In this document: positions 1 through 30,474 of the stretch, piece by piece
Position numbering within the stretch: position 1 is the first letter of the stretch
Layout of the letters: the number at the start of each line of letters is the position of its first letter
The notes under the pieces: model-generated
What the model was told of the DNA's origin: nothing
What the model saw: only the letters and a program-made list of their open reading frames with translations
Databases searched by the model: none
Position numbers and translations under genes: made by a program
IMG/VR virus record: IMGVR_UViG_3300003321_000583
Location: 1,256-31,729 of that record
Direction: 5' to 3' (one strand)
Length of the DNA stretch: 30,474 nucleotides
Source: a virus

Positions 1-1
1 G

Positions 2-118
2 CTGTCTCTTGCCGAGTGGGCTGAGGCCATGGCGGAGCTGCCGAACACGTACAAGATCTGCTCGCTGATAGAACGCTATCAACCGAACTGGTTCGCTCAC
101 GAGTCGTCACATCGTTGA
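2..118 (+). CDS. C-terminal end of an unidentified plus-strand protein (partial)
   Basis: An open plus-strand frame enters from the left edge and ends at a TGA at 116-118, giving about 38 residues. The segment is rich in Trp, Tyr and charged residues (AEWAEAM, YQPNWFAH) and looks like the end of a real protein. It is too short to identify. It runs opposite to the phage late genes and converges on the minus-strand gene that ends at 177. Its stop codon lies inside a GTTGAAAGGG repeat that recurs at 577. Confidence 0.5.
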   Translation: MSLAEWAEAMAELPNTYKICSLIERYQPNWFAHESSHR

Positions 119-133
119 AAGGGCGGTAGGACG
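114..133 (+). repeat. GAAAGGG-type repeat, partner of 507-525
   Basis: The plus strand reads GTTGAAAGGGCGGTAGGACG. The part from 117 is nearly the inverse of 507-525, with one substitution and a 2-nt bulge. The two copies flank the gene at 177-506. Its first 14 bases match 577-590 at 13 positions. Confidence 0.55.
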
Positions 134-142
134 ACAGCGAAA

Positions 143-170
143 GCCGAGGCGAGATTACTCCCGCCTCGGC
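143..170. terminator. Hairpin between convergent genes, probable terminator
   Basis: A perfect 9-bp stem (GCCGAGGCG at 143-151 with CGCCTCGGC at 162-170) has a 10-nt loop. It sits between the converging genes ending at 118 (+) and 177 (-). On the minus transcript it is followed by a short TTTCG run, so minus-strand termination is the more likely use. There is no long U tract. Confidence 0.55.
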
Positions 171-176
171 CATGGT

Positions 177-506
177 TCAGCGCTTCGGACCGGTCACGCT
201 GCGGAGATGTTGGTTGCGAGCGTTCTGAACCTGTTGGTCAGACTGCCGGCAATCTCTGCAGACGTACGCGTACTCCTTGCGCATGTTGCACTCTGTGAGC
301 AGCCTGAAGTTCTCCCGGTCGAGCTTCTCGTTTTCCTTGTCGAGTTTCTCGGCTTCGGAGCGAGCTTCTTCGAGTTCCTTCGAACCTTCAGATCGCATAG
401 CTTCCAGCTCAGCGCAGAGAGCCTTGATGCTTTCGGCTTGCCGTCGAATCACCAGGTAGCCTGCCAATCCTGCGGCAACCACGAAGCAAACAATCATCAT
501 CGCCAT
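177..506 (-). CDS. Small membrane-anchored coiled-coil protein with a CxxC
   Basis: 109 aa. Residues 4-20 are a hydrophobic membrane segment (IVCFVVAAGLAGYLVI). Residues about 22-75 are a charged heptad-like coiled coil (LEEARSEAEKLDKENEKLDR). A CxxC (C83, C86) follows and the tail is basic. I chose the inner ATG at 506 because GAAAGGG and GGTGGG lie just upstream; an ATG at 545 has no ribosome binding site. The layout matches the neighbour at 641-1015, so the two look like diverged paralogues. One N-terminal membrane helix plus a coiled coil also fits an inner-membrane spanin, but the CxxC is unusual for that. Function is unknown. Confidence 0.6.
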   Translation of the reverse strand: MAMMIVCFVVAAGLAGYLVIRRQAESIKALCAELEAMRSEGSKELEEARSEAEKLDKENEKLDRENFRLLTECNMRKEYAYVCRDCRQSDQQVQNARNQHLRSVTGPKR

Positions 507-525
507 CGTCCCACCGTGCCCTTTC
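507..525 (-). repeat. Ribosome binding region, inverted partner of 117-133
   Basis: On the minus strand this is the leader immediately before the start at 506 and contains GAAAGGGCACGGTGGGACG. It is nearly complementary to the 3' flank of the same gene at 117-133. Confidence 0.5.
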
Positions 526-576
526 AGTCGCGAGACTATCGGCATCGTGTGGCGTGAGCGAGCAGGGTCCCCACGT

Positions 577-594
577 GTTGAAAGGGTGGTGGAG
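577..594 (+). repeat. 15-bp exact inverted repeat partner of 1017-1031
   Basis: The plus strand at 580-594 reads GAAAGGGTGGTGGAG, identical to the minus strand at 1017-1031. The pair encloses the gene at 641-1015, with this copy 47 nt beyond its stop. The rest of the gap 507-640 holds no gene that I can support; it has a weak CTCGGC/GCCGAG inverted repeat with a long loop. Confidence 0.7.
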
Positions 595-640
595 ACAGAG
601 TCTCGGCCTGAGCAGCTCCATGCCGCCCAAGCCGAGTTTG

Positions 641-1015
641 CTACGCCTCGATCGCTGAGAACGTCAGCGTATCCGTCTGGTCATCCACGCACCGGCCGCA
701 GACGACAACCGGCTTCGGCTTCCCGACTTCAGGCCAGACATACGTCGTATGGTACCGGCTGCCAGCGGAGACCGGGCTGTAGCATTCGTCGCAGAACACG
801 ACCGCCTCGTAGATCAGGTTCTCCGCGTCGGTCAGCTCGTCGTCTAGCGCTGCCAGACTCGCGACCAGCTCTCGCCGATCCGCTTCGCTCTTCTCGAGCG
901 CCTGCGACGTCGTCTTGAGCCGCCGTAGAAGGTCGGCGTACTCCTGCCGCAACCTCGCTATACCAACGGCGCAAGCGCCGAGACCAAGAAGCACAACCAG
1001 AGTTCCGTACCCCAT
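641..1015 (-). CDS. Small membrane-anchored coiled-coil protein with zinc ribbon
   Basis: 124 aa from the ATG at 1015, which has AAAGGG 9 nt upstream; a GTG at 1045 abuts the previous stop and is an alternative. Residues 5-20 form a membrane segment (TLVVLLGLGACAVGIA). Residues about 21-68 form a coiled coil. Residues 75-109 hold two Cys pairs (C75/C78 and C106/C109), as in a zinc ribbon. The order membrane helix, coiled coil, Cys pair matches the gene at 177-506. It follows the zinc-ribbon gene at 1046. The function is unknown; a spanin-like or other lysis role is possible but not supported by a motif. Confidence 0.6.
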   Translation of the reverse strand: MGYGTLVVLLGLGACAVGIARLRQEYADLLRRLKTTSQALEKSEADRRELVASLAALDDELTDAENLIYEAVVFCDECYSPVSAGSRYHTTYVWPEVGKPKPVVVCGRCVDDQTDTLTFSAIEA

Positions 1016-1016
1016 A

Positions 1017-1031
1017 CTCCACCACCCTTTC
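1017..1031 (-). repeat. Ribosome binding region, exact inverted partner of 580-594
   Basis: The minus strand reads GAAAGGGTGGTGGAG directly before the ATG at 1015. In the transcript it could pair over 15 bp with the 3' flank of the same gene. Confidence 0.65.
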
Positions 1032-1045
1032 GCGACCAGCCTCAC

Positions 1046-1552
1046 TCACGCAGCTGACGGCGGCGAGCAGGGTGCCGGCATAGTGACGGTGCAGCGGTGG
1101 CAGTGAATGGACCCGTCCGGAAGCTTCATGACCGGCTTGCGGACATCCAGCGCACAGGCGCACGAGGCACAGTGAGCGCCGTTGGCAGGCGCGGCAGCAG
1201 TCAGACCGGCCAGGAGGTTGTCGAGCTCGTCGACAGCCGTCTGCGCCTCGAGAGCGGCCTGCGTCTCAGCCTGCGTCTCGGCCAAGTCGCCAGCGTACGC
1301 GACGATCGCGCGCTCGATGTACGCGTGAACCGTGGTCCCGACCAGCGCGACGCGGACCTCGTCCTTGGTGACGTCGTTCGGATCCACAAGCAACTCAAGG
1401 ACATAACCGTCGCGAGCGCGGTAGACCTTGCCGCTCTCCTTCAGCTCGACCTGATTCACGCGGATGACTTGCCGCTGGTCGATCAGCGCCGTGACGGCAT
1501 CCTCGATGCTCGTGCCCTTACTCGTGCCCCAGATGTTGCCTTCGTAACCCAT
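1046..1552 (-). CDS. Hypothetical protein with C-terminal zinc ribbon
   Basis: 168 aa. The N-terminal 95 residues are mixed alpha/beta (YEGNIWGTSKGTSIEDAVTA, then RVNQVELKE). Residues about 90-115 are a Gln/Ala/Glu-rich helix. The C-terminus has C128, C131, C133 and C151, C154 in a zinc-ribbon spacing. The start ATG has a strong AACGGGGAG ribosome binding site at 1557-1565, the same nine bases as in the three plus-strand cassettes at 11.5-12.9 kb. No known family is recognised. Confidence 0.6.
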   Translation of the reverse strand: MGYEGNIWGTSKGTSIEDAVTALIDQRQVIRVNQVELKESGKVYRARDGYVLELLVDPNDVTKDEVRVALVGTTVHAYIERAIVAYAGDLAETQAETQAALEAQTAVDELDNLLAGLTAAAPANGAHCASCACALDVRKPVMKLPDGSIHCHRCTVTMPAPCSPPSAA

Positions 1553-1577
1553 GTAACTCCCCGTTCTTCCTCGTGAC

Positions 1578-1763
1578 TCAACCAGCCCGCCGCGCAGGAC
1601 GCACCGTACGAGCCACGCTCGCGGCGGTGTTGCAGCGCGTCACACCTTCCGGCACCGAAACCGTCTCACCGTCCTGCGAAGTGTACAGCGCGATTTTCAG
1701 GGCGCGCTGAGCAGGAATGCTGACGGTCGGAATCATCGAAGTGTGTGCGGTTGGCAGAATCAT
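1578..1763 (-). CDS. Small hypothetical protein
   Basis: 61 aa starting at an ATG with GGAG seven nt upstream. It contains a short beta-rich stretch (ALKIALYTSQDGETVSVPEG) and a basic C-terminus (RTVRPARRAG). It is the first gene downstream of the terminator at 1874-1912, so it probably starts a separate accessory transcript with the genes at 1046, 641 and 177. No family is recognised. Confidence 0.5.
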   Translation of the reverse strand: MILPTAHTSMIPTVSIPAQRALKIALYTSQDGETVSVPEGVTRCNTAASVARTVRPARRAG

Positions 1764-1772
1764 CGTGTGCTC

Positions 1773-1862
1773 CGTAAATATGTAACCTATCAATCGTACG
1801 GCGGCACGCCGTCTTGAGCTGGCCAGCGCAGATTCGTGGGATGCCAACGTAATATGTAACCT
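1773..1862 (-). promoter_or_regulatory. Repeat pair in the probable promoter region of the left accessory genes
   Basis: The minus strand carries AGGTTACATATT twice, at about 1862-1851 and 1788-1777, each followed by (T)ACG. The second copy runs into the GGAG ribosome binding site of the gene at 1763. The region lies between a terminator and the next gene, where a promoter is needed. CATATT could be a -10 box, but I see no matching -35, so the role is inferred. Confidence 0.35.
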
Positions 1863-1873
1863 GTAGCGCACAC

Positions 1874-1912
1874 AAAAATGCCGCCGACCCGCTGGCTAGG
1901 CGGATCGGCGGC
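1874..1912 (-). terminator. Rho-independent terminator of the late operon
   Basis: A 13-bp stem (arms 1880-1892 and 1900-1912) with a 7-nt loop is followed on the minus transcript by A then TTTTT. One pair is G-U on the minus RNA but would be an A-C mismatch on the plus RNA, which supports minus-strand use. It lies 27 bp past the stop of the gene at 1939. Confidence 0.85.
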
Positions 1913-1938
1913 TGCACGAAGGAGCGATGGCTGGGTGG

Positions 1939-2223
1939 TTACTTCGTGGGTGGATCTGCGGGAGCAGCGGCTGGCACATCCGCGCTCGGAGGCGGAGGAC
2001 GGTTCGTGAGCTTTTCCACCTCAGACGGCGACATGCTCTGGAGAATCTGAGCGAGCAGCGCTTCGCTGGGCTTGAAGCCGAGCTTTCCCCATGCCCAAGC
2101 GACAACGCCGCACAGCGTCTCGCCGGCCATCGGGATAGCGCGCACTTGTGGCAGAGACGCGATGAAAACGCATGCTCCGATCAACACCACGAACCCTGCA
2201 TGCATCACTGTCGTCTGCTTCAC
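1939..2223 (-). CDS. Small membrane protein, holin candidate
   Basis: 94 aa from a GTG that overlaps the previous stop (GTGA). Residues about 8-26 are a clear membrane segment (HAGFVVLIGACVFIASLP), and residues 33-48 are a weaker hydrophobic stretch. The C-terminus is Pro/Ala-rich and soluble. As the last gene of the late operon, with an amidase a few genes upstream, it could be a holin. That rests on size and position only. Confidence 0.5.
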   Translation of the reverse strand: MKQTTVMHAGFVVLIGACVFIASLPQVRAIPMAGETLCGVVAWAWGKLGFKPSEALLAQILQSMSPSEVEKLTNRPPPPSADVPAAAPADPPTK

Positions 2224-2450
2224 TTCGTCACCTCATCCTTGGGGAAAAGCCCGTTGCGCAGCGTGCTGCGATCGTGGGCGTGCTGATATCCAAGCCGGAA
2301 CGCTTCGCGCGCGAGCCAACGCAGCAGCTCTCGCACGTGGTCCGGCACCGGAGTGCGTGAGAACCGAGCGAGCTGCCTGACAGCGTCGTTCACAAGCGGC
2401 TCAGCCAGCGCGAGCTGCTCTTCCTCGCCGTCCACGTACTGCGTTGGCAT
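2220..2450 (-). CDS. Small hypothetical helical protein
   Basis: 76 aa, acidic at the N-terminus (DGEEEQLALAE) and with an amphipathic helical core (VRELLRWLAREAFRLGYQHA). It overlaps the following gene by 4 nt (GTGA) and sits just after the fibre-associated gene at 2454. I do not recognise the family. Similar small helical proteins often sit between fibre and lysis genes. Confidence 0.55.
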   Translation of the reverse strand: MPTQYVDGEEEQLALAEPLVNDAVRQLARFSRTPVPDHVRELLRWLAREAFRLGYQHAHDRSTLRNGLFPKDEVTK

Positions 2451-2453
2451 GGG

Positions 2454-2777
2454 TTACAGCTGCACAGGCAGGCGGATCTGCTCGGAGCGGTAGGTCTTGC
2501 CGGACAGTACGATCGTCCACTCCACGAGCCAGGTAGTTTCGTAGGTGATCTTGGCCACCTCGGCGTCGGAGAAAGAGTACGAGACAAGCGCGGTGTTCGC
2601 GGTGTCCACGGCGCCGCTGCCGCCAGCAACGATCACTTCCTGCGTGTGCTCATCCGTGACCTTCACCGTTACCGTCGCGCCGGTCAGATCCATCCGCGTC
2701 CCGGTGCGCTGGTCACGTAGCTCGAACGTGATGGGCTCGAGGTTCGAGCCTGTCGTGCGGAGCGGGTAGATCAGCAT
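2454..2777 (-). CDS. BppU-like Ig-fold baseplate/fibre accessory protein
   Basis: 107 aa. The sequence follows the pattern of the BppU N-terminal Ig-like domain of phage baseplate upper proteins: [16 protein letters not shown], then a small-residue loop, then [20 protein letters not shown]. It overlaps the collagen-like fibre gene by 7 nt and would be made with it. It probably attaches to, or caps, the tail fibre on the virion. The match was made by eye and is fairly convincing. Confidence 0.6.
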
Positions 2778-5014
2778 GGCAGCTGCGTTGCGCTATCGAT
2801 GCAGCGCAGAAAGTCGGAGGTGAACACAGCGTTGCCAGGACTCGCGCTGTTTCCATCGCGGAGGAAGTAACCGATGTGCGTCAACGATGCGGCGTGCGTT
2901 GTGGAGCCCCAGTACTGCTTTTGCCCGCTATCTGCGAACGTCCAGAAGTGGTAGGTCGTGCCGATCTTGTGGATACCAAGGTAGCTCCAAACAAACCCGG
3001 TGCCGGAGAGTGGGTTAGGACCAGTGACCAAGAGCGTGAACGAACCACCGACTGTCTTGGCTGCCTTCAGGCCGCCTGTACTCGACGTGACGCCGTCGTA
3101 GTAGAACACGACCTGGTCGTTAGCGCTTGCGTGAGTGCTGGAGTCAGCAAAGAAGCCGATGCCGAAGTTACCGGCCGCTACGTTCGTCTCGGTGTATCTC
3201 TGAGGGAAACCAAGTCGCGACCAAATTATTCGGTTCGTTGGTACCGTCACGGTCTTCGTGTAGTAGTAGTTTTTACTGCTGCCCTCAGTACTGACCTGCA
3301 CCGCCAGATGCGATGATCGCCAGTCCGTGTGAGTCTTCAGGTGTGCCGAATCGTTGGCGGTGAGCGCTGAATACGGATCGATGCTGCCAGATGGCGTGAT
3401 CACCACGCTGTCAGACGCGTTCCACAGCTCCCAGCCGCTCGGCGGCGTCGTGCTCTCATACTCTTCATCGTCCGAGTTTGGCGATGAAGGCTTGTCGGAC
3501 AGCATGTTGCTGCCGCCCGTACTCGTGATCGTGATGTCAACGCGGCCAGCGCCAGCGTTGTCCGTCACAGTCATCGTGATGTTGCTGCCCTCGATGAAGT
3601 TGAGCGCAGCCTCGGTGCCGATCGACGTCCCAGCCTTCTTCACCGTGACGTTGTTCGCGCCGGCTGCGCCCGGTGGTCCCTGTGGACCAGGTGCGCCGTC
3701 TTGACCATCCTCACCATCCGCTCCCGGCGGCCCAGGCGGGCCGGCAGGCCCTTGGGGGCCAGTGGCGCCAGCGGCACCGGCAGCTCCCGGAGCACCAGGA
3801 GTTCCTGGTTGACCGTCTTGACCATCCTCACCATCAGCACCGGGAGGACCCGGCGGTCCGATGGGTCCCTGAGGACCAGTGGCTCCTGTGGCGCCAGCGC
3901 CAGCAGCCTCCACCTTCCGCAAATGTACGTGAGTCGAGTCCTCGACGTCGAATGCGAAGATCGTGATGGCATTCGCGCTGCTGTTCAGCGTGACGTCGCC
4001 GCTCGTCTTCGCCTTCGCTGCGAACGATAGGGTCCTCCCGCCAGCGGCGTCTTGCTTGACGATCAACCGACCGGAGTGACCGGGCGTCGTGACGACAGAG
4101 TTCGAGTAGCTGGTAGGAAAGCTGAAATCGAGCGTGCGATTGCCGCCAAGTGTCACCAGGAAGCTGTTTCCAAGCGCGGTGGTGACCGTGACCGTAGCCG
4201 CGTCGGTGAGCGTAATCAGCGGCGTCCAGAGCGTGCCTTTGACCTCAACGGGAGTGCCGGTTGAGGATTGGCCGATGCGAACGGTATGCGTCTTGTTCGC
4301 ATCCTGGCCAATGCGCACGTCTCCTGGAACGCTGGTTCCGCCGAAACCACCGGTCCCAAGCTGGCCACCTTCGATGACCGCGTTGCCAGCCTTGGAGCCG
4401 CTCGAGTCTCCGCCGTCGCCGCCGTAGAAGTACGTGTGGTTGCCGGCAACTCCGCCGACTGTTGCGCCTGGCGATGCCGCTTCTGAGCCCTTCGTGCCGG
4501 ACTGGACGGTAACGATGCCGCCAGTGCCTGGGATGCCCGAAGGAGCAGCGGGGCCGCCTTTGCCACCTTTGATGTTGAGCGCGTTGCCAGCGGCGCCGTT
4601 GGTCGACTGGTCCTTGCTCTTCAGCGTCGCCGTTGTGCCGACATGCAGCAGTACATCTGAACCGTTCGCGACGTCGATGTCCGAGCCGGTGAGCGATATC
4701 GTCGTACCGCCGTCATACGCGCTCTGAAGTGTCGTCGCGCCGTATGCGGCCCACGCAGAACCGTTGTAACGAAGGTAGCTGCTGCTAGCTTCGTTGTGGA
4801 CGACCTGGCCGTTGTTCGGCGTCTTGAACGACCACGCGCTACCATCCCAACGCGCGATGTGCGTTGCATGGCCGGACCAGGCGCCGGTGGGCGACGACGC
4901 GACGACGTACCGATCGCCAGCAGTGGGCGAGCCTGGCGGAGAGGCGATGGCAGCGCTGATCACGCTGTTCGGCCAGTCGATGTGGTCGACGTCTAAGAGC
5001 TCAATGTCTGCCAT
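2771..5014 (-). CDS. Collagen-like tail fibre protein
   Basis: 747 aa. Residues 1-100 resemble the DUF2793 fibre domain ([28 protein letters not shown]). A Gly-rich beta region follows. Residues about 373-453 are Gly-X-Y collagen repeats. Next comes a short module, [18 protein letters not shown], shared with the two genes upstream of the amidase. Residues about 500-747 form a beta-rich, aromatic C-terminal domain, probably the receptor-binding jelly roll. It overlaps its upstream neighbour by TGATG. Collagen-like phage fibres trimerise as a stalk; adsorption is the expected role. Confidence 0.85.
3696..3835 (-). repeat. Duplicated 117-bp collagen module
   Basis: A 23-bp string beginning CCGTCTTGACCATC is identical on the plus strand at 3696-3718 and 3813-3835, 117 bp (39 residues, 13 Gly-X-Y triplets) apart. 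The encoded halves both read GATGPQGP then [16 protein letters not shown], so the collagen stalk contains an internal tandem duplication. Confidence 0.75.
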
Positions 5015-5499
5015 CAGTCATCTCGGTCAGGCCGCCAAACTGCTTGGCGGGCGCGGCGCAAGGCTGTTGCTGGGTCGTTCGGATTGCGGTCCAGGTATGA
5101 ATCGAATGCGGCGAGGTAGAAGCGCTTGGCGCGCTCGATGAACTCGGTACGCCGTGGATGCTTCGAGTACTGGCGCTCAACTTCGGCCTGACCCCAGAGC
5201 TCGAGCTCGGTGCGCGCAATCTCCACTGCCAGCGCTTTCGCTGTGGATGTGTCGACGTCGCACTTGAGCACTGCTGCCTGAGCGGCCTTCGCCGCTGAAG
5301 ACACTTCGGCGATCTTTGGCGCCACCTCGCTCATGGAGGTGCGTGACGATAGCCAACCCCATCCGAAAGCTGTGATCGTGGTGATGCCGGTCGCGAGAAA
5401 CGGCATCGCCCACTTAGCGACAGCGACGATCCGCTGGACTACGGACGCGGGGACGTGAATGCTTGCGGACGGCACGGGCCTGGATGATTCATCAGGCAA
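5014..5499 (-). CDS. Single-pass membrane protein in the lysis region
   Basis: 161 aa from a TTG that overlaps the amidase end by 8 nt; GAG lies 5 nt before it. Residues about 28-51 form one membrane segment ([20 protein letters not shown]). It is followed by an Ala/Glu/Lys-rich helical region with coiled-coil character (residues 55-110) and a basic C-terminus. One membrane helix followed by a coiled coil, directly after an amidase, fits an inner-membrane spanin or a class III-like holin. No diagnostic motif decides between them. Confidence 0.55.
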
Positions 5500-6106
5500 G
5501 CGCGCTCGCGACTGCTGCTACGAATGCTCCGAGCGGGAACCCTGGCCCGGGGTCGTAGTGATTTGACTGCTTCCACGCACTGCTTACGAACTGATGCGTG
5601 GTGATGCCGCTCTCGCCATTGAGCAGCGCGCGATCGTTGAGCACCTTCGCCGGGATGTTCCACTTGTGGCAAAGGCGAGCACAGAGACGCGCCGCGTTGT
5701 TCATCGTCGCGAGGCTGATGGCGTCGAACCACTCCGCGCGTGACTGGTCAGCGCGTCCGCACAGCTCGATGCCGATGCCGATCGCGTTGCCGTGACCCTT
5801 CGCGTGCCAGGCGGTGTATTCGTCGTGAACGCACCGCGTCGCGCTGTCGGCGTCGACCGCATAGTGGAAGCTCTTGCCCTTGTTCGGCTTCGTGATGTCG
5901 ATCGCTTCGTCAGTGTCCTTCTGCGTGCCCTCGCAGCCATCGGTGCAGTGCAGCACGATGACGGTTGGCACGCGGACGACGCGCGAGTAGTTGGACAGAT
6001 GTGCCGGGACGTCCGTCAACACGAAGGCCGCGTCTGGCGTAGCGACGATCTTCGGCTCCGGGATCGCTGGGAACTCGGGCACCGTTGGCTTATCGCGCTC
6101 GTCCAT
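5492..6106 (-). CDS. N-acetylmuramoyl-L-alanine amidase (Amidase_2), endolysin
   Basis: 204 aa, with the ATG 4 nt after the preceding gene. The fold pattern is that of zinc-dependent Amidase_2/AmpD-like enzymes: VIVLHCTDG with first zinc ligand H53, FHYAVDADS, GIGIELCG, TTHQFV with second ligand H171, and HYDPGPGFP with D185 as the likely third ligand. The enzyme cleaves the amide bond between N-acetylmuramic acid and L-Ala in peptidoglycan. There is no signal peptide, so release through a holin or use as a virion enzyme is implied. The neighbouring membrane protein at 5014-5499 is the natural partner. Confidence 0.85.
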   Translation of the reverse strand: MDERDKPTVPEFPAIPEPKIVATPDAAFVLTDVPAHLSNYSRVVRVPTVIVLHCTDGCEGTQKDTDEAIDITKPNKGKSFHYAVDADSATRCVHDEYTAWHAKGHGNAIGIGIELCGRADQSRAEWFDAISLATMNNAARLCARLCHKWNIPAKVLNDRALLNGESGITTHQFVSSAWKQSNHYDPGPGFPLGAFVAAVASALA

Positions 6107-6110
6107 GTGA

Positions 6111-6695
6111 TCAGTCCGGGTTGAGGATTGGGTTGCCGTCCAGCACGATGCGCACGCCGTCCAGCACGATGTAGTCGTGGACCACCACCGCCGACCCGCT
6201 GATGCGATACACACGATCGACCGCGTCCCAGGTCATCCGCACCGTGTGACCAGGGCCAAGCGTGTAGGCGTTGCCGGAGTAGTACTGCTTTCCAAGCTGC
6301 GGCGACGTCGTCTCGTCGATGGTGATCGTGTTGCCGCCGACGTTTGCAACGAACTTCACGAGGTGCGTCGGATCGGTCGGATCTTCCTCCGGCGTGTTGC
6401 TGTCGAGGCCCACGAGAATGGTGCCGGTGGTCGATGACGACACGCGCACCACGTCGGCGGTGATAAACGTGGTCGATGCCGGCAGCCACTCATCGGTGTC
6501 CGTGGTGCTTGTGCTGACCACGATCCACGCTGGGTCTGGCAGCGTCACGTCTATCCGACGCTTCGACGGGTTGTCGACCGCGGTGACGCCAGCACTGACC
6601 AGATTCAGAACGCGGTTGCGGATCCCGATTGGCGTGCCGCTGTTGGCTGCTACTGTGCTCGGCCCGATGATATCCGGGAACGTCGTCTTGCTCAT
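6111..6695 (-). CDS. Tail fibre accessory protein with GVTAVDNP module
   Basis: 194 aa, Thr/Ser/Val-rich and beta-rich. The N-terminal part (RNRVLNLVSAGVTAVDNP, then DVTLP) is shared with the next protein and resembles the segment after the collagen repeats in the 747-aa fibre. The C-terminal part has further beta strands (TIDETTSPQLGKQYYSGNAY). It overlaps its upstream neighbour by ATGA. It is probably a fibre or baseplate-tip component. No enzymatic motif is visible. Confidence 0.6.
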   Translation of the reverse strand: MSKTTFPDIIGPSTVAANSGTPIGIRNRVLNLVSAGVTAVDNPSKRRIDVTLPDPAWIVVSTSTTDTDEWLPASTTFITADVVRVSSSTTGTILVGLDSNTPEEDPTDPTHLVKFVANVGGNTITIDETTSPQLGKQYYSGNAYTLGPGHTVRMTWDAVDRVYRISGSAVVVHDYIVLDGVRIVLDGNPILNPD

Positions 6696-7168
6696 GCGAC
6701 GACACGCCAGCGCGACGACACGGAGTCGCGGACGAGCTCCACGGTTGCGCCGGATGTCAGCGCGTAGTCGGCGTTGCCAGCTCCCACGATACGGTTCGCT
6801 GCCGTGCTACTGGCCGACTCGTGCTTCAACGTGATCGTGAACGTGCCAACGTTGATGAACATCGGGCGTACGTTGGCCGTCGCATCGATTCCTGTCAGGT
6901 CCACTGCACCGGTCGAGCTGATGCGCCAGACGCTGGCGGAGCTGGCGTTGGCTGGGCCGTAGTTGTTCGTTGTCGTCGTCAGCGCAGCGGGCGTGATCGT
7001 GACTCCGCCGACAGACGTCGGAAGCGTCAGGTCAGTGGTGCCTGTGACAGGGTTGTCGACCGCTGTTACCCCGGTGCCGATCACGTTCATGACGCTGCGG
7101 CGCGGCAGCGCAGAGCCGCCGTTCACGGTCAGATCGTGAATGCCGATGAGGTCGTCGAGGAATGGCAT
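6692..7168 (-). CDS. Tail fibre accessory protein, paralogue of 6111-6695
   Basis: 158 aa, beta-rich. Residues about 20-50 carry LPRRSVMNVIGTGVTAVDNP followed by DLTLP, clearly related to the following gene. The C-terminal half (RPMFINVGTFTITLKHE, TAANRIVGAG, VELVRDSVSSRWRVV) looks like a beta-sandwich typical of phage fibre tips. It lies between the large fibre gene at 7175 and its paralogue. Receptor binding or fibre capping is inferred. Confidence 0.6.
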   Translation of the reverse strand: MPFLDDLIGIHDLTVNGGSALPRRSVMNVIGTGVTAVDNPVTGTTDLTLPTSVGGVTITPAALTTTTNNYGPANASSASVWRISSTGAVDLTGIDATANVRPMFINVGTFTITLKHESASSTAANRIVGAGNADYALTSGATVELVRDSVSSRWRVVA

Positions 7169-7174
7169 CGGCTC

Positions 7175-8230
7175 TCAGAGCGTGTTCAGCGGGCCATTGT
7201 CTTGCATGGATGTTGCGCGGGCGGCGTAGAGCAGATCCGACGTTGAACCTGCCGCCCAACGGAGGCGATACTCGGCGTCAAAGACGATGAACGGAACAGA
7301 GATTGTGACGGTGTTTACGCCGGACGTCGCAGGCGTTGTCGCGGAACCGACTACGCCTCTCGTAATCGTCTTTGCGGTCCAGTCCGATTGAAGGTTGTAG
7401 ACTTCAAACGTGGACGGCGTCGCCGACGACTGCTTGAACATGATCTCGACGGTGCAGCTGCTCATGTTGGCTGGAAACCTCAGCGGGAAGTGCTTGCTGC
7501 CAGCTGAACCGTCGATCGCGCCGTAGTCTGAGCCGATCACAATGACAATGTCGTCTGAGCCATACGACAGAGGCAGCGGCATCGGCAACCGGCTCTTGGC
7601 CGGGCTGTAAATGTAGTCACCAGCAGCCGCGTTGAAGTTGCCTGTGGTGGTTGTGATTCCACCGATCGTGCTGATCGCGCCGCCCACGTTCATGTTTCGG
7701 CCAAGGAACATGTCGCCGCGCACGGCCGAGCCATATGCCGGCCACGTTGCCCAGTTCGCTGGACCGCCTCCAGTCACCGAAAGCTGCGCGGTCGCGTAGA
7801 TGTTGCCGTAGTTGATCGAAAACAGGTACGCGTTCTGGCTCGTGACCACCGGTTCCCAGTGGTTGCTGGATGGCACCCACTTCGCGTTGTACGTCAGCGC
7901 GATGCCGCCCTGCACAGCGCCCGTGTTGACGCCGGAGTAGAGCCGCAGGTTTTCAGAGCGGATGATTAGCTGCCAAGGGTTGCTTGGATTCGCATCCTTG
8001 GTGCTCGCGAGCGTCGTGCTTAGCAACGCCTCTGCAGCGTCGGTAACATCGACGATCTGCCCGCGCGTGAACGTGTTGGCGCTCGTTAGGCGCGCACACT
8101 CGCCAGCGATGTTGTCCGCGAGCGCGCGGAACATCAGGTTCACTGACTCGGCGTCGGCGTCGTCCAGATCGGAAGGAAGCGTGTAGCTCGCAGGAGCGTT
8201 CCCAGGATTCTCTGTATACGAGGTTGGCAT
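7175..8230 (-). CDS. Probable tail fibre protein
   Basis: 351 aa. The N-terminal 60 residues (PTSYTENPGNAPASYTLPSD, then NLMFRALADNIAGE) look like a fibre attachment domain. Residues 60-200 are repetitive, Gly/Asn/Thr-rich beta structure (GDMFLGRNMNVGGAISTIGG). The C-terminal 130 residues are a beta-sandwich-like domain (GSKHFPLRFPANMSSCTVEI). The gene follows the gpI-like protein, the usual place for the first fibre gene in P2- and Mu-like phages. Confidence 0.7.
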   Translation of the reverse strand: MPTSYTENPGNAPASYTLPSDLDDADAESVNLMFRALADNIAGECARLTSANTFTRGQIVDVTDAAEALLSTTLASTKDANPSNPWQLIIRSENLRLYSGVNTGAVQGGIALTYNAKWVPSSNHWEPVVTSQNAYLFSINYGNIYATAQLSVTGGGPANWATWPAYGSAVRGDMFLGRNMNVGGAISTIGGITTTTGNFNAAAGDYIYSPAKSRLPMPLPLSYGSDDIVIVIGSDYGAIDGSAGSKHFPLRFPANMSSCTVEIMFKQSSATPSTFEVYNLQSDWTAKTITRGVVGSATTPATSGVNTVTISVPFIVFDAEYRLRWAAGSTSDLLYAARATSMQDNGPLNTL

Positions 8231-8233
8231 CTG

Positions 8234-8890
8234 CTAGCGTTCGTAGTGGTAGAGAGCCGATCGGCTCCGATTGCCGGGGTCTCCCCAAGTGCCGTCCGGC
8301 TGCTCTGCGGCCCAGGTGACTTCATCGATGACGACGACGACGATCACGACCACATGCGCTGGCTTCCACTTGCGGATGAGCCGTCGCAGCGTGTGCACTT
8401 CATCGCGAGAGGCGTTGACGCCCCAAACGCCTTCACCCCATTTGCGGCCGTCGCCCCATTTGTTTCGGGTCCAACCGGTGTTGTGGAGCACGACCCAAAC
8501 GCGCGACCAGTTGGCGGCATCATCATCCCAGTCCCAATCGCGCATCTCTTTGATCTCGGCGTCGAAGCCGGCGCCGGTCAGCTGAGATAGCAGCCCGTTC
8601 GTCGTTCCAGCTTGCGGCCACGCGATCCAGGCGCCTTGCACGCGCGTTTGGTATTGGTCGTCTGTCTCCGACGCGTAGCGCTCCATATTGCGCTCGGAGC
8701 CGATGAGCGAGAGTGCGTCAGATGGGAAGGTTGGCGCCTCGGTTGAGCCTGCCGCACCAGCCTCGAACGTCTCTTCTTCGATCGTGTCGAACAGGAATCC
8801 GAGCAGCTCGGTGAGCTTACCGCCCCACGTCCCGCGCAACCACGTCGGGGCGTTGTCGATCGCCCATCTGCGATAGGTGCGGACTGCCAT
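8234..8890 (-). CDS. Baseplate/tail protein, P2 gpI / Mu gp48-like
   Basis: 218 aa. It follows the gpJ-like gene with a 1-nt overlap, the standard position of gpI/gp48. The Trp/Gly-rich stretch NKWGDGRKWGEGVWG and the following RRLIRKWKPAHVVVIVVVV match the C-terminal pattern I associate with this family in several myophages. In P2-like tails this protein forms part of the baseplate wedge near the fibre attachment site. Assignment rests on this pattern and gene order. Confidence 0.7.
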   Translation of the reverse strand: MAVRTYRRWAIDNAPTWLRGTWGGKLTELLGFLFDTIEEETFEAGAAGSTEAPTFPSDALSLIGSERNMERYASETDDQYQTRVQGAWIAWPQAGTTNGLLSQLTGAGFDAEIKEMRDWDWDDDAANWSRVWVVLHNTGWTRNKWGDGRKWGEGVWGVNASRDEVHTLRRLIRKWKPAHVVVIVVVVIDEVTWAAEQPDGTWGDPGNRSRSALYHYER

Positions 8891-9999
8891 CAGCCAACAA
8901 CCGGTGTTAGCGCGAGCGACGGCACCGGAACCGATGTCACTGCCACGGTGGTGTCAGACGTCGGCGCCGTCAGATGGACGTTGCTGACGCCTTGGATGCT
9001 CATGATCGTCGCGTAGAGCTCGGCGAGCAGAATGGTTCCGCCTACAGGCAGGGCTTGGAACATGGCTGTGATTGCGGCGTAGACCGTGTCGCGCGTCGCA
9101 GTCAGGCCGTAACTAGGTCCAACGTAGAGCGTGCCAGTTACGGGTACAGTGGCCGTGCCAGCGTTGAAGCACTGCACGTCCGAGCCGAGCGGTCTTCGCG
9201 AAATGCCGTCAACGTCGCCTTCGATGTAGTCGATCACCGTGACGAGCACCGGACCTGGCACAGGTCCGTTTGGACCTGCGACGTAGATGTCGAGTGTTCC
9301 TGGGCCTCGTGGGTTCAGATCGTCGATATACGCCCGCGTAATGCTCGCGTCGGCCTCGAGTGCCCATGCGATGTACGCGTCTTGCGGCGCGGCATACGCG
9401 AGCGTGGCCCATTTCGCACGGTTTCTGGTTCTAAGGCGCTCGTCCGACTCCTCGGTAGCGCCTGGAATCAGGATGGGATCAACGGCCGAGATGACTGCCG
9501 TGATGCCAGCCAGCGGCGTCACAAGCTCGAGCCTTGTCGGATTGGACGCGCCCGGAACCTCGGCGTCGAACTGCAGCTCAAGCGTCCCACTGAGCAGCAG
9601 CGTGCCGCCAGTGATGTTGCGGTAAGTTGCGCCGTCCTGGTCCTTCGCTACCAACTGGCTGATCACGATCGTGATCGGGCCTACACCGAGCGGATCGGTG
9701 AACGTCATCTTCGCGCGCGTCGGAACGGCTGCGATGCGCGTGTTGTTGAAGTCGCTCGAACTCTTCAGCGAAAGCCAGTCGCTGGTCGCCAGGTCGTTGT
9801 ATCGACCCTTCGTGAGCGCCAACCGCGTGTTGCTCGCGTCAGAGAGCAAACGAGCGACCATCTGCACGATGGTTCTCTGGACCGAGCCGTCTTCCCAGCT
9901 CGTAGCCGTGAACCCTAGTCCATCAAGGATGGTAAGGATATCTGTCAGCGCCTCGTCTTCCGACAGGGGCGTTAGAAGCTGACTGAGTGATAGCGCCAA
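8890..9999 (-). CDS. Baseplate assembly protein J (Mu gp47 / P2 gpJ-like)
   Basis: 369 aa, a typical length. Family features in order: an N-terminal helical region with ERT-like SVQRTIVQMVARLLSD, a long beta-rich middle (VAKDQDGATYRNITGG), the conserved ATEESDERLRTRNRAKWAT segment, then APQDAYIAWALEADASITRA and the GPGTLDIYVAG strand. It forms the baseplate wedge with the gpW- and gpI-like proteins encoded on either side. Confidence 0.9.
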   Translation of the reverse strand: MALSLSQLLTPLSEDEALTDILTILDGLGFTATSWEDGSVQRTIVQMVARLLSDASNTRLALTKGRYNDLATSDWLSLKSSSDFNNTRIAAVPTRAKMTFTDPLGVGPITIVISQLVAKDQDGATYRNITGGTLLLSGTLELQFDAEVPGASNPTRLELVTPLAGITAVISAVDPILIPGATEESDERLRTRNRAKWATLAYAAPQDAYIAWALEADASITRAYIDDLNPRGPGTLDIYVAGPNGPVPGPVLVTVIDYIEGDVDGISRRPLGSDVQCFNAGTATVPVTGTLYVGPSYGLTATRDTVYAAITAMFQALPVGGTILLAELYATIMSIQGVSNVHLTAPTSDTTVAVTSVPVPSLALTPVVG

Positions 10000-10002
10000 G
10001 AA

Positions 10003-10374
10003 TCAGCCTCGGAGGATTTCGACGGTGACTTGGGAGATGGCGAGCACGAACGCAAACGGCCCAGCACCATCGGCAATGTCGATGCGGATGCGGAGCGTGT
10101 TCCCGATGAACGTGACGACGGCGTTCGCCTGATTGACGCGCTCGTCCTTCTCGCACTCGGCGATCACGCCGGCTGCGATCGCGCTCGGTGCAGCTGTGAT
10201 GCCGCTTAGAAACTGGCGAACGTCGAAGCCATAATCGGGCGCATAGAACAGCCCGCCGCGGGGCGTGATCAGCCGGCGAGCGATCGCCTCGATGAGGCAT
10301 CGGCGACCCGAGACGAGCGCGAGCGATGGCCCAATGTCGTCTACACAGCTGAAATCAATGCCGAGTTCAGCCAC
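10003..10374 (-). CDS. Baseplate wedge protein, gpW/gp25-like (Mu gp46-like)
   Basis: 123 aa from a GTG preceded by GGTGAG. The family pattern is visible: CLIEAIARRLITPRGGLFYAPDYGFDVRQFL near the N-terminus and a C-terminal strand pair (NTLRIRIDIADGAGPFAFVL). It initiates wedge assembly in contractile tails. The gene is separated from the rest of the baseplate operon by a 4-kb insertion and starts 80 bp from a divergent lipoprotein gene, so it may need its own promoter. Confidence 0.85.
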   Translation of the reverse strand: MAELGIDFSCVDDIGPSLALVSGRRCLIEAIARRLITPRGGLFYAPDYGFDVRQFLSGITAAPSAIAAGVIAECEKDERVNQANAVVTFIGNTLRIRIDIADGAGPFAFVLAISQVTVEILRG

Positions 10375-10454
10375 AGCAGCTCACCGCACATGTGGTGATA
10401 CGCCGCTCACTGCCACCGTTTCGGCAGCGCTGCTGGTCGGCGACGATCGTAGGC
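10375..10454. promoter_or_regulatory. Divergent intergenic region with a border-like motif
   Basis: These 80 bp separate the gpW-like gene (-) from the lipoprotein (+), so promoters for both may lie here. The plus strand at 10406-10417 reads CTCACTGCCACC, resembling the border repeats of the plus-strand cassettes. Read on the minus strand it gives GGTGGCAGTGAG upstream of the gpW-like gene. No convincing -35/-10 pair is visible. Confidence 0.3.
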
Positions 10455-11222
10455 ATGAAAGAACGAGGAGCTTTGGTGTTGGTTGCCGCGCTTGCTGGCG
10501 CGTGCGGGGGTGGTGATTCGAAGCCGATGGCGGCTGCAGCTGGCGGCGGCGGCATGGAGACGCCAGCCGAGTCCGATAGCGGCGCGCTGCCCGAGCGTGA
10601 TGCAGGTGTGGACGCTCGAGCTGTGGAGCCCGAGCCCGGTGGAGCTGGTTCCGCAGCTGGTAGCGGCGGTGCCGGTGGCGCTGCCGAGCAGGCCGGAGAG
10701 ACTTCCTACGCCAACGGTGGAGCTGGTGCGCCAGCGCCAGCAGGCGGGCAGGGCGGAGCAGGCAGCGGCGGAACAGCCAGCGTTCCGACCGGAGGCCAAC
10801 CAGCACCCGCGGAGCACGTTCTTTGGTCGCAGAACTGGACTGTGGCGATCCACTCGTCCAGCGCGGCGAAAGGCTATCCGAATGCGACGATGGGCCTAGC
10901 GCTCGATGCCGGCGACTTCTGCACTTTCGGGTTCAGCGGAGCGCCTAGCGGAACTTCTCAAGATTTCCAGACTGATGGAGCCTGCATCACGCAGGCCGCG
11001 AATGTGGCGTCGGGCGTCGCCCTCATCTTCGACAGCAATGGGATGAACAGCCACGGCAGCGGCGGCCGAGCCCCACTCTCCGGCTGGACCGAAGCCGTCA
11101 CCGGGCACACCGTGACCAAGCTCCGTCGAACGCAGACCTACACCATCCAGCTGCTAGGAGCCGGTGACACCAGCTACAACTACGCGGATTTTGAAGGTAA
11201 GTGGGAGGCGATAGGTCGGTAG
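10455..11222 (+). CDS. Putative lipoprotein with Gly/Ala-rich linker
   Basis: 255 aa. Residues 1-16 are a short signal peptide ending in LAGA before Cys17, a lipobox-like site. Residues about 18-120 are low-complexity Gly, Ala, Ser and Pro (GGAGSAAGSGGAGGAAEQAG). Residues about 121-255 form a globular, probably beta-rich domain with two cysteines (DAGDFCTFGFSG, DGACITQAAN). Long linkers of this kind are typical of Myxococcota outer-membrane lipoproteins. It lies on the opposite strand inside the tail operon, as expected of an added (moron) gene. Phage-encoded lipoproteins often block superinfection; that role is only inferred. Confidence 0.65.
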   Translation: MKERGALVLVAALAGACGGGDSKPMAAAAGGGGMETPAESDSGALPERDAGVDARAVEPEPGGAGSAAGSGGAGGAAEQAGETSYANGGAGAPAPAGGQGGAGSGGTASVPTGGQPAPAEHVLWSQNWTVAIHSSSAAKGYPNATMGLALDAGDFCTFGFSGAPSGTSQDFQTDGACITQAANVASGVALIFDSNGMNSHGSGGRAPLSGWTEAVTGHTVTKLRRTQTYTIQLLGAGDTSYNYADFEGKWEAIGR

Positions 11223-11417
11223 ATGGGTCGCGCGTTGAGTTCCGAAGCTCTCGAGCTCTGACAGCTCAAACGCATCCCACCACATCGAATCAACGTCCTC
11301 ATCGAAGTCAGCCGAATCAGACGCCTTCGCCAGCCTCACAGCGTTCAGCGCCGCCCTACTGCACCCAACGCTGCAGTTGCGACGGCTGCAGTTTCGATGT
11401 CCTCGTGTCCTCGACAT
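11154..11417 (-). CDS. Doubtful small protein antisense to the lipoprotein end
   Basis: 87 aa with AGGG seven nt before the ATG. The middle (ASDSADFDEDVDSMWWDAFE) is acidic and protein-like, and its codons have mostly G/C third positions. The N-terminus is Arg/Cys-rich and the last 23 codons overlap the lipoprotein gene on the other strand. It may be a chance frame. No family is recognised. Confidence 0.25.
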   Translation of the reverse strand: MSRTRGHRNCSRRNCSVGCSRAALNAVRLAKASDSADFDEDVDSMWWDAFELSELESFGTQRATHLPTYRLPLTFKIRVVVAGVTGS

Positions 11418-11521
11418 GCTCGGACCCTAGCACCCTGCTCGCCGTCCGGTAACGGTCCACTTACGTTGACTCTCGGTCAGTGAGGATCGGCAGTCGATCC
11501 GCACGAAACGGGGAGTCACGC
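11223..11521. other. Intergenic region upstream of cassette 1
   Basis: About 300 bp with no plus-strand gene. It holds the doubtful minus-strand frame at 11154-11417. Near 11475 begins the leader of the first small plus-strand cassette (GGTCAGTGAGG then a hairpin). I see no clear terminator after the lipoprotein, only a weak inverted repeat around 11237-11271. Confidence 0.4.
11475..11515 (+). promoter_or_regulatory. Cassette 1 leader: AGTGAG motif, hairpin, strong RBS
   Basis: GGTCAGTGAGG (11475-11485) is followed by a perfect 6-bp hairpin (GGATCG, loop GCAGT, CGATCC; 11484-11500) and the ribosome binding site AACGGGGAG (11507-11515), 6 nt before the ATG. The same order occurs upstream of the next two plus-strand genes. 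Confidence 0.6.
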
Positions 11522-11716
11522 ATGACGTACGAAGTTGAGGTTACGAACGTCACCACTGGCGAAAAGCTCAACGCGGTGATCGAAGAAACCAAACCTTGCC
11601 AAATGTGCGAAGGCACAGGCTGGGACGGTGGAGAGGTCGGGCGTGGAGCACGTCGCGACTGCGACGATTGCCTTGCATGCGGCGGCACTGGTGCCGAGTT
11701 GCCGGAGGTGTGCTGA
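11522..11716 (+). CDS. Small DnaJ-type zinc-finger protein
   Basis: 64 aa. The first 30 residues are two beta strands (TYEVEVTNVTTGEKLNAVIE). Residues 35-64 hold CQMCEGTG and CDDCLACGGTG, the CxxCxGxG signature of the DnaJ cysteine-rich domain, here as a minimal two-motif version. Such single fingers occur in phages and bacteria as small RNA- or protein-binding modules. The exact role is unknown. It overlaps the next gene by TGATG, so the two are coupled. Confidence 0.65.
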   Translation: MTYEVEVTNVTTGEKLNAVIEETKPCQMCEGTGWDGGEVGRGARRDCDDCLACGGTGAELPEVC

Positions 11717-11868
11717 TGACTTTCACACGAAAGCGTCAGGTCCGTGGGCGCAAGGCCTGGAACCGCATGCGTAGGTGGGCGAAGCACTTCGGATTCGGCG
11801 TGGAGAACAGCGTCGATCCGATGGTGGTTGCCAAGATCTACGGGCGGCGTAACCAGCGCGTCGCGTGA
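11716..11868 (+). CDS. Small basic protein, possible nucleic-acid binder
   Basis: 50 aa, with 13 Arg/Lys mostly in the first half (TRKRQVRGRKAWNRMRRWAK). It is translationally coupled to the DnaJ-type finger gene and followed by a strong hairpin. High basic charge suggests binding to nucleic acid. No known fold is evident. Confidence 0.5.
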   Translation: MTFTRKRQVRGRKAWNRMRRWAKHFGFGVENSVDPMVVAKIYGRRNQRVA

Positions 11869-11874
11869 AATCCG

Positions 11875-11911
11875 GCGGGGACATCAAGCTTCGGCTTGGT
11901 GTCCCCGCTTT
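11875..11911 (+). terminator. Cassette 1 terminator hairpin
   Basis: A 15-bp stem (11875-11889 and 11894-11908) is closed by a C(UUCG)G tetraloop and followed by TTT. One pair is G-U on the plus RNA and would be A-C on the minus RNA, so it is built for the plus transcript. Confidence 0.8.
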
Positions 11912-11920
11912 CGCGCCGGT

Positions 11921-11935
11921 CCTCACTGACCATCA
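11921..11935 (+). repeat. Cassette border repeat, copy 1
   Basis: The plus strand reads CCTCACTGACCATCA, 13 nt after the hairpin of cassette 1. Close copies follow the hairpins of cassettes 2 (12437) and 3 (12916). It is also the inverse, with one change, of GGTTAGTGAGG at 11990-12000. Confidence 0.6.
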
Positions 11936-11989
11936 GCATCGGCGCCCTGGTTGCCAGCTTCTGAGTTCCCGTGCTCACCTTCCCGTGAA

Positions 11990-12046
11990 GGTTAGTGAGG
12001 CGATGGTTGCCTCACGGCGCCACCGTCTCGCTTCAACAACGGGGAG
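11990..12046 (+). promoter_or_regulatory. Cassette 2 leader: AGTGAG motif, hairpin, strong RBS
   Basis: GGTTAGTGAGG (11990-12000) overlaps a perfect 7-bp hairpin (GTGAGGC, loop GATGGTT, GCCTCAC; 11995-12015). The RBS AACGGGGAG (12038-12046) is 8 nt before the ATG. The same GTGAGG could instead pair with CCTCAC in the border repeat at 11921, so two alternative folds are possible. Confidence 0.55.
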
Positions 12047-12054
12047 ATGGCGTC

Positions 12055-12369
12055 ATGGAACACGGACAACGTGTAGAGGTGCAATTGGGTCTCATCGACA
12101 CTGCCACTGGCCAGATGCTGTTCGAGCCAGAGGAGCACATCATCGAGAACGAGCACTCGTTCTGCGAGATGACCGTGATCGCAAAGGATTACGGCGTGGA
12201 GTTGGGACGCCTGTTGCGAGCCAGCAAGCTCACTCAGGATGGACTCGACCGGCTGATCGTCTGCTTCGTACGCGGCATGTCGGCTTGCCGACCGCTGAGC
12301 ACGGAAGAGCGAGCATGGTTGGCCGACGACGTCTTCAACGCGGCTCAGCCGTGGTTGGGACCTAACTGA
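12055..12369 (+). CDS. Hypothetical cassette protein, 104 aa
   Basis: 104 aa, acidic, no membrane segment. The N-terminal half is beta-rich (VEVQLGLIDTATGQMLFEP) and the C-terminal half is helical (DGLDRLIVCFVRG, LSTEERAWLADDVF). The start is set by AACGGGGAG upstream; an in-frame ATG at 11995 lies inside the leader hairpin and is unlikely. It is monocistronic between leader and terminator. No family is recognised; its setting suggests an accessory (early or host-modifying) gene. Confidence 0.6.
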   Translation: MEHGQRVEVQLGLIDTATGQMLFEPEEHIIENEHSFCEMTVIAKDYGVELGRLLRASKLTQDGLDRLIVCFVRGMSACRPLSTEERAWLADDVFNAAQPWLGPN

Positions 12370-12377
12370 GCGTTGCG

Positions 12378-12415
12378 CCACCGAGCATTCTGGTTCGCCA
12401 GGGTGCTCGGTGGTT
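12378..12415 (+). terminator. Cassette 2 terminator hairpin
   Basis: A 16-bp stem (10 perfect bp, two U-G pairs, 4 bp) is closed by a UUCG loop and followed by only a short T-rich stretch. The U-G pairs would be A-C mismatches in the minus RNA. Confidence 0.75.
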
Positions 12416-12436
12416 GTGTCCCGGGTGACTGTCGCT

Positions 12437-12450
12437 CTCACTGACCTTCA
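12437..12450 (+). repeat. Cassette border repeat, copy 2
   Basis: CTCACTGACCTTCA differs from copy 1 at a single base and lies 515 bp from it, 22 nt after the cassette 2 hairpin. Confidence 0.6.
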
Positions 12451-12504
12451 CAGCGATCCACCCTCCGCGACTAAACGCTGACAACATGGTGTTCTGACCC
12501 CGAA

Positions 12505-12551
12505 GGCAAGTGGGCGGTAGCGCGAGCTACCTCCACGCAAAAAACGGGGAG
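12505..12551 (+). promoter_or_regulatory. Cassette 3 leader: AGTGGG motif, hairpin, strong RBS
   Basis: GGCAAGTGGGC (12505-12515) is followed by a 6-bp hairpin with a GCGA loop (12516-12531) and the RBS AACGGGGAG (12543-12551), 4 nt before the ATG. The distance from border repeat to motif end is about 79 bp, as in cassette 2 (about 80 bp). Confidence 0.55.
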
Positions 12552-12555
12552 CAAC

Positions 12556-12852
12556 ATGGAAGCATCAGCACTGCATGAGCCAACTCGAAGGATGAAGGCA
12601 CCGAAGTCTGGTGAAATCGAACAACCACAGCAGGTGTTCGGTCCGCTGGAGCAGGCAGCTCACAACTTCGGGTTGGAGCAACGTCAGCGCTTGTTGGACG
12701 GCGAGACGAAGACTGAGGTTATGACCTCACTCAACGTTCACGTCGCACTAGCAGACTCGAACAACGATCTGTCTGCGAAGCAGATGGAGCGCCTGGCTCG
12801 TGTCGCGTATCGAGCTGCTGGCATCCAGCGGCTCGACATGCACTACGACTGA
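12556..12852 (+). CDS. Hypothetical cassette protein, 98 aa
   Basis: 98 aa, mostly helical and polar. Residues 1-30 are likely disordered (EPTRRMKAPKSGEIEQPQQV). Residues 30-70 contain FGPLEQAAHNFGLEQRQRLL, and the C-terminus is another helix (SAKQMERLARVAYRAAGI). No membrane segment, cysteine cluster or catalytic motif is seen. It shares leader and hairpin design with the two preceding cassettes but not its protein sequence. Confidence 0.6.
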   Translation: MEASALHEPTRRMKAPKSGEIEQPQQVFGPLEQAAHNFGLEQRQRLLDGETKTEVMTSLNVHVALADSNNDLSAKQMERLARVAYRAAGIQRLDMHYD

Positions 12853-12858
12853 CGCTCT

Positions 12859-12897
12859 GGTCACCGGATGCTCGCCTCGCGCGGGTGTCCGGTGACC
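12859..12897 (+). terminator. Cassette 3 terminator hairpin
   Basis: A stem of about 17 bp (10 perfect outer pairs, then inner pairs including three G-U on the plus RNA) has a CTCGC loop. It has no U tract. It also separates the plus-strand cassettes from the converging minus-strand gene that ends at 12917. Confidence 0.65.
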
Positions 12898-12915
12898 GTC
12901 GTGATGTCGCTGCCG

Positions 12916-12929
12916 CTCACTTGCCTTCA
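12916..12929 (+). repeat. Cassette border repeat, copy 3 (degenerate)
   Basis: CTCACTTGCCTTCA follows the third hairpin by 19 nt and matches copy 2 except at two bases. It overlaps the end of the minus-strand gene at 12917, so no fourth plus-strand cassette follows. Confidence 0.45.
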
Positions 12930-13138
12930 ACACTTGAACGCGGACCAGAGACATCGAACCAGTCCTTGCGCCGGTAGAACTCGCTCAAGGTTCGCTCCTG
13001 CAGGCCGTCAACGTCGAGTCTGACGCCGAGGCGCAGAAGGATTGCAGCACCCCAGCAAACCAGACAGGCCGTGGCAAGCATCAACTTGCCGCGCCAGTTG
13101 ACGCGGACGGTGAATACGGCGCCTGTTGGTTCAGCCAT
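12917..13138 (-). CDS. Small single-pass membrane protein
   Basis: 73 aa. The ATG at 13138 lies one base after the upstream stop. Residues about 19-39 are a membrane segment (LMLATACLVCWGAAILLRLG) preceded by basic residues (VNWRGK), giving an N-in orientation. The C-terminal 35 residues are soluble and charged. It could be a lysis, superinfection or tail-associated membrane protein. No family is recognised. Confidence 0.55.
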   Translation of the reverse strand: MAEPTGAVFTVRVNWRGKLMLATACLVCWGAAILLRLGVRLDVDGLQERTLSEFYRRKDWFDVSGPRSSVEGK

Positions 13139-13139
13139 A

Positions 13140-13580
13140 TCAGCTCCACGGAATCGGTGAGCCACCAGCCGATGGCGTCGCAGTACCGGTGCGCGCCCAA
13201 GCGTCCAGCGCGGTTGCTATCTTCTGCGCCGCCTCAGCCGCGGTCTCCGGATACGGTTCGGCGAACAATGCCGCCCAGTTTACCGGGGCAGGCGGAGGCA
13301 CAGCGACGAACGTTGGCGCCATCCCAGCGCCCACGGTTGCCGCGAAAGCGGTGCAGGCAGCGTCCATGGCCGAAGCTGCCGATGGAAGCGCGAACGCCGC
13401 CGCCAGCTGTGTCTGCAGGGTTGCCTGAGCAGCAGCGACTGTCGTGCTCGGTGGAGCTACCGGTGTGAAATACGAGCCGATCGCCGAGACCCAGAGGGAG
13501 GAGCAATCGGCGATGGTGGCGCCTGGGTGCTCGAATGTGGATTGCAGGGCTGACTGCAGTGTGGAGACGACTAGAGGCAC
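13140..13580 (-). CDS. Ala-rich hypothetical phage protein
   Basis: 146 aa from a GTG that overlaps the previous gene by 10 nt. It is Ala/Pro/Thr-rich. The N-terminus is helical (VSTLQSALQSTFEH) and the C-terminus, ETAAEAAQKIATALDAWART followed by PSAGGSPIPW, looks like small structural proteins seen near phage tail genes. It is part of a tight cluster with the genes at 13571 and 12917. The function is not identified. Confidence 0.6.
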   Translation of the reverse strand: MPLVVSTLQSALQSTFEHPGATIADCSSLWVSAIGSYFTPVAPPSTTVAAAQATLQTQLAAAFALPSAASAMDAACTAFAATVGAGMAPTFVAVPPPAPVNWAALFAEPYPETAAEAAQKIATALDAWARTGTATPSAGGSPIPWS

Positions 13581-13771
13581 GGTTCTGTATCAAACGACAC
13601 TTGAACGCCGAAGCGTTGCGTGAGCATGGCCGCGAGCGCACTGGCGCTGGCTTTGACTCTCGCGGTCCTCCACGCGTCGAAGGCTTCGGAATCGCCGTGG
13701 ACACTGCGAACCAATCGACGCCGCAAGGCGTTGCGTTGCTTCCGTAGGCGCACCGCTCGACGTCTAGTCAA
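13571..13771 (-). CDS. Small basic hypothetical protein (TTG start)
   Basis: 66 aa. The frame is open upstream through the DHH gene, but the likely start is the TTG at 13771, which overlaps the DHH stop (TTGA) and has AGG seven nt upstream. The N-terminal half is strongly basic (RRRAVRLRKQRNALRRRL); the rest is mixed. An inner GTG at 13753 is an alternative. It is coupled to the DHH gene before it and the Ala-rich gene after it. Function is unknown. Confidence 0.45.
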   Translation of the reverse strand: MTRRRAVRLRKQRNALRRRLVRSVHGDSEAFDAWRTARVKASASALAAMLTQRFGVQVSFDTEPCL

Positions 13772-14388
13772 TGCGCAACCTGCAGCCACGCAGCGAACGT
13801 GCTGTTCACCGGCAGCCTGAAGCCAGACGCTTGGGCATGGCCACCGCCGCCAAATCGCTTGGCGAACTCGGAGCAATCGGTTCCTGGCTTCGAACGCAGC
13901 GAGCAGTTCACGCTGCCGTCTTTTGTCCGCTGCCAACCAAGCGCGATTGACTCGCCGCTTTGCTCCAGGGCCGCGTTTAGAACGTCCGACACGCCAGTGT
14001 AGGTCACGTTCACGCACGCCATGCGGAGACCGGTGCCGTCTGCGTCTTCGACGATGTACAGGTTACGGAGCGCGTCTCTTACGTAGTGCTTGAGGTACAG
14101 GTGAGCGCCCTTGGCTTCTGCAAGCAGGCTGTCCATCGGCGCGCTCGACAGCGCATCCCAGGCTTCGAGCGTATGCTCGGTAAGCCGGATACGCAGCGAC
14201 AACTCCTCGGAGTTCGGCAACTTGAAGCGCCAGAGGTCGCGGTCTTCTACGTAGTCGACAACCCAAGGCCGTGGCTCAGCTGGATGAAAATGGTCCCAGG
14301 TGATGCCGGCACCGCTGCGGTTCATGTCGAATGTGCAGTAGCTCAGCCCGGCGCAATCGGCTTCGGCTGTCTTGTGATGGTCGAGCAC
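13768..14388 (-). CDS. C-terminal fragment of an NrnB-like DHH phosphoesterase
   Basis: 206 aa if it begins at the GTG at 14388, which has no visible ribosome binding site. It is in the same frame as 14407-14604, separated by one TAA. It holds the DHH motif (LDHHKTA), the DRDLW metal/substrate motif and the DHHA1 motif FGGGGHAQASGF near the end, all as in the NrnB oligoribonuclease / cAMP-cGMP phosphodiesterase family. Alone it lacks the first metal-binding motif and should be inactive. Together with the upstream piece it would be a complete enzyme of about 278 residues. Confidence 0.75.
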   Translation of the reverse strand: MLDHHKTAEADCAGLSYCTFDMNRSGAGITWDHFHPAEPRPWVVDYVEDRDLWRFKLPNSEELSLRIRLTEHTLEAWDALSSAPMDSLLAEAKGAHLYLKHYVRDALRNLYIVEDADGTGLRMACVNVTYTGVSDVLNAALEQSGESIALGWQRTKDGSVNCSLRSKPGTDCSEFAKRFGGGGHAQASGFRLPVNSTFAAWLQVAH

Positions 14389-14406
14389 TGTGAGAGTGCT
14401 CGCGAC

Positions 14407-14409
14407 TTA
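14407..14409 (-). other. In-frame TAA inside the DHH phosphoesterase
   Basis: Codon 66 of the reconstructed gene is TAA, read after CTGCGT-type context (TTG CGT TAA GTC GCG). There is no length change around it: 12 residues separate the FSYPR element from the stop region and the DHH box follows at normal spacing. TAA also ends the tape measure gene at 16483, so it is a true stop in this genome. Confidence 0.8.
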
Positions 14410-14604
14410 ACGCAAACACTCCATCTTCACGCGTGGATAGCTGAAGTCCACGATGAAGACCTGACGGTCTTTTGCCAGCTCGTACGGCGGATCCTCTCCA
14501 TACGTCCCAAGGAACAGCTCATGGTCACCGAGCGCTCGCGCCGCAACCCAAGCCGCGGTGAAGCCGTCCGGGCAGTTGCCGTGATAGATGATGAGTGGAG
14601 TCAT
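14407..14604 (-). CDS. N-terminal fragment of the same DHH phosphoesterase
   Basis: 65 aa ending at an in-frame TAA. It carries motif I (YHGNCPDGFTAAW) and motif II (VFIVDFSYP) of NrnB-type DHH phosphoesterases. The protein then stops 10 codons before the DHH motif, which continues in the same frame. By family pattern the stop replaces one ordinary codon. This is a nonsense mutation, a sequencing error, or a recoded stop. The enzyme class hydrolyses short oligonucleotides or cyclic nucleotides. Confidence 0.7.
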   Translation of the reverse strand: MTPLIIYHGNCPDGFTAAWVAARALGDHELFLGTYGEDPPYELAKDRQVFIVDFSYPRVKMECLR

Positions 14605-14646
14605 TCAGGCCATGTTCGATCGAAACGCTGTGACCGGCGAGCTGGG

Positions 14647-15750
14647 TCAAGTGCCAGGCGTCGGCACGCCAGTCGGACCGGTTGCCGACGGATGCTGATG
14701 ACGGCTGAGCGTCACCGGAGCGCTTTGACTCTTGGCTGTAATCTCCCCCGTGCACTCGATGTCGCCATCGACGATGAGCTTAGGCGTGGTGATCTTGATC
14801 TGCTGACAGCTCGACCCATCCGGCCAGAGCGCCGCCGCTGGCAGCTTCGGATCACCGCTCTCAAAGAACAGCAACACCTTGCCGCCTGCGGGCACAGTCA
14901 CGTGCACGCCCGGGATGCCGTGTCGAATCGGCACCCTGGTCAGGCCCGTTCCGCGCAGCTTCGCAGCGTCTGGGAGCAGCTCGAGCGAGCCGTCGCCGGC
15001 CTGCTTCAGTACCTTGGCGGGATACCAGCGCGAGTAGTCGATCCGGTTGCCGACCAGCGTCTCGACGAAGGCCGCCATGTCCTCGGACACGCGCGAGCCG
15101 CCGGAGTCGCTCTCGAACAAGATGTCCTGACGCAGGCCATCATCCTTGATGTACGTCGTGACGCGGCTGACCTTGCGGTCGCTGAACGTGCAACCTGGAA
15201 GCACGCTCGGAGCATCCGGAGCGATCGTCAGGCTGTCGCGACCCGGCACGCGGTCTATCTCGTCAAACGTAGGCGAGACGCTGGCCCAGCTCTCGGTGCC
15301 CAGCCAGATCGTGCCATCGCGCAGCACGCGCCAGCTGAGGACCATCTCGTCGGCCACCTGCTTTAGCGAAGCGCTGGCCTTGCTCTGCGGCCTGGTCCAC
15401 CGAGATACCGTGTGGCTTCGCAGGTCGGCCGTGGAAGTGCTGGAGAGCTTCTCTCCCGTGCCCAGCATCAAGTCGTCGATGACCACAGACAGCGGCATGC
15501 CCTGGTAGAACTTAGCGTCGAGCACCGTCGCGAGTTTGCCCGCGCCGCCTACGACCTGAGCGTGGAAGCGGCCAGCGTGGAGGTCGCCCTTCGCGACGGT
15601 CCCGGTCCACTCCACACCATCGATTGCAATCTTGACCGTGCCGCTGATGGCTTCGTCGCTGTCGACGTCAACGACCGCGTTCCAGACGCCAATACGCGGC
15701 TCCTGGATGGACACGGACAGGATGTCCTTGCCGTTGAGTGTCGCAGCCAT
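14647..15750 (-). CDS. Baseplate hub-spike fusion protein
   Basis: 367 aa. The N-terminal two thirds are hub-like (DLMLGTGEKLSS, SLKQVADEMVLSWRVLRDGT), as in the gpD/gp44-like late control family. The C-terminal third turns into short beta-helix-like strands (ITTPKLIVDGDIECTGEITA) and ends VTLSRHQHPSATGPTG. HQH at 351-353 matches the His-x-His iron site at the tip of P2 gpV / Mu gp45-type spikes. The protein therefore seems to combine hub and membrane-piercing spike. No ribosome binding site precedes the ATG; an AT-rich palindrome lies there instead. Confidence 0.7.
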   Translation of the reverse strand: MAATLNGKDILSVSIQEPRIGVWNAVVDVDSDEAISGTVKIAIDGVEWTGTVAKGDLHAGRFHAQVVGGAGKLATVLDAKFYQGMPLSVVIDDLMLGTGEKLSSTSTADLRSHTVSRWTRPQSKASASLKQVADEMVLSWRVLRDGTIWLGTESWASVSPTFDEIDRVPGRDSLTIAPDAPSVLPGCTFSDRKVSRVTTYIKDDGLRQDILFESDSGGSRVSEDMAAFVETLVGNRIDYSRWYPAKVLKQAGDGSLELLPDAAKLRGTGLTRVPIRHGIPGVHVTVPAGGKVLLFFESGDPKLPAAALWPDGSSCQQIKITTPKLIVDGDIECTGEITAKSQSAPVTLSRHQHPSATGPTGVPTPGT

Positions 15751-15751
15751 C

Positions 15752-15788
15752 GTTTATAGACGCTTTATAGAAACGCGATTTCTATAAA
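15752..15788. promoter_or_regulatory. AT-rich inverted repeat between baseplate genes
   Basis: TTTATAGAAA (15764-15773) and TTTCTATAAA (15779-15788) form a perfect 10-bp inverted repeat around CGCGA. A third TTTATAGA lies at 15753-15760, 11 bp (about one helical turn) from the second. It is strikingly AT-rich for this GC-rich window and fills the whole gap before the hub-spike gene. An operator, an RNA processing hairpin or tandem -10 elements are possible. Confidence 0.55.
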
Positions 15789-15790
15789 CA

Positions 15791-16468
15791 TCAGAGCGGA
15801 TTCGTCGACGGGTCGATCGACGCGACAACCGTGTCAGACGGCGAATGCCGCGTATCCTCGCCAGTGAGCTTGGCGAACTCGGCATCCGACGCGTGGTCGA
15901 AGTTGCTCTGGTTCGGTGCGCCAGCGTCTTCGAAGTTGCCGGTGCCGCTGATGCCAGCGCGTCGAAGCGCCCAGTTGCGGTTCTGCGCTGCCAAGATCTG
16001 CGCGTCTTCGTCCGTTCCGATGTACCCGGAAGGCGTCGCCGGCTTCTTGCTGACGTTTGTCTTCTTCGGCTCCGCGAACTCGATCATGTCGATCTGAATC
16101 TCGAGGATGCCGTCCTTCAGCTCAGGTGGCCGGATGCGCTCGACGTAGATCGTGTTGACGCCTAGCAGTGCGACCGCCGGATGGAAGATGCTGAGCGGGA
16201 ACTTCGGGCCGCCCTTCTTCCGCGGATTGATGTCCGGGATGATCTGCTGCAGCGCATCCCAATCTTCCGGCGTGCACATGCGACCGCGAGCGCTGAAGCG
16301 CGGCGGTAGCAAGCCGAGGTCTTTGATGCGTGCGCCGTCCTTGTCCTTGGTCTTTTTGTGGTCGACCTGACGCGCGCACTCGCCGCCCGTGATCTCCCAG
16401 ATCCCAGGCATCGTGAACACGCCGAGAACGAGCTTGTCCCATGGCGCGCTTGGATCGTCCCAGTGCAA
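15791..16468 (-). CDS. Baseplate/tail protein downstream of tape measure (TTG start)
   Basis: 225 aa from a TTG at 16468, the first usable start. The protein-like sequence continues upstream of it (SDVTVSGLLHWDDPSAPWD) without any ATG, GTG or TTG before a stop, so the N-terminus is uncertain. The core (FTMPGIWEITGGECARQVDH, then GPKFPLSIFHPAVALLGVNT, IYVERIRPP) matches a tail protein type encoded between tape measure and hub in several myophages, probably a distal tail or hub-associated protein. The C-terminal 70 residues are polar and likely disordered. Confidence 0.65.
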   Translation of the reverse strand: MHWDDPSAPWDKLVLGVFTMPGIWEITGGECARQVDHKKTKDKDGARIKDLGLLPPRFSARGRMCTPEDWDALQQIIPDINPRKKGGPKFPLSIFHPAVALLGVNTIYVERIRPPELKDGILEIQIDMIEFAEPKKTNVSKKPATPSGYIGTDEDAQILAAQNRNWALRRAGISGTGNFEDAGAPNQSNFDHASDAEFAKLTGEDTRHSPSDTVVASIDPSTNPL

Positions 16469-16482
16469 CAGCCCAGATACGG

Positions 16483-18372
16483 TTACATCGCTCCAGCTTC
16501 AAGCGCCTGGCTCTGCCAAAACTGCTGAATGCCGTCGTTGGCGTGCTCAGCGATGTCCTTGCCGAGCTCTGCGCCATCCTTGCCGGCGCCGTCGAGGTGC
16601 ACGTTGATGGTCGGCTGGATGTTGTTCGTGGTGACGCGGTTGCCGAGCTGCTTCTGCAGGCCAGACAACGTGGTGGTCGGCGACGAGTTCATCGCGTCGT
16701 AGCTGGTCAGACCACGTTGCTGCGTCTGGTTCTCGGCGTCTCCTAGCATCCACTTCGCGATTTGCTCGCGGAAGATATAGCCAATGGCTCCGCCGGCAAG
16801 CACGGCTCCAACTCCGGACGCTAGCAACGCCGAGCCACCAACCGCTGCAGCAACTGCTCCAGCCGCGCCCGCAACAGCTGTTCCGCCGCCAACGGCTGCC
16901 GCTGTTCCTGCTCCAGCACCAGCTGCGCCAGCTGCTGTACCCGCCGCTGTAGCAGCTCCAGCGCCACCGAGAAGCGATGCGCCGGCTGCGCTCGCCGCTG
17001 CTCCAATGCCACGGCCGGCCAAGCCGACTGCACCCTTACCAAGCCACCAGCCGGCCTTGGCAACGTTGCCGGCTCCGGCAACACGAGTGACTCCCATCAG
17101 CGCGGCCAGCGAGTAGGCAATGGCCCGATGCTGATCCAGCCAGATCAGCATGTCGGCGACGCCCTTCAGCGCCTTCAGCGCGAGCTTGAACGCATCGGCG
17201 ATCGCCAACCCCAAGTCATGCGCCGTCTGCATTGACGCTTTGGCCGGGTCGATTTCCTTAATCGCATCGACGATGGTGTCGAAGCCTTCACCGAATCCTT
17301 TGGCGAACTCCAACGCCAGCGGCACCAGCTTCGTCGCGATGTCCAGCGACGTCTCGATGAAGCGCACAAACGAATCGCCTCTGATCGAATCGATCGCTTT
17401 CATGATCGAGTCGACCAACGGCTTGAGCTTTCCGATAGCGCCTTTCGCGCCTTCGGCCATCCGTAGGAAAAACAGGTTAGGTGCGTTCTTGAGCTGTCCG
17501 ATCAGGCCAGTAAGCGTGGTGTTGGCGAACTTTGTTCCAGCCTCACCAGCAGCGCCTTCGTGCACCTTGCGCATGATGGCGTTTTGCAGCGCTGGCAGCG
17601 CGATGTCGCTCGTCAGCTTGCCGCTCTTCATCAGAGCGTGAATGCCTTCGATGTTCGTGCCCTTGATCTTGGCGGCTTCCTCGAGAATCAGCTGCGCCGA
17701 CACACCCGCATTCGCGAACATGTTCAGGTTACGCTGGTTGAGCTTGCCGGTCGCCTGCACGTGCGCGATGTCGAGGAAGACGCGGTTCAGCTGGTTCGCG
17801 TCGACGCCAACAGCACGCAGGTCAGCGCCCAGCTTCAGCCACTTCTCAGCGTCCGGCGGCGAGAACTGCTGCGCCAAGAACTTCTGCATGGCGTGCGCAG
17901 TCGTCTCCAGATCCATGCCCAGCTGCCTGGACAGTTCGATGGTGCGCTGAAACGTCTTCTCGCCGATCGCCTGGTCACCGGTCAGCAGGCCGAACGCCAT
18001 GCGCGTCGACTCAGCGAACATGCCCATGTGCACGGTCGACTTCACCGCGAAGCCGGCAACTGCAACACCAGCTGCACCGAGCGCGATGGCGCCGTATTTT
18101 GCCAGGTGCGTCAGGGACGCGAGCGCGTTGTCGACGCCGTCAGCTACCGCTGTTCCGATTGGGCTGAAGACGCGCGACTTGGCGAATGTGCCGAGCCGCT
18201 GACGATTCAGCCGCTTGATGACGTCTGGCACCGGACCTTGCCCGGTGAACTTCACGCCGATCGTGCCGGTCTTCTTCAGCTGCTTGTTGAGGTCGTCGAC
18301 TGCCTGCGACGCCTTGTGCGCCGGACCGCTCACGCGGTCGATCATCGACACGACGAACTCTGCGGCGTCCAT
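16483..18372 (-). CDS. Tail tape measure protein
   Basis: 629 aa, the usual place after the tail chaperones. The N-terminal 50 residues are coiled-coil-like (VSGPAHKASQAVDDLNKQLK). Residues about 90-110 are hydrophobic. Residues 120-250 carry the tape measure N-terminal pattern (FAESTRMAFGLLTGDQAIGE, FLAQQFSPPDAEKWLKLGAD). Residues about 440-560 are a Gly/Ala-rich membrane-like stretch, expected to insert in the host membrane during DNA injection. The protein sets tail length; at about 0.15 nm per residue that implies a tail near 90-95 nm. It ends in TAA. Confidence 0.85.
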   Translation of the reverse strand: MDAAEFVVSMIDRVSGPAHKASQAVDDLNKQLKKTGTIGVKFTGQGPVPDVIKRLNRQRLGTFAKSRVFSPIGTAVADGVDNALASLTHLAKYGAIALGAAGVAVAGFAVKSTVHMGMFAESTRMAFGLLTGDQAIGEKTFQRTIELSRQLGMDLETTAHAMQKFLAQQFSPPDAEKWLKLGADLRAVGVDANQLNRVFLDIAHVQATGKLNQRNLNMFANAGVSAQLILEEAAKIKGTNIEGIHALMKSGKLTSDIALPALQNAIMRKVHEGAAGEAGTKFANTTLTGLIGQLKNAPNLFFLRMAEGAKGAIGKLKPLVDSIMKAIDSIRGDSFVRFIETSLDIATKLVPLALEFAKGFGEGFDTIVDAIKEIDPAKASMQTAHDLGLAIADAFKLALKALKGVADMLIWLDQHRAIAYSLAALMGVTRVAGAGNVAKAGWWLGKGAVGLAGRGIGAAASAAGASLLGGAGAATAAGTAAGAAGAGAGTAAAVGGGTAVAGAAGAVAAAVGGSALLASGVGAVLAGGAIGYIFREQIAKWMLGDAENQTQQRGLTSYDAMNSSPTTTLSGLQKQLGNRVTTNNIQPTINVHLDGAGKDGAELGKDIAEHANDGIQQFWQSQALEAGAM

Positions 18373-18391
18373 AACTCGCTACCCGTAGTGT

Positions 18392-18867
18392 CTATTTGAA
18401 GAACTGGCGCATGTAAGCCAGATCGGCCATGGCCGTAGTGATCAGCAGCGCGCCGTCGAATCGGCGATCGAAATCTGCTGACTGGTCGAGAACAGCGAGT
18501 ATAGCCAACGCCGCTCGTTCGGGGCTTTGGCGCAGCCCGTCTACAATTTTTTTATGTTCAACTCCGGGCTTGAGCCCGCGAGCTTGGCGAGCTCTGCCGA
18601 TATAGGAACCGGCATGCCAGGGTACTCGTCGAAGATAGCCGAGGCCTCTTTCATCGGCGGCGACACGACACAATCAAGGCACAGTGTCAGCAGGCTGGCG
18701 GCGTGCGAGACCTTTTCGCGCTGCGCCATGTCCTGAAACGCAGCCCAAATCTGTTTGGAAGGCTTCCTGAATACAAGCGTATGAACTCCGTCCGGAGTCT
18801 CTACCTCGATCAGCGCCTTGCCGTACTTCTGTCGAAGCTCTGCCTTCTGCTCTTCGGTCAGTTCCAT
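18392..18867 (-). CDS. Tail assembly chaperone, -1 frameshift product
   Basis: A -1 slip on the A7 run at 18553-18547 joins the first 107 residues of the 108-aa protein to 51 residues in the -1 frame (IVDGLRQSPERAALAILAVL ... YMRQFFK), giving 158 aa. The pair lies between tail tube and tape measure, where P2 E/E' and lambda G/GT frameshift pairs lie. The long form is expected to bind the tape measure and recruit tube subunits. The extension is encoded only up to the start of the tape measure gene. Confidence 0.8.
18522..18565 (-). promoter_or_regulatory. Programmed -1 ribosomal frameshift signal
   Basis: Heptamer A AAA AAA sits in the zero frame at 18553-18547. An internal SD-like GGAG lies 8 nt upstream (18565-18562). 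A hairpin GGGCT/AGCCC with a 7-nt loop starts 8 nt downstream (18538-18522). The zero-frame TAG follows one codon after the slip site. All three elements match bacterial -1 signals such as that of dnaX. Confidence 0.85.
18541..18867 (-). CDS. Tail assembly chaperone, short form
   Basis: 108 aa ending NIKKL before TAG at 18541. The N-terminus is charged (MELTEEQKAELRQKYG), followed by VETPDGVHTLVFRKPSKQIW, a pattern like tail chaperones that mention a beta-strand pair and then helices. The position between tube and tape measure and the frameshift signal at its end define it. It would keep the tape measure soluble before the tube forms. Confidence 0.8.
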   Translation of the reverse strand: MELTEEQKAELRQKYGKALIEVETPDGVHTLVFRKPSKQIWAAFQDMAQREKVSHAASLLTLCLDCVVSPPMKEASAIFDEYPGMPVPISAELAKLAGSSPELNIKKL

Positions 18868-18885
18868 TCAAACCCTTCCAATCAC

Positions 18886-19386
18886 TTACGGACTGATCAG
18901 CCCGCCAACGGTTCCGCCGCCGTTCTCCGGAGCGATCGCGTAGACGCCGTTCCAGCCGATGCGGAACACGCTCAGGTCGCACTTGGTCACCAGCGCATCG
19001 GTGTTGCCGGAGCTGTTAGAGTTTTCGTTGTGCTTGATGCGGCAGCCTTCGATCGTGTCGTTGATCAGAGGCAGGCCGGAAACGCGGTAGCTGACAGTGA
19101 TCAGGAAGATCGCTTCGCCGAAGCCGCCTTGACCAAGGCCAGCGAGTGCGCCTTTAAGCGTCTCAAAGTCCTGCTTCGCGATGGTGAAGCTTGCTTCAGC
19201 CTCATACTGGCCTAGCGTTCGGCCACGCATGTACGGGCTGGTTCCTCGCAACACCCCCGGCTCGAGCGTGTCGGAGTAGTTGATCTCGGTGATTCCGCCG
19301 TAAGGCTTTCCGGCGAGCGAAATCTCGATGTTCGCGAACTGATAGATTACGCCATTGATTAGCGTGCCAGTACCAGGAGACGGCAT
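18886..19386 (-). CDS. Tail tube protein
   Basis: 166 aa, directly after the sheath gene (5-nt gap), as in contractile phages. It is beta-rich with tube-like elements: NGVIYQFANIEISLAGKPYG, ISEINYSDTLEP-type strand (GGITEINYSDTLEPG), and EAEASFTIAKQDFETLKGAL. It would polymerise inside the sheath around the tape measure. Confidence 0.85.
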   Translation of the reverse strand: MPSPGTGTLINGVIYQFANIEISLAGKPYGGITEINYSDTLEPGVLRGTSPYMRGRTLGQYEAEASFTIAKQDFETLKGALAGLGQGGFGEAIFLITVSYRVSGLPLINDTIEGCRIKHNENSNSSGNTDALVTKCDLSVFRIGWNGVYAIAPENGGGTVGGLISP

Positions 19387-19391
19387 GTGAC

Positions 19392-20828
19392 TCAGCCTCC
19401 AACGTTCAGCGAGAACGAGAGTTCGGCGACGATTGTCTTGGCGTAGCCAAGTGGACGAATCGCGATCTTGACCTTGACGGTCTTGCTCACGACGATGTTG
19501 GTTGTCTTATCGACCGCGCAGTCGAGCGCGCTCACGTGACCTGGAGTGCCTTGCGCGTTGTCCGGATCGAGAAGGACAGTGCGGAGTGCGTCCTTGACCT
19601 TCTTCTCCCAGATCGCAGCGTCGCGCGGGTCGATCGCGCCTGTCTCGGTCGTGCGTACCGAGCTGTTCAGGAACGGCAGCAGCGTGACGTAAGTCGTCGC
19701 CGTTGCGACGTCCATCACGCGACCGTGCTGCCAGAACTCGTAGTCAGAGCCCGCAGTCGAAGCGAGCCTGACGTTGGTGATGTAGAAACCGCTGAGACCC
19801 TGGATGGTGCGAAGCGTCGATGCCTTCGCAACGTCCATCAGCTCACTGCGAAACTCGTCATGCGTGATGGCAGTGACGCCTTGCAGCGCGCCAGCACCGA
19901 CCCACGCGGGGTCAGTGGAGATGAGCGACGCGGCACAGCGAGCTGCGATTGGGCGAACAACCGAGCACGGCACTGCCCCCCAACCGACGATGGGCTTGGC
20001 GCTGGTGCACGTCGCGCTCTGGAAATCCCACGCGCCGCGGGCATCCGAGTACGACGCGAACGCCGTCTTGGTGGTCGCGGCATCCTCGCTGCCGGCGTCA
20101 AACATGTAGCGGATGGGCCGGTACATGTTGAACAGCGCTGCGGCGTGAACCGCCATCGCAGCGCCAATGGTCGCCGCCGCGCTCGCGGTAGCGAACTTGC
20201 CGCTGAGGATGATCGCGGCGATGTCGATATTGCTCGCCTTGAGCGCCGTGATGCCGTTGGCTAGGTCAGTGGTGCTGAAGCTCGGCGCGGTGCACGTGAA
20301 CGTGTGCACGTCGCCGCTCTCGAAGATGATCGGTCCAGCGCCAGGCACGAACGTCAGCGTCAGATTGGTGTTGGCGACCGCGTACGTTCCGCCAGACGGC
20401 ACGGTGATGTTTGCCGAGTACGTCGACCCGCCATCGAGCGAGTAACGGAACAGCGCAACGCCAAGCGCGCCAGTGCCCTTGATCTCGATGCGAACTTGGT
20501 AAGCGTCGTATGCCGCGCCGGCAACCGTGATAGTACCGGTGCTGGTGCTGACGGCTGTCTTCGTGACGCTGCCAGCTGCACCAGCAGTCGAGCCGGTGAG
20601 GCGCATCGCGTAGACCGGACCACCGGCAATCGCGAGGTGGTAGCAAACGTCTTCTGCGAGCGGACCCTGTCCGAGCATGTCGATCGCGTCAGACGCGTTG
20701 CTGAACGCGTTGATCTCGGTCGCCGTGCCGATGCTGCACGTGCCCATGTACAGGAACGACGTGATCGCGGACGGAGTTACCCCTAGCCCCGGGTCTCTGA
20801 CCGAGAGCTGAATCGATGGAATTGCCAC
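19392..20828 (-). CDS. Contractile tail sheath protein
   Basis: 478 aa from a GTG with AAGGA upstream. The sequence follows the DUF2586/Mu L-type sheath plan: an N-terminal extension (SIQLSVRDPGLGVTPSAITS), an inserted beta domain (residues about 90-190), then the conserved core ITALKASNIDIAAIILSGKF, ASLISTDPAWVGAGALQGVT, and the C-terminal GPL-like part with KKVKDALRTVLLDPDNAQG and IVVSKTVKVKIAIRPLGYAK. Sheath contraction drives the tube through the envelope. This gene marks the phage as a myovirus. Confidence 0.9.
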   Translation of the reverse strand: MAIPSIQLSVRDPGLGVTPSAITSFLYMGTCSIGTATEINAFSNASDAIDMLGQGPLAEDVCYHLAIAGGPVYAMRLTGSTAGAAGSVTKTAVSTSTGTITVAGAAYDAYQVRIEIKGTGALGVALFRYSLDGGSTYSANITVPSGGTYAVANTNLTLTFVPGAGPIIFESGDVHTFTCTAPSFSTTDLANGITALKASNIDIAAIILSGKFATASAAATIGAAMAVHAAALFNMYRPIRYMFDAGSEDAATTKTAFASYSDARGAWDFQSATCTSAKPIVGWGAVPCSVVRPIAARCAASLISTDPAWVGAGALQGVTAITHDEFRSELMDVAKASTLRTIQGLSGFYITNVRLASTAGSDYEFWQHGRVMDVATATTYVTLLPFLNSSVRTTETGAIDPRDAAIWEKKVKDALRTVLLDPDNAQGTPGHVSALDCAVDKTTNIVVSKTVKVKIAIRPLGYAKTIVAELSFSLNVGG

Positions 20829-20832
20829 TTAC

Positions 20833-21159
20833 TCAGTCCTTGCTGCGGTGATCCGCGCCGGGGTGAGGTTTGAGTTCAGTGCCGCTCGCAGCTGCAATCG
20901 CAGCGCGGTAGTCGCTTTCGGAAAGCTGGATCTGCTTACCTGTACGGTTCTCGTAGGCGGGCCAGCCATGCAGAGTGCTTGCGGCTCCGTGCTTCCAAAG
21001 GTCGTCGTGCAGACGGCCGCTCGCGCTCTTGGGAAACAAAACCTCCGCCCAGGCGGCAGGTGTCAGCACAAGTTCAGCCTTGCCGACTGTAGGAAGGGGT
21101 TCGGCTGGCTGTTCCGATGCGGGTGCCTGTTCGTCGGGCGGAGATTCGGTTTTCTTCAC
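20833..21159 (-). CDS. Small phage protein upstream of the sheath
   Basis: 108 aa from a GTG preceded by GAGG. The N-terminal 25 residues are Pro/Glu-rich and disordered. The rest (LTPAAWAEVLFPKSASGRLH, LHGWPAYENRTGKQIQLSES) is a short alpha/beta domain that I associate with small proteins next to phage sheath genes, in the place of Mu gp38. Its role in the virion is unknown. Confidence 0.6.
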   Translation of the reverse strand: MKKTESPPDEQAPASEQPAEPLPTVGKAELVLTPAAWAEVLFPKSASGRLHDDLWKHGAASTLHGWPAYENRTGKQIQLSESDYRAAIAAASGTELKPHPGADHRSKD

Positions 21160-21166
21160 GCTGTCC

Positions 21167-21706
21167 TCACGGGGCTGGCGGAATAATCAACGTCTCCTCG
21201 GTGCCCGGCGGATCGCCTGGCTGAAGAGCCGTCTTCATTTCGATGTTCTCGACGACCACAGGGATCGTCTCGGGCATTGGCACATTGATCATCCACTCGA
21301 ACAGCTGGATGATTTTCGAAGCGCCACCCCACATATATCCGGAGTGGCCTTCGAGCTCGGTCTGATAGGCGCCGCGCGTGGCCTTACAACTCGTGCCGAA
21401 CACGACGCGCACGGCATTCAGCACCTTGCGACGAATCAGACACGCATCTTCGAAGTCAGCGCCGTAGATGTGGCACTCGACATAGGTGCGGTCTGTCAGC
21501 AGCGTGTCCTGCAGCTCGTTGGTGTCTACGTTGCGAATCGGATTCGCGTACTCGACGCCTTCGCAGCTGAACTCTGTTGGCACCCACACAACGCGGCGCG
21601 GTGAATCCTGCTGACTATCTGCGACTCGGAAGATCCCCCACGAGATCGTGCTGTCAGCGACTTGTTCGCGAACGACCTCTGTGAGTTTCTCGAAGTCAGA
21701 AGCCAC
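21167..21706 (-). CDS. Probable tail terminator / Mu gp37-like protein
   Basis: 179 aa, overlapping the preceding gene by 11 nt. It has the length and alpha/beta plan of tail terminator or neck proteins (FEKLTEVVREQVADSTISWG, TDRTYVECHIYGADFEDACL, IRRKVLNAVRVVFG). In Mu the gp37-type gene lies between gp36 and the sheath, as here. It would cap the tail and join it to the head. Assignment is mostly by position. Confidence 0.6.
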   Translation of the reverse strand: MASDFEKLTEVVREQVADSTISWGIFRVADSQQDSPRRVVWVPTEFSCEGVEYANPIRNVDTNELQDTLLTDRTYVECHIYGADFEDACLIRRKVLNAVRVVFGTSCKATRGAYQTELEGHSGYMWGGASKIIQLFEWMINVPMPETIPVVVENIEMKTALQPGDPPGTEETLIIPPAP

Positions 21707-21926
21707 GGTCTCCCATCGCCTGAAGCTGGACGTAGACGGTTGCCGCTGGGTCGAAAGCCTTGCTCCGGATCACCAGGTGCGGCTGAAATCCGGCCATGTC
21801 GAGCTGGCCGTTGCGCCACCACATATCGAGGCCGATCGCACGCGGATTGCAGCGACAGCTGCAGCACGCGTTCAGCGCCCTGTCGTTGTCATTGGCCGGC
21901 CTGACAGGCCACCACTTGCCTCTCAC
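21696..21926 (-). CDS. Small Cys-rich hypothetical protein (GTG start)
   Basis: 76 aa. The start is inferred from the GTGA overlap with the end of the tail completion gene at 21923, the spacing used throughout this operon. It contains NACCSCRCNPRAIGLDMWWR, four cysteines within six residues, and then a beta-rich tail (HLVIRSKAFDPAATVYVQLQ). Metal binding is possible. No family is recognised, but it fills the gap between two clear neck genes. Confidence 0.55.
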   Translation of the reverse strand: MRGKWWPVRPANDNDRALNACCSCRCNPRAIGLDMWWRNGQLDMAGFQPHLVIRSKAFDPAATVYVQLQAMGDRGF

Positions 21927-22447
21927 AATGCGCCGAGACGCTTCGCCAGCGCTCGCGCCTTGGCTTCGTTCAAGCGAGCTCTGGCGCCGGCCTTGAAGTA
22001 GGCTTTGGCCACGCCGATTGCGACCGGGTTCATGTCGCGCTGCCAGCGCTTGGGGATACCTAGGTTCGGCGTCGGAACCATCATGCGGGTAGGGCGCAGC
22101 TGCCGCGTCTCGCCGTTCTCCAGCTTGTGCACACGCGGTGCCTGATGGTGAGCGGCGTAAGCGACGCTTGGAGCAACGTGGGATCCTCGGCGGCGAGCGC
22201 TGACGACGTGCCATCCGGTGCGGAGCCGAGATGTCTCGCCGTGGAGAATCTTGCGACCGTCAGGCTTCTTCTTCTTCGCCCAGGCGCGGCCGTACGGGTC
22301 ACGTTCGCGCTCGAAGCCTTCGCCGATGAGCGTGATCATCGTCTCGGCCAGCGCAACCGACTGCATCTCGACCAGCGTGTGCCCGTTCTTCAACAGGCCC
22401 ATCCAGTCGAGCATCTTCTGCGCGCCGTTGCCGGTGACGGTGATCAT
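21923..22447 (-). CDS. Virion morphogenesis / tail completion protein (gpS- or Mu G-like)
   Basis: 174 aa from the ATG at 22447, which overlaps the previous stop (ATGA). The pattern is that of the phage virion morphogenesis family: VALAETMITLIGEGFERERD, then DPYGRAWAKKKKPDGRKILH, then GETSRLRTGWHV, as in P2 gpS and Mu gpG. The C-terminal half is basic and Ala-rich. It is expected to complete the tail or neck before head joining. Confidence 0.75.
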   Translation of the reverse strand: MITVTGNGAQKMLDWMGLLKNGHTLVEMQSVALAETMITLIGEGFERERDPYGRAWAKKKKPDGRKILHGETSRLRTGWHVVSARRRGSHVAPSVAYAAHHQAPRVHKLENGETRQLRPTRMMVPTPNLGIPKRWQRDMNPVAIGVAKAYFKAGARARLNEAKARALAKRLGAL

Positions 22448-23172
22448 GGGAAATGCCAGCCGCGAGATGCGCCGCTCTCGACGTAGACTTCGGACTCGGT
22501 GACATCGGCTGAGCTGTCGACCATGCCGGGAGGACGCAGCCCGCCGGATGCGATGCGGTTGAACCACTTCAGCGCGTCGTCGTATCCCTGACGGATCTGA
22601 TCGTCCTTGCCGCTGTCAGCCTTGTAGCCGCGCGGCCGCATGAGCTCGTAGGTGGCGATGCACGCGACGTGCTTCACGCACGCCTTGTCCAGCGACACCA
22701 TCGGCAGCTCGTAGGCACTGGCGAGGTAGCCCGCGGCTTCGTCTGAAGCAGACAGACACTTTTCTGCCAGCAGTTCGAGCGGCATCTGCTGCACGGCCAC
22801 CTTCGGAATGCCGTGTGTCCAGATGTCGCTTGGCTCGCAGTAGAGCTGGTGCGCGGTGCCGTTCACCGCGAAAGTAACGCTGGGCGTCGCCCCGGTGATT
22901 GCCCACTTCACACGCAGGTACCGCCAGGCTGAGCAAACCTTGAGCGTCGTCGTCTGAGCGGCGCTCAGCGCTGCCACACTGCTCAATAGCACCCAGTTGT
23001 TGTTGGCGCGCGACGTCTCGACCGTGAACGCTATGGTCGTCGACGCGGTGATAGCAGTGACGTCGATCGCGATCTCAGCGAACGTGCGATCGCCAAGGTC
23101 AACAGCGGTGCCAGTGCCGTCAGCACTCTTAGCCGCAGAAGCCTGCAGCTGAATGGCGAGCGGATTGGGCAT
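22444..23172 (-). CDS. Mu gp36-like (DUF1320) neck protein with N-terminal beta domain
   Basis: 242 aa. Residues about 108-220 match the DUF1320/Mu gp36 pattern: LYCEPSDIWTHG, EAAGYLASAYELPM, LDKACVKHVACIATYELMRP and YDDALKWFNRIASGGL. Residues 1-107 are an extra beta-sandwich related to the neighbouring 123-aa protein; both have (V/I)(D/E)LGDR, V(E/Q)TS..N..W and R(Y/F)(L/V)RV. Mu gp36 proteins are short and normally lack such a domain. It is likely a head completion protein that also carries a decoration domain. Confidence 0.75.
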   Translation of the reverse strand: MPNPLAIQLQASAAKSADGTGTAVDLGDRTFAEIAIDVTAITASTTIAFTVETSRANNNWVLLSSVAALSAAQTTTLKVCSAWRYLRVKWAITGATPSVTFAVNGTAHQLYCEPSDIWTHGIPKVAVQQMPLELLAEKCLSASDEAAGYLASAYELPMVSLDKACVKHVACIATYELMRPRGYKADSGKDDQIRQGYDDALKWFNRIASGGLRPPGMVDSSADVTESEVYVESGASRGWHFP

Positions 23173-23408
23173 CAGCCGTGTTGCAAGCCTGGTCGCACGG
23201 TCGTCTGCGGCACCACTGGGCCATCCGCGCCGAGCGGGTTGCCGCGATAGACCACGAAGCTCGGACGCGCTGCAGCCGTTGCTCCAGCGCCAAACGTCGC
23301 TGTCAGCAGGAGCGCATAGGCTGCGTCGCAGACGACCAGCTCTTCAGCATCGGCAGCGAACACTGCCGCGCTGAGTTCAACGTCTGTCCCCGGGCAGCCG
23401 CAGTCCAT
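23172..23408 (-). CDS. Small hypothetical protein in the neck region
   Basis: 78 aa from the ATG at 23408, 2 nt after the preceding gene; its stop overlaps the next start (TGATG). It begins MDCGCPGTDVELS and continues with a hydrophobic helix (AEELVVCDAAYALLLTATFG). No family is recognised. The longer frame upstream is a shadow of the gene at 23411. Confidence 0.55.
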   Translation of the reverse strand: MDCGCPGTDVELSAAVFAADAEELVVCDAAYALLLTATFGAGATAAARPSFVVYRGNPLGADGPVVPQTTVRPGLQHG

Positions 23409-23410
23409 GC

Positions 23411-23782
23411 TCAGACCGCTTCGCCAGTGATGGTGCGCGTGAAGCTTGGTGAGCTCGTTCCGCCGATCGTCTCGCTCACGCGCACGAAGCGGTCGATGGG
23501 TCCGAACAGCTTGTGCACGGTCGCGGCACCGGTCTGCTGCGCGAACGAAGCCACCGTGGTCCACGTCGAGTTGTCCGGCGACGTCTGAACGGCCACGTCA
23601 AGCGTGGGCGATGACCCGGTCTGCGCGGTGATCACAAGGTCAAGGCGCAGATGGTTGCGGTCGCCGAGCTCAATGCTTGTTTGCGCGCCAGTCGCTGAGA
23701 CGGTGCCGGTCGCGAGCGTTACTGGAACCGTGTTCGCGTAACGCCCGGCACCTTCTGGTCCGCCACTCGTGATGTATGCCAT
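23411..23782 (-). CDS. Beta-sandwich protein, putative capsid decoration
   Basis: 123 aa. The sequence is all-beta with TSIELGDRNHLRLDLVITAQ, VAVQTSPDNSTWTTVASFAQ and RFVRVSETIGGTSSPSFTRT, an Ig/discoidin-like layout. The N-terminal domain of the DUF1320 protein two genes on is its paralogue. Small beta-sandwich proteins in the capsid region often decorate the head, which is the inference here. Confidence 0.6.
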   Translation of the reverse strand: MAYITSGGPEGAGRYANTVPVTLATGTVSATGAQTSIELGDRNHLRLDLVITAQTGSSPTLDVAVQTSPDNSTWTTVASFAQQTGAATVHKLFGPIDRFVRVSETIGGTSSPSFTRTITGEAV

Positions 23783-23802
23783 GTCGTGAAATCCTGTGTG
23801 TG

Positions 23803-24093
23803 TTACGGGAGAAGCGGCAGCGCCGCGAATGCATCGAGCACCACTTGCGCGTCTCGCTGGCCAAGTCCTGCGATCGCGTAGAGCTCGTAGAGGTCAGCGC
23901 CGTCCAAGTCTTCGCGCGTCGTGTATCCGGCGTCGGAAAGCGTGGTCAGGAAAGGGAACGTCGACGGCAACCCGTTCCCCGGCTGTGCTTCCTGTTTGTA
24001 TCGCCAGACGCTCTCAAGCTGCCCGTTGCCAAGCCGCCGCTCGTTCATGCGCATGCGGTGGCAGTAGCGCCGGTAGATCTTGAGGAGACCCAT
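23803..24093 (-). CDS. Small helical protein with helix-hairpin-helix-like end
   Basis: 96 aa. The N-terminus is basic (LKIYRRYCHRMRMNERRLG). The C-terminal half (LTTLSDAGYTTREDLDGADL, YELYAIAGLGQRDAQVVLDA) resembles a helix-hairpin-helix, with GLG in the turn. Helix-hairpin-helix folds bind DNA without sequence preference. It could be a head-completion or connector protein contacting DNA. The call is tentative. Confidence 0.55.
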   Translation of the reverse strand: MGLLKIYRRYCHRMRMNERRLGNGQLESVWRYKQEAQPGNGLPSTFPFLTTLSDAGYTTREDLDGADLYELYAIAGLGQRDAQVVLDAFAALPLLP

Positions 24094-24096
24094 CGC

Positions 24097-24819
24097 TCAG
24101 CGGTAGCGAAGGACTGGTGCTGGTATTGGGCGGTGCCAACCTACCGGCGCTGTCCGTGAAGCGTCTGTAACTGTCCCGGTAGCGGTGAGAGTGCTTCCGA
24201 GGCCTGAGAAATCCGTGTTTCGGCTGCCGCCAGCGCAGAGCGGCCAGTGGCCAACAAGATTGGCCCTGGACGTTGCTGGCCAGCGACGTCGGTAAAGCTG
24301 CTGGATTTCAGCTGCTGTCAGAACGCGGTTGAAGCAACACGCGTCCTGAGCATCGCCAACAAACCCGCCGATGACGAGTTTGACCCATGGCTTCGCGGTG
24401 CCGATGGTCCCAGTGCCGGTGGCGGCAACAGCCCCGTTCACGTAGACCGTCGTGTTGGATGAGTTGAACGTCGCCGCGATGTGCTTCCACGTGTTCAGCG
24501 TGAAAGACGCGCCTGCGTCGACGTCGGTGTCGCCAGTGCTGAAGTTGTCCGAGCAACGATTCAGGTCGCAGTTCGTGAAACCGCTGTAGTTGATCAGACC
24601 AGTGAAATCTGGATACGCGGTTCCGGAGATGTTGCCGACAAGCCCGATGTAGAAGCCTACGCTCGGGTCACCAGCGAAGTTCCCGCCGCCAGCTGTTCCA
24701 CCGGTTGCCGTGCAGTACACCCACATGGATAGGGTAACTGACGCGCTGTTTTGATTTACCCCAGCAGGTACATTCGCAGTGCTGAGGTAAGTCGCGTTGC
24801 TGGTGAAGGTGACAGCCAC
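24097..24819 (-). CDS. LamG/concanavalin-like lectin-fold protein
   Basis: 240 aa from a GTG. It follows the LamG-like jelly-roll pattern: SVTLSMWVYC (residues 27-36), LNTWKHIAATFNSSNTTVYV (109-127) with NGAVAATG, GGFVGDAQDACCFNRVLTAA (151-170) and EIQQLYRRRW, the usual helix at the end. Such domains bind sugars or proteins. Located right after the capsid gene, it probably decorates the head surface. Six cysteines in a cytoplasmically assembled protein are unusual. Confidence 0.75.
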   Translation of the reverse strand: MAVTFTSNATYLSTANVPAGVNQNSASVTLSMWVYCTATGGTAGGGNFAGDPSVGFYIGLVGNISGTAYPDFTGLINYSGFTNCDLNRCSDNFSTGDTDVDAGASFTLNTWKHIAATFNSSNTTVYVNGAVAATGTGTIGTAKPWVKLVIGGFVGDAQDACCFNRVLTAAEIQQLYRRRWPATSRANLVGHWPLCAGGSRNTDFSGLGSTLTATGTVTDASRTAPVGWHRPIPAPVLRYR

Positions 24820-24823
24820 GCGA

Positions 24824-25057
24824 TCAGCGGCGGTTCTGCTTCAGCTGCGGATGCTGCTGCGTCTGGGCGCGCTGCTCAGCCGCCTTCGACTGCGCTGCGG
24901 ACTTGGCAGCTTCGGCAGCTTCCGCTGCCTTGGCCTCGTCGGCCGCGGCAGCGTCGATAAACTGCTGGCGGTACGCTTCGTTGGCGTCGCGGATCTTCTG
25001 CTGCTTGGCGCGCACTTCGTCGCGGTTGCGGCGCCAGATCGTCGGCTGCGAAGCCAT
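24824..25057 (-). CDS. Ala/Gln-rich helical protein
   Basis: 77 aa from the ATG at 25057, which overlaps the previous stop (TGATG). Most of it is one long charged helix (NRDEVRAKQQKIRDANEAYR, DEAKAAEAAEAAKSAAQSKA), ending in a Gln-rich tail. It looks like a coiled-coil or assembly factor. It sits between the two capsid-associated beta proteins. No family is recognised. Confidence 0.55.
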   Translation of the reverse strand: MASQPTIWRRNRDEVRAKQQKIRDANEAYRQQFIDAAAADEAKAAEAAEAAKSAAQSKAAEQRAQTQQHPQLKQNRR

Positions 25058-25539
25058 CACGCCTGCGTCTGAGCGTGGATGTGGACGTAGCCCGAGCCAG
25101 CGGTGAACACGCTGGTGATGCGATCGAAGCGAATCGTCGCGCCAGCTGCGAGGATCACGACCTTGGGGTCAGCGGTGAAGCCGGTGCCCTGCGTGCCGAC
25201 GTGATATCCGGCGACGAGCGTGGCCGCGACGTCTCCGCTGGAGCCGCCGTGCACCATGCCCTTGGTGGTGTAGTTCGTCTGCGACGACGATAGGCCGATC
25301 GCGCTCGAGCTGCCGCCGCTGAAGCCCGTGGTGACCTCCCAGAATACCGAGAGGATGCGGACCTTGGCGAGGTGCGCCGGCACGGTGTAGAGCACCGCGG
25401 CGTCAGCCAGCGTGTAGTCGATCGGCAGCTTGAGGCAGAAGCTCTCGCCGCCGTTTGCTTCCTCGACACCAGCCGAGTTGAGGTGAACCTGCGGGTGGCC
25501 GAACGGAGAGCGTCCAGGTTGTCCAACGTACGTGGTCAT
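25057..25539 (-). CDS. Putative head decoration protein
   Basis: 160 aa, beta-rich (LPIDYTLADAAVLYTVPAHL, KVRILSVFWEVTTGFSGGSS, GATIRFDRITSVFTAGSGYV). It follows the major capsid gene with a 33-nt gap, the usual place of a decoration or stabilising protein. Its N-terminus resembles a capsid-binding extended arm (GQPGRSPFGHPQVHLNS). Assigned by position and composition only. Confidence 0.55.
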   Translation of the reverse strand: MTTYVGQPGRSPFGHPQVHLNSAGVEEANGGESFCLKLPIDYTLADAAVLYTVPAHLAKVRILSVFWEVTTGFSGGSSSAIGLSSSQTNYTTKGMVHGGSSGDVAATLVAGYHVGTQGTGFTADPKVVILAAGATIRFDRITSVFTAGSGYVHIHAQTQA

Positions 25540-25572
25540 GTGTTTGTCCTGTTCCTTGCTTCGTTCGGGTGA

Positions 25573-26442
25573 TCACTTGGTGATGAGCTTCAACACGCCC
25601 GGGTGCGTGCTGCCGCGAGCGCGCAGGTAGCGGTACGTCGCGAAGTACGTGTGAATCGCCACCACGCTGCTGTGAGCGAGGATGTCCTGGCCGGTCAGCA
25701 CGACGGGCGCTTCCTGCATCCACAGCGCGAGCGCGGCGCGCTTGAAGATGTAGCTCTCGTACGTGTTCGGCGAGCCGCTGATGACTTTGCAGCGGTCGCT
25801 GACCATCACCGGGATGCCGTAGATCATCGCCGGGTCGCCCTTCTGCGTGGGCAGCTGCAGCAGGTTGCGGCCGGTGGTGTCCTTGAGCTTCTGCAGGTCG
25901 CGGTAGACCTTCGAGTGAACCGCGATCATCTCGATGTTTTCCTGCTGGTCGCCCCAGCCACCCGTGGTATCAGCCACAGCGTCGAAGGTGATCAGGCCGG
26001 AGCCGGTGCCGGACACGTCGTTGATGTACGTCGACGGCAACGACGCGGTCGCCGATGCAACGAGTTCCGAGTCCCAGAGGCGGCGCATGATGACGCCGAA
26101 CTGGCGAGCTGCTTCCGCGTACGGATCAGCATTCGCAGCCATGCGAGCCCATTCCGTGGTCTCGAAGGCCTTACCACCACGCTTCACCGTGGCAGTTTCC
26201 TTCGACTCGGTCAGGCCTTCCGGCGTGAGCGCTTCGCCTTCGTTCAACAGCTCAGCTTCGCCGAGCGTGCCGAAGTACGGCACAGACACGGTGTCACCAC
26301 CGCGCTTATCGCCGGGCAGAGTTTGACTGGTGACTACGGCATTGCTGCCGTACAGAACCATGATGTTGTTTGCGAACTCGCCCTGAATCGCCTCTACAAG
26401 CAATTCAGGAATGACCAGATCAGAGCGCTTAGTAAACGGCAT
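25573..26442 (-). CDS. Major capsid protein (HK97-fold type)
   Basis: 289 aa. The plan is that of short HK97-fold coat proteins: helical N-terminus (RSDLVIPELLVEAIQGEFAN), E-loop-like region (GDTVSVPYFGTLGEAELLNE), spine helix (PYAEAARQFGVIMRRLWDSE) and P/A-domain pieces (MIAVHSKVYRDLQKLKDTTG, PAMIYGIPVMVSDR). It lies directly after protease and scaffold, as expected. Hundreds of copies build the head shell. Confidence 0.85.
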   Translation of the reverse strand: MPFTKRSDLVIPELLVEAIQGEFANNIMVLYGSNAVVTSQTLPGDKRGGDTVSVPYFGTLGEAELLNEGEALTPEGLTESKETATVKRGGKAFETTEWARMAANADPYAEAARQFGVIMRRLWDSELVASATASLPSTYINDVSGTGSGLITFDAVADTTGGWGDQQENIEMIAVHSKVYRDLQKLKDTTGRNLLQLPTQKGDPAMIYGIPVMVSDRCKVISGSPNTYESYIFKRAALALWMQEAPVVLTGQDILAHSSVVAIHTYFATYRYLRARGSTHPGVLKLITK

Positions 26443-26485
26443 AGCGTTACTGGATTCCTATTCGTGGGTTGGTTGTGGAGGTCGT

Positions 26486-27154
26486 TCAGGCGCTCGCGCG
26501 CTGCGACTTTCGGCGCGGGCTTCCGCGCTCTTTCCAGTTGGCCTGCAACGCTTCGTAGAGCTCCGGCGACGACGCCTTGAGGTCGGCGAGCGCTGCAAAC
26601 GTCAACTCCTCCCACGCCTTCCCTTCGTGAGTGAGTGGCTCGTTACTGCCGCCGCCAACAGCTGCGGCTGGCGTCGGTGAGGCTTTGACCTTCGGCTGCG
26701 CGACGGCGGTCTGTACGACCACCTGATGTTGCGCCTTGGCCATGAAGGCCTCGAACATCGCGAGCGGATACTTGGACTTGCCGTTCTCGTCCTTCTCGGT
26801 CCAGAACGCTTCGAGTGCCGGAGTGAGCTTGCGGCCCTTCGGATCGGCCTTGTCGGCGGCGATGATCGACGCGCGCTTCTGCTCCTCGATCGCGTCGGCT
26901 TGCTTAGCGGCTTCCGCCGCTGCCGCTTCCAGCTGCGCCTTCAGTTCAGGGACCTGCTTCGCCGTCTCGACGATGCCGCGCACGGCGCCGAGCAGAGAGA
27001 CGTTGTCAGCGGTCGCGGTCAGGGCACGCAGCTCTGCGAGCGGCTGCTCCGCTGCGGTGGCGCGCGATTGAAGCTTGCCCAGCGACGCCATCACAGCGGC
27101 TTCATCCGAGCTGCTGTCGAGGCCCAGGGCCGTTGCGATACGTGCAATGGTCAT
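26486..27154 (-). CDS. Possible nested scaffold protein
   Basis: 222 aa if translation also starts at the internal ATG at 27154 (MTIARIATALGLD), which has GGAG nine nt upstream. The product would be the Ala/Glu/Lys-rich coiled-coil C-terminal half of the protease gene. Phage Mu (I/Z) and lambda (C/Nu3) make their scaffolds in the same in-frame way. The start is inferred. Confidence 0.5.
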   Translation of the reverse strand: MTIARIATALGLDSSSDEAAVMASLGKLQSRATAAEQPLAELRALTATADNVSLLGAVRGIVETAKQVPELKAQLEAAAAEAAKQADAIEEQKRASIIAADKADPKGRKLTPALEAFWTEKDENGKSKYPLAMFEAFMAKAQHQVVVQTAVAQPKVKASPTPAAAVGGGSNEPLTHEGKAWEELTFAALADLKASSPELYEALQANWKERGSPRRKSQRASA

Positions 27155-27808
27155 CTGTGTCGTCTCCATCTGCGGCGCACTGGTGGCTGCCGCGGTGAAC
27201 TTTTCGGGCGCGTTGCGATAGCCAAACGGCTTGAGGTCGAACGCCATCGGCGCTGCAGCTGACGGCTGCTTGCCGGTCAGCACTTCGTCAGCGAGCTTCT
27301 TCTCGACGGCTTGCGCCGGAGTGAGCCACGTCTCCGCGGCCATCATGTCGAGGCACTGCTGCTTATCCATGCCGCTGCGAGCGGCGTAGATAGACGCCAT
27401 GCCGTCGTTCAGCGTCGTCAGCGCATCGATCGCGCGCTGATGCTCCTTGGCATCGCCTTCCGTGTAGGTCGACGCCTCGTGAATCATCATCGCGCTGCCT
27501 TCGTGCATGCGGATCTTGTCCGCACCCATCGCGATGACCGAAGCTGCACTCGCCGCGAGGCCTTCGATCTCACAGGTCACCTTTGCTGGGTGAGCGGCGA
27601 GGATTGAGCGGATCGCGTTGCCTTCGAATGCCGCGCCGCCAGGCGACGACATGCGAATCAGAATCGACTTTGCGTTAGGCGCGCTGTTCAGCGCATCGCT
27701 GATGCTCTTGGCGCTGACGCCATCGCTGAACAGTCCGCCGCCGATCCGGCCGTAAATGCGCAGCTCTAGCGTGTCGCCAGAGGCAACCGCTTCGAACACT
27801 TTGGTCAT
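26486..27808 (-). CDS. ClpP-like prohead protease with C-terminal scaffold region
   Basis: 440 aa. Residues 1-180 form a ClpP-type serine protease: the RMSSPGG oxyanion loop (52-58), GLAASAASVIAMG with nucleophile Ser87, and MMIHEA with His110. The acid is less clear (near E159, AAETWLTP). Residues about 220-440 are helical and coiled-coil-rich, as in scaffolds. It would assemble the prohead and then cleave scaffold and capsid. AAGGG precedes the ATG. The capsid gene follows by 43 nt. Confidence 0.85.
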   Translation of the reverse strand: MTKVFEAVASGDTLELRIYGRIGGGLFSDGVSAKSISDALNSAPNAKSILIRMSSPGGAAFEGNAIRSILAAHPAKVTCEIEGLAASAASVIAMGADKIRMHEGSAMMIHEASTYTEGDAKEHQRAIDALTTLNDGMASIYAARSGMDKQQCLDMMAAETWLTPAQAVEKKLADEVLTGKQPSAAAPMAFDLKPFGYRNAPEKFTAAATSAPQMETTQMTIARIATALGLDSSSDEAAVMASLGKLQSRATAAEQPLAELRALTATADNVSLLGAVRGIVETAKQVPELKAQLEAAAAEAAKQADAIEEQKRASIIAADKADPKGRKLTPALEAFWTEKDENGKSKYPLAMFEAFMAKAQHQVVVQTAVAQPKVKASPTPAAAVGGGSNEPLTHEGKAWEELTFAALADLKASSPELYEALQANWKERGSPRRKSQRASA

Positions 27809-27817
27809 GAATACCCT

Positions 27818-28063
27818 TCAGGCTGAGCGTTCGATCCAGCCGAACGACATTTGAAGCTTGTCCAGCGCGGACATGAACGCGGCTCCACTGGCAGGCGTCA
27901 GAACTCCAGAGCCGTCGCTGTAAATGCGGTTGAAGCTGTACAGCTTCGCGTAAGACGGCCGGGCGTAGCTGATTGCCACTTCGCCATCGCGCAGCGTGAA
28001 CGTGGCTACTAACGTCTTGCCGCCGCCAGCGACGTCATCGACGTAGAACTTGCGCGAGCTCAT
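27818..28063 (-). CDS. Small hypothetical protein between head genes
   Basis: 81 aa, overlapping the head morphogenesis gene by ATGA. It has alternating beta strands (RKFYVDDVAGGGKTLVATFT, GEVAISYARPSY) and an amphipathic end (AAFMSALDKLQMSFGWIE). The family is not recognised. Head or protease accessory is the likely setting. Confidence 0.55.
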   Translation of the reverse strand: MSSRKFYVDDVAGGGKTLVATFTLRDGEVAISYARPSYAKLYSFNRIYSDGSGVLTPASGAAFMSALDKLQMSFGWIERSA

Positions 28064-29613
28064 TTGACGATGCGGTTGATGTTGCCGATCTGCTCAGCAG
28101 TCAGCCCGTGTGCCTTGGCCGACTTACGCAACCACGTGGCCACGTTCGCCTCGGTCTTGTCTGGATCCGAGTCAGCAAGCTTCGTGAGTTGCTTGCTGTC
28201 GTTCTTCAATGACTGCAGCCGGACCAGCACATCGCGTCGTTGTGACGCCGTTACCTGGTCGTACTTACGGAGAACACTGTCGACGTCTTCCAGCTTCAGC
28301 GCCGCGATCGTCGCCTTCGATCCGCTGTCCAGCGTGAGCGCCGACTCCATGAATTTGGCGTCGTTGACGATGAACCTGAAGCCGTTCTTAGAGAACGCGC
28401 CGCCGTTGTCGATCGCGTGGCCGGTGAATCCACCAGCGACGCCGGTCCAAAGAACGTTGCCTCCGTGCCGGTCGTTGTTCGCAGTCAGCACGTCGAGCAG
28501 GAACGTCTTGCGGTGCGACTCGTTGGCTGCGAAGCCAGCTGTGTCTGCAAGGATCTGATCTTCGAATCGCAAGCCGGCCTGAGCGCCAGGCACAAACTCC
28601 TGCATCGAGCCCGAGACTTTGCCGATCTTCCTGGCAACGGTGTCAGGCACAACTGCGCCTTCACCATGCATAAGCCGGTCGAGTTCGGCGACGGCCGCCT
28701 CACGTTGCGCGAGCGCCTTCGCTACCTTCTCGCCTTCGACGGTGCCAACAGGCTTCCAAACGACCTGTTTGGTGCCTTCGGACGTCTCCAGCGTCAGAAT
28801 CTTCGCCGGGTTCACACCCTGGTCGGACACGCGACGCTCGCTGATGACCTTCACGTCGTCCGTCATCCAGCTCGGAGCTGACGTGTCCCGCGGCTTGTCG
28901 GCGTTGTCGTTCGCAGGCTTCGCCTTCAGCTGCCCAACCTTCCGCTCGTACTCGCGGAATGCTGTTGGGTCGTACTTCGCTCGCTCCGGCTCCCAGATTT
29001 CGCCAGCTCGCAACGGTGGAGCGAGGCCCCATTCATCGCTGATTGACGGCCGCGGCTTGTCTTCGGTGATGCCGCGGCGCTGCGCCATCGATGCGGTAAG
29101 CGCGCGAACGGTCGAACGGCATCGGTGATGCAGCGGCGGAAAATGAGTCAGCCACCACGGATCGTCGTGGCGCAGGACTGTGCCGGCGCACTCCAAACAC
29201 GTAGGACTGGTGCGTCCATCCAAAACCGCATCGTAGAACTGATACGGCATGCTTGCCGTCACAGCAGGATCGCTAAGCTGGTAGTACCGCCCAGTGTTGT
29301 ACGCAGTCTGGTTCGCGTTGATGAACGCCGTATCCAGATTCGCAGCGTTCTTCGTCGTGAACGCTTTCCCGAGCTCCTTTCGAAGCTCCTTGCGCCACGC
29401 GTCGATCGGTGTTCCCTTGTCGATCGCCTTCTGCAGCGAATCGAACACGGCCTGCACGACCTTCAGCTGCTGCGTGCCAGCAATCGTGAACGACTGCCGG
29501 CGCGCCTTCGCCGACATCGCATCCCACTCGGACTTCGTGACTGGGACCCGAGCGCGAAACCACGCTGAGGCTTCAGCGAACTTATCCGGATCGGCCGGAG
29601 CGCGTTTGGCCAC
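28060..29613 (-). CDS. Mu F-like head morphogenesis protein fused to a kinase-like domain
   Basis: 517 aa from a GTG three nt after the previous stop. Residues 1-200 match phage Mu gpF-type minor head proteins, with CLECAGTVLRHDDPWWLTHF and PPLHHRCRS near 139-167. Residues about 265-430 look like a PI3/4-kinase- or HipA-like kinase: ATP lysine in QVVWKP (K287), an acidic alpha-C-like helix (REAAVAELDRLMHG), hinge MQEFVPG, catalytic NNDRHGGN (D381, N386) and metal motif DNGGAF (D402). The C-terminal 85 residues are helical. The gpF part joins portal and head; the kinase could be packaged and injected. The kinase substrate is unknown. Confidence 0.8.
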   Translation of the reverse strand: MAKRAPADPDKFAEASAWFRARVPVTKSEWDAMSAKARRQSFTIAGTQQLKVVQAVFDSLQKAIDKGTPIDAWRKELRKELGKAFTTKNAANLDTAFINANQTAYNTGRYYQLSDPAVTASMPYQFYDAVLDGRTSPTCLECAGTVLRHDDPWWLTHFPPLHHRCRSTVRALTASMAQRRGITEDKPRPSISDEWGLAPPLRAGEIWEPERAKYDPTAFREYERKVGQLKAKPANDNADKPRDTSAPSWMTDDVKVISERRVSDQGVNPAKILTLETSEGTKQVVWKPVGTVEGEKVAKALAQREAAVAELDRLMHGEGAVVPDTVARKIGKVSGSMQEFVPGAQAGLRFEDQILADTAGFAANESHRKTFLLDVLTANNDRHGGNVLWTGVAGGFTGHAIDNGGAFSKNGFRFIVNDAKFMESALTLDSGSKATIAALKLEDVDSVLRKYDQVTASQRRDVLVRLQSLKNDSKQLTKLADSDPDKTEANVATWLRKSAKAHGLTAEQIGNINRIVK

Positions 29614-29616
29614 GCG

Positions 29617-29850
29617 TCACGACTTGACGGTGATGTTACCGCTGGTACCGGTCGTATACGTCCAGCGAACACCGGTGCCAGGATACGTCGGTACGAACAT
29701 CGGATCCTGCCACCAAGGCGAGTTCGGTACGATGTACGGATCCACGGGGGTGTAAGGCACGGGTTGGAGCGATGGCGCGCACGTGCAGCGCTGCACATCA
29801 GGCGACAGCGAAGCGCCACAACGAGTGCAAATCCAACCCTCACGACTCAT
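29617..29850 (-). CDS. Small zinc-ribbon protein, third of a cluster
   Basis: 77 aa, start overlapping the previous stop (ATGA). Residues 7-30 carry CTRCGASLSPDVQRCTC, one zinc ribbon. The rest is Pro/Tyr/Thr-rich (VPYTPVDPYIVPNSPWW) and ends in beta-prone residues. It resembles the N-terminal half of its two upstream neighbours and has lost their second Cys set. The function is unknown. Confidence 0.6.
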   Translation of the reverse strand: MSREGWICTRCGASLSPDVQRCTCAPSLQPVPYTPVDPYIVPNSPWWQDPMFVPTYPGTGVRWTYTTGTSGNITVKS

Positions 29851-30074
29851 GTGATAGCCCCATTGCAGTCAGCACACTCAGAGTCGACGTTGCAGACGTA
29901 GATCGCGAAGCAGCGCGGGCAGTGCCATCGCTCATCGGCTGGCGCTACTTCCGGAGCATCCGGATAGCCACCGGGGAATGACGCTGGCAGCTGCAGCGCG
30001 CTTTGGCACGTTTGGCAGACTCCGTTGCACTCGCGCACAGTTCCGCACGGGCAGATTCCCCAGTACGTCGTCAT
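29847..30074 (-). CDS. Small double zinc-ribbon protein, second of a cluster
   Basis: 75 aa from the ATG at 30074 (ATGA overlap). It has two Cys sets: YWGICPCGTVREC with CQTC, then WHCPRCFAIYVC with CADC. It is a paralogue of the next upstream protein, sharing YWG.C.CGT.R.C, PA.FP.GYP and W.CP.C. A longer frame begins at 30146 but lies over the neighbour. Function unknown. Confidence 0.65.
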   Translation of the reverse strand: MTTYWGICPCGTVRECNGVCQTCQSALQLPASFPGGYPDAPEVAPADERWHCPRCFAIYVCNVDSECADCNGAIT

Positions 30075-30292
30075 GCTGGCGGGTTGCAGAAGCTGCAGGT
30101 AGACGAACGCGGCGAGTGGATCCGATGGCATGTCGGACATTCCCAACCCTGCAGCGGTGGCGGAGCAAGCGGAGGCCCCGGATAGCCATACGGAAAGGCC
30201 GCCGGGATGGCCGCTTGCGAGCCGCAGTTAGCGCACTGCCATGTGCACGGCCGTTGCGTGCCGCACGAACATACCCCCCAGTAGTCGTTCAC
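30071..30292 (-). CDS. Small double zinc-ribbon protein, first of a cluster
   Basis: 73 aa from a GTG preceded by GGTGA. It contains WGVCSCGTQRPCTWQCANCG and WECPTCHRIHSPRSSTCSFC, two zinc-ribbon-like Cys sets joined by a Pro-rich linker (PYGYPGPPLAPPPLQG). The next gene is its paralogue. Such cysteine knuckles bind zinc and often nucleic acid or proteins. It lies upstream of the head morphogenesis gene. Confidence 0.65.
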   Translation of the reverse strand: MNDYWGVCSCGTQRPCTWQCANCGSQAAIPAAFPYGYPGPPLAPPPLQGWECPTCHRIHSPRSSTCSFCNPPA

Positions 30293-30300
30293 GCGTCACC

Positions 30301-30474
30301 TCAGCCTGCGGTGTATTCGTATCCGTCCATGAACATCGTGACGGCGGTCGAACTTGCCAGCGCCTGCACCACCGTCGACGCATCGACAACGTAGTTGTAC
30401 AGGTCGAGCACCGTGTTTGCTGCCATCGGATACGCGTCGAGCACGCGCGTACCGGCGGCATCAGCGCCTATGGA
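30301..30474 (-). CDS. C-terminal end of a minus-strand protein (partial)
   Basis: At least 57 residues run in from the right edge and end at TGA (30303-30301). The visible part (YPMAANTVLDLYNYVVDAST, MFMDGYEYTAG) is helical with an aromatic end. A short version starting at an inner ATG would be 41 aa. Portal or a small accessory protein is possible by position, but nothing in the fragment decides it. Confidence 0.5.
   Translation of the reverse strand, partial: SIGADAAGTRVLDAYPMAANTVLDLYNYVVDASTVVQALASSTAVTMFMDGYEYTAG

What the first reader, a model, noticed from the sequence alone, without database searches (positions are those of the whole stretch)
11475..12929. Array of three plus-strand mini-cassettes with shared leaders, borders and hairpin ends
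Three units lie head-to-tail on the plus strand inside a minus-strand tail operon. Each has an AGTGAG-type motif, a leader hairpin, the identical RBS AACGGGGAG, one or two short ORFs and a long terminal hairpin. After each hairpin comes CTCACTKRCCWTCA (11922, 12437, 12916). The encoded proteins are unrelated, so the non-coding frame is conserved while the cargo differs. That suggests exchangeable accessory cassettes. Repeats and hairpins are seen; the cassette model is inference.
Basis: partly seen in the sequence, partly recalled or inferred. Interest (0 to 1): 0.75.

Follow-up and report, generated by a model that had tools for sequence, protein, structure and literature searches.

The report
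Phage accessory genes with end-paired mRNAs
In a little-known phage genome at least five small accessory genes each sit in the same kind of frame, whose two ends would pair in the messenger RNA, which suggests small exchangeable genes that carry a built-in RNA control like that of some bacterial toxin messengers.

Summary
In detail: three plus-strand units (11475-12929) share a leader hairpin, the motif AACGGGGAG 4-8 nt before an ATG, short ORFs, a long hairpin after the stop codon and a CTCACTGACCTTCA-type border. Each border is the reverse complement of that unit's own leader, and the match is unit-specific: 17/17 pairs with its own partner, 10-13/17 with another unit's, 8 of 17 columns with compensatory changes. 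Arm differences are of G-U rather than A-C type on the coding strand (14:1; control genes 258:275), so the conserved thing is an RNA structure: the mRNA ends pair into a panhandle. A second cluster on the other strand (116-1031) holds two more such units, with RBS and start codon inside the stem. In a relative (capsid 58%, baseplate J 52% identical) the same site holds one unrelated lipoprotein gene; in Thermus and Meiothermus phages it is essentially empty, so this is an accessory-gene (moron) site. Best reading: accessory genes whose mRNAs are held or processed through 5'-3' pairing, as in hok, aapA or icaR mRNAs. The structure is well supported; function is inferred. Exchange of cassettes between phages was not seen: no second phage with these units was found.

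The parts
11475..11491 (+). U1 left arm (5' panhandle arm) GGTCAGTGAGGATCGGC
   Evidence: inverted partner of 11915-11931, 94% complementary; 17/17 standard pairs with G-U
11480..11504 (+). U1 leader hairpin, mutually exclusive with the panhandle
   Evidence: fold of the first 50 nt; sequence
11507..11515 (+). U1 ribosome-binding-type motif AACGGGGAG
11522..11716 (+). U1 ORF a, 64 aa, CxxCxGxG-type motif
   Evidence: weak DnaJ zinc-domain match below cut-off
11716..11868 (+). U1 ORF b, 50 aa, overlaps ORF a (TGATG)
11875..11908 (+). U1 long hairpin after the stop codon
   Evidence: I4; no T-run
11915..11931 (+). U1 right arm (3' panhandle arm); border motif continues to 11935
11985..12011 (+). 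U2 left arm
   Evidence: pairs with 12424-12451 with one bulge; all differences inside these arms are G-U type, the single A-C type one lies just outside
11995..12015 (+). U2 leader hairpin GTGAGGC/GCCTCAC overlapping the left arm
   Evidence: sequence; not the minimum-energy fold of the first 50 nt
12038..12046 (+). U2 AACGGGGAG
12055..12369 (+). U2 ORF, 104 aa
   Evidence: AlphaFold model of mean pLDDT 69, no fold match
12378..12413 (+). U2 long hairpin
   Evidence: I5
12424..12451 (+). U2 right arm
12502..12522 (+). U3 left arm
   Evidence: 21 nt, no mismatch counting 2 G-U
12510..12536 (+). U3 leader hairpin
12543..12551 (+). U3 AACGGGGAG
12556..12852 (+). U3 ORF, 98 aa, predicted three-helix domain after about 29 residues of low confidence
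   Evidence: coding RNA unusually structured, codon-shuffle z -5.1
12859..12897 (+). U3 long hairpin
   Evidence: I6
12908..12928 (+). U3 right arm
1009..1031 (-). UB left arm, holds the RBS and start codon
641..1015 (-). UB ORF, 124 aa, hydrophobic N-terminus, two CxxC
602..636 (-). UB hairpin after the stop codon
580..594 (-). UB right arm (core; pairing extends inward about 7 nt more)
500..526 (-). UA left arm, holds the RBS and start codon
177..506 (-). UA ORF, 109 aa, hydrophobic N-terminus, coiled-coil-like, CxxC
143..170 (-). UA hairpin after the stop codon
116..140 (-). UA right arm
1046..1565 (-). 168-aa gene just upstream of UB, shares AACGGGGAG (1557-1565), no arms of its own
11192..11215 (+). 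orphan copy of the arm at the 3' end of the lipoprotein ORF, perhaps the remnant of a further unit (partner-like TCCACTTACGTTGA at 11458-11471)
   Evidence: partner match 11/14 read by eye

Best explanation
These are accessory (moron-type) genes of a tailed phage, probably temperate, each built as a small mRNA unit whose 5' leader and 3' end are complementary over 17-28 nt. In the transcript the ends pair into a panhandle that closes the unit, next to a long hairpin after the stop codon. In U1-U3 the left arm can also take part in a local leader hairpin, so nascent RNA could fold the leader first and re-pair once the 3' arm is made. In UA and UB the ribosome-binding site and start codon lie inside the panhandle, so full-length RNA should be hard to translate until the 3' arm is trimmed or the duplex is cut, for instance by RNase III. 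Shown: the arms, their unit-specific covariation, the G-U polarity, the hairpins, the site's variable content in relatives. Inferred: transcription through both arms, translational silencing or duplex processing, expression in the lysogen, and spread of the frame by recombination at the shared arms.
For: Arm scores of the five units 36-52 against control-gene flanks mean 21.6, sd 3.6, with 1 of 577 at 36 or more. U1-U3: 17/17 standard pairs own, 10-13 swapped, 8 columns with two-sided changes. G-U to A-C type differences 14:1, sign test p about 0.001; controls 258:275. Coding-strand duplex stronger than the opposite strand's in all five. Whole-unit folding z -6.3 to -10.0 against mean -0.8, sd 1.1 elsewhere in the genome. 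The last 30 nt add 29-40 kcal/mol, and the first 32 nt pair mostly with the last 45. Adding the right arm lowers predicted exposure of SD and AUG in UB (0.29 to 0.00; 0.53 to 0.03) and of the AUG in UA (0.44 to 0.01). Accessory site. Relative carries an integrase. Precedents: PMC3868564 (icaR), PMC6733600 (aapA, hok).
Against: No transcript data: it is not known that one RNA spans both arms, and if the long hairpin terminates transcription the right arm is not in the mRNA. In U1-U3 the predicted SD exposure does not consistently fall when the right arm is added, so simple RBS masking does not cover cluster 1. Only five units in one genome; arms within a cluster share ancestry, so the tests are not independent. 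The G-U test assumes equal transition rates on both strands. Arm scores alone overlap the best genome-wide chance hits; it is their placement, number and covariation that carry the argument. With codon-preserving shuffles only the U3 coding region is unusually structured.
Confidence: 0.55

Rival explanations
1. Mobile DNA cassettes: the arms are terminal inverted repeats recognised by a transposase or recombinase acting in trans (MITE-like).
For: Arms bound each unit as inverted repeats, are shared between units, and the cargo differs; the block is missing from relatives.
Against: Arm differences are of G-U type on the coding strand (14:1), unexplained by DNA ends; no target-site duplications in the flanks (by eye); no transposase among the genes examined; in UA and UB the arm is the RBS and start region.
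Confidence: 0.15
2. RNase III processing stalks: a polycistronic transcript is cut at long-range stems to release each unit as a separate, end-protected mRNA, as in pre-rRNA; translation is not the regulated step.
For: Stems of 17-28 bp enclosing each unit; spacers of about 50 nt between units; hairpins without a T-run allow read-through; would also suit U1-U3, where the SD is not masked.
Against: No RNA data; in UA and UB cutting in the stem would remove or damage the RBS.
Confidence: 0.2
3. Ordinary morons: leader hairpin, RBS, gene and terminator; the arms are leftovers of recombination borders with no function.
For: Site and orientation are typical of morons; each unit has a strong hairpin after the stop codon.
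Against: Unit-specific compensatory changes in 8 of 17 columns and the G-U polarity point to continuing selection on pairing; no sigma-70-like promoter and no T-run terminator was found.
Confidence: 0.1

Closest known systems
hok and aapA type I toxin mRNAs (5'-3' long-distance interaction)
   Same: Ends of the mRNA pair; a metastable 5' hairpin can precede the end-to-end fold; the full-length RNA is translationally inert until its 3' end is trimmed (PMC6733600).
   Different: The cargoes are 50-124 aa proteins without mutual similarity, several with CxxC motifs, not tiny toxins; no antitoxin RNA is known; the same frame is reused around different genes in one genome.
icaR mRNA of Staphylococcus aureus (5'-3' UTR pairing, RNase III)
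   Same: 3' UTR pairs with the Shine-Dalgarno region, hinders initiation and makes an RNase III substrate (PMC3868564); UA and UB have that geometry.
   Different: 7-nt motif on one chromosomal gene there; 17-28 nt arms on at least five phage genes here.
Phage morons (accessory loci)
   Same: Extra genes in the late region, antisense to lytic genes (U1-U3), variable between relatives.
   Different: No promoter or T-run terminator recognised; end-pairing arms; tandem array.
Integron gene cassettes
   Same: Array of small different genes in a shared frame.
   Different: No attC-type site or integron integrase seen among the genes examined; arms at both ends rather than one site per gene. Not searched for with a dedicated model.

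Membership tests
phage moron | extra gene or genes between conserved phage genes, absent or different in relatives | tested here: met
phage moron | own promoter | tested here: inconclusive
   no sigma-70-type site, but host and its promoters are unknown
phage moron | factor-independent terminator | tested here: inconclusive
   strong hairpins but none with a T-run
phage moron | expression in the lysogen | not testable with these tools
   needs RNA-seq
hok/aapA-type toxin mRNA | 5'-3' end pairing of the mRNA | tested here: met
   predicted and supported by covariation only:
hok/aapA-type toxin mRNA | pairing masks translation start | tested here: inconclusive
   predicted for UA and UB, not for U1-U3
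hok/aapA-type toxin mRNA | small hydrophobic toxin | tested here: not met
   50-124 aa; only UA and UB have a hydrophobic N-terminus
hok/aapA-type toxin mRNA | antisense RNA antitoxin | not testable with these tools
   U1-U3 lie antisense to the late operon, but no transcript data
transposon or MITE | terminal inverted repeats | tested here: met
transposon or MITE | target-site duplication | tested here: not met
   flanks read by eye
known structured RNA family | match to an Rfam model | tested here: not met
   none in the window up to E = 1

The most novel reading that the evidence does not exclude
A portable RNA frame: an end-pairing mRNA scaffold, kept by compensatory change, into which a phage lineage loads unrelated small genes, so that every newly gained accessory gene comes under the same cis-acting RNA control.
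Probability: 0.4. Interest if true: 0.8.

Novelty: new variant of a known kind. Interest (0 to 1): 0.6.

Why it matters
End-to-end pairing of an mRNA is known for a few toxin and regulator genes. Finding it as the shared frame of at least five unrelated accessory genes in one phage would show how newly gained genes can be kept quiet or processed by a built-in RNA device instead of a dedicated promoter, and would give a sequence-independent signature (unit-specific arms, G-U polarity, hairpin before the 3' arm) for finding accessory genes that similarity searches miss.

Tried and rejected
Baseplate J and cassette proteins U2 and U3 as queries in viral contigs: no relatives; UB gave one weak partial match, L145. 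The phage collection gave no match for U1a, U2 or U3. Pfam, PHROGs, PADLOC and Rfam: nothing convincing. RNAduplex energies over long gene flanks do not discriminate, because GC-rich flanks give long bulged duplexes; a strict helix score was used instead. Genome-wide inverted-repeat scans are noisy, and single arm scores fall within shuffle maxima. I first took the coding regions of U1-U3 to be highly structured (core z), but codon-preserving shuffles leave only U3 as an outlier. AlphaFold models of U2 and U3 and Foldseek searches gave no fold match; U2 and U3 look alike in helix layout but show no sequence similarity. The one scan of prokaryote genomes found only a Meiothermus MAG contig. MAFFT misaligned the joined arms, so pairs were counted from explicit arm alignments.

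Full report
The record. The window is 1256-31729 of a 31,729-base IMG/VR virus record. It carries a tailed-phage late operon on the minus strand: head protease, capsid, baseplate, tail fibre and endolysin by family or sequence match, with sheath and tape measure placed by gene order against Riverbug. The closest capsids in annotated phages are Thermus phage Riverbug (46%) and Meiothermus phages MMP7 and MMP17 (43%). In IMG/VR two contigs are nearer: L124 (61%) and L138, in record G001 of 52.6 kb (58%). The host is not known; the lipoprotein's style suggests Myxococcota to me, but this was not tested.

The observation. All stated features are present at the stated coordinates. AACGGGGAG stands 4-8 nt before each first ATG and also just before the ATG of a 168-aa gene at 1552 (-). 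The long hairpins are 34-39 nt and closely follow the stop codons. They lack a T-run, so the terminator scan found none.

What the borders are. Each unit's right border is the reverse complement of its own leader: U1 11475-11491 with 11915-11931, U2 11985-12011 with 12424-12451, U3 12502-12522 with 12908-12928. Outer parts of the arms are shared between units and inner parts are not, but the inner parts still match within a unit. Of 17 aligned pair columns in U1-U3, 8 differ between units on both sides and stay standard pairs; own partners give 17/17 standard pairs, swapped partners 10-13. This is covariation.

RNA or DNA. Inverted repeats alone would fit DNA ends too. Where two arms of a unit differ, the difference can be of G-U or A-C type on the coding strand. 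With a score blind to this, the five units show 14 G-U and 1 A-C type differences; gene flanks from control contigs show 258 and 275. In the ungapped cores alone I count 8 to 0. The sign test gives p about 0.001 for 14 of 15 and 0.008 for 8 of 8, with the caveats that arms within a cluster share ancestry and that mutation may be strand-biased. Coding-strand duplexes are stronger than opposite-strand ones in all five units. I therefore take the pairing to be conserved in RNA.

A second cluster. On the minus strand, UB (arms 1031-1009 and 594-580, gene 1015-641) and UA (arms 526-500 and 140-116, gene 506-177) have the same plan: arm, gene, hairpin after the stop, arm, with a spacer of about 50 nt between the units, as between U1-U2 and U2-U3. 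Their arm sequence differs from cluster 1 and contains the RBS and start codon. The five units score 36-52 for arm pairing around a gene; 577 control genes average 21.6 (sd 3.6) with one at or above 36. That one is a portal gene.

Folding. Whole units fold with z of -6.3 to -10.0 against -0.8 (sd 1.1) in other windows of this genome, mostly because of arms and hairpins; with codon-preserving shuffles only U3's coding region stands out (z -5.1). The final 30 nt add 29-40 kcal/mol, and 21-31 of the first 32 nt pair with the last 45. Adding the right arm hides SD and AUG in UB and the AUG in UA, but not consistently the SD of U1-U3. In U1 and U3 the left arm also folds into a leader hairpin; in U2 such a hairpin can be drawn but is not the minimum-energy fold of the leader.

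The site in relatives. In G001 the gene equivalent to 13140-13580 (58% identical) is followed by one lipoprotein gene on the opposite strand, unrelated to the window's lipoprotein, and then baseplate W and J. The cluster-1 arm (up to 2 mismatches) and AACGGGGAG do not occur in the 19.6 kb of G001 around that site, and the cluster-2 arm is not found in the whole record beyond one two-mismatch hit. In Riverbug and MMP7 the equivalent neighbours are 2-3 nt apart. G001 has a phage integrase, so the group includes temperate phages.

Explanation. Moron-type accessory genes, each with a cis-acting end-to-end RNA fold. The nearest precedents are hok and aapA mRNAs, where a transient 5' hairpin is replaced by a 5'-3' long-distance interaction and translation awaits 3' trimming (PMC6733600), and icaR, where 3'-5' UTR pairing blocks the SD and makes an RNase III substrate (PMC3868564). 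Membership in the toxin families is not claimed: the proteins are not small hydrophobic toxins and no antitoxin RNA is known. Moron context follows PMC7067206. The main uncertainty is whether the right arm is transcribed with the unit.

Cassette exchange. The variable site and shared arms make it plausible. It is not demonstrated, since no other phage with this frame was found.

Noticed in passing
13768-14388 and 14407-14604 (-): A DHH phosphoesterase gene is split into two ORFs that match successive parts of phrog_4771: a frameshift, stop or sequencing error.
   Followed up: no
29847-30146 and 30071-30292 (-): Two overlapping cysteine-rich ORFs are paralogues (42% identical), next to a third cysteine-rich ORF at 29617-29850.
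   Followed up: no
11192-11222: The lipoprotein ORF ends inside an orphan copy of the cluster-1 arm, and the 82-aa ORF 12917-13165 (-) ends inside U3's right arm; both read E-G-K through the arm.
   Followed up: partly
L039 4452-6014 and L020: A phage portal gene is flanked by the inverted pair GGGCTGCCTCAACGGG in one contig and a near copy in another.
   Followed up: no
L143 2618-3442 (-): The relative G001 carries a different lipoprotein gene at the same site, so lipoproteins may be favoured cargo there.
   Followed up: partly

What the first reader, a model, noticed from the sequence alone, without database searches (positions are those of the whole stretch)
28060..29613. Minor head protein fused to a PI3/4-kinase- or HipA-like kinase domain
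A Mu F-like head protein carries, after residue 265, QVVWKP, MQEFVPG, NNDRHGGN and DNGGAF in kinase order and spacing. Head proteins of this family are known to carry variable C-terminal effector domains that can enter the cell with DNA. A kinase in this place suggests an injected host-modifying enzyme.
Basis: partly seen in the sequence, partly recalled or inferred. Interest (0 to 1): 0.72.

Follow-up and report, generated by a model that had tools for sequence, protein, structure and literature searches.

The report
Phage head protein with PI3/4-kinase-like tail
A phage head protein that sits where DNA leaves the capsid carries a lipid-kinase-fold enzyme on its end, and in diverse uncultured phages that enzyme travels with a small neighbouring gene that looks like its antidote, which suggests a kinase packaged in the virus and injected into bacteria.

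Summary
Residues 56-169 are a MuF head domain. Residues ~250-517 are a PI3/4-kinase-like domain. NCBIfam TIGR03843 matches exactly across the lysine, DRH and DNG motifs. Six of seven close homologues hit Pfam PI3_PI4_kinase. The AlphaFold2 model matches PI4KII-alpha best; no HipA-family model matched. K287, D381, N386 and D402 are invariant in 34 non-redundant phage homologues.

The domain is a mobile cassette. The nearest MuF relatives (62-65% identical) stop matching at residue 225 and carry other C-termini, while neighbouring head genes stay homologous. The nearest kinase found is fused to a dissimilar head protein.

New here: the 81-aa ORF directly downstream (27818-28063) is the cassette's second half. 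An HMM of this family hits 43 ORFs among 24,958 in 310 loci, and all 43 directly follow a kinase ORF. Partner and kinase distances correlate (Mantel r = 0.75) and both are under purifying selection. I read it as a toxin/immunity-like pair.

MuF effector fusions are known. This kinase type with this partner I could not find described. Injection, activity and target are inferred, not shown.

The parts
28060..29613 (-). Gene for the 517-aa MuF minor head protein with C-terminal PI3/4-kinase-like domain
29107..29448 (-). MuF (Phage_Mu_F / SPP1 gp7-like) head domain, residues 56-169
   Evidence: PF04233 56.3 bits; TIGR01641 46.1 bits
28864..28941 (-). Linker and swap boundary, residues ~225-250: similarity to the nearest MuF relatives L171 and L011 ends here
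28063..28866 (-). PI3/4-kinase-like domain, residues 250-517 (core 266-409)
   Evidence: TIGR03843 E = 5.8e-5; AlphaFold2 pLDDT 72.8, pTM 0.78; Foldseek PI4KII-alpha E = 2.4e-6
28753..28755 (-). K287, candidate ATP-binding lysine (QVVWKP)
   Evidence: invariant in 34/34 non-redundant homologues
28585..28605 (-). MQEFVPG, candidate hinge (Q338 in 31/34)
28456..28479 (-). NNDRHGGN, candidate catalytic loop: D381 34/34, R382 34/34, H383 33/34, N386 34/34
28393..28410 (-). DNGGAF, candidate metal-binding motif: D402 34/34, F407 34/34
27818..28063 (-). 81-aa ORF whose ATG overlaps the kinase stop codon (ATGA); conserved kinase partner, candidate immunity/antidote protein
   Evidence: AlphaFold2 pLDDT 81.5; no Pfam hit, no PDB fold match
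26486..27808 (-). Clp-type head maturation protease (context; conserved across the cassette swap)
25573..26442 (-). Major head protein (context; conserved across the cassette swap)

Best explanation
The protein is a modular phage effector. Its N-terminal MuF domain fixes a few copies at the portal inside the head, and its C-terminal PI3/4-kinase-like domain is carried in the virion and enters the cell with the DNA. There it phosphorylates a host target, more likely a protein than a phosphoinositide. The 81-aa protein made from the overlapping downstream gene binds the kinase and keeps it off in the cell that makes the virions; it is not packaged, so the kinase acts only after delivery. Kinase and partner form one cassette that moves between phages and onto dissimilar head proteins. 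Shown here: the MuF domain, kinase-type sequence and fold, kept catalytic residues, C-terminal swapping, and a conserved, co-diverging partner under purifying selection. Inferred: packaging, injection, enzymatic activity, target, and that the partner is an inhibitor. My separate estimates: active PI3/4-fold kinase 0.9; cassette with a specific partner 0.9; virion-delivered effector 0.65; partner is an immunity/antidote protein 0.6.
For: MuF domain. Kinase: TIGR03843 over the motif-bearing stretch; PI3_PI4_kinase in 6 of 7 members and above cut-off in P0007, L279, L291, L292 and L305; PDB fold match to PI4KII-alpha, E = 2.4e-6, probability 1.00. Catalytic K, D, N, D invariant in 34 non-redundant homologues. 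Cassette swap: window against L171 and L011 is 62-65% identical to residue 225 with no C-terminal match, while the protease stays 48-56% and the capsid protein about 46% identical; window against L239 shows no N-terminal match but 39% in the kinase. Close MuF relatives carry other effector types: PBECR2 nuclease (MMP7, Riverbug) and an ATLF-type peptidase domain (Mx4). Partner: HMM hits at E <= 1 are 43 of 24,958 ORFs in 310 loci, all 43 directly after a kinase ORF, several from loci not used to build the model; kinase/partner distance correlation r = 0.75 over 17 pairs, 0 of 20,000 permutations as high; rough dN/dS 0.04-0.09 for the kinase and 0.06-0.14 for the partner. The partner also follows kinases that are not fused to MuF (L242, L303), and tandem kinases each have their own. 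Precedent for MuF effector fusions followed by small immunity-like ORFs: PMC5576092, PMC5512222.
Against: No virion proteomics or activity data exist for these uncultured phages. MuF toxins in the literature are confined to temperate phages (PMC5576092), but here an integrase over cut-off was found in only 2 of 17 kinase-bearing contigs (fragments, so weak), and no prophage copy was found in about 1,100 proteobacterial genomes sampled. In some loci the kinase is not on a recognisable head protein (L242, L299, L301, L303), so virion packaging cannot be universal. The model's active-site segment has low confidence (pLDDT 50s) and TM-scores are low (about 0.4). The partner has no recognisable fold, so inhibition is a guess from gene order.
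Confidence: 0.55

Rival explanations
1. The kinase acts inside the producing cell during assembly: it phosphorylates phage head proteins (or itself) to time packaging or maturation, and the small protein is a co-factor or substrate of that step.
For: Kinase and partner lie inside the head operon between MuF and the protease; partner is translationally coupled.
Against: Close relatives with the same head genes do without both (L171, L011), so the activity is dispensable for assembly of this head type. The same place is taken by nuclease or peptidase domains in other relatives. The cassette also occurs outside head proteins.
Confidence: 0.15
2. The small partner is not an inhibitor but an activator, chaperone/loader or substrate of an injected kinase.
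For: Gene order and co-divergence show a specific partner but not the sign of its effect. Several of these contigs may be from virulent phages, where long-term immunity is not needed.
Against: One small downstream gene per kinase, also per tandem kinase, and one case where the partner is encoded convergently on the other strand yet kept adjacent (L284), fits the usual layout of toxin/immunity pairs.
Confidence: 0.25
3. A toxin-antitoxin-like or superinfection-exclusion module expressed in the infected or lysogenic cell, merely parked on the MuF gene; the virion location is incidental.
For: Two-gene toxin-first layout; free-standing kinase-partner pairs exist (L242, L299, L303).
Against: The cassette repeatedly sits at the C-terminus of different minor head proteins (MuF PF04233, Phage_min_cap2 PF06152), which argues that being on a head protein is selected. 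No antitoxin-like DNA-binding domain was recognised in the partner.
Confidence: 0.12
4. A decayed or non-catalytic kinase fold used as a structural or binding module.
For: The window copy itself falls below every Pfam kinase threshold.
Against: K287, D381, N386 and D402 are invariant in 34 of 34 and H383 in 33 of 34 non-redundant homologues; low dN/dS.
Confidence: 0.05

Closest known systems
MuF polymorphic toxins (Jamet et al. 2017, PMC5576092)
   Same: MuF head domain with a swappable C-terminal effector and a small ORF directly downstream.
   Different: The text of that paper contains no occurrence of 'kinase'; it names nuclease, peptidase, ADP-ribosyltransferase and RelA-type domains. [quoted passage not shown]
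Polyvalent proteins of phages with kinase or zeta-toxin domains (Iyer et al. 2017, PMC5512222)
   Same: Virion-associated multidomain proteins, including MuF fusions, with predicted kinase effectors.
   Different: Their kinases are a Ser/Thr/Tyr-kinase lineage that lost the C-terminal subdomain, and zeta-toxin kinases; not PI3/4-kinase type, and no dedicated small partner family is described in the passages read.
TIGR03843 / SCO1664 family of Actinomycetota
   Same: Closest named sequence family of the kinase domain; stand-alone relatives in 138 of 397 sampled genomes.
   Different: Stand-alone genes, usually one per genome; the window scores 22.5 bits against a cut-off of 172.4, so it is a distant relative and not a member.
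Type II PI 4-kinases (PI4KII-alpha/beta) and PF00454
   Same: Best fold match; similar DR...N loop and AIDNGLAF motif in P0007.
   Different: 14% identity; no lipid substrate shown; eukaryotic enzymes.
HipA and CtkA kinases
   Same: Bacterial atypical kinases of a related fold; CtkA is among the structural matches.
   Different: No HipA family model matched; the partner has no Pfam match at all, HipB-like or other.

Membership tests
MuF / SPP1 gp7-like minor head proteins | PF04233 domain above cut-off | tested here: met
   56.3 bits against 29.6, residues 56-169
MuF / SPP1 gp7-like minor head proteins | Gene placed among portal, head protease and major capsid genes | tested here: met
   Followed by ClpP-type protease and capsid gene; in relative L171 an ORF that looks like a DUF935-type portal overlaps the MuF start (by eye). 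The window's contig ends before any portal gene.
MuF polymorphic toxins | Variable C-terminal effector domain on a conserved MuF part | tested here: met
   Swap against L171, L011, MMP7 and Mx4
MuF polymorphic toxins | Small ORF of under 150 aa directly downstream, absent from relatives lacking the toxin domain | tested here: met
MuF polymorphic toxins | Toxicity and neutralisation by the downstream protein | not testable with these tools
   needs expression experiments
MuF polymorphic toxins | Carried by a temperate phage | tested here: inconclusive
   The 31.7-kb contig looks incomplete; integrase over cut-off in 2 of 17 related contigs
PI3/PI4-kinase-like superfamily | Profile match to PF00454 above cut-off | tested here: inconclusive
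   Window: none. Homologues: 6 of 7 match, P0007 above cut-off
PI3/PI4-kinase-like superfamily | Catalytic Lys, DRHxxN loop, D of the DNG/DFG-equivalent motif | tested here: met
   K287, D381, N386, D402 in 34 of 34
PI3/PI4-kinase-like superfamily | Two-lobed kinase fold | tested here: met
   AlphaFold2 pTM 0.78; PI4KII-alpha E = 2.4e-6, probability 1.00, but TM about 0.4 and low confidence near the active site
PI3/PI4-kinase-like superfamily | Phosphotransfer to lipid or protein | not testable with these tools
   needs assay
TIGR03843 (SCO1664 family) | Score above the curated cut-off of 172.4 bits | tested here: not met
   22.5 bits
HipA toxins | HipA-type domains and a HipB-like antitoxin | tested here: not met
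   No HipA family among Pfam or NCBIfam hits of the kinase; partner has no Pfam match

The most novel reading that the evidence does not exclude
A widespread but undescribed class of virion-delivered PI3/4-kinase-type effectors in uncultured tailed phages, each encoded with a member of a new small immunity protein family, and exchanged as a two-gene cassette between dissimilar head proteins.
Probability: 0.5. Interest if true: 0.78.

Novelty: new variant of a known kind. Interest (0 to 1): 0.62.

Why it matters
Effectors that ride inside phage heads are known for few enzyme types, and the kinases proposed so far are of other lineages. A conserved kinase with a dedicated partner gives a direct test of whether MuF C-termini are injected toxins: the pair can be expressed alone, mutated at K287, D381 or D402, and neutralised by the partner. 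It also names a small protein family with no Pfam model that flags such kinases in metagenomes.

Tried and rejected
1) HipA reading: dropped, no family or top-50 fold match. 2) Single-sequence searches of the full protein or kinase domain in IMG/VR, and of the kinase domain in named phages, found no kinase relative; only motif and alignment searches did. 3) PDB sequence search of the window protein gave only weak SepF matches, E = 0.16, treated as chance. 4) First genome scan with the kinase alignment confirmed no relative; Actinomycetota relatives appeared only with the profile search. 5) Partner against named phages: best E = 0.6 in DLP_3, neighbourhood shows no kinase, treated as chance. 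6) Fold of the partner: only immunoglobulin-like noise, E > 0.2. 7) PADLOC: no defence-system match. 8) The first bridging set (L002, L003) aligns well only around the DRH and DNG motifs, so it was left out of the folding alignment. 9) Bacillus phage Jayan kinase is a stand-alone gene not near head genes.

Full report
What is there. The window is bases 1256-31729 of a 31,729-base IMG/VR virus record. The genes at its right end run on the minus strand in the order MuF (28060-29613), an 81-aa ORF (27818-28063), a ClpP-type head protease (26486-27808) and the major head protein (25573-26442). The record ends upstream of MuF before any portal gene. Further genes on the same strand include a tail sheath, tape measure and baseplate wedge, so this is a contractile-tailed phage.

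The observation. The 517-aa protein has a MuF domain at residues 56-169 (56.3 bits against a cut-off of 29.6). Pfam finds no kinase in this copy, but NCBIfam TIGR03843 matches residues 266-409 (E = 5.8e-5 for the C-terminal part), the stretch from just before the lysine motif to the end of the DNG motif.

Homologues make the kinase firm. Searches of IMG/VR by motif and by alignment found further fusions. P0007 (L041, L042) matches the window protein over residues 14-450 at 30% identity, scores TIGR03843 at 1.1e-15 and PI3_PI4_kinase at 30.4 bits, above cut-off. Six of seven members of the close family hit PI3_PI4_kinase and none hit HipA. Across 34 non-redundant homologues K287, D381, R382, N386, D402 and F407 never vary, and H383 varies once. 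The loci of the largest scan were selected by two patterns, around EAA..LD and AID.G..F, so conservation at D402, G404 and F407 is partly by selection; K287, D381, H383 and N386 were not in those patterns.

Fold. AlphaFold2 on residues 250-517 with seven sequences gave mean pLDDT 72.8 and pTM 0.78, with N-terminal strands and a helical C-lobe. Foldseek against PDB: PI4KII-alpha E = 2.4e-6, then Vps34, PI4KIII-beta, PI4KII-beta and the Helicobacter kinase CtkA. TM-scores are low (about 0.4) and the segment around the catalytic loop is poorly predicted, so the fold class is supported but the active-site geometry is not. By sequence the nearest PDB entry of P0007 is also PI4KII-alpha, sharing AIDNGLAFPL (E = 0.09, weak). 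In predicted viral structures the top hit is a phage protein already labelled as PI3/4-kinase, and one hit is labelled head morphogenesis, so automatic annotation has touched such proteins.

A swappable cassette. Against the two nearest MuF relatives, L171 and L011, identity is 62-65% up to residue 225 and then stops; their C-termini have no match to the window's kinase, and Pfam recognises no domain with confidence in either. The protease (48-56%) and capsid protein (about 46%) next door stay homologous. Against L239 the reverse holds: no similarity in the head part, 39% in the kinase. Other close MuF relatives end in a PBECR2 nuclease (Meiothermus phage MMP7, Thermus phage Riverbug) or an ATLF-type peptidase domain (Myxococcus phage Mx4). 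Kinases are fused to MuF proteins of several types and in L305 to Phage_min_cap2, 335 bits.

The partner gene. The 81-aa ORF overlaps the kinase stop codon (ATGA). P0007 is followed by an 82-aa ORF in the same arrangement, and the two are homologous (phmmer E = 8e-6 in a one-to-one comparison; 0 of 5,000 shuffles score as high). L171 and L011 lack it. In the loci from the last scan most kinase ORFs are followed by such an ORF, starting from 47 bases before to 42 bases after the kinase end. A profile from 13 of them, run against 24,958 ORFs of 310 loci, hits 43 at E <= 1; 42 are directly downstream of a kinase on the same strand and the 43rd (L284) is directly downstream but on the opposite strand. 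Eighteen of 34 non-redundant kinases have a partner at E <= 1e-5 and about six more at E 0.01-0.7 in the same position. The non-kinase MuF loci in the set gave no hit. Kinase and partner distances correlate (Mantel r = 0.75, 17 pairs, 0 of 20,000 permutations; shared ancestry of the phages contributes and was not separated). dN/dS is 0.04-0.09 for the kinase and 0.06-0.14 for the partner (dS is near or above saturation in most comparisons, so rough). The partner is predicted as a small alpha+beta protein (pLDDT 81.5) with no Pfam or PDB match.

Distribution. Apart from a weak match to a stand-alone kinase in two Bacillus phages (Jayan, PS1) and one marginal match to an unannotated faecal phage record, none of the 50,697 named phage records matched the kinase; full-length fusions match named phages mainly in the head part. 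Relatives at E <= 1e-8 occur in 138 of 397 genomes drawn from the phylum of an Actinomycetota locus, against 0 of 399 and 1 of 379 in those of a proteobacterial and a myxococcal locus, and at E <= 1e-10 in 0 of 367 and 0 of 350 genomes of two proteobacterial classes with a second alignment. Group names here come from the titles of the loci used as centres. An integrase over cut-off was found in 2 of 17 kinase-bearing contigs. Records close to the window's own genome may be hidden from these searches.

How it probably works. From established knowledge of SPP1 gp7 and MuF proteins (PMC5576092), one or two copies sit with the portal. The proposal is that the kinase domain is packaged with them, leaves with the DNA and phosphorylates a host target, while the partner keeps it inactive in the producing cell. 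Protein substrates seem likelier than lipids because most bacteria lack phosphoinositides (general knowledge). Packaging, injection, target and inhibition are inferred.

Literature. MuF toxins and polyvalent proteins are described (PMC5576092, PMC5512222, PMC3482391), with kinases only of Ser/Thr/Tyr-type, zeta-toxin or lantibiotic-synthetase type in the passages read. Nine searches of the held library found no report of a MuF-PI3/4-kinase fusion or of this partner. Most subscription papers and preprints are not held, so novelty is provisional.

Noticed in passing
window 10392-11222 (+): 276-aa ORF on the strand opposite to the structural genes with a lipobox-like start and a long Gly/Ala linker, resembling myxobacterial lipoproteins; no Pfam match. 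Possible cargo gene and host hint.
   Followed up: partly
window 13768-14388 (-): 206-aa ORF matches only DHHA1 (34 bits); the N-terminal DHH half is not in the same ORF, so it may be truncated or frameshifted.
   Followed up: no
window 29847-30146 (-) and L267 2373-3048 (-): Several small Cys-rich, zinc-ribbon-like ORFs lie where a portal gene would be expected upstream of MuF.
   Followed up: no
window 2771-5014 (-): 747-aa tail-fibre-like protein with DUF2793 and two collagen-type repeat stretches.
   Followed up: no
L284 4843-5106 (- strand): The kinase partner gene is convergent, on the opposite strand, yet still directly adjacent to the kinase.
   Followed up: partly
L003, L008, L009: Large-phage ORFs with an N-terminal NUDIX domain followed by one or three PI3/4-kinase-like domains.
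   Followed up: partly
L172 3974-6352 (+): MuF protein followed by another kinase-like stretch (NWDAAGAGLDNLL...RVDNGGAF) and, by eye, an ADP-ribosyltransferase-like end.
   Followed up: no
L273 2228-4900 and L277 2198-4801 (+): MuF-kinase fusions with a further sub-threshold domain: ADPrib_exo_Tox in L273, Methyltransf_23 in L277.
   Followed up: no
L245 1252-2577 (-): Genomic ORF (genome from the phylum of a Myxococcales locus) with a C-terminal PI3/4-kinase-like domain and a different downstream ORF, resembling a secreted polymorphic toxin by eye.
   Followed up: no
L242 and L243: Near relatives in which the same kinase is a separate gene (L242) or fused to the head protein (L243), each with the same partner.
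   Followed up: partly
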